Shown here: positions 1-64,000 of the stretch, piece after piece
Position numbering within the stretch: position 1 is the stretch's first letter
Layout: every line of letters begins with the position of its first letter
Assembly (NCBI GenBank): GCA_947499725.1
Contig: CANMPK010000004.1
Coordinates: 124,001-188,000 of the forward strand
Direction of reading: 5' to 3'
Origin: an uncultured Paracoccaceae bacterium
Lineage (GTDB): Bacteria > Pseudomonadota > Alphaproteobacteria > Rhodobacterales > Rhodobacteraceae
Length of the DNA: 64,000 nucleotides
Made by a program: the position numbers and the translations under genes
The notes under the pieces: model-generated
The model's input: the letters and a program-made list of their open reading frames with translations, nothing else
Told to the model about the DNA's origin: nothing
The model's database searches: none

Positions 1-1
1 G

Positions 2-244
2 CGTGCCTTTGTGGCGCAAGATTTTGACCGCTTTGATCTGATCATTGGGATGGATGATAGCAACTTGCAGAACATCGAAGCGCTGCGCCCAGTTGGCAAT
101 GAAACACCAGTGGTATGCTTCACAGATTACGCACCAAGCAGCGGCATGAGCGAGGTGCCTGACCCTTACTACACACGTGACTTTGATGGGGCGCTGGATC
201 TTATCGAGGCCTGCGCGAAAGGGCTGCAAGCCGATATCGGCTAA
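2..244 (+). CDS. Low-molecular-weight protein tyrosine phosphatase, C-terminal part
   Basis: The reading frame is already open at the window edge, so the N-terminus with the CX5R phosphate-binding loop lies outside. What is visible is the C-terminal 80 residues of the LMW-PTP fold: the stretch DLIIGMDDSNLQNI (a conserved helix/strand) and VPDPYY, which holds the general-acid Asp followed by the family's two tyrosines. Such cytosolic enzymes dephosphorylate phosphotyrosine proteins or small phosphoesters. The gene ends one base before the stop codon of the convergent LysR gene, so the two are tail to tail with no room for a terminator. Confidence 0.88.
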   Translation, partial: RAFVAQDFDRFDLIIGMDDSNLQNIEALRPVGNETPVVCFTDYAPSSGMSEVPDPYYTRDFDGALDLIEACAKGLQADIG

Positions 245-1216
245 CTATTTAGTCGTGTCCAAGATCGTGAAAGCGCCATCGAGGAAAGGCAGTTGCTTCA
301 CAGCTGGGATCACCATCTTATCCTTAGCCAAACGCTTCACTGTCTGCGCAACCTCACGCGGGACGCTGTCCGTCCAATCGTGGCTGGCATAAAGCGAAAT
401 TTGACGTGAGAACGGCGCGAAGGGGAGCGGGTGGGCCGTGATCTGGTCGTGAAAACGCGTGGCGCGCATATAGCCAAGCGGGGTTGTGATCGCCCAACCA
501 ATACCGCGCGCGACGCTCGACATCAGCGCCAAGTGGCTGCCGATCTCGAAGCGATCTGAAAACTGTAATTTCAGCCGAGAAAGCTGCGCATCGATTTGGC
601 GCGCGATCAATTGTTGTCGGTCGTATCGTAGGAACGGCAGGTCCTGCATCACGCGCTCTACGCCTGCTTGCGTCGGGGCATGTGAGGCGGGGGTAACCAA
701 AACAAAAGGATCGCGGATCAAAGGGAATTCGATGACGCCGTCCATCACCTCACCTGTGCTCGCGGCAATACCGATGTGCAGGCGTTTTTCTTTGATCGCT
801 TTTGTGATGTCCTGACTGCCGGCGGTGATCAGCTTGAAGCGACACTTGGTTAGGCTTTCTGCCAAGATGGTCACGAGGCGTGGTGTCAGGTCATTGTCAA
901 AGTCATCGATCACCCCGATCGACAAAGTGCTGAGATGGGATAGATCCATCACCGTAAGTTCGGATTGGGCCACGCGAAGCTCTGATAAAACAGAGCGCGT
1001 GCGGGTCAAGAAGCTGCGGCCTGCTTGCGTCAATTGCATGGGGCGTTTGCTGTGGTCCATCAAATGAACGCCTAACGCAGTTTCCAAATTTTTAATTTGT
1101 TGGCTAACGGCGGGCTGGCTTAGTCCAGTGGACTCTGCGGCCAAAGCAATGGATCCTGTGGCCGCAAGTGCCTCAAAAACCTCAAGTCCACGTAAAGTTA
1201 CGCCTTTGGTCAGCAT
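245..1216 (-). CDS. LysR family transcriptional regulator
   Basis: 323 residues, the usual LTTR length. The N-terminal winged helix-turn-helix covers about residues 8-66 (LRGLEVFEALAATGSI, then the recognition helix LSQPAVSQQIKNLE), followed by a periplasmic-binding-like effector domain. An ATG start fits the family N-terminus. The gene faces away from the small secreted-protein gene, and no obvious target is divergent to it, so its regulon and effector cannot be named. It resembles LTTRs of amino-acid or aromatic metabolism only in general terms. Confidence 0.9.
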   Translation of the reverse strand: MLTKGVTLRGLEVFEALAATGSIALAAESTGLSQPAVSQQIKNLETALGVHLMDHSKRPMQLTQAGRSFLTRTRSVLSELRVAQSELTVMDLSHLSTLSIGVIDDFDNDLTPRLVTILAESLTKCRFKLITAGSQDITKAIKEKRLHIGIAASTGEVMDGVIEFPLIRDPFVLVTPASHAPTQAGVERVMQDLPFLRYDRQQLIARQIDAQLSRLKLQFSDRFEIGSHLALMSSVARGIGWAITTPLGYMRATRFHDQITAHPLPFAPFSRQISLYASHDWTDSVPREVAQTVKRLAKDKMVIPAVKQLPFLDGAFTILDTTK

Positions 1217-1338
1217 TCCGCATTCTCCCGCTAGATTTGTCTTTTGTGAATGTAGACAGGGGAGCGGTCAATCAGAACTTCGCCGAAAGGTCAGGTGGGA
1301 CTGTCGTTTGGATCAAACTGGACTTAGACGTGCTTGGT

Positions 1339-1650
1339 TTAGCTGCACTGAGATGTCGCGCTTTTGCTAAAGGCGGCATAACGGTCCCAAAACTTTTCAT
1401 GTGCGCTGCTGTCGGATCGGCGCATCTTTTGCGCTTTTTCAGGATCTTTGAAAAATCTCGCTGCTGTCCGTTGCTCACTGCGAGACAGCGCGCGGTTTGC
1501 TACGGATTGAATGCAGTTACACAGGCTGCGCGATGCTGACTTTCGGTCCGCTTGAATGCATGCATTCGAAATGGGGCCTGCAACCGCAATTGTGTTGGTA
1601 AGGGGCATTAAAGAGAGCGCGAGTGCCAGTGCGGCTGCGTGTTTTACCAT
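1339..1650 (-). CDS. Small secreted cysteine-containing protein, Rhodobacterales type
   Basis: 103 residues from the ATG at 1650, which has a good ribosome binding site (GAGGGA) 5 bases upstream. A longer open frame runs further upstream but lacks such a site and would bury the signal peptide. Residues 1-24 form a signal peptide (MVKHAAALALALSLMPL..., cleavage after AVA). The mature part has ACIQADRKSASRSLCNCIQ, a basic helix and a C-terminal Cys. I recall similar proteins in Rhodobacterales, sometimes labelled 'arginine transporter' without support. No catalytic motif is visible; function unknown. Confidence 0.75.
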   Translation of the reverse strand: MVKHAAALALALSLMPLTNTIAVAGPISNACIQADRKSASRSLCNCIQSVANRALSRSEQRTAARFFKDPEKAQKMRRSDSSAHEKFWDRYAAFSKSATSQCS

Positions 1651-1866
1651 TGTGTCCCTCTGACTGCTTCGAATGGGCGTTTTGTTAAGGCTTAGTATGA
1701 CGCAAAACTCTAAAACTTCAAAGAGCCGTATTGGGCTGAAAAGAAAGGGAAACTTCGTGAGTGGCGAAAATTTGCTTTTCGAGGCTTGCTGCAAGCCGGA
1801 AGAAAAATCAAATTTCCTTTAGGTTTTTTCGGTCTGGCGATTAGGCTGGGGTGAGGAGGAACCAGC

Positions 1867-2184
1867 ATGCCAACAATTACACAAGGCGGTGCGCGCCAAA
1901 CCGTTATCACAACATTCGAAGTTACGCCGGGGACCTGTCAGGACTTGGTCGATGCCTTGGGGAAAGCCTATGAGGAAGTCATATCGCTTCAAACCGGATT
2001 TATTGCGGCGGGCATCCATGTGAACGATGCGCAAACGCGTGTGGCCAATTATTCTCAGTGGACGCGCCGCGAAGACTTTCAAGCCATGCTGCGCACATCT
2101 GAAATGCGCGAGAGAACACGGGCCTTTAATGCGCTTTGCAAAACCTTCGAACCCGTCATGTATGATGTGGTTGATACTTTCTAA
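1867..2184 (+). CDS. Antibiotic biosynthesis monooxygenase (ABM) family protein
   Basis: 105 residues with a strong GAGGAGGA ribosome binding site. The sequence follows the ferredoxin-like ABM fold: strand VITTFEVTPG, helix with DLVDALGKAYEE, strand GFIAAGIHVND, then VANYSQWTRREDFQAML, the family's Y-x-x-W segment. These small dimeric proteins include quinol monooxygenases and heme-degrading enzymes, and many have no known substrate. It lies 32 bp upstream of the UspA gene in the same direction, so the two are probably co-transcribed and perhaps linked to stress or redox protection. Confidence 0.75.
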   Translation: MPTITQGGARQTVITTFEVTPGTCQDLVDALGKAYEEVISLQTGFIAAGIHVNDAQTRVANYSQWTRREDFQAMLRTSEMRERTRAFNALCKTFEPVMYDVVDTF

Positions 2185-2216
2185 GCGACGTTTCAAAGGG
2201 CTGTCGGAAACCCGCA

Positions 2217-2627
2217 ATGTATAATCATATCTTAATCCCTGTGTCTTTTGACGAAGATGACAGCGCTGAGACCTTGCTGGCCGCCGCGTCCGCGCTCACC
2301 GGGCCAGAGGGCGAAGTGTGCTTGCTGCATGTGATGGCGCCCATCCCGAAATATGCTTCAGACTATTTTCCCGAAGGGTATCAAGACAAAGCCAAGCGTG
2401 AGATTGAGCAAATGCTCTGCGATATCGCGTCGGGTCTTCCCGCCGCGCGTGGGAAGGTTGTTGAAGGAAATCCGGGGCGCCGCATTCTTGCGGTGGCCAA
2501 GGAAATAGGAGCGGACTGTATTGTCATCGCCGCGCATCGTTCTGGGGTTGCTGATGTTGTGCTTGGGCGAACGGCGGCTCATGTTGTGCGACAGGCCAGT
2601 TGTGCCGTGCATCTGGCCCGTGGTTAG
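2217..2627 (+). CDS. Universal stress protein, UspA family
   Basis: 136 residues, single Usp domain. The N-terminus YNHILIPVSFDEDD is the typical first strand with its acidic residue, and the C-terminal half contains GADCIVIAAHRSGVADVVLGRTAAHVVRQASCAVHL. ATP-binding Usp proteins carry Gx2Gx9G(S/T); here the first glycine is Ala and the last position is Arg. By that rule it may not bind ATP in the usual way (inference). It follows the ABM gene by 32 bp. Its stop overlaps the stop of the convergent membrane-protein gene by 4 bp. Confidence 0.85.
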   Translation: MYNHILIPVSFDEDDSAETLLAAASALTGPEGEVCLLHVMAPIPKYASDYFPEGYQDKAKREIEQMLCDIASGLPAARGKVVEGNPGRRILAVAKEIGADCIVIAAHRSGVADVVLGRTAAHVVRQASCAVHLARG

Positions 2628-2911
2628 GGGGCTGGGTTCAGGTAAGTATCCGCCAAGAATACAATCGCAAAGGTCATTGCGGGTAGGCAACACATCAACA
2701 GTGCGAATGGTTCATGCCGGACGCGCTTTGACATCCTCAAAGCTGGAACGAAGCAAAGCAGAAAGGCAATGATGCCTAGAAAGATGTACCCTTCCAAAGA
2801 TTGAGAGGGTGCTGGCGTTTTGGACCGTAAATAGAGAAACACCATTGCCACGGACCACGCCAAAATCTGCAACGCGATAAGAAGATGTATGACAAGACGC
2901 AGTGCGGTCAT
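2624..2911 (-). CDS. Small membrane protein, three predicted transmembrane helices
   Basis: 95 residues. Hydrophobic segments are at about 5-28, 42-60 and 68-88, separated by short polar loops (YLRSKTPAPSQSLEG and RMSKRVRHEP). The loops with KR and RH suggest an orientation with the second loop cytoplasmic. No family is recognised. The gene is convergent with the Usp gene and its 3' end overlaps it by 4 bp. Length, hydrophobicity pattern and codon use support a real gene, but function is unknown. Confidence 0.6.
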   Translation of the reverse strand: MTALRLVIHLLIALQILAWSVAMVFLYLRSKTPAPSQSLEGYIFLGIIAFLLCFVPALRMSKRVRHEPFALLMCCLPAMTFAIVFLADTYLNPAP

Positions 2912-3008
2912 GGGTGAATTCGTGGCTCAAGCTGAAGAAAGCGTATTAGGGGCATATGTAACCATATCGGTCAATCCCGTAAGTGACTTACGCAAAACTC
3001 TTCGATGC

Positions 3009-5192
3009 CTACTTCCCGCGGCGCCCTGCGACACCTCCGCGTTGTCCTGGACGCCCTGCTGTCGAGCGCCCTTTAGGTTTCACCGCAGCGTCTGCAGCGG
3101 CATCCACGGCAGATTGGCGCGCAAGCGGGTCGTCTGCGACGGCCAAATCGACAGCTTCAAGACGTTTGACCTCATCGCGTAGACGCGCGGCTTCTTCAAA
3201 CTCAAGGTTTTCGGCTGCTTTGCGCATATCGTCGCGCAGGCCGTTCAGGTGCGCCTCAAGATTGCCGCCATGCATCGGTTTGTCGATGGTCGCTGTCACG
3301 CGCGACATATCTGTGTCGCCTTGGTACAGGCCAGAAAGCACATCTTCGACGTTCTTCTTAACCGTCGCAGGAGTGATGCCATGTTCTTCGTTATAGGCAA
3401 TCTGTTTGACGCGTCGGCGATTGGTTTCCTTCAGCGCACGCTCCATGCTGCCGGTCATCTTGTCGGCATACATAATCACGCGGCCTTCCGCGTTACGCGC
3501 GGCGCGGCCAATTGTTTGCACCAATGAGGTTTCCGAGCGCAAAAAGCCTTCTTTATCTGCATCCAGAATGGCAACCAATCCACATTCCGGAATGTCCAAA
3601 CCTTCGCGCAGCAGGTTGATCCCGATCAGCACGTCAAAGGCCCCAAGGCGCAAGTCGCGCAGGATTTCGATACGTTCCAGCGTGTCGATGTCAGAGTGCA
3701 TGTAGCGCACTTTGATGCCTTGTTCGTGCAGGTATTCCGTTAGGTCTTCGGCCATACGTTTGGTCAGGGTCGTGACCAAGGTACGAAACCCATCTGCGGC
3801 GACCTTGCGGATTTCATCCAGCAAATCATCGACTTGCATCTCGACAGGGCGGATTTCGACTTCTGGATCAAGCAAGCCGGTGGGGCGAATGACCTGTTCT
3901 GTGAAGACACCACCGGTTTGGTCCAGTTCCCAAGCGGCTGGGGTGGCAGACACAAAAACCGATTGCGGACGCATCGCGTCCCATTCTTCGAATTTAAGCG
4001 GGCGGTTGTCCATGCAAGACGGTAGGCGGAAGCCATGTTCAGCCAAAGTGAATTTGCGGCGGTGGTCGCCTTTGTACATCGCGCCGATCTGCGGAACAGA
4101 CACGTGGCTTTCATCTGCAAAAACAATCGAGTTGTCAGGGATGAATTCAAACAGGGTGGGGGGCGGCTCGCCCGGTGCGCGGCCTGTCAGGTAACGCGAA
4201 TAGTTTTCGATGCCATTACAAAAACCCTGCGCCTCGATCATCTCGATGTCGAAATTCGTGCGTTGCTCAAGGCGTTGCGCTTCAAGCAACTTGCCCTCAG
4301 CCACCAGATAATCCAGCCGCTCGCGCAGCTCTTTTTTGATCTGAATGACAGCTTGCTGCAAGGTTGGCTTTGGCGTCACGTAGTGCGAGTTCGCATAGAC
4401 GCGGATCTTTTCAAAGCTCCCCGTACGCTCGCCGGTCAGCGGGTCAAATTCGGTGATGCTTTCCAGCTCTTCTCCAAAGAAGGACAAGCGCCAGGCGCGA
4501 TCTTCTAGGTGAGCGGGAAAGATTTCCAAGCTATCACCGCGTACGCGGAATGAGCCACGTTGGAAGGCTTGGTCATTGCGGCGATATTGCTGCGCCACCA
4601 GATCGGACATGACTTGGCGTTGATCATAGTCTTCGCCCACGACCAAATCCAAAGTCATGGCAGAGTATGTCTCAACCGAACCAATGCCGTAGATACAAGA
4701 TACCGAGGCAACAATAATCACGTCATCCCGTTCCAAAAGGGAGCGCGTGGCCGCGTGTCGCATCCGGTCGATTTGTTCGTTAATCTGGCTTTCTTTTTCA
4801 ATGAACGTATCCGAGCGCGGCACGTAGGCTTCGGGCTGGTAGTAATCGTAGAAAGATACGAAATATTCGACGGAATTTTCGGGGAAGAAGCCCTTAAATT
4901 CACCATAGAGCTGCGCGGCCAAAGTTTTGTTTGGCGCCAAGATAATTGCTGGGCGCTGCGTTTCTTCGATGATCTTCGCCATGGTAAAGGTTTTACCAGT
5001 ACCGGTTGCGCCCAAAAGAACTTGGTCGCGCTCACCGTCGATGACACCGCCACTCAGTTCCGCAATCGCGGTGGGCTGGTCACCTGCAGGCTCAAATTCA
5101 GTGTTCATGACAAAGCGCTTGCCCCCTTCTAGCTTTTCGCGAGCGGGCACCGGTTTTTCCGGAATTGTCATCAGAACTGGCATGTCAGGCAT
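3009..5192 (-). CDS. uvrB: Excinuclease ABC subunit B
   Basis: 727 residues. UvrB is the helicase-like damage-verification subunit of nucleotide excision repair, working with UvrA and UvrC. Visible landmarks: Walker A GATGTGKT at about 61-68, the DNA-wedging beta-hairpin region with [12 protein letters not shown] and CIYGIG, helicase motifs including DESHVS and QTIGRAARN, and a C-terminal UVR motif ([16 protein letters not shown]) that contacts UvrC. About 30 extra residues precede the usual start; AAGGAAG upstream of the ATG at 5192 supports the long form. I see no alphaproteobacterial LexA box (GTTC-N7-GTTC) just upstream, so SOS control is not evident. The C-terminus is basic and Gly/Arg-rich. 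Confidence 0.98.
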
Positions 5193-5263
5193 CGTGTCTT
5201 CCTTCTTGCGACTAACATGATGTGTTTGTCAGTGCATGCAAGGGCTCTATGCGATTGTGACCG

Positions 5264-5289
5264 AATCTGACAGGACTTGCTGTCAGATT
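5264..5289. repeat. Perfect 10-bp inverted repeat (hairpin) upstream of uvrB
   Basis: AATCTGACAG and CTGTCAGATT flank a 6-base loop (GACTTG). A second short stem follows directly. The plus-strand RNA has a few Us after the stem (UUUU then GG), so it could be a weak terminator of a plus-strand small RNA, or a protein-binding site in the uvrB leader, 72 bp from its start codon. Confidence 0.6.
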
Positions 5290-5567
5290 TTGGCAGTGTT
5301 GCCACTGGTTTTGGTCAGAAAACCTATCCTTTTCCTTGTTGTTTGCAGCCCGCCTTAAACTTTTAGGAGTTGTAAATTGACGCAGGGCGCCATGCCCATA
5401 GGTTTTCATGCAATTGATTTGCAATGCCTAAGGGTCTCTAAGTCTTGAGAAACTTTTTCACTTCCTTGAAAGATCGCGAAACTGAAGTGCTGGTTTGGCG
5501 AAGTTTTGTTGCGCGATTTGGTTGCGCTTACCATGGGTAAACTCGTAAACTGAGAGGGCAAGCAGCG

Positions 5568-5627
5568 CTTGGTTGCTGAGACGGGCACAACTACCCCTCG
5601 CTCCCCGTGTCTTACTTGGCAACCAAG
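5568..5627. repeat. Long-range inverted repeat, possible structured RNA
   Basis: CTTGGTTGC (5568-5576) pairs perfectly with GCAACCAAG (5619-5627). Inside, AGACGGG and CCCGTGTCT can extend the structure with a bulge. The element sits 103 bp upstream of the complex I subunit gene. No known RNA family is recognised. Confidence 0.35.
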
Positions 5628-5729
5628 GCGTTTGGCTGGTTTGCGTGATTTGAATTAATCTTTGAGCGATAAAAGCTTGCCCGTTTGCTCTAAATTTCAG
5701 ATAAATCGCTCAGACCAACGGAGTTCGCT

Positions 5730-6041
5730 ATGATCGCACGCATTTACCAGCCCGCCCGAAATGCAATGACATCTGGGCAAGCCAAAACCAAAACTTGGAT
5801 TTTGGAATTTGCGCAATCTGAATCGCGTGACATTGATCCGTTGATGGGCTGGACAGGTTCAGCCGATACGCAATCACAAGTGAAATTGCGGTTTGCCAGT
5901 AAGAAAGCAGCGAAAGATTACGCTGCAGAAAACGGCATCGAAGCCATCGTGACAGAGCCTAATAAGCGTAAGCCAAATATCCGCGCTGGCGGCTATGGCG
6001 AGAACTTTGCGACAAATCGTAAGGCGCCTTGGACCCACTAA
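5730..6041 (+). CDS. NADH dehydrogenase (complex I) accessory subunit, NDUFS4-like
   Basis: 103 residues matching the ETC complex I subunit (NDUFS4/18-kDa) family: [21 protein letters not shown] at the N-terminus, the [15 protein letters not shown] core, a [13 protein letters not shown] helix, and the basic C-terminal stretch ending NRKAPWTH. In alphaproteobacteria this supernumerary subunit is encoded apart from the nuo operon, as here. It is thought to assist assembly or stability of the NADH-oxidising arm on the cytoplasmic face of the inner membrane. CGGAG precedes the ATG. The gene stands alone. Confidence 0.92.
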
Positions 6042-6250
6042 GGCCCAATTGAAAACGACGTCTATTTGTAAATATTTGTATTTATTGGTGGAATTTTGTT
6101 TCATCAGGGAAATTCGGCTTGCCCAGCAGCCTTAATTTTAAGTATCCGCAGGCGAAACAAACGTTGCGGTGTTCGCGGCGTCTATCTATGTTAGCGCTAC
6201 CAAGTGCGCGAGTCGCTCTGCGATTTTCGCAATAGGCGCGCCAAAGAAAG

Positions 6251-6299
6251 AGAGAGGCGTATGGGGTTCCATACGTATACACTATGGTTTCACGTGTAA
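6251..6299 (+). promoter_or_regulatory. Putative leader ORF and hairpin overlapping the zwf start
   Basis: ATG at 6261 has a better Shine-Dalgarno (AGAGAGG, 6251-6257) than zwf itself and opens a 12-codon frame (MGFHTYTLWFHV) whose stop at 6297-6299 lies inside zwf, past the zwf ATG at 6284. A perfect 7-bp inverted repeat CGTATGG-GGTT-CCATACG (6258-6275) covers the leader start and the region where a zwf ribosome binding site would be. It could be an operator, or an RNA hairpin with translational coupling. Confidence 0.4.
6258..6275. repeat. 7-bp palindrome at the zwf start region
   Basis: CGTATGG and CCATACG separated by GGTT, a perfect inverted repeat 9 to 26 bases before the zwf ATG. It is described with the leader element; it could be a repressor site of the Entner-Doudoroff operon. 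Confidence 0.5.
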
Positions 6300-7723
6300 T
6301 TCCGGTTGCATCGTTTGATTTGCTGTTGTTTGGCGCAACGGGCGATCTGGCGCAGCGTAAGATTTGGCCGGGTTTGTTCCATCGCTACATTGCCGGCCAG
6401 TTTGATGAAAATTGCCGTTTGATTGGTGTCTCTCGTTCTGATCTGCCGCGCGAAGCCTTCCAGGATAAGGTGCGGGCGTCGATTTCTGGTCCTGACGAAG
6501 ATGATGCCGAGATCGCCAAGTTTCTTGAGTTGGTCGATTACGTCTCTTTGGATGCAACAGGCGAGCGCGGCTGGGACAAGTTGCAAGGCGTTGTACGCGA
6601 AGGTGTTGTACGTGCCTTTTACCTGTCTGTTGCGCCGCGTTTCTTTGGCCCGATTGCACGCCGTTTAGAAGAACATGGCATCGCTACGCCTGATAGCCGG
6701 ATTGTCGTGGAAAAACCATTCGGCAATGATTTGGCGTCCGCGCAGGAATTGAATGCAGAACTGCGTGCCTGTTTCCAAGAACACCAAATTTACCGCATCG
6801 ACCATTACCTTGGTAAAGAGACTGTGCAAAACCTCATGGCTTTGCGTTTTGCGAACTCTTTGTTTGAACCGCTTTGGAATAGCTCACACATCGATCATGT
6901 GCAAATCACTGTGGCGGAAAGCCTGTCTGTGGAAGGGCGTGGCGAATATTACGATCAGTCCGGTGCGATGCGCGATATGGTGCAAAACCACCTGATGCAA
7001 CTGCTTTGCCTCACTGCGATGGAGCCGCCATCCAAGTTTACGTCAAATGCGGTGCGCAATGAAAAGCTAAAGGTGATCGAAGCGCTGGAGCCGGTGCTTG
7101 ATCAAGATATCGCGCGCGGTCAATATCGCGGCAATGCCAATCAGGGCAGCTATCTAGAGCATTGCGGTGACCCAGAAAGCCGCACTGAAAGCTTTGTTGC
7201 CATGAAGGTGAATGTGGCGAGCTGGCGCTGGGCGGGCACACCATTTTATTTGCGTACAGGCAAGTGCTTGCGTGAACGCGCCTCTGAGATCGCGGTTCAT
7301 TTCCGGTCCCCACCTCACATGATTTTCCCGGGCATCGATGCGCCCGATGGCAATGTGCTTGTGATCCGTCTTCAGCCAGATGAAGGCATCACGCTGCATA
7401 CCACAATCAAAGATCCGGGGCCGGGCGGTATGCGCCTGAAAGAAGCGTCTCTGGATATGACATTCGCTGATAGTCTCAGCGACGAAGAACAGCCACAAGA
7501 CGCCTATGAACGTTTGATCATGGATGTCATTCGCGGGGATCAAACCCTGTTTATGCGTGGTGATGAGGTCGAAGCCGCTTGGGCTTGGGCCGACCCAATT
7601 ATTGCAGGTTGGGCCGCTTCTGGTCGTAAACCTGGACCTTATGACCTTGGTAGCTCAGGACCTGAAGATGCCTTGCTGCTTATGCACCGTGACGGCCGCC
7701 GCTGGCGCCCGATCGGATCTTAA
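6284..7723 (+). CDS. zwf: Glucose-6-phosphate 1-dehydrogenase
   Basis: 479 residues, full length. It oxidises glucose-6-phosphate to 6-phosphogluconolactone with NADP+ (or NAD+), feeding the Entner-Doudoroff and pentose phosphate routes. The dinucleotide-binding motif is FGATGDLAQRK at about 16-26, and the active-site signature RIDHYLGKE lies at about 171-179 with the substrate-binding His and Lys. The start MVSRVIPV matches what I recall of relatives, although no clear Shine-Dalgarno stands at the usual distance (see the leader element). It heads the operon zwf-edd-eda with a 26-bp gap to edd. No lactonase gene (pgl) is present in the cluster. Confidence 0.98.
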   Translation: MVSRVIPVASFDLLLFGATGDLAQRKIWPGLFHRYIAGQFDENCRLIGVSRSDLPREAFQDKVRASISGPDEDDAEIAKFLELVDYVSLDATGERGWDKLQGVVREGVVRAFYLSVAPRFFGPIARRLEEHGIATPDSRIVVEKPFGNDLASAQELNAELRACFQEHQIYRIDHYLGKETVQNLMALRFANSLFEPLWNSSHIDHVQITVAESLSVEGRGEYYDQSGAMRDMVQNHLMQLLCLTAMEPPSKFTSNAVRNEKLKVIEALEPVLDQDIARGQYRGNANQGSYLEHCGDPESRTESFVAMKVNVASWRWAGTPFYLRTGKCLRERASEIAVHFRSPPHMIFPGIDAPDGNVLVIRLQPDEGITLHTTIKDPGPGGMRLKEASLDMTFADSLSDEEQPQDAYERLIMDVIRGDQTLFMRGDEVEAAWAWADPIIAGWAASGRKPGPYDLGSSGPEDALLLMHRDGRRWRPIGS

Positions 7724-7749
7724 TTTGATTTAGAACGGAAGCGATCGAC

Positions 7750-9558
7750 ATGACTTTGAACGCCACCATTAAGACCGTCACAGACCGGATTATTGCGCGC
7801 AGTGAAAACGCGCGTGGCCCGTATCTAGAACGTATGGCAGCCGCAAAATCCAAGGGGCCAAACCGTGGACACCTATCCTGCTCTGGCCAAGCCCACGCTT
7901 ACGCGGGGGCAGGCGAAGACCAAGGCACATTGGCTACCACAGATGCGGGAAGCCTCGGCATCGTCACCGCCTACAACGACATGTTGTCTGCGCACCAGCC
8001 GTTTGAACGTTACCCACAACTGATCCGCGATGCGGCCCGTTCGATGGGCGGCGTTGCACAGGTTGCGGGCGGCGTGCCTGCGATGTGTGACGGCGTGACC
8101 CAAGGCGAAGCAGGCATGGAACTCAGCCTGTTTTCCCGCGATGTCATCGCGATGGCGACGGGCGTTTCCCTGAGCCACAACACCTATGATGCTGCAGTGT
8201 TCCTTGGCGTTTGCGATAAAATCGTTCCGGGTCTTGTGATCGGCGCGCAGGCCTTTGGTCACCTGCCAGCAGTGTTTATCCCAGCAGGTCCAATGACCTC
8301 TGGCATCTCGAATGATGACAAAGCCAAGGTGCGCCAGCAATTTGCAGCCGGTGAAGTTGGCCGCGATGCGCTGATGAAATCTGAAATGGCAGCCTATCAC
8401 GGCCCAGGTACATGTACCTTCTACGGCACTGCGAACACCAACCAGATGTTGATGGAATTCATGGGCCTTCACCTGCCAGGTTCTAGCTTCGTAACCCCGA
8501 ACACCGGTTTGCGCGATAAGCTCACCGAAGAAGCGGCGAAACGCGCGCTGTCTTTGTCTGCGCTGGGCAACAACTACACGCCTGTTTGCGACATTCTGGA
8601 CGAGAAGGCCTTTGTAAACGGTATCGTTGGCCTGATGGCGACGGGCGGCTCTACAAACCTGCTGATCCACTTGCTGGCCATGGCGCGTATGGGCGGCATC
8701 ATTCTGGATTGGGAAGATTTCGCAGACCTGTCCGGCGTTGTGCCTCTTCTGGCGCGCGTCTATCCAAACGGCCTTGCAGATGTGAACCACTTCCACGCGG
8801 CAGGCGGCTTGGGCTATCTGATTGGCGAGCTGCTCAAGGGCGGCCTGCTGCACCCAGATACAAAAACCATCGCGGGCGAAGGTCTGGAGAACTACACATC
8901 AGAACCTTTCCTGAACGACGGCGAGCTGGAATGGCGCAAGGGCACGGATGTTAGCCTGAACGAAGCCATTGTGCGCCCGATCACAGAACCGTTCCAAGCC
9001 AATGGCGGCCTGTCACACATGACTGGCAACCTTGGAACCGGCGTTATGAAGATCTCTGCGGTTGCGGAAGAACATCGTATCGTTGAAGCGCCAGTGCGCG
9101 TGTTCCACGATCAGGAAGAAGTGAAGGTTGCCTTCAAAGCGGGCGAGCTGACCGAGGACGTGATTGTTGTTGTGCGCTTCCAAGGTCCGAAATCCAACGG
9201 CATGCCAGAACTGCACAGCCTGACGCCGATGCTGGCGATCATGCAAGGGCGCGGTCAGAAAACGGCTCTGGTGACAGATGGCCGTATGTCTGGTGCCTCC
9301 GGCAAAGTGCCTGCCGCGATCCACGTTAGCCCAGAAGCTTTGGACGGTGGTCCAATTGCATATTTGCAAGATGGGGACGTTGTTCGTGTCGATGCTACAA
9401 CTGGTATACTAGAAATCCTGACCGAGGGTGTGCTAGACCGCGAACCAGTAGTGGCAGACCTGTCCGGCAATGAGGCCGGCGTTGGTCGCGAACTGTTCAA
9501 AGCATTCCGCGCTTCTGTGGGCCCAGCGGCCTCTGGCGCATCTGTATTCGGAGACTAA
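7750..9558 (+). CDS. edd: Phosphogluconate dehydratase
   Basis: 602 residues, IlvD/Edd family. It dehydrates 6-phosphogluconate to 2-keto-3-deoxy-6-phosphogluconate using a [4Fe-4S] cluster. Family landmarks are MLSAHQPFERYP, GVPAMCDGVTQGEAGMELS, the cluster-ligand segment GVCDKIVPG and the GTCTFYGTANTNQ stretch; the C-terminus has GRMSGASGKVPAAIH. It is distinguished from the downstream ilvD by the Edd-type N-terminal extension and by its position between zwf and eda. The stop is 4 bp from the eda start, so translation is probably coupled. Confidence 0.98.
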   Translation: MTLNATIKTVTDRIIARSENARGPYLERMAAAKSKGPNRGHLSCSGQAHAYAGAGEDQGTLATTDAGSLGIVTAYNDMLSAHQPFERYPQLIRDAARSMGGVAQVAGGVPAMCDGVTQGEAGMELSLFSRDVIAMATGVSLSHNTYDAAVFLGVCDKIVPGLVIGAQAFGHLPAVFIPAGPMTSGISNDDKAKVRQQFAAGEVGRDALMKSEMAAYHGPGTCTFYGTANTNQMLMEFMGLHLPGSSFVTPNTGLRDKLTEEAAKRALSLSALGNNYTPVCDILDEKAFVNGIVGLMATGGSTNLLIHLLAMARMGGIILDWEDFADLSGVVPLLARVYPNGLADVNHFHAAGGLGYLIGELLKGGLLHPDTKTIAGEGLENYTSEPFLNDGELEWRKGTDVSLNEAIVRPITEPFQANGGLSHMTGNLGTGVMKISAVAEEHRIVEAPVRVFHDQEEVKVAFKAGELTEDVIVVVRFQGPKSNGMPELHSLTPMLAIMQGRGQKTALVTDGRMSGASGKVPAAIHVSPEALDGGPIAYLQDGDVVRVDATTGILEILTEGVLDREPVVADLSGNEAGVGRELFKAFRASVGPAASGASVFGD

Positions 9559-9562
9559 ACAC

Positions 9563-10210
9563 ATGAGCATCACCCCAGCAGAAGCCAGCATTCAGGCCCG
9601 CAAGATCTGTGATCTGGCGCCAATCGTGCCGGTTATCTTCGTACACGACGTCAAACACGCGCGCCCATTGGCAGAAGCGCTGGTGGCCGGTGGCCTGCCT
9701 GCATTGGAAGTGACCCTGCGCACAGACGCCGCGCTGGACGTGATCCGCGAGATGGCAAAAGTTGAAGGCGGCGTTGTGGGCGCGGGCTCTCTGCGTAACC
9801 TCGACACTGTGAAAGCAGCGATCGACGCAGGCGCGACATTTGGCGTGTCTCCGGGCGCAACAGATGCTCTGCTGGACGCGGTTGAGGCTGAAGGCCTGCC
9901 AACTCTGCCAGGCGCGGCAACATCCAGCGAAGCGATGCGCCTTCTGGAACGTGGCTACACAATGCAAAAGTTCTTCCCTGCGGAAGCCGCGGGTGGCGCA
10001 AACGCAGTGAAATCCATTGGCGCACCGCTGCCGCAGATTTCCTTCTGCCCAACTGGTGGTATCAACCCAAAGAACGCGGGTGATTACCTGAAGCTCAGCA
10101 ACGTTGCGTGCTGTGGCGGTAGCTGGGTTGCACCAAACGATCTGATCGAAGCGGGCGACTGGGCTGGCATCGAAGCACTGGCCCGCGAAGCGAGCCAATT
10201 GCCGCGCTAA
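9563..10210 (+). CDS. eda: KDPG aldolase (2-dehydro-3-deoxyphosphogluconate aldolase)
   Basis: 215 residues from the ATG at 9563, with GGAG inside the end of edd as the ribosome binding site. An upstream in-frame start would overlap edd by 90 bp and is not family-like. Eda splits KDPG into pyruvate and glyceraldehyde-3-phosphate. The class I aldolase Schiff-base Lys is in MQKFFPAE (about K136), with the catalytic Glu segment ALEVTLRTDAAL and PGAATSSEAMRLLERG. It completes the Entner-Doudoroff operon and is followed by a strong terminator. Confidence 0.97.
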   Translation: MSITPAEASIQARKICDLAPIVPVIFVHDVKHARPLAEALVAGGLPALEVTLRTDAALDVIREMAKVEGGVVGAGSLRNLDTVKAAIDAGATFGVSPGATDALLDAVEAEGLPTLPGAATSSEAMRLLERGYTMQKFFPAEAAGGANAVKSIGAPLPQISFCPTGGINPKNAGDYLKLSNVACCGGSWVAPNDLIEAGDWAGIEALAREASQLPR

Positions 10211-10240
10211 GCGCGATTGAAGAACAATAGTTCTTAAACT

Positions 10241-10268
10241 AGGGGTGTTTTCGCAAGAAAACGCCCCT
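10241..10268 (+). terminator. Rho-independent terminator of zwf-edd-eda
   Basis: A 12-bp stem (AGGGGTGTTTTC / GAAAACGCCCCT, one G-U) closes on a GCAA tetraloop and is followed by ATTTCTC. It lies 30 bp after the eda stop and 78 bp before ilvD, separating the sugar operon from ilvD. Confidence 0.85.
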
Positions 10269-10345
10269 ATTTCTCTTGCAAATCCCTGTTTGGGATGGCA
10301 CCCGATAAAACCAGCAAATTTGCCAACGTATTAAGGGGAAACGAT

Positions 10346-12199
10346 ATGCCTGATCTTCGTTCCAAGACATCCACCTTTGGCCGCCGTATGGCCGCTGCAC
10401 GTGCGCTATGGCGTGCGACCGGCATGGGCGATGACGACTTTGGAAAGCCGATTATTGCGGTCGTCAACTCCTTCACGGAATTCGTTCCGGGCCACGTGCA
10501 CCTGAAAGACATGGGTCAACTGGTGGCGCGTGAGATCGAAAAAGCCGGTGGTGTTGCCAAAGAAATGAACACAATCGCTGTCGATGACGGTATCGCGATG
10601 GGCCATGACGGGATGCTGTATTCCCTGCCGTCCCGCGAAGTGATCGCCGATAGCGTTGAATACATGGCGAACGCGCACTGCGTAGACGCGCTGGTGTGTA
10701 TTTCCAACTGTGACAAGATCACGCCGGGCATGTTGATGGCGGCGATGCGCCTGAACATTCCAGCGATCTTTGTCTCTGGTGGCCCGATGGAAGCCGGTAA
10801 GGTGATCCTGTCTGACGGTGAAACCAAAGCGGACCTCGTGACAGCCATCGTTGGCGCGACCGATGATCGCCGCACCGAGGAAGACGTTGCAAAGCTGGAA
10901 CGCTCTGCCTGCCCAACATGTGGCTCTTGCTCTGGTATGTTCACGGCGAACTCTATGAACTGTCTGGCCGAAGCGCTGGGTCTGGCGCTGCCGGGCAACG
11001 GCTCTTTGCTGGCAACGCACTCTAAACGTGAAGGTCTGTTCAAAGAAGCCGGCCATAAGATCGTTGAGCTGTGTGAGCGTTGGTACAAAAACGAAGACGC
11101 AAGCGCGTTGCCGCGTGGTATTGCGACATTTGACGCCTTTGAAAACGCGATGGCGCTGGATATCGCGATGGGCGGTTCCACCAACACAGTTCTGCACCTT
11201 CTGGCGATTGCCCATGAAGGCGAGGTTGATTTCACCATGGCGGATATGGACCGTCTGAGCCGTGACATCCCGCACCTTTGTAAAGTGGCACCATCAACGC
11301 CGAAATATCACATGGAAGACGTGCACCGCGCTGGCGGTATCGCGCGTATTCTGGGTGAGCTGGATCGCGAAGGTAAAATCCACCGTCATTGTGCGACCGT
11401 GCATGAAAAAGACGTGGGTGCCTTTATCGACAAATGGGACGTGCGCCGCGACACCGCTGGCAACGAAGCGCATGATCTGTTCATCGCCGCGCCTGGTGGC
11501 GTTCGCACGACGCAAGCGTTTAGCCAATCGCGTATGTACACTGAACTAGACGTCGACATCGAAGACGGCTGCGTACGTGACTTTGAGAATGCCTATTCCG
11601 AAGAAGGCGGCTTGTGCGTGTTGTTCGGTAACCTTGCAGAGCAAGGCTGTATCGTGAAAACTGCGGGCGTTATCAAAGACATGTACGAGTTCGAAGGCAC
11701 TGCTAAGGTCTTTGAATCAATGGAAGACTCCATGAACGGAATCCTGCGTGGTGACGTGAAAGAAAACTCTGTTGTCATCGTGCGTTACGAAGGTCCGAAG
11801 GGCGGCCCAGGTATGCAAGAGATGCTGTACCCAACGGCTTATCTGAAATCCAAAGGTCTGGATAAGACTTGTGCGCTGGTGACGGATGGTCGTTTCTCTG
11901 GTGGCTCTGCAGGTCTGTCTATTGGCCACGTTTCACCAGAAGCGGCTGAGAAAGGTCTGATCGGTTTGGTGGAAGATGGTGACAAGATCACGATCTCTAT
12001 CCCGAACCGTAAAATCCAACTGGAAGTGAGCGACGAAGAAATCGAACGTCGTCGCGCGGCGCACCCGCAGGCTGATAAGAAAGCATGGAAAGCGGAAGGG
12101 CGTCCTCGGGCGGTGTCTAAGGCGTTGAAAGCCTATGCGGCACATGTGGCGAACGCGTCTTTGGGTGCGGTTCGTATGCTGGACGAGGAAGACGAGTAA
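10346..12199 (+). CDS. ilvD: Dihydroxy-acid dehydratase
   Basis: 617 residues from the ATG at 10346 (AAGGGGAA 5 bp upstream; [24 protein letters not shown] matches the family start, while an upstream ATG does not). IlvD dehydrates dihydroxy-isovalerate and dihydroxy-methylvalerate to the keto acids of valine and isoleucine synthesis; ketoisovalerate also feeds panB. Cluster-ligand cysteines sit in [10 protein letters not shown] (C122) and [18 protein letters not shown] (C192, C195). It is a single-gene unit by the terminators on both sides. ilvC lies 40 kb away in this window. Confidence 0.98.
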
Positions 12200-12258
12200 T
12201 TGTTTTTGATTGTGGAAGGTGAGGTCTCTCGCCTTCTAATCATCTGATAAGACACAAA

Positions 12259-12283
12259 AAAGGGCGCCGAATTGGCGCCCTTT
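12259..12283. terminator. Bidirectional terminator between ilvD and the DUF1127 gene
   Basis: AAAGGGCGCC and GGCGCCCTTT form a perfect 10-bp stem with a GAATT loop. On the minus strand it is followed by TTTTTTGTG, and on the plus strand by a weaker T-run, so it can end transcription from both convergent genes. Confidence 0.85.
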
Positions 12284-12304
12284 CTGTATTCGGATGTATG
12301 GGAA

Positions 12305-12529
12305 TTACATGCCCATTTTGTCAGCGAAAACGTGACGTACGATCTCGTCGCGTTTCAGGCCGCGTGCTGCCAGTTCTTCGTCTGTCAGGCTCTGAAGAAG
12401 TTGAACTTCTTCTGTGCGGCTGGACGCTTCTCCCATTGCGATCAATGCGTTACCCAGTGCAACGAAAGGCGCAGAAAGAATGCTAAGGATTGAGACAGGT
12501 GCAGTGATGTTCAGTGCTGTGTTTGCCAT
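12305..12529 (-). CDS. DUF1127 domain small protein
   Basis: 74 residues. The C-terminal half, LLQSLTDEELAARGLKRDEIVRHVFADKMG, is the short DUF1127 helix pair found in many alphaproteobacterial small proteins. The N-terminal half is a hydrophobic/amphipathic segment (APVSILSILSAPFVALGNALIAMG). Members are often abundant and stress-induced, and some affect phosphate or RNA turnover, but no activity is assigned here. GGAG lies 9 bases before the ATG, and the gene ends at the strong terminator at 12259-12283. Confidence 0.85.
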   Translation of the reverse strand: MANTALNITAPVSILSILSAPFVALGNALIAMGEASSRTEEVQLLQSLTDEELAARGLKRDEIVRHVFADKMGM

Positions 12530-12636
12530 GGTGTAAGGCTCCGTTTCGGTTCGTGTCTCCCTGCTAACAATTTAGGCAAACGCCTCAGCGACGACTACAG
12601 CCGGTTTCGCATTGCTGCCTTGCAGCATTTGCAACC

Positions 12637-13044
12637 CTAGCTTTTGCGGGGCGGCATTTGAGGCGGTTTAGAGGGCGTGCGGGGCTTGCGCGCGGGCTTC
12701 GGTTCGGCAGGTTTTGCTGCCACGGTTTTGGGTTTGGATGGAGAGGCCTTTACGGTTTCAAGTTTGGCCTTTGATTTTGTGGAAGCTGCTGTTTTAAATA
12801 CGATTTTTTCGGGTTCTGGGGCAGGAGCCTTCGCCGGTTTAGCAGCCTTTTTGGCCACCTGTTTTGGCTTTGTTTTTGGCTTCGCTGCGGGTTTTGTGAC
12901 AGGGGGCGCAATGAGGGCTTTGGGGGTTAAGAAATCGAAAGATTTTAGCAAAGCTGTGTTCACGCGCATTTGCTTTTCTACGGATTGTCCCATCAGTTGG
13001 CAGCCGTGGATGTAAAGCTCTAAGCCATTGAAAGTAGGTAACAT
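12637..13044 (-). CDS. Lys/Pro/Ala-rich low-complexity protein
   Basis: 135 residues, starting at an ATG with AAGGGG 6 bases upstream. Residues 1-45 (MLPTFNGLELYIHGCQLMGQ...LLKSFDFL) look like a short helical domain that could mediate dimerisation. From about 48 to the end it is a run of K, P and A with KP, KPK, AAKPA and TKPKTK repeats, ending PRKS. This resembles AlgP/histone-H1-like tails that bind DNA or polyanions, or a phasin-type tail. It is strongly basic. Family not identified; function inferred only from composition. Confidence 0.6.
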   Translation of the reverse strand: MLPTFNGLELYIHGCQLMGQSVEKQMRVNTALLKSFDFLTPKALIAPPVTKPAAKPKTKPKQVAKKAAKPAKAPAPEPEKIVFKTAASTKSKAKLETVKASPSKPKTVAAKPAEPKPARKPRTPSKPPQMPPRKS

Positions 13045-13354
13045 TTATAACCCCTTGATTAATTTTTACGCAGACTTCTTGAAGATCGTAACATCCAATG
13101 GTTTTTGAAGCGTTAGCACCGTACCGATGCCCAAAACCGATCAGAAACTCTGATTTTCAGGTTGAGTAGAGCGCGGATTTAATCGCTTTTGGGTGGAATC
13201 TTTGGAGTGTTAACTTTTTACCGCCCGAAAAAACCGCTTTGCCCTATAGAACCCGCCAGCGATGATTTTATAGACAGGATGATTGCGGTCATTGCGCTGA
13301 AGGCGGGTTCGTCGCATTTTGCGGCCAACGAATCATTGGCCCAAGGAGATCGCC
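13045..13354. other. Gene-free region between divergent basic-protein gene and rpe
   Basis: 310 bp with no plausible coding frame. It should hold the promoter of the basic protein (leftward) and of rpe (rightward). The rpe ribosome binding site AAGGAGAT is at 13343-13350. I see no repeat, operator or RNA gene that I can support. Confidence 0.5.
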
Positions 13355-14035
13355 ATGAGTTTTGATCGATCCATTAAAATCGCTCCGTCTATCCTGTCTG
13401 CGGATTTCGCCAACTTTGGCAAAGAAATCGAAGCGGTTGAGGCGCAGGGCGCGGATTGGATCCATGTGGATGTGATGGACGGGCATTTCGTGCCGAATCT
13501 GACATTCGGTCCGCCTTTGTGTGCGGCGATCCGTAAGCACATCAATACTGTGATGGATGTGCATTTGATGATCTCTCCGGTGGATGCCTATATCGACGCT
13601 TTCGCAGATGCGGGCGCAGATGTTTTGACGGCGCACCTTGAGGCTGGGCCGCATATTCACCGTACTTTGCAGGCTATTCGCGGCGCGGGCTGTAAGGCTG
13701 GTTTGGCGTTGAACCCTGCAACGGGCATCGAAGATGTGGAATATCTGCTGGATATGGTGGACCTGATCTGTGTGATGACGGTGAACCCTGGCTTTGGTGG
13801 CCAGAAGTTCATTCACAGCCAGATCGAAAAGGTGAAAAAGCTGCGTGCGATGATTGGGGATCGTCCGATCCATATCGAGATTGATGGCGGCATCACTCCA
13901 GAAACTGCACCTTTGATGGCTGCGGCGGGTGCTGATGTTTTGGTGGCTGGCTCTGCTGTGTTCAAAGGCGGCAGCGTTGAGAACCCAGCGCCATATGGCG
14001 AGAATATCCGCGCGATCCGCAATTCGATTGCTTAA
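13355..14035 (+). CDS. rpe: Ribulose-phosphate 3-epimerase
   Basis: 226 residues from the ATG at 13355, with AAGGAGAT upstream. Rpe interconverts ribulose-5-phosphate and xylulose-5-phosphate in the pentose phosphate pathway. The TIM-barrel landmarks are all present: APSILSADF, DVMDGHFVPNLTFGP with the metal-binding His and catalytic Asp, VHLMI, HLEAG, TVNPGFGGQKF, and EIDGGI with the second catalytic Asp. Being class A of the sugar pathway enzymes, it complements zwf upstream. It ends at a very strong terminator. Confidence 0.98.
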   Translation: MSFDRSIKIAPSILSADFANFGKEIEAVEAQGADWIHVDVMDGHFVPNLTFGPPLCAAIRKHINTVMDVHLMISPVDAYIDAFADAGADVLTAHLEAGPHIHRTLQAIRGAGCKAGLALNPATGIEDVEYLLDMVDLICVMTVNPGFGGQKFIHSQIEKVKKLRAMIGDRPIHIEIDGGITPETAPLMAAAGADVLVAGSAVFKGGSVENPAPYGENIRAIRNSIA

Positions 14036-14050
14036 GATCTGCTAAAGAAT

Positions 14051-14105
14051 AAGGGCGCGGGCGTAACGCTTTTGGAGAGATCCAAGGCGCAACGCCCGCG
14101 CCCTT
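14051..14105 (+). terminator. Strong terminator downstream of rpe
   Basis: A 14-bp perfect stem AAGGGCGCGGGCGT / ACGCCCGCGCCCTT encloses a 27-base loop that can itself pair (CGC/GCG). It is followed by AACTTTTG. It lies 15 bp after the rpe stop and before the convergent TetR gene. Confidence 0.8.
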
Positions 14106-14180
14106 AACTTTTGAGAAATGTGGCATTTCGCGCTTTTCAGGGGCTGAAATGTACACTTGGCGATTTCGCCTGTGCTTTCC

Positions 14181-14774
14181 TTAAATCAGGGTCTCGAATG
14201 TCTTCAACGCGAAGGAACAGCGTTGGATGATTTCGGTTTTGCTCGGCTCGGCCATGACGCCGGTGGCGCGTTTGATTTGCGTGTCTGCGATCAGCAGGCC
14301 GAGGTAGGTTTGCGCGAGGGTTTGGGCATCGTGTGCGCTGCGCGTGGCAAGGCTTGCCATGAGCTGCGCAAAGAGCGGCTGGATTTCGTTGCGGCCTCCG
14401 TCTGCTAAGGCTTGGCCAAGGGCGCCGGTTGGGTCGGCGGCTGCCGCGCGGTTCAGCAGGACGGCGCGTTCTCCCAAGAGCATGGTGAGGAAGATCGGCG
14501 AGATACGGGCGAGGGCGTCCAGCGGGTCTGTTTGATCGGCGAGGGCTTGGCGCAGCAGGTCTCCGGTTTGAGCGGCGTTGTCGCGCACCATGGTTTCAAA
14601 CAGGCCCTGTTTGTCGCCGTACCATTTGTACATGGTTTCGTTCGAGGCCTTGGCGGCTTTGGCGACGGCCAGCATGGATGTGCCGCCATATCCTTTTTCT
14701 GCAAGCAGGGCGTAGGCCGCCTGTGTGATCGCTTGGTGGCGGGCATGTTTCTGGCTGTCTGACATGGGGGGCAT
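14181..14774 (-). CDS. TetR family transcriptional repressor
   Basis: 197 residues. The N-terminal helix-turn-helix spans about residues 10-55: AITQAAYALLAEKGYGGTSMLAVAKAAKASNETMYKWYGDKQGLF, the canonical TetR_N pattern. The C-terminal ligand domain resembles that of AcrR-type regulators. The gene is divergent from a DUF1772 membrane-protein gene, and the 99-bp spacer holds two copies of a 16-bp palindrome, so it very likely represses itself and the DUF1772 gene. GGAAAG 7 bases before the ATG at 14774 supports the start. The ligand is unknown. Confidence 0.92.
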   Translation of the reverse strand: MPPMSDSQKHARHQAITQAAYALLAEKGYGGTSMLAVAKAAKASNETMYKWYGDKQGLFETMVRDNAAQTGDLLRQALADQTDPLDALARISPIFLTMLLGERAVLLNRAAAADPTGALGQALADGGRNEIQPLFAQLMASLATRSAHDAQTLAQTYLGLLIADTQIKRATGVMAEPSKTEIIQRCSFALKTFETLI

Positions 14775-14806
14775 GGGCGGTCTTTCCGAAGTCTCTTGCC
14801 TTCAAT

Positions 14807-14822
14807 CGTACAGATGTGTACG
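14807..14822. promoter_or_regulatory. TetR operator candidate, copy 1
   Basis: CGTACA-GATG-TGTACG is a perfect 6-bp inverted repeat with a 4-base centre, 33 bp upstream of the TetR start codon. The same sequence recurs 29 bp away. Confidence 0.7.
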
Positions 14823-14835
14823 GATAAGTGCAATG

Positions 14836-14851
14836 CGTATAGATGTGTACG
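14836..14851. promoter_or_regulatory. TetR operator candidate, copy 2
   Basis: CGTATA-GATG-TGTACG repeats copy 1 with one base changed in the left arm. It lies 23 bp upstream of the DUF1772 start. The 29-bp centre-to-centre distance is close to three helical turns, which puts both sites on one face of the DNA. Confidence 0.7.
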
Positions 14852-14873
14852 GTTTGCGTAAGGGAATAGTGAG

Positions 14874-15377
14874 ATGAAACAGGTTACGATTGGCTTAATG
14901 AGTTTGGCGATGTTGTTGAGCGCGCTGATCTTTGGGTTTTTCTACGCTTGGATTTGTTCGACCATGTGGGGGTTGGATGCGATTGACCCGCGTGTGGCGA
15001 TTGAGGCGATGCAGGGCATGAATGCCTCGGTGCGCAATGGGGTCTTTGCGCCGGCCTTTTTTGGCACGCCCTTGGCGATGTGGGCGGCGGCTTTGGCTTT
15101 GCGGTCTTTGGGCGCGCGCGCGGCGGCGGTTTGGTTTGCTTTGGGCGGCGTGGTGTATTTTGCCGGGGGCTTAGTGCTGACGATGTTGGTGAATGTGCCA
15201 ATGAACGAAGCCTTGGCTTTGGTTGCGGTGCCCGCAGATGAGGCGGCTGCGCAGGCGATTTGGCAGGGGTATTCCGCGCCTTGGCAGGTTTGGAACATCA
15301 CGCGGACGGTTTTGTCGGGCGTGGCGTTTTTGATGGGATTGGTTGGGGTGTTCCGCTTTGCAGCGCAGAAGGGCTGA
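14874..15377 (+). CDS. DUF1772 (anthrone oxygenase-like) membrane protein
   Basis: 167 residues with four predicted transmembrane helices at about 5-29, 62-77, 83-107 and 142-162. The pattern MGLDAIDP..AIEAMQGMN..VRNG.FAPAFFGTP and FAGG..LTMLVNVPMNEAL..VP is that of the DUF1772 family, which includes fungal anthrone oxygenases and many bacterial proteins of unknown function. It is divergent from the TetR gene with operators between, so expression is probably induced by a small molecule. A role in modifying or tolerating a hydrophobic or quinone-like compound is only inferred. Confidence 0.8.
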   Translation: MKQVTIGLMSLAMLLSALIFGFFYAWICSTMWGLDAIDPRVAIEAMQGMNASVRNGVFAPAFFGTPLAMWAAALALRSLGARAAAVWFALGGVVYFAGGLVLTMLVNVPMNEALALVAVPADEAAAQAIWQGYSAPWQVWNITRTVLSGVAFLMGLVGVFRFAAQKG

Positions 15378-16364
15378 TCAGAGCATTTCTGGCAGGACGA
15401 GATCAGGCGGCGGCAGGCCGTCGTGGAAGGTCATGATGTTGAGCATGACTTTCTCGCCCATTTCGATGCGGCATTCGTGGGTGGCGGAGCCCATGTGGGG
15501 CAGCATTACAACGTTGGACAGGTTGCGCAGCTCGGCGCCCATTTCTTCGCCGCCTTCGTAGACGTCTAGGCCCGCGCCCGCGATCTTTTCGGATTTCAGC
15601 GCACGCACGAGGGCGGTTTCGTCGATGACTTCGCCGCGGGATGTGTTCACGATCACCGCGTCAGGTTTCATCAGCGCCAAGCGGCGGTTGTTCACCAGAT
15701 GGAAGGTGGATGGGGTGTGCGGGCAGTTGATGGAGAGTACATCCATACGGGCCAGCATTTGATCGAGGCTTTCCCAATAGGTGGCCCCGTAGCGTTCTTC
15801 GATGCCGAGGTGCAGGCGGCGGCGGTTGTGGTAGTGGATCTCCATCCCGAAGGCCTGCGCGCGGCGGGCGACGGCTTGGCCGATGCGGCCCATGCCGAGG
15901 ATGCCGAGTTTGCGGCCACTGATGCGTCCACCGAGCATGGCGTTGGGGGACCAGCCCTCCCATTTGCCGATTTCCATTTGGGCGAGGCCCTCTGGAATGC
16001 GGCGGGTGACCGAGAGGATCAGGGCCATTGTCATGTCGGCTGTGTCTTCGGTCATGACGCCAGGGGTGTTGGTGACGGCGATGCCGCGTTTTCGAGCGTT
16101 TTCGACCTCGATATGGTCCACGCCTGCGCCATAGTTGGCGATCAGCTTCAGCTTTGGGCCCGCATGGTCGAGAATCGAAGTGTCGATTTGATCGTTCAAA
16201 GTGGTGACCAAAACATCGGCTGTGGCGACAGCTTGGATCAGCTCTGCTTGGGGGATTGGGGCGTCATCTGGCCTCAAAGTGACATCAAATAGCTGTTTGA
16301 GGCGCGATTCCACGGGGTCGGGCAACCGTCGCGTAACAACAACACTTAGACGTTGCTTTGTCAT
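15378..16364 (-). CDS. D-isomer specific 2-hydroxyacid dehydrogenase (glyoxylate/hydroxypyruvate reductase type)
   Basis: 328 residues from the ATG at 16364 (GGGAGGCC just upstream); the open frame continues 110 codons further without a domain. It is a cytosolic NAD(P)H enzyme reducing 2-keto acids to D-2-hydroxyacids. Motifs: NYGAGVDHIEV in the substrate domain, the Rossmann GILGMGRIGQAVARRA (GxGxxG), NTSRGEVIDE with the catalytic Arg, and LPHMGSAT with the catalytic His. The pair MVLPHMGSAT and GLDVYEGG fit the GyaR/HprA-like subgroup, so glyoxylate or hydroxypyruvate is the likely substrate. It is divergent from the SH3 protein gene and tail to tail with the DUF1772 gene. Confidence 0.92.
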   Translation of the reverse strand: MTKQRLSVVVTRRLPDPVESRLKQLFDVTLRPDDAPIPQAELIQAVATADVLVTTLNDQIDTSILDHAGPKLKLIANYGAGVDHIEVENARKRGIAVTNTPGVMTEDTADMTMALILSVTRRIPEGLAQMEIGKWEGWSPNAMLGGRISGRKLGILGMGRIGQAVARRAQAFGMEIHYHNRRRLHLGIEERYGATYWESLDQMLARMDVLSINCPHTPSTFHLVNNRRLALMKPDAVIVNTSRGEVIDETALVRALKSEKIAGAGLDVYEGGEEMGAELRNLSNVVMLPHMGSATHECRIEMGEKVMLNIMTFHDGLPPPDLVLPEML

Positions 16365-16476
16365 TTGGCCTCCCGTGTGTCTTCCCAAATCACTGCGTTG
16401 CTGGCAGAGTGCCTGACAGAACGACGGGGTACAAGAACCTCCGCGCAATTTTATTAGCAGGCGAAAGAAAATCGGG

Positions 16477-16983
16477 ATGTTCAAAGGGGCAGGACGACTG
16501 GTTGGCGTTGTGGTTGCGGCTGTTTTCACAGCCTCTGTGGCTGCGGCTGAGGTGAAACGTGGGCCGGTGACGAACCTGCCGATGCCGCGATATGTGTCGC
16601 TGAAAGCCAGCAAAGCCAATGTGCGCCGAGGCCCGTCTTTGACCCATCGGATTGATTGGATTTTCAAGCGCCGCGACATGCCTTTGGTGGTCACCGCCGA
16701 GCATGGCCATTGGCGCCGTGTACAAGATCGCGATGGCGCAGGCGGCTGGGTGCATTACTCGCTGCTGTCGGGCAATCGCACTGTGATCGTGAAAGCAGAT
16801 ATGTTGCCGCTGAATGTGCGGCCAGAGCCGAACACGGCCATTGCCGCGCAGCTCGAGCTGGGCGTTGTGGCCGAGCTGGGCAAGTGTTCCACGGAATGGT
16901 GCAGGATCTCTGCGGGCGGCTATAAGGGCTGGGCCCGCAAAGATGACATCTGGGGCGTTGCCGCAGATGAGGTGCGCGAGTAA
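16477..16983 (+). CDS. Secreted bacterial SH3-domain protein
   Basis: 168 residues. A signal peptide covers residues 1-24 (GAGRLVGVVVAAVFTASVAAA). Two SH3b-type repeats follow: YVSLKASKANVRRGPSLTHRIDWIFKR...W.RVQDRDGAGGWVHYSLLSG, and a second, ADMLPLNVRPEPNTAIAAQLELGVVAEL...WCRISAGGYKGWARKDDIWG. Such proteins are periplasmic and usually bind peptidoglycan or partner proteins; this one has no catalytic domain. It is conserved next to 2-hydroxyacid dehydrogenase genes in relatives as far as I recall. Function unknown. Confidence 0.85.
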   Translation: MFKGAGRLVGVVVAAVFTASVAAAEVKRGPVTNLPMPRYVSLKASKANVRRGPSLTHRIDWIFKRRDMPLVVTAEHGHWRRVQDRDGAGGWVHYSLLSGNRTVIVKADMLPLNVRPEPNTAIAAQLELGVVAELGKCSTEWCRISAGGYKGWARKDDIWGVAADEVRE

Positions 16984-17237
16984 AGGCTCGGTTGGGCTAT
17001 GTGACCATCAGGCTGACCGTTTATTGGCCGTAGCGGTTCTTTCTATTTGCAACAACTTGGTTCTGACCATTGTTCGCTGGCCACATTTGATGCGGGTTTG
17101 ATGACGACTGCTTAGGCTGCGCGCGCTCTCATACTTGGTCTCAACTATCCGACATATAAGCGAGGGCTGCGTTTTGCACGCTTGATTGCGAAGGTTGCTC
17201 TGTCTATCGTTGCAACGTTTTAATTGAAAGATTTGGT

Positions 17238-18209
17238 ATGTTTCATTCAAGTTTGTCGCGAAAAGTCGCAGCGTTTATCCTTGGTTTGAGTGTGGCGGTA
17301 TCTCCTGCCTTCGGCGCGACGGTGCAAGGAGAGGTCACAGCAGACAATACGTTTATGATTAACGTGAGCTATGGCGCTGGGCAGACGTCGACAGTTGTTC
17401 CGGCAACCGGGTCGTGGAACAGCGCGGAAAGCGTTAGCTTTCATATTGACGAGACCCGCCTTCATAATTGCACGATTCAGATCGTTGCTTGGAATGACAA
17501 TAGTTTTTTGTTCACCAACGTTGCAGGTTTGATTGGCCATCTTTCTGGGAATAACGGGACCATGGTGACTGGTTCTAGTGCGATAGGATTATACCAAACA
17601 AACATAAGCTCTGTTGGGGGCGGCGCAGCGTTGAATGCTTCGAATTTTGAGAACTGGATGGCTGCCCCAAGCCAGACGCCGACACATGTTTCTACTTTTT
17701 TACAGAATTTTTGGTGGGCTCCAAACGGGCTCGGTTCAATCGGTTTTTCACAGACCCCAACTGGCATGCAATGGGTGTGGGACAGTGCCTCGACCTGGTC
17801 TGGGCATAGTGACTACCTATCTTTTTCTTTTCCGTGTTCCGCTGTTGTGACAGACTTTCCTGCGCCTCCACCTGGCCCGTTCGATGAGGATCATTTCAGC
17901 TGCTATAAGCCCATTAAGGTTGAAAACGCACCTTCCGAGGTTGAGCTGTTCATTCGTGATCAATTCGGGGAAAGCGCGATTGTTATTGGGCAGCCGGTAT
18001 TGCACTGCAACCCGTCGACGAAGCACCACAATGGGCAGGATTTCGACATTGAAAATCGAGAGCGCCATTTGGTTTGCTACGACATTATAAAGCAGGACAC
18101 AGTATTCCCGCCCGCAGTCGAAATCACGAACCAGATCGAAGTGAACCGATATACGTCTGATCAAGAACGGGAAATGTTCTGCGTGCCGTCTAAGAAGCGC
18201 GAGCTTTAG
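17238..18209 (+). CDS. Secreted two-domain protein with a DUF7450-like C-terminus
   Basis: 323 residues. Signal peptide at 1-26 (FILGLSVAVSPAFGA). Residues about 27-205 form a beta-rich domain with many N, S, T, W residues (SYGAGQTSTVVPATGSWNSAES..., WWAPNGLGSIGF), a composition typical of extracellular lectin- or PEP-CTERM-like folds. Then a proline linker (FPAPPPGPFDEDH) leads to HFSCYKPIKV...VELFIRDQFGESAIVIGQPVLHCNP...HLVCYDI..., ending FCVPSKKREL. The alternating 'CYK - DQFG - P..LC.P' pattern looks like the DUF7450 repeat I know mostly from delta-proteobacterial secreted proteins. Codon use is more AT-rich than in neighbours; it may be acquired. Confidence 0.65.
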   Translation: MFHSSLSRKVAAFILGLSVAVSPAFGATVQGEVTADNTFMINVSYGAGQTSTVVPATGSWNSAESVSFHIDETRLHNCTIQIVAWNDNSFLFTNVAGLIGHLSGNNGTMVTGSSAIGLYQTNISSVGGGAALNASNFENWMAAPSQTPTHVSTFLQNFWWAPNGLGSIGFSQTPTGMQWVWDSASTWSGHSDYLSFSFPCSAVVTDFPAPPPGPFDEDHFSCYKPIKVENAPSEVELFIRDQFGESAIVIGQPVLHCNPSTKHHNGQDFDIENRERHLVCYDIIKQDTVFPPAVEITNQIEVNRYTSDQEREMFCVPSKKREL

Positions 18210-18218
18210 GGCAAAGCT

Positions 18219-19130
18219 TTACCCAAACACCGACCAGCCGGTCATATGGGCGAAACGCTCCATGGCGCGGGTGCCGAGTTTGGAGTTGCCGTAGTCATTG
18301 AGGCCCGGGGACCATGCGCAGATGGCGGCTTTGCCGGGGGCGATGGCTAAGATGGCGCCGCCGACGCCGCTTTTGCCTGGGAGGCCAACGCGATAGGCGA
18401 AATCGCCTGAGGCATCGTAGTGCCCGCAGGTAAGCATCAGTGCGTTGATGCGGCGCACGCGTTGCAGCGATACCATGTGGGGCGCGTCTGGGTGGGCTGT
18501 GAGATAGCGGCCTGCGCGGGCGAGTTGGGCGCAGCTCATTTGTAGGGCGCATTGGTGGAAATAGGTGCCGCAGGTGAGCTCTGGGCGGTTTTCCAGATTG
18601 CCGTGGGCGGCCATGAAATGAGCCAGCGCCATGTTGCGGTCGCCGTGTAGGGTTTCGGAATGCGCAACAGCGTTGTTGATGACGATGCTGTCGTCATCCG
18701 CGCAGTCTTGCACAAAGCGCAGCAACTCGCCGAGCAGTTCTTTGGGTTGGTAGCCTGTCAGGATCGCGTCTGTGACGGCCAATGCGCCTGCGTTGATGAA
18801 CGGATTGCGCGGGATGCCGCGTTCATGTTCGAGCTGTAGGATCGAGTTGAACGGCTGGCCGGAAGGCTCGCGGCCCACGCGGGTCCAGAGTTGGTCGCCA
18901 AAGCGGCCAAGGGCCAGCGTGAGGGTGAAGACTTTGGACACAGATTGGATCGAGAAAGGCGTGTTTGCATCGCCAGCGGTAAACACTGTGCCATCGGGTA
19001 GGGCGACGGCCATGCCGAATTGATTGGGATCTACACAGGCCAGTTGCGGGATGTAATCCGCCACTTGGCCTTTGTCCGGCATGGCTTGCATGTCGGCGGT
19101 GATGGTGTCGAGGATGTTTTGAATATCCAA
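18219..19130 (-). CDS. glsA: Glutaminase
   Basis: 303 residues, beta-lactamase-like serine glutaminase that hydrolyses glutamine to glutamate and ammonia. The catalytic motif is [12 protein letters not shown] (S-x-x-K) near residue 60, with the family segments [21 protein letters not shown], and [14 protein letters not shown]. The start codon is TTG at 19128-19130, preceded by AGGA at 8 bases; no ATG gives a better start. The gene is convergent with the secreted two-domain protein gene, with only 9 bp between the stops. Confidence 0.95.
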
Positions 19131-19302
19131 CGGCGTGATCCTATGTGCGGTTTCAATGCGCTATGGGTGACGCAGAATGGCCGACGTTTCAACCCGTTGG
19201 TTTTGCTGGGCAGGGAGAGCGGTGTGGCGGTTTGCTATGGGTACGCGGATCAGCGGTGCTGAAAGCCGTGCGAACGTCTGATCTGAGAGGCCTGTTGGTG
19301 CG

Positions 19303-20019
19303 TTAATCGTTGCGAACGGTCAGGCCGGTGGCTTCCCAGTCGTCGGCGCATTGTGTGGGGCCGAGGCGGGTTGTGAGCACTGCGTTGGTGTAACGGACTT
19401 CGTAGCGCGCGTTCCAGAGGCCGAGGTCAAAGGCTTTGGACAGGGCCTCGCAATAGCTTGGGTTTTCGTTGAGCGCTTTTACGATGCTGGCTTCGGTGGC
19501 TTTCGTTGCATCTTCGGCCAATGCGCCTTTGCCGGTGGCAGAGAAGACAAGTTGGCGCTGGGTGAGTGTTGCGCTGTCGATGGTGATGTTGCGCGTCAGT
19601 TTTGTCGGGAGCGTGGTTTGGATCGTGTCGACCTCGGCCAAGAGCTGTTCGTTGACCGGTACTTTGGACAGCATGTTCAGCAGGTTGCGTTTGTAGAACC
19701 ACGGGTCAAAAGCGAAATGCGCGGCAAGGGGGACAAGCAGGGCGGTGATGCAAACTGCGAGCCAGCTGCTGATGCCGGGTTTGCGGTTATGGTACATCGC
19801 GCCATAAAGCGATTTTGCGACGAAGAAGAAATAGAGTGCCGCGAAGGCGGATAAGATGACATGGCCGAGTTTGGCCATGGTTTCGATGTTTTGATCCGGA
19901 CTATTGTGGCTGAGGTAAAACACGTAGCCCAAGCCAAAGAAGATCGGAAAAACCAGAAGCGCCAAAGCGAGCCAGAAAATGCGGCTGACGGGGGCTTTGC
20001 CAGTGAACATCGAAAACAT
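19303..20019 (-). CDS. Membrane protein with three N-terminal helices and an extracytoplasmic-type domain
   Basis: 238 residues. Transmembrane helices are at about 13-36, 50-70 and 83-103; the first 100 residues recall DUF805-type membrane domains but I do not claim membership. The rest is a soluble domain with KLTRNITIDSATLTQRQLVF..., two Cys (SYCEALSKAFD and TQCADDW), compatible with a disulfide in the periplasm. It precedes panB's terminator and is transcribed in the same direction. Function unknown. Confidence 0.6.
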   Translation of the reverse strand: MFSMFTGKAPVSRIFWLALALLVFPIFFGLGYVFYLSHNSPDQNIETMAKLGHVILSAFAALYFFFVAKSLYGAMYHNRKPGISSWLAVCITALLVPLAAHFAFDPWFYKRNLLNMLSKVPVNEQLLAEVDTIQTTLPTKLTRNITIDSATLTQRQLVFSATGKGALAEDATKATEASIVKALNENPSYCEALSKAFDLGLWNARYEVRYTNAVLTTRLGPTQCADDWEATGLTVRND

Positions 20020-20037
20020 AATGCGCCTCTAAAATAA

Positions 20038-20062
20038 AAGGCGCCGCGGGGGGCGACGCCTT
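20038..20062 (-). terminator. Terminator downstream of panC-panB
   Basis: On the minus strand AAGGCGUCGC / GCGGCGCCUU forms a 10-bp stem (one G-U) with a CCCCC loop, followed by UUAUUUUA. It lies 6 bp after the panB stop. Confidence 0.75.
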
Positions 20063-20068
20063 GGATGC

Positions 20069-20878
20069 TTATTTATAGACTTCTTTGTCTGTCGGGAAGG
20101 CCCGCGATTTCACATCGTCAGCGTATTCGCTGACAGCGCGTTCGATGGCTGGGCCGAGGTCGCCATAGACTTTCACGAATTTCGGGGTCCATTCGTTCAG
20201 GCCAAGCATGTCTTCCAGAACAAGGATTTGCCCGTCGCATTCTTTAGAGGCGCCGATGCCGATGGTTGGGATTGGGCATTCTTGAGTGATCTTCACCGCA
20301 AGAGGTTCCACCACGCCTTCGACAACAACCGAGAATGCGCCTGCTTCGGCGACGGCTTTGGCGTCGTTGATGATGGCGTCCCAGCCGGCTTCGTCGCGGC
20401 CTTGGGTTTTAAAGCCGCCCATGACGTGGCTGGATTGTGGGGTGAGGCCGATGTGGGCCATGACCGGAATGCCGCGTTCCACCAAGAAGTGGATGGTTTC
20501 GGCCATGCGCGCGCCGCCTTCCAGTTTGACCGCGCCACAGCCGGTTTCTTTCATGATCTTGGCGGCATTGCGGAAGGCCACGGCTGGGCTTTCTTCGTAG
20601 GTGCCGAAGGGCATGTCGACCACGATCAGGGCCTTTTGGGTGCCGCGTACAACCGCTTTGCCGTGCATGATCATCAGATCGAGGGGCACGCCAACGGTGC
20701 TTTCCATACCGTGCATCACCATGCCGAGGCTGTCGCCGACCAGAATGAAATCTGCGTATTTATCGACGATGGCCGCTGTATGGGCGTGGTAACTTGTGAG
20801 CGAGACAATCGGCTCGCCGCCTTTGCGGGACGCGATTTGCGGAACCGTGGTGCGGCGGATTGGGGTTTGTGTGCTCAT
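20069..20878 (-). CDS. panB: 3-methyl-2-oxobutanoate hydroxymethyltransferase
   Basis: 269 residues. PanB transfers a hydroxymethyl group from methylene-tetrahydrofolate to ketoisovalerate, giving ketopantoate in pantothenate/CoA synthesis. Landmarks: the N-terminal [17 protein letters not shown], the metal-binding [26 protein letters not shown], and [15 protein letters not shown] followed by the catalytic Glu in [11 protein letters not shown]. It overlaps the upstream panC by 4 bp (ATGA), so translation is coupled. The ketoisovalerate substrate is the product of IlvD, also encoded here. Confidence 0.97.
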
Positions 20879-21714
20879 GGCTGTATGACCCTTTGATCAA
20901 GAAGAAGGATACCGCCGAATTCGACTGAAAGCATGATGGCGGTGGGGGTGGTCAGAGGGCCGCTGATGTCGCTCAGGGTCTCTGCCTCTACAATGTCGAG
21001 GCCGCGGATAGTGGCGCGGGGCTCGGCGTTGATGGTTTTGCGGATGGTGTCGCGCAGGCTGTCGACGGATTTATCTGTGACGGCCTGAGCGGCATCCAAG
21101 CTTTGTGAGATGACCAGCGCGGCGGCGCGGTCTTCGGCTGTGAGGCGCACGTTGCGTGAGGACATGGCCAGCCCGTCTGCCTCGCGCACGATGGGCACGC
21201 CGATGATATCAATCGGGAAGGCCAGATCGCGGGTCATGCGTTTGATGACTTGGAGCTGTTGGTAGTCTTTCTCGCCAAAGCAGGCGACATCAGGCTGCAC
21301 AAAGTTAAACAGCCGCGCGACAACGGTTGTCACGCCGCGAAAGTGGCCCGGGCGCACTTCGCCGTGCAGCATATTGGCCATGCGGGTGGTTTCTACGATG
21401 GTTTCATCGCCCTCTGGGTAGACGTCTGACACCTCGGGGATCAGCACCATATCGACGCCTGCGTCTTGCAGCATGGCCAGATCACGGGCTTCGTCGCGGG
21501 GGTAGCTGTCTAGATCAGCGGCCTCGCCGAATTGGGTGGGGTTGACGAAGATCGTAACCACAACGCGGTCGGCCTTGGCCTTGGCGGTTTTCACCAGTTC
21601 CATATGGCCTGCATGCAGAAACCCCATGGTAGGCACGAGGCCGACGGTTTCAGCATTGGCGCGGAAGGTGGCGACGGCTTTACGCCCGTCAGAAATGGTA
21701 CGGCAGACCTGCAT
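20875..21714 (-). CDS. panC: Pantoate-beta-alanine ligase (pantothenate synthetase)
   Basis: 279 residues. PanC condenses pantoate and beta-alanine with ATP hydrolysis to AMP. The HIGH-like nucleotide-binding motif appears as LHAGHMELV near residue 34, with VPTMGFLH before it, [17 protein letters not shown] and the LAMSSRN (KMSKS-like) loop. It is the first gene of panC-panB. The usual third genes (panD, panE) are absent, so beta-alanine and pantoate reduction come from elsewhere in the genome. Confidence 0.97.
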
Positions 21715-21918
21715 ATGCCCCTCGGGTTAGGTTGAGTTTGGTGTAGCAAATGGGTGCGCGGGCCAGCAAGGGGCAACTGGTAGGGCGTGACGTTACGTGT
21801 GTTTCTACGGTGTTTGAGAGGGTTGCCACAGTTTCGGCATAGTTCCTGCGCTTTCTCGGCATGATGATTTGCGAGAGTTTAAACATCTGCTCATGAAACC
21901 TTTTAAGGAGTCATCGTT

Positions 21919-22062
21919 TTGGTACGTGTCTTGCCAATGATTTTCGGATGTTTGTTGCTGGTTGGCGGGGCTGTGGCCCATGCCCACTATAGTGGCCTTG
22001 AGCCTGCGCCAGAGATGCTGGCGGCGGCTGTTGATGTGTCTGTTGAGGTGATGGCGCAATAG
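21919..22062 (+). CDS. 47-residue secreted or membrane-anchored peptide, TTG start
   Basis: A short frame not obvious by length. AAGGAG (21905-21910) stands 8 bases before TTG at 21919, which opens 47 codons: a hydrophobic segment MIFGCLLLVGGAVAHAH resembling a signal peptide with cleavage near AHA, then a short acidic tail (YSGLEPAPEMLAAAVDVSVEVMAQ). An ATG inside the frame (21937) would give 41 residues but has no Shine-Dalgarno. A cysteine within the hydrophobic core (FGCLLLV) is not a clear lipobox. No family is recognised. Confidence 0.5.
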   Translation: MVRVLPMIFGCLLLVGGAVAHAHYSGLEPAPEMLAAAVDVSVEVMAQ

Positions 22063-22175
22063 GACGCCTGAGCGGGAGATGCGGTAAAAAACCCCATTCT
22101 TGCCCGTTTTCTTTCCTAATTCAGCCCAACCTATAGGCGAGCCTTGTGCTGAACGAAATGGGTTGGAGCAATGAA

Positions 22176-23189
22176 ATGTTGAAGATCATTCCTGCGATTT
22201 TGGCTGTCTTCGCTTTGGCGGCTTTTCTGATTTTGGACTTTATGGGGTTCAAAGATCGGGCCAAAGAACTTGCGCGCTTTGACGTGGCGGGTGTTGGCTA
22301 TGATGCCTTGCCGGAGGAGGCTCCGTCTTATGTGTCGCATTTGCTGTCTAAGGTCGGCATGGGTGAAACATTGCCAGAGCGCAGCGAGGAAACCGCTTTG
22401 GCGACCCGCATGTTGCTGCATTCTGAGCCGATGAACCATTACCTGCCGCAGCCGGATGAGGATGTGTTGCCGGAGTGGGAGCGCATTGCTTGGAGTGATG
22501 ATTATCATACCGGCTTTGGTTGGCCAGATGGGGTGAACGATCCGCATTACACGGCGAAAGACCCTGCGCTGGATGAAGAGGCTGCGATTTATCTGAAGGG
22601 CAAACATTCGGTTTATGTGCGTGTGCAATATGCCGAGCCCACCAAGGTTTTGGCGGAACGTTTGAAGCAAGCCTATTGGGTTGTGGAAACGGGTCGTGAC
22701 TTGGGCAAGCTGTTGGAAGCCAAGCCGCGTGCGAGTTACTTCTGGACCAATGTGCAGCAAAGCACCAAGGGTGCGAGCGTAAAGAACGCTAAGGATGTTA
22801 AGCATTTTGCTGATTTTGACGGTGTGTACTTCCTGACCGCCAAGAACAAGACCGCGCGCCGTGATGAGAAGATGCGGTATATGTTCGCCTCCTTGGGCAG
22901 TGGGATCACCATTAAGGTGCGGGCCCATGCGCCAGAGAGTGCGATCAAAGAGATTTTGGCCGAGATTGATTTTCAGAGCCTGAACCAGATGCAGACTTTG
23001 CCAAGCCCGTTGATTGCGGATGGTCTGGCGGATTTCATTCTGGAAACGCCTGAAGGCTGGTTAGAGTTCAAAGGCGATCGCGCCGCGGACCTGCCGATCA
23101 CGGCCTTTGATGCGCCAAAGAAGCCAAAGGCGGCCAAGCCGACCTATGAGGCCACAGCCAAAGCCGAGGCGGCAGAGAAAGATCACTGA
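22176..23189 (+). CDS. Hypothetical protein with one N-terminal membrane helix
   Basis: 337 residues from the ATG at 22176, chosen because GGAG lies 7 bases upstream; a GTG at 22146 would add 10 residues without a ribosome binding site. Residues 4-22 (IIPAILAVFALAAFLILDF) are one membrane anchor or uncleaved signal. The large rest is probably periplasmic, with a W/Y-rich region (WSDDYHTGFGWPDGVNDPHY) and a basic, Ala/Lys/Pro C-terminus (KKPKAAKPTYEATAKAEAAEKDH). No known domain is recognised. It ends at a good terminator and is convergent with the hydrolase gene. Confidence 0.65.
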   Translation: MLKIIPAILAVFALAAFLILDFMGFKDRAKELARFDVAGVGYDALPEEAPSYVSHLLSKVGMGETLPERSEETALATRMLLHSEPMNHYLPQPDEDVLPEWERIAWSDDYHTGFGWPDGVNDPHYTAKDPALDEEAAIYLKGKHSVYVRVQYAEPTKVLAERLKQAYWVVETGRDLGKLLEAKPRASYFWTNVQQSTKGASVKNAKDVKHFADFDGVYFLTAKNKTARRDEKMRYMFASLGSGITIKVRAHAPESAIKEILAEIDFQSLNQMQTLPSPLIADGLADFILETPEGWLEFKGDRAADLPITAFDAPKKPKAAKPTYEATAKAEAAEKDH

Positions 23190-23197
23190 GACACGCG

Positions 23198-23215
23198 GCC
23201 CAGCTTTGGCTGGGC
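23198..23215 (+). terminator. Terminator downstream of the anchored hypothetical protein
   Basis: GCCCAGC-TTTG-GCTGGGC, a perfect 7-bp stem followed by TTCGTTGTTTTTA, 8 bp after the stop at 23189. Confidence 0.75.
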
Positions 23216-23225
23216 TTCGTTGTTT

Positions 23226-23771
23226 TTACGGTGCCAGCACGTCTGATGTGTTGCGCACCGTTGCAAATTCCTGATGCAGATGGGCAAGCGCCGTGCGGTG
23301 GATGGTTTCCGCGTCCAGCGCTGGGCCAGTGTCAAAGCTGGTGTTTGCATTGGAGGTAAACGCCGCGCAGGCGTCTGCGATCAGATCCACCTGAAATCCG
23401 AGATTGGCCGCCATGCGGGTTGTCGTCGACACGCAGTGGGGTGTGGTGAGCCCGCAGATGGTAAGCTTTTGGATCTTCTCTTGTTGCAGATGCTGCAAGA
23501 GATCGGTGCCGATGAAGGCAGAGTTCACGGATTTTTCGAAGATCGGTTCATTGGCTTGCGGGGCGACTTGGTCTTTGAACTGCGCGCCCATGTCGACAAG
23601 CGGAGAACCTTCTTCGATGCTGATGTGCCTTGCGTGCAGAACCGGCGCGTTGTTGTTGCGCCAATGGGCCAGCAGTTTGGCCGCATTGTCTTCGGCATTC
23701 GGGTTGTTGCGTGTGCCCCAAAAGGGCGTGTCGAAGCCTTTTTGGATGTCGATGAGCAAGAGAGCATGCAT
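23226..23771 (-). CDS. Isochorismatase-family cysteine hydrolase
   Basis: 181 residues. The catalytic triad positions are visible: Asp in LLIDIQKGFD, Lys in FEKSVNSAF and Cys in TTPHCVSTTTRMA. The family includes nicotinamidases, isochorismatases, N-carbamoyl and ureidoacrylate hydrolases; the sequence alone does not choose. The gene is 2 bp downstream of the aldo/keto reductase gene, hence one operon, with both enzymes presumably acting on a common small substrate. Confidence 0.9.
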   Translation of the reverse strand: MHALLLIDIQKGFDTPFWGTRNNPNAEDNAAKLLAHWRNNNAPVLHARHISIEEGSPLVDMGAQFKDQVAPQANEPIFEKSVNSAFIGTDLLQHLQQEKIQKLTICGLTTPHCVSTTTRMAANLGFQVDLIADACAAFTSNANTSFDTGPALDAETIHRTALAHLHQEFATVRNTSDVLAP

Positions 23772-23773
23772 GG

Positions 23774-24712
23774 TTAGTCTTCTTCTAGTCGGTCTGTGGC
23801 AGGCGCGGGGGCGCGGCTTAGGGCAGTGATTTGGTCGTATAATGCTGAGGACAATTCAAAGTCGATGGCTGCAAGGGACGGTGCCAATTGCGCGGCGTTG
23901 CGGGCGGATAAAATTGGGCTTGGGGCTGCTGGATGAGCCGCGGCCCATGCTACGGCGAGGGTGGATGGGTCGGTGTCGTGTTGGGCTGCGAGGTCAGCCA
24001 AGGCGATGGCTGTGTCCCACATCCAATCTTGGCCGTAGCGGGCGTTATAGCGGGCGTCGTCTGCCAGTCGGCCAGTAACGGATTTGTCTTGGCGGTGAGC
24101 GTATTTTCCGGTGAGCAACCCGCCCCCGAGTGGAGAGTAGGGGACGAGCGTGATGCCTTGGTCTTGGGCCATGGGGAAGAGCTCGACCTCGGATTGGCGT
24201 TTCACGAGGTTGTACATGGGTTGCAAGATGTCGATGGTCAGGCCGACGTCTTTCGCGACGGCGATGGATTTCATCACCTGCCAAGCTGCATGGTTGCTGA
24301 CGCCAATGTAGCGGATTTGACCCTTGGATTTCAGCTCTGCCAGCGTTTCGTAGGTTTCTTGTAGCGGCGTGTTCGGGTCAAAGCGGTGCAGATACAGGAT
24401 GTCGACCATATCCATTTGCAGACGCTGACGAGAGGTGTCGAAGCTTTGCAGGATATTCTCGCGGCCCGCGCCGTTTTGGTAGACGACTTTCGTGGCGATG
24501 ATCAGATCGTCGCGCATGGGGGCGGCGTATTGGCCAAGCAGGGTTTCGGCTTGGCCATCGGTATACACATAGGCCGTGTCGAAATGGGTGATGCCTGCTG
24601 CAAGGCTGGCGTCGAACATGGCTTGGCTGTCGGTCGGGCTGGCTGCTGCACCAAATTGCATGGTGCCAAAGGCGAAGCGGCTGATCGGGGTTCCGTTGAG
24701 CGAGGTAAGCAT
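23774..24712 (-). CDS. Aldo/keto reductase
   Basis: 312 residues, TIM-barrel NADPH-dependent oxidoreductase. The tetrad is recognisable: Asp and Tyr in HFDTAYVYTDGQAE, Lys in IATKV and His in ILYLHRFD; the C-terminal LAVAWAAAHPAAPSPILSARNAAQL is the cofactor-binding stretch. It resembles YajO/Tas-like AKRs with an aryl-aldehyde or sugar-type substrate. It heads a two-gene operon with the isochorismatase-family gene. No strong ribosome binding site precedes the ATG. Confidence 0.93.
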   Translation of the reverse strand: MLTSLNGTPISRFAFGTMQFGAAASPTDSQAMFDASLAAGITHFDTAYVYTDGQAETLLGQYAAPMRDDLIIATKVVYQNGAGRENILQSFDTSRQRLQMDMVDILYLHRFDPNTPLQETYETLAELKSKGQIRYIGVSNHAAWQVMKSIAVAKDVGLTIDILQPMYNLVKRQSEVELFPMAQDQGITLVPYSPLGGGLLTGKYAHRQDKSVTGRLADDARYNARYGQDWMWDTAIALADLAAQHDTDPSTLAVAWAAAHPAAPSPILSARNAAQLAPSLAAIDFELSSALYDQITALSRAPAPATDRLEED

Positions 24713-24799
24713 AAGCAGGGCCTGAAATGGTCTGGGTTTGACGGCACGCTACCGGCTTGGGGTGTGTGGGGAAAGGGGCAATGGCTGCGTTGCAAAAGA

Positions 24800-24826
24800 A
24801 AAGGCCCACCACGAGGGCGGGCCTTT
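24800..24826 (-). terminator. Terminator of the BMP-type ABC importer operon
   Basis: On the minus strand AAAGGCCCGCC-CTCGT-GGTGGGCCTTT forms an 11-bp stem (one G-U) with a run TTCTTTTGC after it, 23 bp past the BMP gene's stop. Confidence 0.85.
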
Positions 24827-24848
24827 GTAAGGGTGCTAAATTTGCGGC

Positions 24849-25919
24849 TTAGTTTGGCACGTCGCCTTCCAGACCTTCGATGTAGAAGTTCATGCCAGCC
24901 AATGTGCCGTCATCGGCTGTTTCGCCTTCGGCCAGCCAGACGGAACCGTCTTGCTTGTTAATTGGGCCAGTGAAGGCGTGGTATTCGCCGGAGCCGAGTT
25001 TCTCGACCATTTCCAATGCTTCGGCTTTGACGTCTGCTGGTACGTGGTCAGAGATTTCGCCGATGCCAACCATGCCTGGACCGATGCCGTCCCATGTGTT
25101 GGTTGTTGTCCAAGTGCCATCCATAACCGCTTTGGTGCGGTCGATGTAATATGGCGCCCAGTTGTCGATGATGGAAGAGACACGTGGGAACGGGCCGTAT
25201 TCTGCCATGTCAGACGCCTGACCAAAGGAGATCACGTTGCCGGCTGCTTGTGCGGCGGCTTGTGGCGCGGTGGAGTCTGTGTGTTGCAGGATCACGTCTG
25301 CGCCTTGCTCGATCAGAGCATTGGCGGCATCTGCTTCTTTGGCTGGATCAAACCATGTGTAGACCCAGATGATTTTGAAATCGACGTCAGGGTTTACTTT
25401 TTTGGCGTGCAGGTACGCGGAGTTGATGCCGCGGATAACTTCAGGGATTGGGAAGGAGGCGATGTAACCGATTGTGTTTGTCTCGGTCATTTTGCCAGCG
25501 ATGTGGCCCTGAACGGCGCGACCTTCGTAGAAGCGTGCGGAATAGACAGAGACGTTGTCTGCTGTTTTATAGCCGGTTGCGTGTTCGAATTTCACGTTCG
25601 GGAATTTCTTCGCAACGTTGATCGTTTGATCCATGTAACCGAAGGAGGTTGTGAAGATCAGGTCTGCGCCTTCTAGCGCCATCTGTGTCATCACGCGCTC
25701 GGCGTCTGGGCCTTCTGGGACGTTTTCAACGTAAACCGTTTCAACGTCGTCGCCAAAAGCGTCGACCACGGCTTTACGGCCTTGATCGTGTTCATAGGTC
25801 CAGCCACCGTCGCCCACTGGGCCAACATAGACAAAACCGACTTTGGTTTTCTCGGCGACAGCGGATGTTGCCAGACCGGCAACCAGCGCTGCGCTGGCAA
25901 GAAGTTTCGTGAAGTTCAT
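24849..25919 (-). CDS. BMP family ABC transporter substrate-binding protein
   Basis: 356 residues from the ATG at 25919 with a GGGAGG site; upstream in-frame codons would hide the signal peptide. Residues 1-22 are a signal peptide (MNFTKLLASAALVAGLATSAVA), with no lipobox cysteine. The mature protein is a PnrA/Med-type periplasmic receptor: KVGFVYVGPVGDGGWTYEHDQGR, TSFGYMDQTINVAKKFP, FYEGRAVQGHIAG, and TDSTAPQAAAQ. This family binds purine nucleosides, nucleobases or related ligands. It is last in the operon, 46 bp after the second permease, with a hairpin in the gap. Confidence 0.95.
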   Translation of the reverse strand: MNFTKLLASAALVAGLATSAVAEKTKVGFVYVGPVGDGGWTYEHDQGRKAVVDAFGDDVETVYVENVPEGPDAERVMTQMALEGADLIFTTSFGYMDQTINVAKKFPNVKFEHATGYKTADNVSVYSARFYEGRAVQGHIAGKMTETNTIGYIASFPIPEVIRGINSAYLHAKKVNPDVDFKIIWVYTWFDPAKEADAANALIEQGADVILQHTDSTAPQAAAQAAGNVISFGQASDMAEYGPFPRVSSIIDNWAPYYIDRTKAVMDGTWTTTNTWDGIGPGMVGIGEISDHVPADVKAEALEMVEKLGSGEYHAFTGPINKQDGSVWLAEGETADDGTLAGMNFYIEGLEGDVPN

Positions 25920-25952
25920 TGGGTCATACCTCCCGTTAGAGTTATCATTAGA

Positions 25953-25976
25953 CCTCGCGTGCAAGCTATTGCGAGG
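25953..25976 (-). promoter_or_regulatory. Intergenic hairpin between permease and receptor genes
   Basis: CCTCGC and GCGAGG (25953-25958, 25971-25976) form a 6-bp stem with a 12-base loop, overlapping the end of the permease gene. In the mRNA it would sit just ahead of the BMP gene. Hairpins at such sites often protect the receptor transcript so that receptor exceeds permease (inference). Confidence 0.35.
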
Positions 25977-26886
25977 CGTGGAAGATGCGGCCGAGTGAGG
26001 CCGGTGCGCCGCTTTTGTCAGCGGACATAATGACAAGCACCAAAATGGTTATCAGATATGGTGACATTGCCAAGTATTCGACAGGAATTGGGATGCCTGC
26101 GGCCTGCAGGTTCAGTTGCAGAACGGTGAGACCGCCAAAAAGATAGGCACCTAGAAGGACGCGCCATGGTTTCCAGCTGGCAAAGACCACCAGCGCGAGG
26201 GCGATCCAGCCGACGCCGGCTGTCATTCCCTCGGTCCATTGGGGTACGCGGATCAGGCTAATGTAGGCGCCGCCAAGCCCTGCGCAGGCACCGCCGAACA
26301 GGATTGCCAGTATGCGCACGCGCACGACGTTGTAACCCAGTGCGTGGGCGGCTTCATGGTTTTCGCCGACCGCGCGCAGGATCAGGCCGGCGCGGGTGAA
26401 TTTCAGCACGGCCCAAGTGGCTGCGATGATGGCGAGGCCGATATACAGCACGGGGTCGTGGGAAAAGAGGATGGGGCCCACAATGGGCAGATCAGATAGA
26501 ACTGGGATGTTCAGCTTGGCCATGGCGGGTGGTTTGATGCCGACGTAGCTTTGACCCAAGAGCGCCGAAAGGCCGAGGCCAAAGAGTGTGAGGGCGAGGC
26601 CCGAAGCCACTTGGTTGGCGAGGGCCACTTGGGTGAGAAAGGCAAAGAGCAGGGATAGGACGGCTCCGCCAAGCATAGCAGCAAGGATGCCGAGCGCTGG
26701 GCTGGTGGTTTCCACCGCGATGGCAAAGCCGCAGATCGCGCCGATGATCATCATGCCTTCAACGCCAAGGTTTAGAACGCCGGCTTTTTCCACGACGAGT
26801 TCTCCGATGGCGGCCAGCAGCAAAGGCGTGGCGGCGACCATGAGAGAGGCGACAAGTAGGACCGGATTGATGGCGGAGAGATCCAT
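25966..26886 (-). CDS. ABC transporter permease, BMP-type importer (YufQ-like)
   Basis: 306 residues, about eight to nine hydrophobic helices. The pattern LLLAAIGELVVEKAGVLNLGVEGMMIIGAICGFA is the hallmark of the branched permeases of nucleoside ABC importers (PF02653), with GQSYVGIKPP and NVVRVRILAILFGGACAGLGGAYISL, the EAA-like contact loop. Its start codon overlaps the stop of the larger permease by one base. It forms a heterodimeric channel with that permease. Confidence 0.95.
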   Translation of the reverse strand: MDLSAINPVLLVASLMVAATPLLLAAIGELVVEKAGVLNLGVEGMMIIGAICGFAIAVETTSPALGILAAMLGGAVLSLLFAFLTQVALANQVASGLALTLFGLGLSALLGQSYVGIKPPAMAKLNIPVLSDLPIVGPILFSHDPVLYIGLAIIAATWAVLKFTRAGLILRAVGENHEAAHALGYNVVRVRILAILFGGACAGLGGAYISLIRVPQWTEGMTAGVGWIALALVVFASWKPWRVLLGAYLFGGLTVLQLNLQAAGIPIPVEYLAMSPYLITILVLVIMSADKSGAPASLGRIFHASQ

Positions 26887-27968
26887 TATGCGGCTCCTTT
26901 CACGGCGAGGCGGATGCGGAAGTTTGTGAGCACGTCAAAGGCCAGCAGGAAAAATAGCAGCATGCCTTGGAAGACTTGGATGGCAGCAGATGGCAGCGAG
27001 AGGCTGCTTTGGGCGATGTCGCCGCCAATATAAGTAAGAGCCATCAAGAGGCCTGCGAGTAGGATGCCGACGGGGTGCAAGCGACCTAGAAAGGCGACGA
27101 TGATGGCGGTGAAGCCGTAGCCGACGTTGAAATCAATGCTGACTTGGCCCGCTGGACCTGCGACTTCGAAAAGGCCTGCGAGGCCAGCGAGTGCGCCGGA
27201 TGCGCCCATGCAAAACAGGATCAACCGATTTGGGTTCACCCCGCCAAAGCGCGCGGCGCGGGGGGCTTCGCCGGTGAGGCGGATGTTAAAACCCAGCATG
27301 TGCTTTTTCAGCAGAACATAGGCGAAGATCACCGCGATGAAGGCGGTCAGCACGCCCCAATGCATACCGGTGCCTGCGATCAGTTCAGCGTTATGGGCGC
27401 TGGGGTAGTCTTGCAGGTTGCGTGAGCCCGGGAAGCCGAAGCCTTCGGGGTTTTTCAAAAGGCCCAGAGACATCGAGGCCAAGAGCTGTTCGGCCACATA
27501 GACCAGCATGAGCGAGACGAGGATTTCATTGGTGCCGAATTTGAGTTTCAGGATCGCTGGGATCATGGCCCAGAGCATGCCGCCCAATAGGCCGCAAAGG
27601 ATCATCAGCGGGAAGATCAGCACGCTTTCCATTGGATAAAGCGCTAGGCCCGCGCCTGCGCCACACAGGGCCCCGATGATGTATTGCCCTTCTGCGCCGA
27701 TGTTCCAGATGCCTGCGCGAAAGCCGAGCGATAGGCCGATGGCGATCAGGATCAGCGGGCCGCCTTTCACCAGAAGTTGCGGGCGATAGTAGAAGGCGAA
27801 CTCGCCAAAGAGCGGATCGTAAAAGATGGTGCGGATCGCCACGAACGGGTTTTTGCCGAGGGCTGCAAACAGCAGTCCGCCTGCAATCATGGTGGTGATG
27901 ACGGCAACAACAGGAGTGAGGAGCGACCAAAGCTGGCTTGGCTCTGCGCGCTTTTCGAGGCGGATCAT
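26886..27968 (-). CDS. ABC transporter permease, BMP-type importer (YufP-like)
   Basis: 360 residues with about ten membrane helices, the larger of the two permeases. Landmarks: ILIAIGLSLGFRAGIWNIGAEGQYIIGALCGAGAG, GTNEILVSLMLVYVAEQLL, and NPNRLILFCMGASGALAGLAGLFEVAG (cytoplasmic coupling region). It overlaps the ATPase gene by 4 bp and the second permease by 1 bp, so the three are translationally coupled. Substrate is most likely a purine nucleoside or nucleobase, by family only. Confidence 0.95.
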   Translation of the reverse strand: MIRLEKRAEPSQLWSLLTPVVAVITTMIAGGLLFAALGKNPFVAIRTIFYDPLFGEFAFYYRPQLLVKGGPLILIAIGLSLGFRAGIWNIGAEGQYIIGALCGAGAGLALYPMESVLIFPLMILCGLLGGMLWAMIPAILKLKFGTNEILVSLMLVYVAEQLLASMSLGLLKNPEGFGFPGSRNLQDYPSAHNAELIAGTGMHWGVLTAFIAVIFAYVLLKKHMLGFNIRLTGEAPRAARFGGVNPNRLILFCMGASGALAGLAGLFEVAGPAGQVSIDFNVGYGFTAIIVAFLGRLHPVGILLAGLLMALTYIGGDIAQSSLSLPSAAIQVFQGMLLFFLLAFDVLTNFRIRLAVKGAA

Positions 27969-29479
27969 TCGGCGGCCTCCTGCGCGGAGACACCGCCCAT
28001 CATGAGGCCGATCTCTTCAATCGTCAGGCCTGCGGCGGGGCGGATTTCGGAGAGACGGCCTTCGTTCAGTGCGCCGAAGCGGTCGGAGATTTCCATAAGT
28101 TCATCAAGGTCTTGGCTGATCACCACGAGGGCGGTGCCCTTGGCGGCGAGATCGAGCAGGGATTGGCGGATGGCTGCTGCGGCGGCCGCATCGACGCCCC
28201 ATGTGGGTTGGTTTACGACCAGCACATCTGGTTCTTGCAGCACTTCGCGGCCGATGACGAATTTTTGCAGGTTACCGCCAGAGAGCGCGCGGGCGGCGCG
28301 GTCGGGGCCGGGGGTGCGCACGTCGAAGGCTTTGATGATGTCTTGCGCGAAGTCCTGCGCGCCTTTCCAGTTCACAAAGCCCTTTTTGCTGAGGTTCTGG
28401 CGTACTTCGCCGGTGAGCAGTGCGTTTTCAATGAGGCTCATATTGGGGGCGGCGGCATGTCCGAGGCGTTCTTCGGGGGCGGCTAAGGTGCCGATGCCGC
28501 GGCGGTTTTTTGGGCCGAGGTGACCGACTGGGTTGCCTTTGATTTGCACGGTGTCAGGGCTGGTGCGCAGCTCGCCCGAGAGGGCGGCGAGCAACTCGTC
28601 TTGGCCATTGCCCGCGACGCCGCCAAGGCCAAGGATTTCGCCGGATTTCACCGAAAAGCTGATGTCTTTCAGGCTGGTGCCAAAGGCGCTTGCGGATTTG
28701 GCGGAGAGGTTTCGCACGTTTAGCAGAACCTCGCCATCAAGGTTTGCGGTGCGCGTTGGGGTTTGCAGGGTGTCGCCTACCATCAATTCTGCCATGTTGC
28801 GGGCGGATGTTTGTGCGGGGATGCATTCACCCACGTTTTTGCCAAGGCGCAGAATGCTGGCGTGATCGCAGAGGCTGCGGATTTCTTCGAGCTTGTGGGA
28901 GATATAGAGGATCGAGGTGCCCTCGGCCTTGAGTTGGCGCAGGGTTTTGAAGAGGATTTGCACCTCTTGCGGGGTGAGGACGCTGGTCGGTTCGTCCATG
29001 ATCAAGAGCTTTGGGTCTTGCAGCAGGCAGCGGATGATTTCGACGCGTTGGCGCTCGCCTGCGGACAGATCCCCTACGGTGCGGGCAGGGTCGAGCGGCA
29101 GGCCGTAGTTTTCTGACACCTCTTTGATGCGGGCGGCGAGGTCGCGCATGGGCGGCGGGTTTTCCATGCCGAGGGCGACGTTTTCGGCCACGTTGAGTGC
29201 ATCAAACAATGAGAAGTGCTGGAAGACCATGCCAACGCCCGCGCTGCGGGCGGCGTTTGGGTCGGTTGGGGCGAAGGGCGCGCCTTGCCATGTCATGCTG
29301 CCGCTGTCGGGTTTCACCAGACCGTAGATCATTTTCACGACGGTGGATTTGCCAGCGCCGTTTTCGCCAAGCAGGGCGTGGACCTGCCCCTGTTCGATAT
29401 CAAAACTGACGGAATCGTTGGCGACGACCCCTGGGTAGGCCTTGGTGAGAGCTTGGATCGATAGCAGCGGTGCGCTCAT
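27965..29479 (-). CDS. ABC transporter ATP-binding protein with two ABC domains (YufO-like)
   Basis: 504 residues from the ATG at 29479 (AAGGG about 10 bases upstream). An in-frame ATG 7 codons earlier lacks a site. The first ABC domain has Walker A GENGAGKST, signature LSAGERQRVEI and Walker B LLIMDEPTS. The second has a degenerate Walker A (GGVAGNGQDEL), signature LSGGNLQKFV and an altered Walker B (LVVNQPTWG, with N/Q for D/E). This asymmetric arrangement is usual for sugar/nucleoside importers: only one site is fully catalytic. It is the first gene of the four-gene operon. Confidence 0.96.
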   Translation of the reverse strand: MSAPLLSIQALTKAYPGVVANDSVSFDIEQGQVHALLGENGAGKSTVVKMIYGLVKPDSGSMTWQGAPFAPTDPNAARSAGVGMVFQHFSLFDALNVAENVALGMENPPPMRDLAARIKEVSENYGLPLDPARTVGDLSAGERQRVEIIRCLLQDPKLLIMDEPTSVLTPQEVQILFKTLRQLKAEGTSILYISHKLEEIRSLCDHASILRLGKNVGECIPAQTSARNMAELMVGDTLQTPTRTANLDGEVLLNVRNLSAKSASAFGTSLKDISFSVKSGEILGLGGVAGNGQDELLAALSGELRTSPDTVQIKGNPVGHLGPKNRRGIGTLAAPEERLGHAAAPNMSLIENALLTGEVRQNLSKKGFVNWKGAQDFAQDIIKAFDVRTPGPDRAARALSGGNLQKFVIGREVLQEPDVLVVNQPTWGVDAAAAAAIRQSLLDLAAKGTALVVISQDLDELMEISDRFGALNEGRLSEIRPAAGLTIEEIGLMMGGVSAQEAAE

Positions 29480-29686
29480 GCGGCGTGGTCCCTTTTGCAT
29501 GGTCGCATCTTTTTGAGACCTCGAAGGGCTTGGGGCAAGGTTAATTGCGTGGGATGCGATGGTTATCCACAGGTTTCCTGATCAAAAGGTAAGATTTCGC
29601 CTAAAATTGGTACGGAATAGAGGGCGGACTGAAAATTCTGAAACAGGTCATTCTAAATGCCGCGGTGGTGGTTTAGCCTGCGCGGT

Positions 29687-32600
29687 ATGAGCACTGATCC
29701 CCGATTCATTCACCTGCGCGTCCACACGGAATACTCTTTGCTAGAGGGCGCGATCCGCACCAAGAAACTGCCCGGCATGTGTGCCGATATGGATATGCCA
29801 GCGGTGGCGATCACCGACACAAACAATATGTTTGCGGCGCTGGAGTTTTCTGTCACGGCGGCGGGGGCGGGAATTCAGCCGATTGTGGGCTGTCAGGTGG
29901 ATGTGCAGATGCCGCATGACGACCCGACGGGCCGCACAAGCGCGCCTGCGCCTGCGCCGATAGTGCTGCTGAGCCAGCGCGAAGAGGGGTATGAGAACCT
30001 GATGAAGCTGAACTCTTGTCTGTACATCGACAAGGGCGGGCAGCTGCCGCAGGTGACTTTGGATGAGCTTGAAAAATATTCAGGCGGTTTGATTTGTTTG
30101 ACCGGTGGGCCGGATGGTCCGATGGGGCGGTTGTTGCGGGATGGGCAGCGTCCTGCGGCTGAGGCCATGATGACTCGGTTCAAAGAGATTTTCGCGGATC
30201 GGCTGTATGTGGAATTGCAGCGCCATCCGGGGGAAGATGGGCAGCCAGAGGCAGAGCGTTTAAGCGAGCGCGGCTTTGTGGAAATGGCCTATGCGATGGA
30301 TATCCCGCTGGTGGCCACCAATGATGTCTATTTCCCCAAGAGCGATATGTATGAGGCGCATGATGCGTTGATCTGTATTGCCGAAGGCGCCTATGTGGAT
30401 CAGGCGGATGGGCGGCGTCGTTTGACGGCGCAGCACTATTTTAAGACGCCGCAAGAGATGATCACGCTTTTCGCGGATTTGCCGGAAGCGATTGAGAACA
30501 CCGTAGAAATCGCAAAGCGATGCGCCTTTGCGACCTATCGGCGTGATCCGATCTTGCCGAAGTTTGCGGACGACGAGGTTGCCGAACTGCGCCGCATTGC
30601 GAACGAAGGTTTGCAAAAGCGACTGGCGGTGATCCCCCATGCGGTGACCTTGGAGGAATACCAAGAACGTTTGGATTTTGAGCTGGATATCATCGAGGGC
30701 ATGGGGTTCCCCGGCTACTTCTTGATCGTTGCGGACTTTATCCAATGGGGCAAAGATCAAGGGATTCCGGTGGGTCCGGGTCGTGGCTCTGGTGCGGGCT
30801 CGCTGGTGGCCTATGCGCTGACGATCACTGACCTTGATCCGCTTCGGTATTCCCTGCTGTTTGAGCGCTTCTTGAACCCTGAACGTGTTTCGATGCCTGA
30901 CTTTGACATCGACTTTTGCATGGATCGCCGAGAGGAAGTGATCCGGTATGTGCAAGAGAAGTATGGTCGCGACAAGGTGGGGCAGATCATCACCTTTGGT
31001 GCGCTGCTGTCTAAGGCGGCGGTGCGCGATATTGGGCGGGTTTTGCAGATGCCTTACGGGCAGGTGGATCGCTTGTCCAAGATGATCCCTGTGGAAGGGG
31101 TGAAGCCTGTTTCCATCGAGAAGGCCCTGAAAGACGAGCCGCGTTTGCGCGATGAGGCCCGCAATGAAGAGGTTGTGGACCGGCTGCTGAACTATGGCAT
31201 GCAGGTTGAAGGCTTGCTGCGGAACGCCTCGACCCACGCGGCGGGTGTTGTGATTGGCGATCGGCCTTTGGATGCTTTGGTGCCTTTGTATCAGGATCCG
31301 CGGTCTGACATGCCAGCGACCCAATTCAACATGAAATGGGTCGAACAGGCGGGCTTGGTGAAGTTTGACTTCTTGGGCCTGAAAACGCTGACGGTGATTC
31401 AGAACGCGGTTGATCTGATCAAGGGCGAAGGGCGCGATATTCATACGGCGCAGGATGGCTCGCAATTGTATGAGCCGCCTGAAGGCGCGGTGAATGAGAT
31501 CAATGCGATCCCGCTGGATGATAAAGCGACCTATGATCTTTACGCGGCGGCGAAAACCGTGGCGGTGTTCCAGGTGGAATCCACCGGTATGATGGATGCG
31601 CTGAAGCGCATGAAGCCGACCTGTATCGAAGATATTGTTGCGCTGGTGGCCCTGTATCGTCCGGGCCCGATGGAGAATATTCCGACCTATTGTGAGGTGA
31701 AGAACGGGCAGCGCGAGATTGAATCGGTGCATCCGTTGATTGACCATATTCTAGCGGAAACGCAGGGGATTATTGTTTACCAAGAACAGGTTATGCAGAT
31801 CGCTCAGGTGATGGCGGGCTATAGTCTGGGCGGCGCGGATTTGCTGCGTCGTGCGATGGGTAAGAAGATCAAAGAAGCGATGGATGCGGAGCGTCCGAAG
31901 TTCGAAAAAGGCGCGGCAGAAAATGGCGTGCCTGCCAAAAAGGCCAGTGAGGTGTTCGACCTTCTGGAGAAATTTGCGAACTACGGCTTTAACAAATCCC
32001 ACGCGGCGGCTTATGCGGTGGTGTCCTATCAAACCGGTTGGCTGAAAGCGAACCATCCGGTGGAGTTCATGGGCGGCGTCATGAACTGCGATATCCACCT
32101 GACGGATAAGCTGGCGATTTACTTTGAAGAGGTGAAGAAACACCTTGGGCTGCCCTATGTGCCGCCTTGCGTGAACCGATCAGAAGCGACGTTTACCGTG
32201 CGCGAAGGCAAGTTGATCTATGCGCTGGGCGCGTTGAAAAACGTGGGTGCTGAGGCGATGACCTTGGTGACCGATGGGCGCAAGGTGGATGGGGTGGATA
32301 AGCCTTTTGCCACGCTGTTTGATTTCGCGCGGCGGGTGGATTTGAAGAAGGTCGGGAAGCGGCCTTTGGAAATGCTGGCGCGCTCAGGTGCTTTTGATGA
32401 GCTGGATAAGAACCGCCGGAAGGTGTTTGAAAGCCTTGAGGGCTTGGTGAATTACTCGGCGGCTATCCATGAGCAGAAGACATCCAATCAGGTGTCTTTG
32501 TTTGGGGAAGCGGGGGATGATTTGCCGGAGCCTCGTCTGAGTAAGGCGGCGGATTGGTTGCCTGCTGAGAAGTTGGATGAAGAGGCGCGGGCGATTGGCT

Positions 32601-33205
32601 TCTTCCTGTCAGGCCATCCGCTGGAAGATTACATGCCTGCGCTGAAGCGTAAGAAGATCATGACTCTGGATGAGCTGATCGAAAAGGCCCGTGGTGGGCC
32701 CTGTGTGGCCAAGATCGCGGGGCGCGTGTCGGGTCGACAGGAACGCAAATCCGCACGCGGCAACCGATTTGCCTTTGCGCAGCTGTCTGATCCGACGGGG
32801 GCTTATGAGGTTACGATCTTTAGCGAGACTTTGGAAAAGTGCCGCGAGCATTTGGAGACCGGATCAAAGGTTGTTGTGACGGTTGAGGCCACGATGGAGG
32901 CGGATCAACTGAAGCTATTGGCGAAATCAATCGGGCCGATTGATAGTGTTGTGGCGGATGCGGGGGCCTCGGGTTTGCGGATTTATATCGACACACCAGA
33001 GGCTTTGGAGAATATCGCCAGTGTCTTGGATGGGGCGCAGAATGCTGTGAAGAAAGGCCCGCGTGGGCCGGTGGTTTTCAATCTGATGCAAGACGATTTG
33101 CCCGGGGATGTGGAGATCGACACCGGTATGGAGTTCCCGATTAATCCGCAGATCAAAGGGGCGATTAAGTCGCTGCCGGGGATCATGATGGTTGAGGATT
33201 ACTAG
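29687..33205 (+). CDS. dnaE: DNA polymerase III subunit alpha
   Basis: 1172 residues from the ATG at 29687; the start of DPRFIHLRVHTEYSLLEGAIR is the family N-terminus, while ten further upstream codons are not. DnaE is the replicative polymerase. The PHP domain comes first, the palm with PDFDIDF at about 404-410 (catalytic aspartates) follows, then YQEQVMQIAQ, the finger region GFNKSHAAAYAVVSYQT, the helix-hairpin-helix, and an OB-fold near the C-terminus (VAKIAGRVSGRQER). It ends without a clear terminator. Confidence 0.98.
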   Translation: MSTDPRFIHLRVHTEYSLLEGAIRTKKLPGMCADMDMPAVAITDTNNMFAALEFSVTAAGAGIQPIVGCQVDVQMPHDDPTGRTSAPAPAPIVLLSQREEGYENLMKLNSCLYIDKGGQLPQVTLDELEKYSGGLICLTGGPDGPMGRLLRDGQRPAAEAMMTRFKEIFADRLYVELQRHPGEDGQPEAERLSERGFVEMAYAMDIPLVATNDVYFPKSDMYEAHDALICIAEGAYVDQADGRRRLTAQHYFKTPQEMITLFADLPEAIENTVEIAKRCAFATYRRDPILPKFADDEVAELRRIANEGLQKRLAVIPHAVTLEEYQERLDFELDIIEGMGFPGYFLIVADFIQWGKDQGIPVGPGRGSGAGSLVAYALTITDLDPLRYSLLFERFLNPERVSMPDFDIDFCMDRREEVIRYVQEKYGRDKVGQIITFGALLSKAAVRDIGRVLQMPYGQVDRLSKMIPVEGVKPVSIEKALKDEPRLRDEARNEEVVDRLLNYGMQVEGLLRNASTHAAGVVIGDRPLDALVPLYQDPRSDMPATQFNMKWVEQAGLVKFDFLGLKTLTVIQNAVDLIKGEGRDIHTAQDGSQLYEPPEGAVNEINAIPLDDKATYDLYAAAKTVAVFQVESTGMMDALKRMKPTCIEDIVALVALYRPGPMENIPTYCEVKNGQREIESVHPLIDHILAETQGIIVYQEQVMQIAQVMAGYSLGGADLLRRAMGKKIKEAMDAERPKFEKGAAENGVPAKKASEVFDLLEKFANYGFNKSHAAAYAVVSYQTGWLKANHPVEFMGGVMNCDIHLTDKLAIYFEEVKKHLGLPYVPPCVNRSEATFTVREGKLIYALGALKNVGAEAMTLVTDGRKVDGVDKPFATLFDFARRVDLKKVGKRPLEMLARSGAFDELDKNRRKVFESLEGLVNYSAAIHEQKTSNQVSLFGEAGDDLPEPRLSKAADWLPAEKLDEEARAIGFFLSGHPLEDYMPALKRKKIMTLDELIEKARGGPCVAKIAGRVSGRQERKSARGNRFAFAQLSDPTGAYEVTIFSETLEKCREHLETGSKVVVTVEATMEADQLKLLAKSIGPIDSVVADAGASGLRIYIDTPEALENIASVLDGAQNAVKKGPRGPVVFNLMQDDLPGDVEIDTGMEFPINPQIKGAIKSLPGIMMVEDY

Positions 33206-33241
33206 AGGCTTCTTTTTCGGGTTTCAGTGTGAAAGCAAACC

Positions 33242-33751
33242 ATGTTCCTTAAATTCGTTCAGAGGCAACGGTACCTTCGCCAACAAAGGCGGCGGCATCG
33301 TTGTTCACTTTATGTAATCGACGGATATTGCCTGGCAGTGCCGGTCTGCTTTGCATCGACAGTCTTCGCAGAGGTGCCGTCTAAATCCACAATTATTGAA
33401 CTCTCAGATGCTGTCGGCCTTGGGAAGGGTATCGTCGAAGCCTTAGACTGTTCCGAAGATTTAATGCGAGGAAAGACGCATAATCAGGACTTTGTAAGCT
33501 CCTCAGAGGCATTTCACGAAAACATGGAACGGTTTCGAAAATCAATTGGCTGTAGCACAGCGCGCTTTGCGCGGGAGACTGAGTTGATTGCCTTTACGCG
33601 ACAGGAGGGACAGCTTGAGATTGAGCGCATGAAGCCAGTGCATGGTAAATTTGCCTATGAAGGCTCAGGTAAAGCGCCCAGTTTGATTGAACTTCCGGAA
33701 GCGCTGGATAAACGCAAAATTGGTCTGAAGGTTCAATCTTTGTTGCGTTAG
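33242..33751 (+). CDS. Hypothetical secreted protein
   Basis: 169 residues. A long basic N-terminus (RQRYLRQQRRRHRC) precedes a hydrophobic stretch (LYVIDGYCLAVPVCFASTVFAE) that could be a signal sequence with cleavage at FAE; no good ribosome binding site precedes the ATG. The rest is polar with a few Cys (DCSEDLM, IGCSTARF). Base composition is AT-richer than in the neighbours. No family is recognised. The gene's 3' end overlaps the end of the opposed slyX by 4 bp. It may be real but degenerate. Confidence 0.4.
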   Translation: MFLKFVQRQRYLRQQRRRHRCSLYVIDGYCLAVPVCFASTVFAEVPSKSTIIELSDAVGLGKGIVEALDCSEDLMRGKTHNQDFVSSSEAFHENMERFRKSIGCSTARFARETELIAFTRQEGQLEIERMKPVHGKFAYEGSGKAPSLIELPEALDKRKIGLKVQSLLR

Positions 33752-33942
33752 TAATGGGGCGGGCGCTCGTCGCCCATGACGACTCCGCCAGAGCCTGCGG
33801 ATTCGCGGTCTGCTTCGCGCTCGAGCAGCATTTGCACGCGGCGCTTGAGGATTTGGATCTCGGTATCCTGACGGGCAACCACGTCGGAGAGCTCTTCGAC
33901 GGTGTGTGTGAGGTGGGCGAGTTGTTCTTCGAGTTTTTGCAT
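33748..33942 (-). CDS. slyX: SlyX family protein
   Basis: 64 residues from the ATG at 33942; the open frame extends upstream without family similarity. LEEQLAHLTHTVEELSDVVARQDTEIQILKRRVQMLLERE is the SlyX coiled coil with heptad leucines, followed by a disordered tail that ends ERPPHY, a typical SlyX end (PPH). The molecular function of SlyX is not established. The gene is convergent with the hypothetical protein and divergent from hisS. Confidence 0.8.
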   Translation of the reverse strand: MQKLEEQLAHLTHTVEELSDVVARQDTEIQILKRRVQMLLEREADRESAGSGGVVMGDERPPHY

Positions 33943-34067
33943 GGGGATCAGGTACGGGTTTGTGCTGATTAGGTCAAGGAATGCGGCTTTGGTGCAGGCT
34001 TGGGTTGCTTGCAGCATGGGGCTGGGGTAAGTGCGGGCCACGTTATTTTTCTAAGGAAACCTGAGCG

Positions 34068-35564
34068 ATGGCAAAAGTGAAAAAAGCCCCGCGCCCTAAG
34101 GCGGTGACGCCCAAAGGGTTCCGCGATTATTTCGGCCCTGAAGTGACAGAGCGCGCCGAAATGCTGCATCAAATTGCAGGGGTTTATCATCGTTACGGGT
34201 TTGAAGCTTTGGAAAGCGCGGCGGTGGAAACCGTCGAGGCGCTTGGGAAGTTTTTGCCGGATGTGGATCGCCCGAATGAAGGCGTGTTTGCTTGGCAAGA
34301 GGCTGACGAAGATGGCAATGGCGATTGGATGGCCTTGCGCTATGATCTGACGGCGCCTTTGGCGCGGGTTTATGCGCAGCACCGCAATGATTTGCCAACG
34401 CCGTATCGTCGCTATGCGATGGGGCCGGTTTGGCGCAATGAAAAACCGGGTCCGGGCCGATATCGTCAGTTTTATCAATGTGATGCGGATACTGTGGGCG
34501 CGGCCTCTGTGGCGGCGGATGCTGAGATTTGCGCGATGTTGTCTGACACATTGGAGACTGTTGGCATTCCGCGCGGGGATTACCTTGTGCGTGTGAACAA
34601 CCGCAAGGTTTTGAACGGTGTTCTGGAGGCCATGGGCCTGCCGGAAGGCGATGGTGCGCGCGACAATGTGCTGCGCACGATCGATAAGTTCGACAAGGTT
34701 GGTGAGGCTGGCGTGCGTGAGCTGCTGACCAAGGGGCGTTTGGATGCCTCTGGTGCCTTTATCGATGGTGTTGGCCTGTCTGCGGACCAAGCCGAGCCGG
34801 TTTTGGCCTTCCTGACATCCAAGGCGGATGATGTGGCGAAGACCTTTGCGAATCTGCGGGGGGCCGTGGGTGGCTCTGCTGTGGGGGCGGAAGGGATTGC
34901 TGAGCTGGAGCAGATCGGTGATTTGCTGGCTGCGGGCGGTTATGGCGCGGATCGTATCGAGATTGACCCATCCGTTGTGCGTGGTCTTGGCTATTACACC
35001 GGACCGGTGTTTGAAGCTGAGCTGAGCTTTGAGATCTTTGATGAGAAAGGACGCAAGCGTCAGTTTGGATCGGTTTCCGGTGGTGGGCGTTATGATGATC
35101 TGGTGAAGCGTTTCACCGGTCAGTCTGTGCCTGCGACGGGGGTTTCCATTGGTGTGGATCGCTTGCTGGCAGCATTGCGCGAAAAGGGCCGGATCGGCTC
35201 TGCTGTGACGGGGCCAGTTGTGGTGACCGTGATGGATAAGGCGCGTATGGCGGATTATCAGGCCATGGTGGCTGAGCTGCGCAATGCGGGCATTCGTGCA
35301 GAGGTCTATCTGGGCAATCCGAAGAACTTCGGCAACCAGTTGAAATATGCGGATAAGCGGAACTCTCCGATTGCTGTCATTGAAGGTGGTGATGAGCAAG
35401 AGCGCGGCGTTGTTCAGATCAAGGATTTGATCCTTGGCGCGAAGATTGCCGAGAGCGCGACTTTGGAAGAGTGGAAAGAACGTCCGAGCCAGTTTGAAGT
35501 GCCACGTGGTGAGCTGATCGCCAAGGTGCGTGAGATTTTGGCGAGCCAGAAGGGCGAGGCATAA
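34068..35564 (+). CDS. hisS: Histidine-tRNA ligase
   Basis: 498 residues. It charges tRNA-His. Class II motifs: [19 protein letters not shown] with the motif 1 region, [30 protein letters not shown] (motif 2), and GGGRYDDL with [13 protein letters not shown] (motif 3). It shares this fold with HisZ, encoded immediately downstream; the stop and start overlap as TAATG. The order hisS-hisZ-hisG couples histidine charging with the first step of histidine synthesis. Confidence 0.98.
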
Positions 35565-36649
35565 TGTCTGAGAAAGCAATCATTCGGGCACGTGCGCAGC
35601 AGTTGCGCGCGCGGTTTGAAGCGGCTGGGGCTGTTGTGGCTGAGACGCCTGTTTTGCAGCCAGCAGAGGTCTTGCTTGATCTCTACGGCGAAGACATCCG
35701 TGCCCGCGCCTATGTGACCAGCGATAGCCTGCTGGGCGAGCAGATGCTGCGTCCTGATTTCACTGTGCCTGTTGTGCAGATGCATATGGAGCATGGGGCC
35801 GAGCCTGCGCGCTATACTTATTCTGGTGAGGTGTTCCGTCGCCAAGAAGAGGACACGCGCCGCGCTAATGAATATACGCAAGTGGGCTATGAGATCTTTG
35901 ATCGCGAAGCGCCTGCGGCGGCGGATGCCGAGGTGTTTGATCTGATCGGTCAGGCCTTGCAGCCTTTGAATGTGCGTGCGGCGACGGGTGATATTGGCCT
36001 GTTGCTGGCGGCTGTGCGTGGCTTGGATACGACCGATGCGCGTAAGGCTGCGCTTGAGCGTCATATCTGGCGCCCTCGTCGCTTCCGCGCCTTGATGGAC
36101 CGTTTTGCGGGCCGTGTTGAGCCGCCTGCGAGCCGTTTGGCTTTGCTGGCGCAGGATGCGCCGATGCAGTCTGGCTTGCCGTTTATTGGTTTGCGCGGGC
36201 CGGAAGAAGTAGAGGCGCGGATTGACGCGCTGCGCGAAGATGCAGGTGCGATGCCGATTTCGCAGGGGCAGATTGATCTGTTGGATGCGCTGTTGAATGT
36301 GCGGGAAACTCTGCCGTTTGCCTTAGAACAGCTGCGTGATTTGGCGGTGGATATGCCTGCCATCACCGAGGCTGTGTATTGCCTGCAAGACCGGATCGAA
36401 GCGCTGGATAAGCGCGGTGTGAAGGTGGATGAGGTTGAGTTCGAAGGCAGCTTTGGGCGCACCAATATGGAATATTACGATGGGTTCGTCTTTGGCTTCT
36501 ATGCCGAAGGGCGGGCTGATCTGCCGGCTGTGGCCTCTGGTGGGCGCTATGATGCGCTGACCAAGGTGCTGGGGCAGGGGCGTGAAATTCCGGCTGTTGG
36601 CGCGGTGATCCGTCCTGAAGTGGTTCTGCAGTTGGAGGCAAGCGCATGA
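35564..36649 (+). CDS. hisZ: ATP phosphoribosyltransferase regulatory subunit
   Basis: 361 residues, a HisRS-like protein without the tRNA-binding domain. It has YTYSGEVFRRQEEDTRRANEYTQVGYEIF (motif 2-like) and a C-terminal GGRYDALTKVLGQGR. HisZ is needed for short-form HisG activity and histidine feedback. It overlaps hisS by 1 bp and hisG by 4 bp, so the three are coupled. It probably arose by duplication from hisS; the two sit next to each other. Confidence 0.96.
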   Translation: MSEKAIIRARAQQLRARFEAAGAVVAETPVLQPAEVLLDLYGEDIRARAYVTSDSLLGEQMLRPDFTVPVVQMHMEHGAEPARYTYSGEVFRRQEEDTRRANEYTQVGYEIFDREAPAAADAEVFDLIGQALQPLNVRAATGDIGLLLAAVRGLDTTDARKAALERHIWRPRRFRALMDRFAGRVEPPASRLALLAQDAPMQSGLPFIGLRGPEEVEARIDALREDAGAMPISQGQIDLLDALLNVRETLPFALEQLRDLAVDMPAITEAVYCLQDRIEALDKRGVKVDEVEFEGSFGRTNMEYYDGFVFGFYAEGRADLPAVASGGRYDALTKVLGQGREIPAVGAVIRPEVVLQLEASA

Positions 36650-37338
36650 CGATCAAATTGGGTGTGCCGTCCAAAGGGCGCTTGATGGAGAAGACCTTTG
36701 ACTGGTTCGGTGCGCGGGGTGTGTCCTTGGCGCGCACGGGCTCTGATCGCGAATATGCGGGCAAGGTTGAAGGGATCGATGGCGTTGATTTGGTGCTGTT
36801 GAGCGCCAGTGAAATTCCGCGCGAATTGGCGGCAGGTCGCATTCATTTGGGTGTGACGGGTACGGATTTGGTGCGTGAAAAGCTGGGGCTGTGGGAGCAA
36901 CAGGTTGAGGTGATGGCAGAGCTTGGCTTTGGCCGTGCGGACCTGATCATTGCTGTGCCGCAGTGCTGGGTGGACGTGGATACCATCGACGATCTGGATG
37001 CGGCGGCGGCGGCTTTCCGCAAGACCCATGGGTTCCGTTTGCGGATTGCCACGAAGTACCACCGTTTGGTGCGGGAATTCCTGCGTGAAAACGGCGTGGC
37101 GGATTATCAGCTGGTGGACAGCCAAGGCGCCACAGAAGGCACGATCAAGAACATGACGGCTGAGGCTGTGGCGGATATCACTTCGACCGGTGAAACGCTG
37201 CGGGCGAACCACCTGAAGATTCTGTCAGATGGGATGATGCTGAAATCGCAGGCGACGTTGTTCCGTGCGCGCAAAGCACCGATGGATGATGCAGAACGTC
37301 AGGTTCTGAATGCGCTGATTGAAAAGATGGGGATGTAG
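36646..37338 (+). CDS. hisG: ATP phosphoribosyltransferase, short form
   Basis: 230 residues, the short HisG that lacks the C-terminal regulatory domain and depends on HisZ. It catalyses the first committed step of histidine synthesis: ATP plus PRPP gives phosphoribosyl-ATP. Landmarks: GVPSKGRLMEKT, RELAAGRIHLGVTGTDLVRE and the PRPP loop QGATEGTIKNMTAEAVADITSTGETL. It is the last gene of the operon; the HisN-type phosphatase gene follows on the other strand. Confidence 0.97.
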   Translation: MTIKLGVPSKGRLMEKTFDWFGARGVSLARTGSDREYAGKVEGIDGVDLVLLSASEIPRELAAGRIHLGVTGTDLVREKLGLWEQQVEVMAELGFGRADLIIAVPQCWVDVDTIDDLDAAAAAFRKTHGFRLRIATKYHRLVREFLRENGVADYQLVDSQGATEGTIKNMTAEAVADITSTGETLRANHLKILSDGMMLKSQATLFRARKAPMDDAERQVLNALIEKMGM

Positions 37339-37363
37339 GGCCGCGGCTCTACCTCCCATTTGC

Positions 37364-38137
37364 TTACCCATTCAAAGTATTGAGTACCTTTTGGTGCAGG
37401 GTCTGATTGGCCGTGGCCACGATGGCGCCGCTTGCGTTCAGATCAAGCGGTTCGCCTTGCCAATCTGTGATCTGACCGCCTGCTTCTGTGACGACAGGCA
37501 CGAGGGCGCAGATGTCATAGGCATCAAGATCATCGCCGTTCAAACAGACATCAATCAAACCGCGCGCCAGCGAGCCGTAAGCAGGCGAGCCGCCATCATA
37601 AACGATGGTTTTGCCGCGTTTGGCCAGGCTTTTGAAACCTTGTTTGGACTGCACGAAGCTTTTCGGATTGGCGAGGCTGATCACCGCTTCGCCAAGGCTG
37701 GTTTGAGCGCTGGTGTGGATGGGGCGGTCTGCGAAGGTGACGCCGTGATCTTTCACCGCGACGAAGCGCAGGCCCGCGAGGGGCAGGTCGATCACGCCCA
37801 GCACAGGCGCGCCGTCTTGGCAGAGGCTGATCAGGGTTGAGAAATTCAGCAGGCCTGTGGCGAATTGGCGGGTGCCGTCGATGGGATCAAGCACCCACGT
37901 GTAAGCGCTGTCTCTGGTTTCTGCGCCGAACTCTTCGCCGAGGATGCTGTGATCGGGGAAGGTGCTGGTGATGCGTTCGCGCCAGAGGCTTTCGATGGAG
38001 AGATCGGCTTGGGTCAGAGAGGAGCCGTCTTCTTTGTAGGTGACATCGAGCTGGCCGCGCCATGCGTCTTCAGCGATTTGATTGCCAAGGTCTGCGAGGC
38101 TTAGTGCAAAAGTGCGAAAGCGTTTCAGATCAGTCAT
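37364..38137 (-). CDS. hisN: Inositol monophosphatase family enzyme, probably histidinol-phosphatase
   Basis: 257 residues. Metal-binding motifs of the Li-sensitive phosphatase superfamily are present: HSILGEEFG, DPIDGTRQFATGL (DPxDGT), and LDAYDICALVPVVTEAGG (the WDxAA-like motif, with the W replaced by Y). In relatives this subgroup next to his genes is HisN, dephosphorylating histidinol-phosphate. The adjacency to hisG (convergent, 25 bp apart) supports that role; other substrates (inositol-P, 3'-phosphoadenosine) cannot be excluded. Confidence 0.9.
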   Translation of the reverse strand: MTDLKRFRTFALSLADLGNQIAEDAWRGQLDVTYKEDGSSLTQADLSIESLWRERITSTFPDHSILGEEFGAETRDSAYTWVLDPIDGTRQFATGLLNFSTLISLCQDGAPVLGVIDLPLAGLRFVAVKDHGVTFADRPIHTSAQTSLGEAVISLANPKSFVQSKQGFKSLAKRGKTIVYDGGSPAYGSLARGLIDVCLNGDDLDAYDICALVPVVTEAGGQITDWQGEPLDLNASGAIVATANQTLHQKVLNTLNG

Positions 38138-38226
38138 CAGAGGCCCATATTGAATGCTGCAGTTACGGGCTGATTATCGGGGCTGTGTAACGGTTGAATG
38201 ACTTGCATTGCTGGAGAGCGTGCAAA

Positions 38227-38262
38227 AAAACACCCGCGGCTGATTAGGCGCGCGGGTGTTTT
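38227..38262 (-). terminator. Terminator downstream of the degenerate protease gene
   Basis: AAAACACCCGCG and CGCGGGTGTTTT form a 12-bp stem around a 12-base loop. On the minus strand the stem is followed by TTTGC after a run of Ts, 21 bp past the stop at 38284. Confidence 0.85.
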
Positions 38263-38283
38263 GATTTTAAAGGTTTGTGTGGC

Positions 38284-40047
38284 TTACCAGCAGCTTACGA
38301 GGACCGTCATGTCGCCTGCGTGGGCTGTTAGATCTTCTGGTGCCATCACGCCGTTGGTTTCAGCAGAAGAAGCAGAGATACCTTCTGCGCCAAGCAGTTC
38401 CAGAATGGCTGCGCCGTCAGCGGCGAAGCTGACGTCTGCTGGCAATTGACGGTCTGTGCCGCCTGCTTGCGGCAAGAGCATGCCAAGAACAGAGCCGCCT
38501 GTATCAAACACGGGGCCACCTGCGTCGCCCGGCAGCGGGGCCAGAGCGAGACGTGTCAGTTCTTCTTCGCCCTGAAGGCCACGGACATCCGCGAGTGTTC
38601 CGAAGGTGACTGTTGGCGCGCCGAGCAAGCCACCAAAGGAGTAGCCCGCAACGGCAACTTCAGAGTTCAGTCGGGCTTCGCCGGAACGGAAGCTCGCAAC
38701 TGCGATTGGCGCGAGTGCCGTCTGTGGCTTGAGCAGAGCCACGCCAAGCTGTTCGTTTACGCCGATGAGTTCAGCTTCGTATTGCTCTTCCAAAGTGATG
38801 CTACGGCAGTTGCCGACTGCATCGGCAGTTGTCACAACCGCGCCAGAGGCGTTGATAAAGAAACCGGACCGAGTGCGTTGTGGTTTGCGAATTTCCAAGC
38901 CGGAGAGCAGGGCGAGATCTTGCGCGGCGTCTTCGCCAATGGATGGATCCATCACGCCATCAATACGTGTGAAAGAACTGCGCATTTCAGAGAGAAGGCG
39001 GCGGCGGCGTTCTTCGTCGCCCGCTGGCCAAACCAGTGTGAAGCCTTTGATTTCGCCATCTTGCAGGGACACTTCGGTGTGGCTGATGCGCGTTGCGTCT
39101 TCGCCTACAAGGGTGAAGCTGCGGTTTCTGCGCTCACGCGGGCCATCGAGCGGCACCATCTCAAGGGTTTGCATGATGTCGTACAGGCCAAAGAGCGTGG
39201 TTTGATCGCCCGCTTGGCTGATCAGAATAACCTGAGCGTCTACGTCTGCAGTTGGGTTGTAGGTTGCAAATGGGTACTCGGTGGTGCCGAGCGCGACGAC
39301 ATCGGTTGGGATGAGCATCTCAATACCAACAGTGGTGTTCGTGACAGTTTGAAGGCCCAAGCCTTCTAGGACGGCATCGTATTGCGCTTTCAGCTCGATG
39401 CGTTGGGCTGTCGTCAGAACGCCAGTCGTTTCGTAGTTGTTTGCGGCCTGCCAAGCAGACATGGAGGCGCGGGTGCCGCGACCAAAAGAGCCATCGATGG
39501 CTGCATTGTAAAAGCCGGCCCATTGCAACCAGGTTTGCAAGTCTCTCTTTTCATCCCGTGTCAGGCGCGCTTCACTGGCGCGGGCTTCGCGTGGGGTTTC
39601 GTCTGCTGGCGTCACTTGGGTGATTTCAGCCACTGGTTCGTTCACAGAATTTTGAGTGATTTCAGACGTCTGTTCACCCACTGAATCCACTGGGTTCACG
39701 CGAACGTCCAAAAGATTCGCACCAATCGGCCAAAATTGGCTGCGGAAAGAGGATGTGAACGCGATGTAAGAGTCGCGTGGGATCAAGCCTTGGCTGCGAT
39801 ATCCGCGCAGGACTGTTTCTGCATCGGCACGTGTGTAAGGGCCAAGCGCAATACCATACCATCCGCCGCCAAGTGCGAAGCCGTTCACGTCTTCTAATAC
39901 GTTGGCATACTTGATGATTTCTTGATTTGTCGCGGCCAAGCTAGAGTGCGCTTCGATTTGGACCCATGCTGCATCTTCCTGCTGCGCAAAGGCAGATTGA
40001 ACGGAGAAAGTCAGGATAAATAGGAGGGTCGTTAAGAAGCGCTGCAT
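38284..40047 (-). CDS. Secreted protein: SPOR-like, peptidoglycan-binding and inactive trypsin-like domains
   Basis: 587 residues. Signal peptide at 1-21 (LLFILTFSVQSAFA). A SPOR-like domain covers about 28-95 (WVQIEAHSSL..., WYGIALGPYTRADAETVLRGYR). A peptidoglycan-binding fold lies at about 162-215 (LQTWLQWAGFYNAAIDGSFGRGTRASMSAWQ). After a middle domain comes a trypsin-like chymotrypsin fold from about 385: GFFINASGAVVTTADAVGNC, LGVALLKPQT, GDAGGPVFDTGG. All three catalytic positions are replaced: His by Asp (409), Asp by Gly (435), Ser by Ala (509). It is probably a periplasmic scaffold or sensor rather than a protease. Confidence 0.8.
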   Translation of the reverse strand: MQRFLTTLLFILTFSVQSAFAQQEDAAWVQIEAHSSLAATNQEIIKYANVLEDVNGFALGGGWYGIALGPYTRADAETVLRGYRSQGLIPRDSYIAFTSSFRSQFWPIGANLLDVRVNPVDSVGEQTSEITQNSVNEPVAEITQVTPADETPREARASEARLTRDEKRDLQTWLQWAGFYNAAIDGSFGRGTRASMSAWQAANNYETTGVLTTAQRIELKAQYDAVLEGLGLQTVTNTTVGIEMLIPTDVVALGTTEYPFATYNPTADVDAQVILISQAGDQTTLFGLYDIMQTLEMVPLDGPRERRNRSFTLVGEDATRISHTEVSLQDGEIKGFTLVWPAGDEERRRRLLSEMRSSFTRIDGVMDPSIGEDAAQDLALLSGLEIRKPQRTRSGFFINASGAVVTTADAVGNCRSITLEEQYEAELIGVNEQLGVALLKPQTALAPIAVASFRSGEARLNSEVAVAGYSFGGLLGAPTVTFGTLADVRGLQGEEELTRLALAPLPGDAGGPVFDTGGSVLGMLLPQAGGTDRQLPADVSFAADGAAILELLGAEGISASSAETNGVMAPEDLTAHAGDMTVLVSCW

Positions 40048-40199
40048 GGTAATCGAAGCCTTTTATTGGCGAAATTTTCTAATTATTGGTTCTTTTATCA
40101 ATTTCCCTGCCTCTTGCACGCTTAAATTAACCTTTGGCGCAATTGACCCGCTGGGCTGATGGGCATAGGAACAACCGGCGTTTGAATAAGGGCAAGGCC

Positions 40200-41132
40200 A
40201 TGACACATACGGACAGCACTCCGCGATCCTTTCAAGAGATTATCCTGCGGCTTCAAGCTTATTGGGCAAAGCAGGGCTGCGCGATCATGCAACCTTATGA
40301 CATGGAAGTTGGCGCGGGTACGTTTCACCCAGCAACGACTTTGCGTTCTTTGGGCGGAAAATCTTGGGCTGCGGCCTATGTTCAGCCGTCTCGTCGCCCG
40401 ACGGATGGCCGTTATGGTGAGAACCCGAACCGCTTGCAGCACTATTACCAGTATCAGGTGCTGATCAAACCAAGCCCACCGAACCTGCAAGAGCTGTATC
40501 TTGGCTCTTTGAAGGCCATCGGCATCGACATGGACTTGCACGATATCCGCTTTGTGGAAGACGATTGGGAAAGCCCAACGCTTGGCGCTTGGGGTCTGGG
40601 TTGGGAAGTTTGGTGTGACGGGATGGAAGTGTCTCAGTTCACCTATTTCCAACAGGTTGGCGGCCATGACTGCGCGCCGGTGTCTGGCGAGCTGACCTAT
40701 GGTTTGGAACGTCTGGCGATGTACATCCTTGGCGTCGATCACGTGATGGACATGCCTTATAATGATCCTGACACGCCAATTGCGCTGACATACGGTGATG
40801 TGTTCAAGCAGACCGAAGAAGAATACGCGCGCTGGAACTTTGACGTGGCCAACACTGAAGTGTTGCTGCGCCACTTTGAAGAAGCCGAAGCGGAATGTGA
40901 GAACATTCTGGCGCAAGAGCACATCGACCCAAAAACCGGCAAGCGCATCATCATGGCGCATCCGGCCTATGATCAGTGCATCAAAGCCAGCCACATCTTT
41001 AACCTTCTGGATGCGCGCGGCGTGATCTCGGTGACTGAACGCCAAGCCTATATTGGCCGCGTGCGTGCCTTGGCCAAGCAATGTGCGGATGCCTTTGTGC
41101 AGACCGAGGCCGCAGGCGGGGCAGCCGCGTGA
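40200..41132 (+). CDS. glyQ: Glycine-tRNA ligase alpha subunit
   Basis: 310 residues from the ATG at 40200; the frame continues 22 codons further without similarity. It is the catalytic half of the alpha2beta2 bacterial Gly[44 protein letters not shown] is the classic start, with [29 protein letters not shown] (motif 2) and [11 protein letters not shown] (motif 3). Its stop overlaps the GTG start of the next gene, so the small downstream protein is translationally coupled to it. Confidence 0.98.
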
Positions 41133-41656
41133 TTGGTAAGATACTCGGAGGGTTCATCGTCGTGTCGGCATTGGCCATGGGCATTGCGCTCTATTATTTC
41201 CAAACACAGGCCTTTTACGAACCTGTCGCTGCAACAGGCGAGCGGGACGTTCAGGTGACTCTGCTGGCTTCTGGTCAGCCAGAGCCGATCTTGTTTGAGG
41301 ATTTCGAGGCGATTGACGCCGATAGCTCTCCGATCCGCTATCGCGCGTGTTTCAAGACCATTCAAAGCCAAGCCATGATGAGCGAGACTTATGAGGCTTA
41401 TGAAGGTGCGGAACCTTTGGTCGCGCCGGATTGGTTTGATTGCTTTGACGCATCCGAAATTGGCAACGCGCTGGAAAGCGGCGAGGCCATTGCCTTTATG
41501 GGCACTGAAAATATTGAATATGGCATCGATCGCGTGATCGCGGTTCTGCCAGATGGCCGGGGCTTTGCCTGGCATCAAATCAACGAATGTGGCGCGCAAG
41601 TCTTTGACGGCGAAGATGCGCCGGACACTTGCCCGCCTAAACCGGAAGGCCAATAA
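41129..41656 (+). CDS. DUF6446-type single-pass protein between glyQ and glyS
   Basis: 175 residues with a GTG start at 41129, overlapping glyQ by 4 bp. Residues 5-24 ([20 protein letters not shown]) form a membrane anchor, the rest is outside the membrane and acidic: [39 protein letters not shown]..., SPIRYRACF, and two Cys ([24 protein letters not shown]). I recall a Rhodobacterales-specific family (DUF6446) in just this place. Function is unknown. glyS follows by 2 bp. Confidence 0.7.
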
Positions 41657-41658
41657 CC

Positions 41659-43758
41659 ATGCCTGATCTGCTGATTGAACTCTTTTCCGAAGAAATCCCT
41701 GCGCGTATGCAAAAGCGTGCTGCGGATGATCTGAAAAAACGTGTGACCGATGGTTTGGTTGAGGCCGGTTTGACCTATGCCCATGCCAAAGCGTTTTCCA
41801 CGCCGCGCCGTTTGACCTTGGCGCTGGAAGGCATGTTGGCGGAAAGCCCAACCGTGCGCGAAGAGCGTAAGGGCCCAAAGGTTGGTGCGCCTGAGAAAGC
41901 CATCGAGGGCTTTTTGCGCGGTGCTGGCCTGACGATGGACCAGCTTGAAGAGCGTGAGACCCCAAAGGGCAACGTATACTTCGCAACCATCGAAAAGCCG
42001 GGCCGCCCGGCTGCCGAGATCGTGGCAGAGGTTCTGGCAGACACCATTCGTAACTTCCCATGGCCAAAGTCCATGCGCTGGGGCGCTGGCTCTTTGCGTT
42101 GGGTGCGTCCTTTGCATTCGATCCTGTGCATTACGTCTGATGAAAATGGCGCAGAGATCGTACCGCTTGATGTGGATGGGATTGCCTCTGGTGATACCAC
42201 CGAAGGCCACCGCTTTATGGGCGAGGGGCGTTTTGCGGTGACGGGCTTTGAAGACTACGAAGCCAAGCTGAAGAAAAGCCACGTGATCCTGTCGGCTGAA
42301 GAACGTGCCGAGACCATCTGGGCGGATGCGCAGAACCTGGCCTTTGCGCAAGGCTTGGAAGTTGTGGACGACAAGGGTCTGTTGGCAGAGGTCGCAGGCT
42401 TGGTGGAATGGCCGGTGACGCTGATCGGCGACATTGCGGATGATTTCCTGAACCTGCCGCCTGAGGTTCTGCAAACCTCGATGAAAGAGCACCAAAAGTT
42501 CTTCTCGGTAAAGAACTCAAAGACCGGCCGGATTGAGAAATTCATCACTGTCGCCAACCGCGAGACCAAAGACAATGGCGCGACCATTCTGGCGGGGAAC
42601 CAAAAGGTTCTGTTCGCCCGTCTGTCTGATGCGAAATTCTTCTGGGAAAACGATGTGCGCACCGCGAAAGCTGGCGCGCAGGAATGGCTGGATAAGCTGG
42701 GCAATGTGACCTTCCACAATAAGCTGGGCTCTCAAGCAGCGCGGATTGACCGCATCGCAGCCTTGGCGCGCGAGATCGCGCCGTTTGTGGGCGCAGACGC
42801 GGATGTGGCTGAAAAAGCGGCGCGTTGGGCGAAGGCGGATCTGTCATCTGAAATGGTTTATGAATTCCCAGAGCTGCAGGGCCTGATGGGTCGCTACTAT
42901 GCGGAATTCGCAGGTCACGTAGCAGAGGTCGCGGCGGCGGCAACAGAACATTACTCGCCGCTGGGCCCATCGGATGATGTGCCAACGGCGCCGGTTTCTG
43001 TGGCCGTTGCGCTCGCGGATAAGCTGGACGTACTGACAGGCTTCTGGGCGATTGACGAAAAGCCTACAGGCTCCAAAGACCCGTTTGCCCTGCGCCGTGC
43101 GGCTTTGGGTGTTATTCGGTTGATCTTGGAAAACAAAGTGCAAATGAGATTGATCGCTCCGGGAAGCGCCGTGCACGCTGGTTTTACTATGCTGGTAACC
43201 GCAAAACATATTAGGGGAATGGAGACAAAAAAAGTCGACCTCCTCTCCTTCTTCCATGATCGCCTAAAGGTCTTCCTGCGCGATCAAGGTATCCGTCATG
43301 ACGTGATCGATGCTTGCATTGCGATGGACGGGAATGATGACATCGCCCTCTTGGTGAACCGCGCGAAAGCGCTGCAGGCCTTCTTGTCGACGGATGACGG
43401 TGAAAACCTGTTGCAGGGTTTCAAACGTGCCAACAACATCTTGACGCAAGCGGAAGAAAAAGACGGTGTGGAATATTCCTACGGCGCCGATTTGAAGTTC
43501 GTCGAAGAAGATGCCGAAAAAGCGCTGTTTGAAGCACTCGATAAGTTCGAAGAGCCGATCAACGAAGCGATCCGCAGCGAAGACTTTGCGGCGGCCATGG
43601 CGGGCCTCGCGGGCCTGCGCGCGCCGATCGATGCTTTCTTTGAAGCTGTTCAGGTGAATGCGGAAAATGATGTGGTGCGCCGCAACCGTTTGAATCTGCT
43701 CAGCCGTATCCGCAAGCTTTGCGCCTCTGTTGCGGATCTGACCAAGGTTGAAGGCTAA
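41659..43758 (+). CDS. glyS: Glycine-tRNA ligase beta subunit
   Basis: 699 residues, the tRNA-binding beta subunit: MPDLLIELFSEEIPARMQKRA at the start, TPRRLTLALEG, FPWPKSMRWG, RPLHSILCI, and DALRRAALGVIR (KDPFALRRAALG) ahead of the C-terminal anticodon-binding part. A patch at about 43126-43260 (NKVQMRLIAPGSAVHAGFTMLV...) uses rare codons (AGA, AGG, GGA, GTA, CTA) unlike the rest, within a part of GlyS that varies between species. It is followed by a terminator, so ppdK has its own transcription unit. Confidence 0.97.
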   Translation: MPDLLIELFSEEIPARMQKRAADDLKKRVTDGLVEAGLTYAHAKAFSTPRRLTLALEGMLAESPTVREERKGPKVGAPEKAIEGFLRGAGLTMDQLEERETPKGNVYFATIEKPGRPAAEIVAEVLADTIRNFPWPKSMRWGAGSLRWVRPLHSILCITSDENGAEIVPLDVDGIASGDTTEGHRFMGEGRFAVTGFEDYEAKLKKSHVILSAEERAETIWADAQNLAFAQGLEVVDDKGLLAEVAGLVEWPVTLIGDIADDFLNLPPEVLQTSMKEHQKFFSVKNSKTGRIEKFITVANRETKDNGATILAGNQKVLFARLSDAKFFWENDVRTAKAGAQEWLDKLGNVTFHNKLGSQAARIDRIAALAREIAPFVGADADVAEKAARWAKADLSSEMVYEFPELQGLMGRYYAEFAGHVAEVAAAATEHYSPLGPSDDVPTAPVSVAVALADKLDVLTGFWAIDEKPTGSKDPFALRRAALGVIRLILENKVQMRLIAPGSAVHAGFTMLVTAKHIRGMETKKVDLLSFFHDRLKVFLRDQGIRHDVIDACIAMDGNDDIALLVNRAKALQAFLSTDDGENLLQGFKRANNILTQAEEKDGVEYSYGADLKFVEEDAEKALFEALDKFEEPINEAIRSEDFAAAMAGLAGLRAPIDAFFEAVQVNAENDVVRRNRLNLLSRIRKLCASVADLTKVEG

Positions 43759-43773
43759 GGCCAAACAGGCTTC

Positions 43774-43803
43774 TTCTTGATGAAAATACCTCCGCCGGAG
43801 GCA
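43774..43803. repeat. Intergenic 'GAAAATACCTC' element, copy 1
   Basis: TTCTTGATGAAAATACCTCCGCCGGAGGC: a conserved AAAATACCTC core that runs into a CCTCCG/CGGAGG inverted repeat. The same core with a different GC palindrome recurs at 53640-53680, also just after a gene's stop. I recall such elements as common 3' intergenic repeats in Rhodobacterales. Confidence 0.55.
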
Positions 43804-43832
43804 GCGTCGGATTTCCTTTAGAAATCCGGCGC
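43804..43832 (+). terminator. Terminator downstream of glyS
   Basis: GCGTCGGATTTC-CTTTA-GAAATCCGGCGC, a 12-bp stem with one G-U pair, followed by TTTTTATT. It separates glyS from ppdK. Confidence 0.9.
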
Positions 43833-43906
43833 TTTTTATTGGATCGTTACGTTTCCCTTGCGCGATGCGCCTTGATGCCTATGCTTCCCCAAGGAGGATT
43901 GCCGCA

Positions 43907-46447
43907 GTGCAGCAAGAGAATGGTTTTATCACGTTAATCACCGAAACCGCGTCCATGTCACCGGATCGACATGGCGGTCGGGCCAAATGCTTGCAGCGTT
44001 TGGTGCGCCTTAAGCTGCCTGTCCCAACCACAGTGGCTCTGTCGTTTGATGCGGTGCGCCGGATTGCTGGCGGGGAAATGCCCGATATGGACGCGTTGAT
44101 CGCGCCTTTCGCGGCGGGGCATTTGCTGTGTGTGCGCCCAAGTTCGCAAGACCCAGATTGGGGTGGGCCGGGGGCTGTGCTGAATATCGGTATCAATGAT
44201 GCCCGCCACAAAGAACTGGCGGATGAGATTGGCAAAGCTGCCGCAGATGAATTGTACCTGCGGTTCATTCAAGCCTATTCCATTCATGTGGCGCGGCTTG
44301 ATCCGGATATGTTTGATGACATTGATCCCAAGGCCGAAACGGCCTTGCGCGACACTTTGTTGGCCTACGAAGACGAAGCGGAAGAGAGTTTTCCGCAAGA
44401 GCCGAAAGACCAACTCGCTGGTGTTCTACGGTCAATGGCGCGCGCTTGGGAAGGGACCTCGGCCCGATTGTTGCGCATGGCCAAAGGCGCGCCTGCGGAT
44501 GCGGGGCTGGGTTTGGTCGTGCAGGCCATGGTGCTGGGTGTTGGCACTGGCGAAAGCGGCTCTGGCGTGATGCAGCTCGTGGATAGCGAAACCGGTGACC
44601 CCATGATCAAAGGGCGCTATCTGTCGCAATCGCAGTGGCGCGACGCTTTGGAAGCCGGGGATCGCTCGATGTTCCTGCAAAAAGACAGCCGTGGCACGAG
44701 TTTGCAGGAAAGCCTGCCGGATGCCTATGACATGCTGCTTGGTTTTGCGCGTAAGATGCGCGTGAAGCTGCGTGAAGAAATGCAGATGGAGTTCACCATC
44801 GAAAACGGCGAAGTGCATGTTCTGGATGGTGTGCGCTTGCAGCGTTCCGCGCGGGCGGCTGTGAAGATTGCCGTGGCTCTGGCTGAAGATAAGATCATCC
44901 CACGCGAAGAGGCGGTGATGCGTATTGATCCGCGTGCCTTGAACGAGCTTTTGCACCGGCAAGTGGATCCTGAAGCAGAGCGCGATGTTCTCGCCGATGG
45001 TGTGGCTGCGAGCCCTGGTGCGGCGACAGGTAAAATCGTGTTTTCCGCTCAAGAGGCGCAGGCCGCTGATGCGCGGGGCGAACCCTGTATTTTGGTGCGA
45101 CGTGAAACCAATCCAGAAGACATTCGCGGCATGCACGGTTCTGTTGCTGTTCTAACCGAACGCGGCGGGATCACCAGCCATGCGGCGGTGATCGCGCGTG
45201 GTCTTGGTTTGCCGTGTGTAGTTGGCGCGCATGGTCTGCGCTTTAAGCCGCGTTCGCGCCAATTGATTGCGGCAGGTGGCCGCGTGTTCAAAGAAGGTGA
45301 TGTGCTCACGATTGATGGCACCAATGGTCAGGTTCTGGCGGGTGAGCCGAAGATGCTGGAGGCGAACTGGGATGACTCTTTCCGCAGCTTGATGGATTGG
45401 GCGGATGACGCGCGTGATATCGATGTACGCGCAAATGCGGATACGCCAGCGGATGCCAAAACGGCGCGGAACTTTCGCGCGCAGGGCATTGGGCTTTGCC
45501 GCACCGAACATATGTTTTTTGATGCAGACCGCCTGACGGTGATGCGCGAGATGATTTTTGCAGATGCGCCGCAAGACCGCCAAGCAGCGTTGGAGCGGTT
45601 GTTGCCGATGCAGCGCAATGACTTTGTAGATCTGTTCCGGATTATGCAGGGGCAGCCCGTGTGTATTCGCTTGTTTGATCCGCCATTGCACGAGTTCCTG
45701 CCGCATGATCGCGCGGGGATGCGGGATTTGGCTGAGGCGTTGAACTTGCCTTTGTCGGTGGTGGAACGTCGTGTTCAGGCGCTTGGGGAATATAACCCGA
45801 TGCTGGGCATGCGCGGCGTGCGTCTTGGGATCACCGTGCCTGAGATTTACGACATGCAGGCGCGCGCTATTTTTGAGGCTACAATCGAGGCTTCGAAAGA
45901 CGGCGATCCTGTGGTGCCCGAGATCATGATCCCGCTGGTTAGCGCCAAGCGCGAAGTGGAATTGGTGAAGACCCGGATTGATGCGGTTGCGGCTGCTGTG
46001 CGTACAGAGCAAGGGCAGAACTTTGATTTCCGTTTGGGCGTGATGGTGGAAACACCGCGCGCGGCGTTGCGGGCCGGAGATATTGCGCCGCATTGTGATT
46101 TCTTTAGCTTCGGCACAAACGATCTAACGCAGATGACATACGGCTTATCGCGCGATGACGCGGGGCGCTTTATGTCAAACTATGTGCAGCAGGGCGTCTA
46201 TGTCGAAGATCCGTTTCACACCTTGGATGTTGATGGCGTAGGCGAGTTGCTGAAATTGGGGGCGGAACGTGGACGGTCGGTAAATCCGAATTTGAAGCTT
46301 TCTGTCTGTGGTGAGCATGGGGGCAGCCCCGAATCGATTGCCTTTTGTCGCAAGACTGACATGAACTATGTGTCATGCTCTCCGTTCCGTGTACCTGTGG
46401 CTCGGCTGGCTGCCGCTCAACTCGCGATTCAGGATAAGTTACAGTAA
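43907..46447 (+). CDS. Divergent pyruvate phosphate dikinase (PEP-utilising) protein
   Basis: 846 residues from a GTG at 43907 with AAGGAGG 9 bases upstream; upstream codons lack similarity. PPDK converts pyruvate, ATP and Pi to PEP, AMP and PPi. The swivelling phosphohistidine domain (GGITSHAAVIARGLGLPCVVG, His425) and the PEP/pyruvate barrel with SVCGEHGG (Cys801) are intact. The ATP-grasp domain is not canonical: the SGAPxSMPGMMDT segment is replaced (VRPSSQDPDWGGPGAVLN), and residues matching Asp321, Gln335 and Arg337 of the C. symbiosum enzyme are Gln, Asp and Val (Arg could be met by a one-residue shift). Glu323 and the N-terminal Arg (92) are kept. It may be a PEP-protein paralog rather than a true dikinase. 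Confidence 0.8.
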   Translation: MQQENGFITLITETASMSPDRHGGRAKCLQRLVRLKLPVPTTVALSFDAVRRIAGGEMPDMDALIAPFAAGHLLCVRPSSQDPDWGGPGAVLNIGINDARHKELADEIGKAAADELYLRFIQAYSIHVARLDPDMFDDIDPKAETALRDTLLAYEDEAEESFPQEPKDQLAGVLRSMARAWEGTSARLLRMAKGAPADAGLGLVVQAMVLGVGTGESGSGVMQLVDSETGDPMIKGRYLSQSQWRDALEAGDRSMFLQKDSRGTSLQESLPDAYDMLLGFARKMRVKLREEMQMEFTIENGEVHVLDGVRLQRSARAAVKIAVALAEDKIIPREEAVMRIDPRALNELLHRQVDPEAERDVLADGVAASPGAATGKIVFSAQEAQAADARGEPCILVRRETNPEDIRGMHGSVAVLTERGGITSHAAVIARGLGLPCVVGAHGLRFKPRSRQLIAAGGRVFKEGDVLTIDGTNGQVLAGEPKMLEANWDDSFRSLMDWADDARDIDVRANADTPADAKTARNFRAQGIGLCRTEHMFFDADRLTVMREMIFADAPQDRQAALERLLPMQRNDFVDLFRIMQGQPVCIRLFDPPLHEFLPHDRAGMRDLAEALNLPLSVVERRVQALGEYNPMLGMRGVRLGITVPEIYDMQARAIFEATIEASKDGDPVVPEIMIPLVSAKREVELVKTRIDAVAAAVRTEQGQNFDFRLGVMVETPRAALRAGDIAPHCDFFSFGTNDLTQMTYGLSRDDAGRFMSNYVQQGVYVEDPFHTLDVDGVGELLKLGAERGRSVNPNLKLSVCGEHGGSPESIAFCRKTDMNYVSCSPFRVPVARLAAAQLAIQDKLQ

Positions 46448-46598
46448 ACCCTAAGTTTTTAAGGGGGAATGCGCTTTTGCATGACGGGTTTGTGGCCTGC
46501 GCAGGGCGCTTGGGTAGACCTTTTGGGCGTTTTTTACTAAATACCCCCGAATGTTTTGCCGATCTGGGGGGATCGGCCTGGAAACTTTAGGGGCTGCT

Positions 46599-47234
46599 AT
46601 GCGCTTTCTGAAACACACTTTCTGTGCCGTCGCGATGATGGCCACGTCTGCTTTTGCGGACTCGCCAGTGAACCCTGTCGCGCAGGCCATTGAGTTTGAG
46701 CGGCAGCAAATTGCTTTGCTGAGCGGTGAAAAGTTGGTGGATCTTTTTTCTAAGAAGAAGAAAGAGAAGTTTGACTCTATCCAGCTGACCCGTTCTTGGA
46801 TTGATGCGCAGCCTGCTGTGTCTGGTGGTGATCAATGGGCTTGTTTGGCTGAGGCGCTGTATTTCGAAGCGCGCGGCGAAAGCGTGAAAGGCCAGTTTGC
46901 TGTGGCTGAGGTTATCTTGAACCGTGTGGACAGCAGTCGTTTCCCAAACTCAATCTGTGGCGTTATTCACCAGGGGACGGGCCGCAAATATGCGTGTCAG
47001 TTCACTTTTACCTGTGATGGCCACCCAGAGAACATTCACGAGCCGGCGGCCTATCGCCGCGTTGGTAAGATCGCCCAGTTGATGATCGATGGCGCGCCGC
47101 GCAATCTGACATCCGGCGCGACTTACTATCATACGAAAGCTGTGAACCCACGTTGGGCGCGTCAGTTCTCTCGGACGGCGACCATTGGGGTGCACCACTT
47201 CTATCGCCCGAGCACACGGGTTTCCCAAAACTAA
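46599..47234 (+). CDS. Cell wall hydrolase, SleB family (Hydrolase_2)
   Basis: 211 residues from the ATG at 46599. Signal peptide at 1-20 (FCAVAMMATSAFA). A charged linker (FSKKKKEKF) leads to the hydrolase_2 domain: WACLAEALYFEARGESVKGQFAVAEVILNRV, with the catalytic Glu in YFEARGE, then SICGVIHQG..., CQFTFTCDG and GATYYHT, GVHHFYRP. The family cleaves peptidoglycan (lytic transglycosylase or amidase-like) in the periplasm. It lies 50 bp upstream of folB on the same strand. Confidence 0.92.
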   Translation: MRFLKHTFCAVAMMATSAFADSPVNPVAQAIEFERQQIALLSGEKLVDLFSKKKKEKFDSIQLTRSWIDAQPAVSGGDQWACLAEALYFEARGESVKGQFAVAEVILNRVDSSRFPNSICGVIHQGTGRKYACQFTFTCDGHPENIHEPAAYRRVGKIAQLMIDGAPRNLTSGATYYHTKAVNPRWARQFSRTATIGVHHFYRPSTRVSQN

Positions 47235-47284
47235 TTGGTAATGCGTTGATCTGGTTGCTATAGGCCTGTGAACAGGAGGCTTCT

Positions 47285-48151
47285 ATGGTGCGTGAGATTT
47301 CCCAAGCATTTGATCATCCGCTGATGCGGTCGCAAGCGATGCCGATTGAAGGCGTGGCGGATCGATTGTCGTTGCGTGATCATGTGGTCACTGTCGAGAT
47401 TGGGGCATTTCAAGCAGAGCGTGACATGACCCAGCGTTTGTCTTTTGACATCGTGGTTGAGGTGCGCGCGCCAGAGGCGGATGCCGAGGATGATGTGGAT
47501 CAGATCCTGTCTTATGATCGGTTGGCATGGGCGATTGATCATGAGCTGAAGGCTGAGCGCCTGAACCTTTTGGAGACTTTGGCCGAACGGATCGCGGATC
47601 GTATTTTGGCGGAGCCGCAGGCCTTGCGGGTGTTCTTGCGCATTCAGAAGCTGGATAAGGGCAATGGCAAGTTGGGCGTCGAAATCGTGCGTGAACTTGG
47701 GCAGGGCGCTGTTGAGCTGGAGGCAGAGGTCTCGCCTAAAGTGGTTTTCGTGGAATGGGCCGTACAGAAGGCTGACGGCTTTGCAGCGTGGCTGCGGGAT
47801 GAGATGGCGCAGCAAGCGCAATTGGTTTTGTGTTTGGATGTGCCTGAGGCGCGATTGCACGCGGCTGACGCACAGGCACAGTGGACAATCGATTTGTTGG
47901 CGATTGAGCAGGCCGCATGGCAGTTGGCGGCAGAGGTGGATGGTTTGACCGTCGCTGCAAGCCGAACAGAACTAGATTGGGCGTTGAAGAATGGGATGCC
48001 TTGCGTTTGGGCGCCTTCAAAGCTGGTTTTGGATGCCACTGAAAGCCCCGAAGCAAGCGCACAGGGGATTGCGGTTTGGTTTTCGACGCAATGGAACGCC
48101 TCTGCTTCGGTGAAACTCGGCAAAGATTTGCCAGCCGAGCACACAATTTAA
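47285..48151 (+). CDS. folB: Dihydroneopterin aldolase with C-terminal extension
   Basis: 288 residues, against about 120 for a usual FolB. Residues about 25-125 match FolB: DRLSLRDHVVTVEIGAFQAERDMTQRLSFDIVVEV, DDVDQILSYDRLAWAIDHEL, NLLETLAERIADRIL. FolB cleaves dihydroneopterin to hydroxymethyl-dihydropterin in folate synthesis. The remaining ~150 residues (from VSPKVVFVEWAVQKA) form a separate alpha/beta-looking domain with no family I recognise; ASRTELDWALKNGMPCVWAPSKLVL recalls amino-acid-kinase folds only loosely. It is followed by folP and glmM, an operon also seen in relatives. Confidence 0.85.
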   Translation: MVREISQAFDHPLMRSQAMPIEGVADRLSLRDHVVTVEIGAFQAERDMTQRLSFDIVVEVRAPEADAEDDVDQILSYDRLAWAIDHELKAERLNLLETLAERIADRILAEPQALRVFLRIQKLDKGNGKLGVEIVRELGQGAVELEAEVSPKVVFVEWAVQKADGFAAWLRDEMAQQAQLVLCLDVPEARLHAADAQAQWTIDLLAIEQAAWQLAAEVDGLTVAASRTELDWALKNGMPCVWAPSKLVLDATESPEASAQGIAVWFSTQWNASASVKLGKDLPAEHTI

Positions 48152-48226
48152 GGACAGAGCGTAACAGTTGGTCATACTGCCCTCTGAACGCTTGCAAAAT
48201 AAGCGATGTTCCCGCATTTCAATTCC

Positions 48227-49237
48227 ATGAAGACCTATTATCGTCCGATCCCGCACAACGATGCGGCCCGTCCAGCTGAGGCTTTGGCACTGGCTGGGGG
48301 CTGGTGTTGGTTCACGCATGTTGAGCGTTTGAGCCGTTCGGAGCAGCCTGACATTGTTCCGGTTGCGGATGTGCCTGCTGAGGTTTTGGATCGCATGACG
48401 GCGCCGCGCGGTGATGTGGCTGGGCTGGCGATGCATGCCCCCCAAATCATGGGTATTTTGAACGTGACCCCGGATAGTTTCTCTGATGGTGGGCAGTTTA
48501 ACGCGCCAGAGGCCGCGATTGCGCGGGTGCAAGAGATGCAGGCGCAGGGCGCGACGATGATTGATATCGGCGGCGAGTCCACGCGGCCCGGTTCTAACTA
48601 CGTTGAGATCGCCGAGGAGACCGCGCGGACTGCGCCGGTGATTGAGGCAGTTGCGCCCAAGATCAGCGCTCCGATCAGCATTGATACCCGCAAGGCGCCG
48701 GTGGCGGCTGCGGCTTTGGAGGCTGGGGCGTCTTTGTTGAATGATGTGTCGGGCTTCACCTTTGATGCGGACCACGCGCCCTTGGCTGCCAAACATGGCG
48801 TGCCAGTGTGCGTGATGCATGCGCAGGGCGATCCGGCGACGATGCAGGATGATCCGAGTTACGATGACGTTCTGCTGGATGTTTTCGATTTCTTAGAAGC
48901 GCAGGTGCAGATGCTGGAAAGGCTAGGGCTTGCGCGCGATCAGATTGTTGTGGATCCGGGCATTGGGTTTGGCAAAACCTTGGATCACAATTTAGCGCTT
49001 TTGGCGCGGATCAGTTTATTTCACAGCCTTGGATGTCCGATCCTGCTGGGCGCGTCGCGCAAGCGGTTTATCGGTACGATTGCTGATGTCACCGAGGCGC
49101 AAGAGCGTGCGCCGGGGTCCATCGCGGTGGCGCTGCAGAGCGTCAGCCAAGGTGTACAATTTTTACGCGTACATGATGTTGCTGAAACCCGGCAGGCTTT
49201 GAGCCTGTGGGCCGCGGCGACAAAGGGAGTATTTTGA
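48227..49237 (+). CDS. folP: Dihydropteroate synthase
   Basis: 336 residues from the ATG at 48227 ([14 protein letters not shown]), with no clear Shine-Dalgarno; an earlier ATG at 48206 is possible. It condenses hydroxymethyl-dihydropterin-PP with p-aminobenzoate, the sulfonamide target. Signatures: [30 protein letters not shown], and [22 protein letters not shown]. An N-terminal ~75-residue extension precedes the barrel, as seen in some alphaproteobacteria. It overlaps glmM by one base (TGATG). Confidence 0.96.
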
Positions 49238-50583
49238 TGTCTCGCAAATTTTTTGGAACAGATGGCGTGCGTGGCACGGCGAACCAATACCCGATGACTG
49301 CCGAAATGGCGTTGAAACTGGGGGCCGCAGTTGGGCGGTATTTTCGCAATGACGGGGATAATCAGCACCGCGTGGTGATTGGCAAAGACACACGCCTGTC
49401 TGGCTATATGTTCGAGAATGCTTTGACGGCGGGTTTGACCTCGACCGGCATGAATGTGTTGTTGCTTGGTCCTGTGCCAACACCTGCGGTTGGTTTGCTG
49501 ACAACGTCGATGCGCGCGGATTTGGGCGTGATGATTTCCGCCAGCCATAACCCTGCCGTCGACAATGGCATCAAGTTTTTTGGTCCTGATGGGTTTAAGC
49601 TGTCTGATGAAGCCGAGCTTGAGATCGAAAGACTGGTGCTTGAGGGCGTTGAGCCAGCTCAGCCGCAGAATATTGGTCGTGCGCGCCGGATTGATGATGG
49701 TCGTTTCCGCTACATTGAACGTGTGAAAAGTGCTTTGCCGACGGCTTTGCCGTTCAAGGGTGTGAAAGTTGTCATTGATTGCGCCAATGGCGCGGCCTAT
49801 CGCGCGGCGCCAGAGGCCTTGTGGGAAATGGGCGCTGAGGTGATTGAAATCGGCACAACGCCAAATGGTCTGAACATCAATGACAAATGCGGTTCGACCT
49901 ATACGCAAACCTGCGCTGAGGCGGTTGTTGCCCATGGCGCTGATGTGGGTATTTCGCTGGATGGCGATGCGGATCGCGTGATGATCATTGATGAAAACGG
50001 GATGGTGGCTGATGGCGACCAAGTGATGGCTTTGCTGGCGTCGCGTTGGGCTGAAACGGGCCGCCTGAAAGGTGGGGCTTTGGTGGCGACGGTTATGTCG
50101 AACCTTGGTCTGGAACGTTTCATGCAAAGCAAAGGTCTGCGTTTGGAGCGGACGGCTGTGGGTGATCGTTATGTCGTGGAGCGGATGCGCCAAGGTGGGT
50201 TTAACCTTGGGGGTGAGCAGTCCGGTCATATTGTCATGACGGATTACGCCACGACAGGTGATGGCTTGTTGGCGGGTCTTCAGTTCCTTGCCGCTATGGT
50301 GGAAACCGGCAAGCCTGCAAGCGCTTTGTCTAAGAGCTTTGAAACCGTGCCGCAGCTTTTGAAGAACGTGCGTTATGGTGCCGGCCAAACGCCGCTTGAG
50401 GTTGCTTCGGTGAAAGAAGCGATTGCCGATGCAGAGGCGCGGTTGAATGGCAGCGGCCGTTTGCTGATCCGCAAATCCGGCACAGAGCCATTGATCCGCG
50501 TCATGGCGGAATGCGAGGACTCTGGGCTGCTGACCAATGTGGTCGACGGGATCGTGGCCGAGGTTGAAGCGGCGACCTCTTAA
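49237..50583 (+). CDS. glmM: Phosphoglucosamine mutase
   Basis: 448 residues from the ATG at 49237. GlmM converts glucosamine-6-phosphate to glucosamine-1-phosphate for peptidoglycan and LPS precursors. The phosphoserine loop is [19 protein letters not shown] (Ser103), the metal-binding motif [11 protein letters not shown] and the sugar-binding GGEQSGHIV; the phosphate-binding [12 protein letters not shown] is near the C-terminus. The frame is coupled to folP through the 1-bp overlap. Its stop overlaps that of the convergent DMT transporter. Confidence 0.98.
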
Positions 50584-51482
50584 GGGCGCCGCATCAATGC
50601 CTTAAGGCTTGGCCATTGGCTAGCGGCTAGCCCCGTTAGAACCAAGGCCAACGCGATGAAAAACCGAAACGGTAGGTCTTCGGATAGGATCACTGCACCG
50701 AAGACCATAGACCACATCGGGACTTGGTAGTTAACCAATGTCATAAACACCGAGCCTGCGCTGCGGATCACAGAGATACGCAGCAGGGTGGCTGCGGCTG
50801 TTGGCGCAAGGCCAAGAAACACAATGGCATAGGAGGCGCGTGCGCCTGTCCACTCTGGCATGCCATCAACGATTAACATCATTGGCAGAAGAATGACCGC
50901 GCCCACCAATAACGTGAGCGCAGACAGCGGCACCGGATCAATTGGTGGGCAGCGCCGTGTCTGGATCGATGAAATCGCATAGCAGAGCGCAGCGCCAACG
51001 CAGGCCAATTGCGCCAATGGCTCGGCGCCTTGGCCAAGTTGCGTAAGGCCCGGGCCGATCAAGATCAAAGCGCCAGAAAATCCGATCAACACCCCAGATA
51101 GCTGCCTAAGGGCCAGTTTTTCGTCACTAAAGAAGTGAGCGAGTGGCAGGATGAATAGCGGGACTGCGGCCATCGAGACGCCTGCAAAGGCAGATGGCAC
51201 CAAGGAAATTCCCCAGCTGAGCAACATAAACGGAATGGCGGTGGAAAACGCGCCGATCAGGATAATGCTGCGCAATAGAGGGCCATTCAGCTTTGGAAAC
51301 GGCGTGCGCATGACAAGCATCACTAGCAGAAAGGCCAAGGCACCAAGCACGGTGCGTGCGCAGGCCACTGTCAGCGGTGGGTAGCCTTCCAACGCCAGCG
51401 CGGTGACCATAAATGTGCCGCCCCAAACAACGCCAAGCGTGAGGATCGATACCCAATCCATGGGTCTAGGTAGGTTGACCAT
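50580..51482 (-). CDS. DMT superfamily (EamA) transporter
   Basis: 300 residues with ten predicted helices in two EamA repeats, each with the start motif ([38 protein letters not shown]) and the conserved Pro/Gly helices. AGGAG precedes the ATG at 51482. Such proteins export or import amino acids, nucleobases or metabolites. Proximity to ilvC on the same strand, divided by a terminator, is weak evidence for a branched-chain substrate. Substrate unknown. Confidence 0.92.
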
Positions 51483-51515
51483 CTTGATCTCCTGACATGT
51501 TGCGTGAAACGAAAA

Positions 51516-51539
51516 CGGGGGCCCCGATCAGGGCCCCCG
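51516..51539 (-). terminator. Terminator downstream of ilvC
   Basis: CGGGGGCCC and GGGCCCCCG form a perfect 9-bp stem with a 6-base loop. On the minus strand it is followed by TTTTCGTTTC. It lies about 28 bp after the ilvC stop and before the EamA gene. Confidence 0.85.
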
Positions 51540-51566
51540 CAGAATGCAAACTAAAGAACGGTGTTC

Positions 51567-52604
<1,038 letters not shown>

Positions 52605-52718
52605 TTAACTTTGAGGCGACTATACGCAGTTCTGAGGTGAGTTCGAGTGTGAATGAAGCGTAATTTTGCAAATCAATGGGTATGTTCATTCGCATTTTGT
52701 TCAATTATTGTAAGATTC

Positions 52719-53174
52719 ATGCTTGATGACACAGATCGCCGAATCCTGCGCCATATGCAAAGCGCGCCTTCACTTTCTACGCCTGACCTAGCGGATCAGT
52801 TGGGGATGACATCTGCGCGCCTGTCGCGCCGTTTGGATCGCTTGCGCAAAACAGGTGTATTGCGAGGGGTGCGTACCAAAGTGGATTGGCGGGCCTTGGG
52901 GTATGAGGTCGAAGTGAGCCTGCGCGTGACGCTGGATAAAACCCAGCCACGGGCCTTTGACGACTTTATCGAGGCTGCCCGCAGCATTGCTGAGGTGATT
53001 GAGATCCAAACGTTTCTGGGGCGCGTGGATGTGCGCCTTTCGGTCGTGGCTTTGGAAATGGTGCACTATCAACAGATCTACCGCGATCACATTCTGTCTT
53101 TGCCGCATATCGCAGATATCGAAGCTTTGATGCATGTGGCGCGGATCAAGTCTGATGAAAGCCTGCCGCTATGA
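52719..53174 (+). CDS. Lrp/AsnC family transcriptional regulator (first of pair)
   Basis: 151 residues from the ATG at 52719. N-terminal helix-turn-helix: LDDTDRRILRHMQSAPSLSTPDLADQLGMTSARLSRRLDRLRKTGVLRG; C-terminal RAM (AsnC ligand-binding) domain from about 65, with VEVSLRVTLD...IIEIQTFLGRVDVRLSVVA. It overlaps the next gene by 4 bp (ATGA) and is divergent from ilvC. The family senses amino acids and binds DNA as oligomers. The GAATGAA half-sites in the gap to ilvC are possible binding sites. Confidence 0.92.
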   Translation: MLDDTDRRILRHMQSAPSLSTPDLADQLGMTSARLSRRLDRLRKTGVLRGVRTKVDWRALGYEVEVSLRVTLDKTQPRAFDDFIEAARSIAEVIEIQTFLGRVDVRLSVVALEMVHYQQIYRDHILSLPHIADIEALMHVARIKSDESLPL

Positions 53175-53626
53175 GCGCTTTGGATGATCTAGACCGTCAG
53201 ATCGTATTGGCATTGGCCAAAGACGCCACGCGTAATGCAGGGGCCTTGGGGCGTGAACTTGGCCTGAGCCAACCCGCCACATGGCGGCGTATTAAACGAT
53301 TGCAAAGCGCAGGAATACTTGGCGCACGTAAGCTGGATTTGGACAAAGAGAAGCTTGGCTTTGGGGTGACGGTCTTTCTGGGGGTAAAACTCGCCACCAA
53401 AGGACGGGTCAGCCTAGAAGATTTTGAACGGGCCATTACGGCGATTCCTGAAATCCAAACGGTGGAACATGTCTTGGGCATGTATGATTATCGCCTTCGG
53501 GTCACGGCGCGCGATATTTCAGACTTTGAGCGCGTCCTGCGTCGCCGCATCATGACTCTGCCGGGGGTAGGGGATGTGGAAGCAAACGTCTTGCTGTCCG
53601 AAGAAACGCGGTCGGGCCCGATTTAG
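53171..53626 (+). CDS. Lrp/AsnC family transcriptional regulator (second of pair)
   Basis: 151 residues, the same length as its neighbour, and separately complete: LDDLDRQIVLALAKDATRNAGALGRELGLSQPATWRRIKRLQSAGILGARKLDLD, then FGVTVFLGVKLATKGRVSLEDFERAI and TVEHVLGMYDYRLRVTARDIS. The two proteins are diverged paralogs, not a tandem copy error. Overlapping, equal-length Lrp genes suggest a hetero-oligomeric regulator (inference). It is followed by a 3' GAAAATACCTC element. Confidence 0.92.
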   Translation: MSALDDLDRQIVLALAKDATRNAGALGRELGLSQPATWRRIKRLQSAGILGARKLDLDKEKLGFGVTVFLGVKLATKGRVSLEDFERAITAIPEIQTVEHVLGMYDYRLRVTARDISDFERVLRRRIMTLPGVGDVEANVLLSEETRSGPI

Positions 53627-53639
53627 GCTTCATACTTTT

Positions 53640-53680
53640 TCTTGGCGAAAATACCTCGGGGTCCGGGGCAGCGCCCCGGC
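53640..53680. repeat. Intergenic 'GAAAATACCTC' element, copy 2
   Basis: CTTGGCGAAAATACCTCGGG continues into CCGGGGC-AGC-GCCCCGG, a perfect 7-bp palindrome with a 3-base loop. It shares the core of the copy at 43774-43803 but has a different stem sequence, as expected for a structured, mobile-like or terminator-like element. It lies 14 bp after the second Lrp gene. Confidence 0.55.
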
Positions 53681-53694
53681 GATAGCGGCGCAAA

Positions 53695-54903
53695 TTAACG
53701 CGCGCCAAGGCCCATCTGCATCAGCATCTTGCGCACAGGCGCCATGCCGTAAAGTGCGGACAGCCCCATAGAGCGCGCATCGCGCAAAAGCGGTGTTTCC
53801 GCCATGGACACGCGGTTCAGCATATCAATGCCCTTCACGCGCAAGGCCACTTCCGAGCGGCGTTTGCGATCATATGCGTTAAGCATCTGACGATCCCCAA
53901 GCCCTTCTGGGTTGGCCTTTGCCAAATCCAGTAATAGCCGCATATCGCCGAGCGACGTGTTTAACCCCTGCGCGCCAATGGGAGGCACGACATGGGCGGC
54001 CTCGGCCACAAGCGCGAGGCGTTCGCTTTGGAAACGATCTGCCACTTGGCTGATGATCGGCCAGATCGTGCGGTTGGACGCCAGCGTCAGCGGGCCAAAC
54101 AAACCACAGCTGCGCTCTGTCATGGCGGCTTCGAAGGCTTCAACGGGCAGGTTCAGTAGCTCTTGCGCCTTTGGGCCGCGTTCCATCCATACAAGCGCAG
54201 AAGACGGCATGCCGTTGTAGTCTGGCAGCGGCACCAAGGTGAATGGCCCGCCTGTGCGGTGGATTTCGGTAGACACATTTTCATGTGGGATCGGATGGCT
54301 GACCGCCAGTGCTAGGGCTTTTTGGCCGTAGCGCGTTGTTTTCACACCGATGCCCGCAGCCTCGCGCATTTTAGAATTACGCCCGTCGGCGGCGATCACC
54401 AGTTTGCAGCGGCTTTGCGAGCCATCGCTAAGCCCAACGCGCGCTTCGGCTGCGCGGGTGAACAGCGTGGTCGTGGCAACACCCAAACGCAGGTCGACAT
54501 TGGGCATGTCTTCTAAGGCGGCAAGAAACTCGCGGCGTAGAAGCCAGTTGGGCAGGTTCCAACCAAAGGGCGCATCCGAGATGTCTTGGGCGTTAAAGTC
54601 TTTGATTGTGCGCGGCTTTGGCTCTGCGCCGCCGGCGTCCACAATACGCATGATCTGCAAAGGGGCGGCATGAGCGGATAGGCGATCCCACAGACCAGCG
54701 TCTTCCAGCAGGGTACGGGCAGGTTGTAAAAAGGCCGTGCTGCGTAGGTCGGATCCCTTGGTATCGCGGTCTGTAATGGGCGTGCTTGGATCGACCACCT
54801 GTACGCGAAAGCCAGATTGCGCAAAGGCCGCGGCTGCGGCCAAACCGGCGATTCCGCCGCCGGAAATCACAATGTCATAGGTGTTTGGGCTGATGCTGGC
54901 CAT
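53695..54903 (-). CDS. UbiH/UbiF-family FAD-dependent hydroxylase (ubiquinone biosynthesis)
   Basis: 402 residues from the ATG at 54903 with AGGAG upstream. Flavin monooxygenase landmarks: the Rossmann GGGIAGLAAAAAFAQSG, the DG motif VIAADGRNSKMREAAG, and GAQGLNTSLGDMRLLLDLA (GD motif). Enzymes of this group hydroxylate the ubiquinone ring. Which position (UbiF, UbiH, UbiI or the alphaproteobacterial UbiL/M) cannot be read from sequence. The pyrimidine nucleotidase gene lies upstream on the same strand, 61 bp away. Confidence 0.9.
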   Translation of the reverse strand: MASISPNTYDIVISGGGIAGLAAAAAFAQSGFRVQVVDPSTPITDRDTKGSDLRSTAFLQPARTLLEDAGLWDRLSAHAAPLQIMRIVDAGGAEPKPRTIKDFNAQDISDAPFGWNLPNWLLRREFLAALEDMPNVDLRLGVATTTLFTRAAEARVGLSDGSQSRCKLVIAADGRNSKMREAAGIGVKTTRYGQKALALAVSHPIPHENVSTEIHRTGGPFTLVPLPDYNGMPSSALVWMERGPKAQELLNLPVEAFEAAMTERSCGLFGPLTLASNRTIWPIISQVADRFQSERLALVAEAAHVVPPIGAQGLNTSLGDMRLLLDLAKANPEGLGDRQMLNAYDRKRRSEVALRVKGIDMLNRVSMAETPLLRDARSMGLSALYGMAPVRKMLMQMGLGAR

Positions 54904-54964
54904 GCGTGCTCCTGATCTTGTGGGATAGATAGGCCGAATGGTGCGGGCTGCCAAGGGAAAGCAC

Positions 54965-55609
54965 TTAGACTAGGCTGTGTAAGAACCGCGCAAGGTCGTC
55001 TGTGTGGTGGTGGATGTGCTCTGCCTGATGTGCATCTGGCGCGACATGAATTGTTCGCAAGCCTAAGTCGTGCGGCACCTTGAGGTTACGTGGGTCGTCT
55101 TCGAACATAGCCGCGGTTTTCGGATCAAGTCCGTCTTTGGAGAAGATCGTATCAAAGGCCGCTTGCGCTGGTTTGGGCTGATAGTTTGCATGCTCGATGC
55201 CATAGATCGCATCAAACAGACCCTCTAAATTTCGACCTTTCAAAACCTGCTCTGCGTAGGGGGCCGTGCCGTTTGTATAGACAATGCGCCGCCCAGGGAG
55301 GGCGCTGATTTTATCCCGCAGCATCGGATCCGATTGCAGAGCATCAAAAGAGATATCATGCACTTCTTCCAAAAACGGATCTGGGTCGACGTCGTGTTCG
55401 TGCATCAGGCCAGACAGGGTGGTGCCGAAGCGCTCCCAATACGTGGCCCGTAGATGTTGGGCGCGCGCTTCATCAACACCAAGGGTGCGCATCATGTAGG
55501 CTGTCATCTTCTCTTCGATCTGGTCAAAGAGGCGGACACTGGGGTGATACAGCGTATTGTCCAGATCAAACACCCAAGTGGTCACATGTGAGAAAGCGTC
55601 TTTTACCAT
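54965..55609 (-). CDS. HAD-family pyrimidine 5'-nucleotidase
   Basis: 214 residues. HAD motif I is VFDLDNTLYHPSVRLFDQI (DxDNT, typical of the SDT1/PYNUC subgroup), motif II VYTNGTAPYAEQVL, and motif IV FEDDPRNLKVPHDLG. These yeast Sdt1-like enzymes dephosphorylate UMP, CMP or other nucleoside monophosphates. It is probably transcribed with the UbiH-type gene downstream; it is divergent from the GntR regulator. The cap is alpha-helical (ARAQHLRATYWERFGT). Confidence 0.93.
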   Translation of the reverse strand: MVKDAFSHVTTWVFDLDNTLYHPSVRLFDQIEEKMTAYMMRTLGVDEARAQHLRATYWERFGTTLSGLMHEHDVDPDPFLEEVHDISFDALQSDPMLRDKISALPGRRIVYTNGTAPYAEQVLKGRNLEGLFDAIYGIEHANYQPKPAQAAFDTIFSKDGLDPKTAAMFEDDPRNLKVPHDLGLRTIHVAPDAHQAEHIHHHTDDLARFLHSLV

Positions 55610-55709
55610 GGCGGCAGGCTATGACGAATTGTCGCCAAGTCAATGCTTTGCTTGCATGTTTTAGGTGAGGATGTTTAGTCTCGGCGACACCTTTATTGGA
55701 GACCTGCGC

Positions 55710-56348
55710 ATGACACAGCCGCGCCCGCAGTTGAAAGATGCCTATTCGCTGATCCTAGAGGCGATTGATACCGGAACCTTTAAGCCGGGTGATCGGTTGG
55801 TGGAAAGCGATCTGGCAGAGAAGTTTGGCGTGTCGCGCACGCCAATTCGCGAGGCGTTGCAGCGTTTGGAAACGCAGTCTTTGCTCGCGCGTGATGGGCG
55901 TAGCTTGATTGTGGCCTCTTTGGATCACAATCAACTGTCTGAACTATACGCGGTGCGCAGTGAACTGGAAGGTTTGGCGGCGCGTTTGGCCGCGCGTCAT
56001 GCTACGCCAGAAGAGGTGCGTGTGTTGCGTAATATGGTGAATGAAGATCGCCGCATTACCGATGACCCCATGGCTTTGGCGCGGGCGAACCGCCGTTTCC
56101 ACAAGATGATCCATTTGGCGTCTCATAACCGTTATTTGGTGCAACAGCTTGATTTGGTGCATCGTTCCATGGCTTTGATGTCGAGCACGACATTGGCTGC
56201 GGAAGGGCGCAGTTCGGTGGCGATGGATGAGCACGAAGCCATTGTGAACGCGATCGAGAAGCGTGATGAAGATGGTGCGTATGACGCGCTGAAGGTGCAT
56301 ATCTCGAGTGCCTTTGAGACACGCTTGACCCTAACTGCTGACAGCTGA
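55710..56348 (+). CDS. GntR family regulator, FCD (FadR) subgroup
   Basis: 212 residues from the ATG at 55710 (TTGGAGACC upstream); an earlier frame start has no site. N-terminal winged helix: LKDAYSLILEAIDTGTFKPGDRLVESDLAEKFGVSRTPIREALQRLETQSLLARDG, then an all-helical FCD domain with the metal-ligand pattern ...RFHKMIHLASHNRYL...MDEHEAIVNAIEKRD. Targets are unknown: the nearby genes are a nucleotidase on one side and the glycosyltransferase, convergent, on the other; its stop overlaps that of the glycosyltransferase by 18 bp. Confidence 0.93.
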   Translation: MTQPRPQLKDAYSLILEAIDTGTFKPGDRLVESDLAEKFGVSRTPIREALQRLETQSLLARDGRSLIVASLDHNQLSELYAVRSELEGLAARLAARHATPEEVRVLRNMVNEDRRITDDPMALARANRRFHKMIHLASHNRYLVQQLDLVHRSMALMSSTTLAAEGRSSVAMDEHEAIVNAIEKRDEDGAYDALKVHISSAFETRLTLTADS

Positions 56349-58220
56349 AAATTCTGCGTTTTGTCCTTCGGGGGTTTGGCCGTGCGTGGTTTTATCCCAG
56401 TAGAATGGGACGACAATCAGCTCTAGCAGGGCTTTGTAAGCGCCGAGCGTAGCCAATGGAAAGTAAATGGGAAGCGTGAGCGCCCACCCAATCAATCCAT
56501 TTCGATTTTGCCCAATCATCGAGACTGCCGCGATCAGAATATCGAGAAGTGACACGAAGAGAAAGAGGCCGATTGCGCTGTATAGGACTGGCTTTGGTAA
56601 ACCTTGAAACCAAGGCAGGGAAAAGCCGAAAGCGAGGCCCCAAAAGCTCCAGATAAATGGGGCCAGCAAGAACTGGGATAGGGTGCTGAGGAAGATCGCA
56701 TTGAAACCCAAGAACTTACGCAGACCTAGTCGGCGCCCTAGTCGCAACGGGCGCCGCATATGGACTAAATAGGTGATCATGTAGCCTTTTAGCCAACGTG
56801 ATCGCTGTTTGATCCAGCGGTACATCTGGCAGTTTGCTTCTTCTTGCGTAACTGTCGCTGCGAGTTCGGTGCGATAGCCATAGCTGCACAAGCGAATTCC
56901 TAAATCGGCATCTTCCGTGACGTTGTGGGCATCCCATCGCCCGATTTTTTCGAGGATGTCCCGGCGGAAATAGAGTGTTGTGCCGCCGAGTGGTATTGCC
57001 GCGCCAAGCCGCGACATGCCACGTAGGACAATGCGGAACCACATCGAGTATTCCAAAGTAAAACAACGCGATAGCCAGTTTGTGTAAGGGTTGTAGTAGT
57101 CTAGGATGCCTTGCAAGCACGCCACATCTTTGTCGGCATGGGCAAATTGAAGTGCGATGGTTTCAAGCTGATCTGGGGCAGGGGCGTCTTCGGCGTCCCA
57201 GATGCCGATAATGTCGCCCTTACAAAAATCGAGTGCATAATTCATTGCGCGCGGTTTTGTGGTCAAGTCGTCGCCTTCAGGAACACGCACTGTCCGAATC
57301 CAATTGGGCAGATCTGTTGCCGCCAGAGTGTCTTGGGTGAGATGGTCTTTTTCTTCCAGCACCATCACGACATCTAGCAAAGCCTTTGGATAGGTAAGGC
57401 GCGAAAGGCGCCTGATAAGCGCGCCTGCGATTTCGGTTTCTTTGTAAAGCGGCACGAGAACGGAAATATGCGGTAGGTTTTCGCCCATCGGAAGTCTGTC
57501 AGGGGGCTTTCGTGGAGATTGACTGGCGGCGAATGCGAAAACTTTCATAAAAGCCGTCATGCTTTGCATGGCAACGGCGAGGAATGTCAGGGAGATCACG
57601 GCAAGGCTGGTCTCGGCCGTGAACGACAGGATGCACATCGCCAGTAAGGCGGAAAACCCTATGTAGCGCAGAACAGGTGCGTTGCCCCAAGAGCGACAGC
57701 TTTCCGAATCCGCCACGCAGGTTTCAGCATGGGTTAGTAGGTGCAATCGGTGGGTTTGAGCCAGATAGGCTAGAATAGTGTCTTCCGGAGCGAGCACGAT
57801 CTGGGCCGATTGAAGTTCACTCTGGTATTGGCTGCGAAGTTTTTCGATGGTTTCGGGCCGGCTGGTCGCGAGCATCAGGGTTCCATGTATGTTTACCCAT
57901 GGAATTACGGCGTGGCGAAGGCAAACCTCTGGGGGAAGAATGGATTGCAGTCGATCATCTGGCGGGGCTTGCGAAAGATCCACGATGGGTGCGCCAAAAT
58001 ATGTAGATTGGGCCCTTAGCCTTTGGTTTGCAGTGATTGTGCCCTCGGCGAACAATATGTTCGCGATCGGAGAGTTCAATTGGTTTTGTTGCTGCGCAGC
58101 GTCAAACAGCTGTTCAGAAGTGATGGCGCCATCTTCTAAGAGGTAACGGCCAATGCCCAAATGGCGGTCAGGCTGAAGGCCGAAAACCGGTGTGAATTTT
58201 CCAAGAGGGGTATGTTCCAT
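56331..58220 (-). CDS. MshEN-domain processive glycosyltransferase (family 2)
   Basis: 629 residues from the ATG at 58220. The N-terminal ~125 residues are a GspE_N/MshEN-type domain (GIGRYLLEDGAITSEQLFDAAQQQ, and NILFAEGTITANQRLRAQ), a domain known to bind c-di-GMP in other proteins. Two membrane helices follow (about 188-225), then the catalytic GT2 domain: PHISVLVPLYKE, DAEDAP, VTEDADLG (TED) and QRSRW at about 472-476, the signature of processive synthases like BcsA and XagB. Four more helices come at the C-terminus. It likely makes and exports a polysaccharide under c-di-GMP control; product unknown. Confidence 0.85.
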   Translation of the reverse strand: MEHTPLGKFTPVFGLQPDRHLGIGRYLLEDGAITSEQLFDAAQQQNQLNSPIANILFAEGTITANQRLRAQSTYFGAPIVDLSQAPPDDRLQSILPPEVCLRHAVIPWVNIHGTLMLATSRPETIEKLRSQYQSELQSAQIVLAPEDTILAYLAQTHRLHLLTHAETCVADSESCRSWGNAPVLRYIGFSALLAMCILSFTAETSLAVISLTFLAVAMQSMTAFMKVFAFAASQSPRKPPDRLPMGENLPHISVLVPLYKETEIAGALIRRLSRLTYPKALLDVVMVLEEKDHLTQDTLAATDLPNWIRTVRVPEGDDLTTKPRAMNYALDFCKGDIIGIWDAEDAPAPDQLETIALQFAHADKDVACLQGILDYYNPYTNWLSRCFTLEYSMWFRIVLRGMSRLGAAIPLGGTTLYFRRDILEKIGRWDAHNVTEDADLGIRLCSYGYRTELAATVTQEEANCQMYRWIKQRSRWLKGYMITYLVHMRRPLRLGRRLGLRKFLGFNAIFLSTLSQFLLAPFIWSFWGLAFGFSLPWFQGLPKPVLYSAIGLFLFVSLLDILIAAVSMIGQNRNGLIGWALTLPIYFPLATLGAYKALLELIVVPFYWDKTTHGQTPEGQNAEFSAVSS

Positions 58221-58225
58221 TAAAA

Positions 58226-58257
58226 AACTCCTCAACCTGCGAAGAGGATGAGGAGTT
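58226..58257 (-). terminator. carA terminator whose 3' arm carries the glycosyltransferase ribosome binding site
   Basis: On the minus strand AACTCCTCA and TGAGGAGTT form a perfect 9-bp stem around a 14-base loop, followed directly by TTTT and A-ATG of the glycosyltransferase gene. It is 30 bp after the carA stop. GAGGAG in the 3' arm is the only Shine-Dalgarno, 7 bases from the start codon. Confidence 0.75.
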
Positions 58258-58286
58258 AATCTTAAATCAAACTTAAGATGCGCTCT

Positions 58287-59450
58287 TTAAGCGGATTTTG
58301 CTTCGTCCATGAAGGCTGAAAACCGTTCAAACAGGTAGAAGCTGTCCTGTGGGCCAGGGCTTGCTTCTGGGTGATGCTGAACGGAATAGACTGGGCGATC
58401 CTCGATGCGAATGCCACAGTTAGAGCCGTCAAACAAAGATGTATGGGTTTCTTTCACGCCTTTTGGCAGGCTCTGACCGTCCACAGCGAAACCGTGGTTC
58501 ATCGAAGTGATTTCAACTTTACCTGTTTCGTGGTCTTTCACCGGGTGGTTCGCACCGTGGTGGCCGTGGTTCATCTTGATGGTTGTTGCGCCAAGCGCCA
58601 GTGCCAGCATTTGGTGGCCCAAGCAGATGCCAAAGACCGGCAGGTCTTTGTTTTCCAGAACCTTCTGGATCATCGGCACGGCGTATTCGCCAGTCGCGGC
58701 AGGGTCGCCCGGTCCGTTGGACAGGAACACACCGTCTGGATTATGCGCCAGCACCTCTTCGGCTGTCGCTGTTGCTGGCAAAACTGTTACGTCACAGCCA
58801 GCAGAGGCCAAGCAGCGCAGGATGTTGCGTTTTGCGCCAAAGTCCACAGCGACCACTTTGTGACGCGGGTTTTCTTGCTTTGGGTAGCCATCTGGCCAAG
58901 CCCAACGCATTTCGTTCCATTGGTAGCTTTGTGCGCATGTCACATCTTTGGCGAGGTCCAGACCTTCCAAACCTGCAAAGGCACGGGCCTTTTCGACCAG
59001 AGCCGCAACATCAAATTTGCCTTCTGGATCGTGTGCCAATGCCGCGTGCGGCGCACCCTGTGCGCGGATCGCGCGGGTCAGGCGACGTGTGTCTACACCG
59101 CCGATAGCGATACGGTTACGAGAGGCGAGCCAATCAGACAGGTTGGATGTAGAGCGCCAGCTGGATGGCTCTGTTGGATCCCACTTCACAACCATGCCGG
59201 CTGCAACAGGATCACCTGTTTCATCGTCTTCCGCGTTTACACCGGTGTTGCCGATATGAGGGAAGGTGAATGTCACGATCTGGCCCGCATAAGATGGGTC
59301 AGTCATGATCTCTTGGTAGCCTGTCATCGCTGTGTTGAAGCAAAGCTCGGCGGTGGTCTCACCAGTGGCTCCGAAACCGCGGCCGTAGAATACGGTTCCA
59401 TCGGCTAGAGCAAGGCAAGCGGTTGGCGTGTTTGAGGGCACCTGGGCCAT
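58287..59450 (-). CDS. carA: Carbamoyl-phosphate synthase small subunit
   Basis: 387 residues from the ATG at 59450 (GGAGAG 10 bases upstream); the open frame runs 23 codons further without similarity. CarA hydrolyses glutamine to supply ammonia for carbamoyl phosphate, used for arginine and pyrimidines. It has FGATGETTAELCFNTAMTGYQEIMTDPSYAGQIV at the N-terminus and a class I amidotransferase domain with the nucleophile in VFGICLGHQMLALALG, and HPEASPGPQDS. carB is not adjacent. It is divergent from yqeY. Confidence 0.98.
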   Translation of the reverse strand: MAQVPSNTPTACLALADGTVFYGRGFGATGETTAELCFNTAMTGYQEIMTDPSYAGQIVTFTFPHIGNTGVNAEDDETGDPVAAGMVVKWDPTEPSSWRSTSNLSDWLASRNRIAIGGVDTRRLTRAIRAQGAPHAALAHDPEGKFDVAALVEKARAFAGLEGLDLAKDVTCAQSYQWNEMRWAWPDGYPKQENPRHKVVAVDFGAKRNILRCLASAGCDVTVLPATATAEEVLAHNPDGVFLSNGPGDPAATGEYAVPMIQKVLENKDLPVFGICLGHQMLALALGATTIKMNHGHHGANHPVKDHETGKVEITSMNHGFAVDGQSLPKGVKETHTSLFDGSNCGIRIEDRPVYSVQHHPEASPGPQDSFYLFERFSAFMDEAKSA

Positions 59451-59642
59451 GGCAGCGACTCTCCGGGGTGTGTGTAGATAAATTGTCGGGAAACTAAGTC
59501 GCGGGGGCTCTGAGGTCAAGGTCTGATGTGAAAGTCAAATCTGTTTGAAAACAATGACTTATGTTTTTTGATGATCGCTTGCGCCAGAACGGTGAATTCA
59601 GTATTGTCCAAGGCTCTGATCAAAGAATGGGGATTTCTTGAT

Positions 59643-60101
59643 ATGAGCATGCGTGGGACCATCAACGATGCGCTAAAGCAAGCAATGAAAGATCGCGCGG
59701 CAGATCGTCTGTCGACACTGCGTCTTGTCAGTGCTGCAATCAAAGACTTGGACATCGCGATGCGCGGTGAAGGCAATGATGAAGGCGCGCAGGATGCGGA
59801 TGTTCTGAAGATCCTGTCTAAGATGGTGAAACAGCGCCAAGAAAGCGCGCGCACTTACGAAGAAGGCGGTCGCCTAGATTTGGCAGAGCGTGAACTGTCC
59901 GAGATCACTGTGATTGAAGAGTTTTTGCCAACGAAGCTGGACGACGATGAAGTGGTCACTGCGATTGATTCAGCGATCTCCGAAGTCGGTGCCAGCACTG
60001 TGCGCGATATGGGGAAGATCATGGGCGCGTTGAAAGCGAAATATACAGGCCAGATGGATTTTGGCCAAGTCGGCGCCTTGGTGAAAGAGCGTCTTGGGTA
60101 A
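59643..60101 (+). CDS. GatB/YqeY domain protein
   Basis: 152 residues from the ATG at 59643; earlier codons have no similarity and GGGGA lies about 10 bases upstream. The family pattern is complete: DALKQAMKDRAADRLSTLRLVSAAIKDLDIAMR, SKMVKQRQESARTYEEGGRLDLAERELSEITVIEEFLP, and GKIMGALKAKY. It resembles the tail of GatB, the tRNA-dependent amidotransferase, but occurs alone; the role is probably tRNA-related and is not established. It is divergent from carA and ends at a terminator. Confidence 0.92.
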   Translation: MSMRGTINDALKQAMKDRAADRLSTLRLVSAAIKDLDIAMRGEGNDEGAQDADVLKILSKMVKQRQESARTYEEGGRLDLAERELSEITVIEEFLPTKLDDDEVVTAIDSAISEVGASTVRDMGKIMGALKAKYTGQMDFGQVGALVKERLG

Positions 60102-60133
60102 AGGGTAAAGCCCTTAAATTGCTAAATAAATTT

Positions 60134-60153
60134 AAGGGGCCGTTTGGCCCCTT
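60134..60153 (+). terminator. Terminator downstream of yqeY
   Basis: AAGGGGCC-GTTT-GGCCCCTT, a perfect 8-bp stem followed by TCGTTTTTGAT, 32 bp after the stop. Confidence 0.88.
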
Positions 60154-60277
60154 TCGTTTTTGATCGGCTTTGTATTGTGAATTTTGGGTCTGCCAAAAAA
60201 AATGTCATAAAAGCGTGAAAAAGTGCCTTTCGGGTCTTGCGTAGCCCGACCACAAGTCGTAATTAGCGCCTCACAGT

Positions 60278-60352
60278 TGGGATGTAGCCAAGTGGTAAGG
60301 CAACTGTTTTTGGTACAGTGTACCGTAGGTTCGAATCCTACCATCCCAGCCA
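60278..60352 (+). tRNA. tRNA-Gln (anticodon TTG)
   Basis: 75 bases with CCA encoded. The acceptor stem TGGGATG/CATCCCA pairs fully. The anticodon stem ACTGT/ACAGT closes a TTTTGGT loop, which puts TTG at 34-36 and reads CAA. The T arm is GTAGG-TTCGAAT-CCTAC. Confidence 0.97.
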
Positions 60353-60548
60353 TTTTACTCACATTGATGTTTACGTTTCCAGCGGCCCCAAGGTAGCTGC
60401 TACGACTGTTATGTCATGCTTGTTCGCGTGGGCGTTACAAAAGCCCAACCTGATGACCAAAGTGCCTTTGTTCAGGGGATTTAGTTTGATGCGCGGAGAG
60501 TAAGGTATCGAGCTGTCTTGGTAAGCCATCCAATTCGCAAAAGCGAGT

Positions 60549-61442
60549 TTAGGGAGAGTTTCGATACCTTTGAGAAACCTCTCGAGCGATATCGACAAGG
60601 CCCTGCGACGCTGGATTTGAGCTTTCTCGATGCCAGCTTACAACCAGATCCAAAGATGGGGGCGTCGCGTCGGTATTGATTAAGCGTAGACCTTGATTCA
60701 GCGGGTTTTGCGAAAAGCCTGAAACGGGCATCGTCGCGACGCCATCACTATTTCTAATAAAAACACTGATCGCGGCGAGTGATGTAACACAGTGGATTTG
60801 TTTGTGAATCAAGTCCGCCTCTTGGAACATATTCAGCACAGCCACATGCGGGCGAGAACCTCGGGCAAAGGTCACAATTTGCTGCTCTGCCAAGTTTTCT
60901 ATGGTGACGTCTTCTTTCAAGAGAGGGTGGCCTTCACGACACGCCCAGCCAAGTTTCAAAGGATCGATAGGTGTGGTGACAACACTCTCTTCCATAACTG
61001 GATCGGTTTGAATGATCACATCAAGGCTGCCCTTCACAAACATGCTGTGCAGGCTCACGCTTGGTTCTGCAGTCAGCTCGATCTCGAGTTTAGGGTAGGT
61101 TTCGGCAACCTTGGTCAGAAAAGAGCTTAGCCAAGTGTGCACAATGGATTCGATCACTCCAATTCGAATGCGTCCAGCCGGTTCCTCGCTTAGGTACAAA
61201 GCCTCTTTCAGCTCAGCTTCTGCTTCGAGCACCTTTAGAGCTTTCGGGAGGAGTAGGCTCCCTTGCGGGCTCAACGTCACTTCGCTGCGTTCGCGATCAA
61301 AAAGGCGACATTGCATTTCTGCTTCTAGCGTTGAGATGCGACTAGAAATGGTCGCTTGCGAAACATTGAGTTTCTCGGCAGCGGCACGAAAGCTTTTGAG
61401 ACGTGAGACCCAAACAAAAGATTCTAGAAAACGTATATTCAT
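60549..61442 (-). CDS. LysR family regulator of the DUF1445-TRAP operon
   Basis: 297 residues. Helix-turn-helix at about 4-60 (IRFLESFVWVSRLKSFRAAAEKLNVSQATISSRISTLEAEM), followed by the effector domain GRIRIGVIESIVHTWLSSFL. It is divergent from the DUF1445-dctPQ operon, with a 264-bp gap holding a palindrome, so it very likely controls that operon and itself. The inducer is presumably the transported acid or a derivative. Confidence 0.92.
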   Translation of the reverse strand: MNIRFLESFVWVSRLKSFRAAAEKLNVSQATISSRISTLEAEMQCRLFDRERSEVTLSPQGSLLLPKALKVLEAEAELKEALYLSEEPAGRIRIGVIESIVHTWLSSFLTKVAETYPKLEIELTAEPSVSLHSMFVKGSLDVIIQTDPVMEESVVTTPIDPLKLGWACREGHPLLKEDVTIENLAEQQIVTFARGSRPHVAVLNMFQEADLIHKQIHCVTSLAAISVFIRNSDGVATMPVSGFSQNPLNQGLRLINTDATPPSLDLVVSWHRESSNPASQGLVDIAREVSQRYRNSP

Positions 61443-61455
61443 CCTTAAGCAAGCC

Positions 61456-61521
61456 TATTGCCTTTCAATTCACGGCGCAATTCGCGGGCTTGAAAATTGA
61501 AAGAAGGCAATACTGTTGCCT
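61456..61521. promoter_or_regulatory. Probable LysR operator: 17-bp palindrome plus outlying half-site
   Basis: AGGCAA-TACTG-TTGCCT (61505-61521) is a perfect 6-bp inverted repeat with a 5-base centre, of the T-N11-A LTTR type. A further TATTGCCT at 61456-61463 repeats the half-site, 14 bp from the LysR start codon. In addition TATTGCCTTTCAATT (61456) and AATTGAAAG-AAGGCAATA (61495-61512) form an imperfect large inverted repeat. Confidence 0.65.
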
Positions 61522-61706
61522 CAAAATTGGGCAGAGAACTGGATGATGCAAAGATTTCTAAGATAATGATTTTTAAGATAAAAGCGGCCCTTGAAAATAC
61601 ATACGCTCGTTGGAATGAAAAACCTGATCAGTGGTGATTATGTATTCCCGTTTGAGCGATAAACGGTTCCGTGCATCCTAGTCTTTAACTTTTTGAAAGA
61701 GACAAG

Positions 61707-62534
61707 ATGATCCAACAAGCCGCCGAAGTTGCTCACTCTGAACTACGTCAGATTTCACTTTCTGCGTTTCGCGACTTGTTGAGAGGAAATCGCTATACTG
61801 GTCACACTGCGGGAATTTGTGCAGGGTTGCTGCAAACCAACCTCGTCATATTGCCAAAAGAATACAGCGCAGATTTTGAAGCGTTTTGTCTAAAGAACCC
61901 AAAACCTTGCCCGCTGATTGCGCAAAGCGCTTCCGGCGAGGTTAAGTTCAGCGACGCTGATGATGAATTGGACCTGCGATACGATGTGCCGCTGTATCAT
62001 GTTCATGAAAACGGCAAACACACGGGCATTACCTCTGACATTCGTGACTTTTGGCGAGAGGATTTTGTGGCATTCGCCATCGGTTGTTCCTTTAGCTTTG
62101 AGCGTGCCTTGATCGAAGCGGGGATCACGCTGCGCCATATTGAACAAGATAAGACCGTCCCGATGTTTCGCACGAGCTTGCAAACAACGCGGGTTGGGCA
62201 GTTCTATGGTCCGGTTGTTGTGAGCATGCGGCCCATCGCAAAGGATCAGGTCGAACGTGTTGTGTCGATTAGTGGCGCCTTTCCACATGCCCATGGCGCG
62301 CCGCTGCATGTTGGGGATCCTGCCGAAATTGGCATCAAAGATCTTGCACAACCTGATTGGGGGGATGCGGTCGACATTCTAGAAAACGAGGTTCCGGTTT
62401 TTTGGGGCTGTGGTGTTACCACACAGCTTGCTTTGGCCAATGCCAAACCGAACCTAGCTATCACGCATGCGCCGGGCGCCATGCTGATCTTAAACGCGCA
62501 CGACGATGCGCGAGAAAATAACAAAACAAACTAA
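61707..62534 (+). CDS. DUF1445 family putative hydro-lyase / D-glutamate cyclase-like
   Basis: 275 residues matching the PF07286 (YcsI/DUF1445) family: AEVAHSELRQISLSAFRDLLRGNRYTGHTAGICAGLLQTNLVILP, DLRYDVPLYHVHENG, DFVAFAIGCSFSFERALIEAGI, and GAPLHVGDPAEIGIKDL. The mammalian relative DGLUCY has D-glutamate cyclase activity. It leads the operon with dctP and dctQ, 21 bp before dctP, so it probably acts on the imported compound, for example an acid such as D-glutamate or 5-oxoproline (inference). Confidence 0.9.
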   Translation: MIQQAAEVAHSELRQISLSAFRDLLRGNRYTGHTAGICAGLLQTNLVILPKEYSADFEAFCLKNPKPCPLIAQSASGEVKFSDADDELDLRYDVPLYHVHENGKHTGITSDIRDFWREDFVAFAIGCSFSFERALIEAGITLRHIEQDKTVPMFRTSLQTTRVGQFYGPVVVSMRPIAKDQVERVVSISGAFPHAHGAPLHVGDPAEIGIKDLAQPDWGDAVDILENEVPVFWGCGVTTQLALANAKPNLAITHAPGAMLILNAHDDARENNKTN

Positions 62535-62555
62535 ACGGTCCACAAGGAGAAAAAC

Positions 62556-63593
62556 ATGAAATATTCAACGGGTCTTTTGACCGCTGCACTCGCGCTCACC
62601 AGCGTGGCTGCCCATGCCGAAGAACTGTCTGTCGTTGGCAGTTGGAGCGGTCTTCCATTGCACAAGCAATACGAAAAGCCTTTCTGGGATGAAAAGATGC
62701 CAGCGGCGAGCGACGGTTCCATTACGGCAATCCTAACGACGCATGACCAAATGGGCATTAGCGGCGGTGATGTGTTCCGTATGCTGGGGCAGGGTGTTTT
62801 TGATGTTGGCATGACAGTTGCGGACTACGCGGTTGCAGATAGCGCCGCGTTGGAAGGGCTTGATGTTCCATTGATCGCGACGGATGCGGATTCAGCGAAA
62901 GCTATGGTCGAGGCTGCGCGGCCTTTGATCGACGATATCTATGCGGATGTTTTCAACGCAAAGGTTCTGGGTGTTGCCCCTTACCCGCCACAGGTCGTTT
63001 TCTGTAATGCGGAAATTGCAACTTTGGATGACCTGAAAGGCAAAAAGATCCGAGCCTCGGGTCGTATGACCGGTAAATTGCTGGAAGCTCTGGGCGCAGA
63101 AGCGGTCAGCGTCAGCTTTGGTGAGGTGCCAGGCGCGCTTCAAAAAGGCGTTGTCGATTGTGCGGTAACGGGGGCTGGCTCTGGTTACAGCGCAGGTTGG
63201 TGGGAAGTGTCCACGCACCTGATGCCTATTCCTTTGGGTGGTTGGGATCCGGTTGTCACCGCGATCAACCTAGACAAATGGAATGCGCTGGACGCTGACA
63301 CGCAGGCAACCATCGAAGCAGCCGTGAAGGCAGAACTTGAGGCCCCAGCATGGGCGACAGCGCAAAACGCTTTGGCCACAGATGTTGCCTGTTTGACTGG
63401 CGAGGGCGACTGCCCAGGCGAGAAACGCGGGATGACTTTGGTTGAAGCATCAAGTGCAGATGTTGACACGGCACGCGACATTCTTGTGTCATCTGTCCTG
63501 CCGGATTGGGCCGAACGCGCTGGCGGCGATTGGGGCCAACGTTGGAACGAAACCGTGGGCGAAGCCACGGGCGTTCAAATTCCGCTGAAGTAA
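62556..63593 (+). CDS. dctP: TRAP transporter substrate-binding protein (DctP type)
   Basis: 345 residues, with a strong AAGGAG site. Signal peptide at 1-21 (LLTAALALTSVAAHA). The DctP pattern includes SWSGLPLHKQYEKPFWDEK, TVADYA, and DLKGKKIRASGRMTGKLLEALGAEAVSVSFGEVPGALQKGVVDCAVTG, where the conserved Arg of RASG usually contacts the ligand's carboxylate. It is a periplasmic receptor for an organic acid. It belongs to the operon with DUF1445 and dctQ; the ligand is not predictable in detail. Confidence 0.95.
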   Translation: MKYSTGLLTAALALTSVAAHAEELSVVGSWSGLPLHKQYEKPFWDEKMPAASDGSITAILTTHDQMGISGGDVFRMLGQGVFDVGMTVADYAVADSAALEGLDVPLIATDADSAKAMVEAARPLIDDIYADVFNAKVLGVAPYPPQVVFCNAEIATLDDLKGKKIRASGRMTGKLLEALGAEAVSVSFGEVPGALQKGVVDCAVTGAGSGYSAGWWEVSTHLMPIPLGGWDPVVTAINLDKWNALDADTQATIEAAVKAELEAPAWATAQNALATDVACLTGEGDCPGEKRGMTLVEASSADVDTARDILVSSVLPDWAERAGGDWGQRWNETVGEATGVQIPLK

Positions 63594-63604
63594 GGACCAA
63601 ACTT

Positions 63605-64000
63605 ATGACCCCTCTTCTTGCGTTGCTAAGAAGCCTGAATGAAAGACTGGCGGTTGCCGCTGGCGTTCTCTTCCTGATCAGTGTTTTCGTCACTCTTTTC
63701 GATATCATCGCACGCCCGCTTGGTTTTTCCTTGGGCGGGACAGATGAATTGTCAGGCTATGCGATGGCAATCGCGACAGGGTGGGGGGTCTGCTACGCCT
63801 TAACAGAGCAAGCCCATGTGCGCATTGACCTTTTGCGCTCTAGGGTAAGTGCTGCTGGGCAAGCTTGGTTCGATGCCATCGCCATTTTTTCGGTGGCGGT
63901 GGTGGCACTGGCCGTAGCTTACAGAGCTTGGCCAGTGCTCAGCAAAACAATCAAAACAGGTGCAACGGCGAATACCACACTCGAAACCCCTTTATGGATA
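63605..64000 (+). CDS. dctQ: TRAP transporter small permease (DctQ type), truncated by window end
   Basis: 132 codons are visible and the frame stays open at the edge. Membrane helices at about 18-36 (LAVAAGVLFLISVFVTLFDIIARP), 44-66 (LSGYAMAIATGWGVCYALTEQAHVRIDLLRSR, the DctQ signature), and 85-105. The usual family length is about 170. It starts 11 bp after dctP and should be followed by the large permease dctM outside the window. Confidence 0.93.
   Translation, partial: MTPLLALLRSLNERLAVAAGVLFLISVFVTLFDIIARPLGFSLGGTDELSGYAMAIATGWGVCYALTEQAHVRIDLLRSRVSAAGQAWFDAIAIFSVAVVALAVAYRAWPVLSKTIKTGATANTTLETPLWI

Follow-up and report, generated by a model that had tools for sequence, protein, structure and literature searches.

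The stretch of DNA analysed here, referred to as the window, comprises 64,000 nucleotides from an uncultured Paracoccaceae bacterium and carries on its minus strand the carA gene, directly followed by a glycosyltransferase gene in the same direction. The identities of the two products given in an initial annotation agree with the Pfam matches (MshEN and GT2 for the glycosyltransferase, CarA for its neighbour), and the junction described there, with a 9-bp stem, a 14-base loop, a tract of six T and a GAGGAG motif seven bases before the ATG, was reproduced in every detail. The features of the locus are as follows.

58287..59456, minus strand: carA, carbamoyl-phosphate synthase small chain (Pfam CPSase_sm_chain and GATase), upstream of the glycosyltransferase gene and in the same direction
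58262..58276, minus strand: CtrA-type box TTAAGTTTGATTTAA, a full TTAA-N7-TTAA site between the carA stop codon and the stem
58257-58249, minus strand: 5' arm of the hairpin, AACTCCTCA; promoter DNA that the own mRNA of the gene would lack with the predicted start
58250-58245, minus strand: -10-like hexamer CATCCT, 12-17 nt after the box, the fixed position in the family according to the column profile of 161 junctions
58248-58235, minus strand: hairpin loop, TCCTCTTCGCAGGT, 14 nt, including CCTC
58238, minus strand: predicted start of transcription at an A, in the hairpin loop and 24 nt beyond the box, placed by the -10 profile and the 5'-RACE spacing of PMC6180460
58234-58226, minus strand: 3' arm of the hairpin, TGAGGAGTT, containing the Shine-Dalgarno motif
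58233-58228, minus strand: Shine-Dalgarno motif GAGGAG; seven bases separate it from the ATG at 58220
58227-58222, minus strand: tract of six T sharing the last two bases of the 3' arm; may cause intrinsic termination of RNA running through from carA in the window's clade
56331..58220, minus strand: MshEN-GT2 glycosyltransferase gene, 629 aa (Pfam; NCBIfam and PDB relatives)

The glycosyltransferase is a GT2 protein with cellulose-synthase-like matches, and its MshEN region is placed at the N-terminus by Pfam. Binding of c-di-GMP by this protein appears likely, albeit not certain; the NCBIfam model of the c-di-GMP motif yields 31.5 bits, which is under its cut-off of 38. E. coli NfrB, a c-di-GMP-activated glycosyltransferase (NCBIfam NF008411), resembles the protein in being a glycosyltransferase with an MshEN-type region, where the model matches weakly, but represents a different family: NF008411 scores 28.7 bits, with 1170 required, and the matched region is N-terminal in the window's protein, as opposed to its location near the C-terminus in the NfrB model. 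One in-frame stop codon each is present within the glycosyltransferase matches of five of the listed members of the family (G080, G143, G176, G131 and G047), which may be pseudogenes or contain sequence errors.

The carA stop codon ends at 58287, and 29 nt lie between it and the first paired base of the stem. A 46-nt piece with the 9-bp stem folds as RNA with -16.8 kcal/mol (z -3.95), which was equalled by none of 200 shuffled sequences, and the fold places GAGGAG in the 3' arm, as expected from the earlier statement that the stem covers the ribosome site. A competing pair between CCTC in the loop and GAGG had also been suggested; it is indeed an entry of the terminator scan (58246-58228, loop limit 8) but loses in the RNA fold, which prefers the 9-bp stem. 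Having a U tract behind a stem that contains G+C, the window's junction has the composition of an intrinsic terminator. Elsewhere in the window, an 8-bp inverted repeat at 60134-60153, just past the end of the YqeY ORF, is terminator-like on both strands.

Ahead of the stem lies the repeat ATCTTAA-gtttgat-TTAAGAT, the hairpin initially recognised in the fold; this assignment was abandoned in favour of the TTAA-N7-TTAA box contained in it, which explains the repeat better as a CtrA site. The CtrA site has been given as TTAA-N7-TTAA for Caulobacter (PMC4287350) and as TTAAC-N5-GTTAAC for Dinoroseobacter (PMC7232146), and the genome under study encodes a CtrA of the Rhodobacterales type (NF045991, 417.7 bits at a cut-off of 350). 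A set of 187 loci with carA directly upstream of the glycosyltransferase gene contained 180 distinct junctions, 165 of them non-redundant. Of these 165, 146 contain a perfect TTAA-N7-TTAA site, while the best site deviates at one base in 17 and at more than one in two, so that at least seven of the eight bases are present in 163; mononucleotide shuffles produced about three sites with one mismatch and no perfect one. Exact TTAA half-sites at any spacer other than N7 were found in 0-7 of the 165 junctions, i.e., N7 alone stands out. As judged from the sequences, the TTAA-N7-TTAA element of the carA-glycosyltransferase junctions is a CtrA site, and CtrA would be expected to bind there. Note that the CC typically trailing the second half is missing from the window's own box, which accordingly does not match the stricter pattern that requires it; this pattern occurs 13 times in the whole genome compared to six times for the reversed control.

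The promoter seems to travel with the glycosyltransferase gene, since six of eight loci in which this gene is located elsewhere than behind carA keep the full box. For the reverse case, 18 genomes of the family lacked a glycosyltransferase match; 13 of them were searched for carA, yielding 11 usable genes. No full box is present in the 160 nt after the carA stop codon in any of these 11 genomes, and the best site reaches seven of eight bases in three of them, two of which are A+T-rich. In L314, a carA locus from a genome with no detected glycosyltransferase, TTAACCCCGCGTTAG remains with seven of the eight box bases, which may be left over from the promoter of a gene since lost. Another box, TTAA-N7-TTAACC, is found in the window's own genome on contig C5 near 111864 (L213) between a divergent ORF, which we take to resemble flagellar flgI, and a CtrA-like response regulator, and is likely a flagellar CtrA promoter. 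Among the matches listed for CtrA literature combined with glycosyltransferase, carA, Rhodobacterales or exopolysaccharide, nothing referred to the carA-glycosyltransferase junction, and neither "glycosyl" nor "carA" occurs in the searched main text of PMC4046655, PMC7232146, PMC2877005 and PMC12363192.

When 161 junctions are aligned by their boxes, additional signal appears at A13, A14, T17 and T18 after the box. Among 158 junctions, 66 have an A-N3-T pair at positions 13/17 and 52 have one at 14/18, compared to 0-12 for the other registers that were counted. Box, -10 signal and the fixed spacing between them are thus directly visible in the computed profiles. A spacing that fits these peaks is described for the CtrA-activated fla2 promoters of Rhodobacter sphaeroides (PMC6180460), where the CtrA site lies near -35 and 5'-RACE located the transcription starts 23-24 nt past the box, +1 being a purine and -11 an A; those promoters are flagellar, and the parts of that study used here mention no read-through hairpin. 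If the start corresponds to position 24, position 13 becomes -11. A purine is present at position 24 in 90 of 158 junctions, a mild preference family-wide, and the window's box would by arithmetic lie at -38 given the predicted start, next to a value of -39 for the box of the Caulobacter ctrA P2 promoter (PMC4287350). The window's -10 element is weak, and a sigma-70 scan listed no promoter at its junction. From the spacing, transcription of the glycosyltransferase gene is predicted to start near 58238, inside the hairpin loop. With a start at this position, the 5' arm would belong to the promoter DNA, the gene's own mRNA would hold only the 3' arm within a leader of about 18 nt, and the hairpin could be formed only by RNA read through from carA.

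The consequences of this arrangement for folding were assessed with 158 of 184 junctions, the latter number including some genomes met in two collections; junctions were dropped when the box had fewer than seven of eight bases, when no start codon followed 29-75 nt after the box, or when the sequence after the box was more than 70% identical to another. Fold-back is defined here as the interaction of the RNA upstream of the predicted start with the leader, the RNA being split at the predicted start. Its mean was -11.86 kcal/mol (n=158), compared to -5.92 (sd of the mean 0.22) after exchange of the upstream parts among genomes and -6.84 (0.20) after mononucleotide shuffling of these parts. Individually, 84 of the 158 junctions rank within the best three of 60 swaps, 50 of these being equalled by none, and 74 miss that rank; the window's junction is matched in strength by none of its 60 swaps and by one of its 60 shuffles. 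The initial annotation regarded loss of the stem in relatives that keep both genes as evidence against its view: this applies only in part, 13 of the 158 junctions showing no excess at all (rank 30 or worse of 60), next to the 84 with a high rank. Moving the split to 18, 21, 23, 25 and 28 nt gave excess values of -4.2, -5.4, -6.0, -6.1 and -5.8, which peak near the predicted start, although the curve is flat. Fold-back was not significant for six loci with the glycosyltransferase gene not behind carA (ranks 15, 17, 40, 14, 4 and 28 of 60), in two of which the upstream gene is called in the opposite direction.

The fold-back is predicted to make the ribosome site less open. The openness calculated for the Shine-Dalgarno zone is 0.25 in read-through RNA, 0.38 with swapped upstream parts and 0.49 in own-start RNA, and own-start RNA is predicted to have the more open zone in 140 of 156 junctions; the respective predictions for the window are 0.08 versus 0.32. 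The start codon is also less open in read-through than in own-start RNA (113 of 156 junctions), but against swapped 5' parts its openness in read-through RNA does not drop (79 of 156 lower, p=0.61). As had been recommended in the initial annotation, the stem was inspected for compensatory changes, and these are present: six of its nine pairs have changed on both sides within the window's genus, and 75.9% of the cells of the 9-bp stem pair, compared to a shuffle mean of 63.7 with 0 of 500 shuffles as high and to only 38-57% after sliding the stem by 1-3 columns. These values refer to six of nine genus junctions with readable carA in a MAFFT alignment (L005, L007 and L009 were left out), which is only partly reliable, as the arms differ greatly. 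Between genera the hairpin sequences vary widely, yet the pairing persists, and together with the family-wide excess this shows that compensatory changes have preserved the pairing to the leader in the family.

The explanation which we consider probable is that the glycosyltransferase gene is driven by a CtrA promoter of its own and that a hairpin hiding its ribosome site insulates it from carA read-through, probably acting as a terminator as well in this clade. A CtrA-activated promoter between carA and the ATG would consist of the box at 58276-58262, the -10 element at 58250-58245 and the start near 58238. Own-start mRNA would have the short leader with the 3' arm only and a more open Shine-Dalgarno motif, whereas carA-derived RNA, which is presumed to be formed, would contain both arms and have its Shine-Dalgarno motif folded into the stem and silenced; in the window's clade, stem and T tract should also terminate part of this RNA. 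The hairpin would in this manner shield a CtrA-timed, probably c-di-GMP-binding enzyme from the constant transcription of carA.

The initial annotation interpreted the same elements in the opposite sense, with a glycosyltransferase made from carA read-through RNA and expressed only upon both read-through of the terminator and opening of the stem, the latter sensing the supply of pyrimidines or arginine. Such a switch would fit the neighbours in the same direction and the coverage of the Shine-Dalgarno motif by the stem, but a dependence on read-through conflicts with the gene's own conserved CtrA-type promoter and the predicted start inside the hairpin, and the divergence of the hairpin sequences between genera is unlike that of a ligand-binding RNA. 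Moreover, no Rfam match reached the gathering score in 57900-58700, the best one amounting to 22.4 bits versus the required 50. A minus-strand start between 58220 and 58250 had itself been named as an observation against the switch, and the start predicted here falls into this interval. Owing to the own promoter inside the hairpin and the lack of a known RNA family, the switch was rejected and is regarded as extremely improbable.

A simpler alternative would be an ordinary compact terminator of carA, in which the overlap with the ribosome site reflects economy and its covering is without function. The six T after the stem in the window and terminator-like hairpins in six of eight non-redundant genus junctions agree with this, and the earlier identification of an intrinsic terminator stands at the level of the genus. 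It does not extend to the family, where only 17 of 165 junctions (the six included) contain such a hairpin, a 6-mer with four or more T precedes the start in only 24 of 158, and just one of the 11 carA ends without glycosyltransferase gene is terminator-like, even with loops of up to 20. Strong leader pairing also persists without a T tract, e.g., in L003 and L005. These counts make termination a probable trait of the clade around the window, and leader pairing the wider one; a plain carA terminator was discarded as the whole story in view of the family-wide counts of hairpins and T-rich 6-mers, and we consider it unlikely. Hairpins at 3' ends can also act as RNase processing sites or protect the end of a transcript, roles that are established in general, and the inverted repeat might accordingly serve the carA RNA with the hiding of the ribosome site as a by-product. 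This fails to explain why the excess pairing peaks with a split near the predicted start, and 10 of the 11 carA ends without glycosyltransferase gene lack a terminator-like hairpin in the stretch scanned, making a role for carA RNA an improbable alternative.

Insulation by the hairpin, as favoured above, raises the question of other CtrA promoters, for which 174 loci with a box and an ATG 36-58 nt after TTAACC were collected as controls, 60 as returned and 114 picked by hand from the matches listed, with omission of glycosyltransferase entries and some others. Removal of 57 loci without a long ORF start and of 14 representing the glycosyltransferase itself left 103. The fold-back excess of -6.13 for the glycosyltransferase (n=158) compares to -1.92 for controls behind genes in the same direction (n=61, p=0.004) and to -0.09 for those whose upstream gene points the other way (n=41, p=0.74); for one control no direction was called, and the calls used open frame and GC3 only. 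The glycosyltransferase junctions differ from the same-direction controls with p=8e-9; same- and opposite-direction controls differ with p=0.029 when pooled, with p=0.055 in the first half and p=0.16 in the newly fetched half. Fold-back is thus strong at the carA-glycosyltransferase junction, the strongest and most widely kept case in this study, and only suggestive elsewhere. Among the controls, L335, L256, L296 and L410 show strong leader fold-back behind genes called in the same direction, and some of them precede ORFs with hydrophobic N-termini. It is conceivable, if somewhat doubtful at present, that hairpins straddling promoters represent a recurring insulator in Rhodobacteraceae, in which CtrA promoters behind same-direction genes evolve a spacer and -10 region complementary to the leader, such that only RNA started at the CtrA promoter is translated.

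If the proposed insulation is right, a tightly timed gene could adjoin a constantly transcribed one without leaking, as it would be the promoter DNA that encodes the arm closing off the ribosome site of transcripts from elsewhere. The MshEN glycosyltransferase would become a conserved candidate target of CtrA in Rhodobacteraceae and a candidate tie between the CtrA phosphorelay and a probably c-di-GMP-responsive polysaccharide enzyme, whereas reading the junction as a coupling to carA would misdirect experiments.

The mechanism as such is already known from other systems. For sigG of B. subtilis, a large hairpin has been proposed to block translation of RNA read through from PspoIIG, whereas RNA started at the sigG promoter is unable to form this hairpin (PMC5942855), and the likeness to the carA junction would lie in exactly this use of a hairpin against read-through from upstream. 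As far as described in that source, the sigG hairpin has 20 or more pairs and precedes a sigma-factor gene of a Firmicute, in contrast to the 9-bp stem at a CtrA-type promoter in the Rhodobacteraceae; the carA junction further differs in the compensatory changes that keep its pairing over many genera and in the T tract of the window's clade. Late genes of phage T4 and I-TevI likewise have their ribosome sites sequestered in hairpins on early and middle RNA from upstream promoters, while the late promoter gives a translated RNA (PMC2988022). According to the sections of that article considered here, the T4 case serves the temporal control of a phage, whereas the gene of the window is chromosomal, of the CtrA type and preceded by a housekeeping gene. 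By comparison with these two systems, what appears to be new is an instance of the mechanism at a CtrA-type promoter that is kept by compensatory change across a bacterial family.
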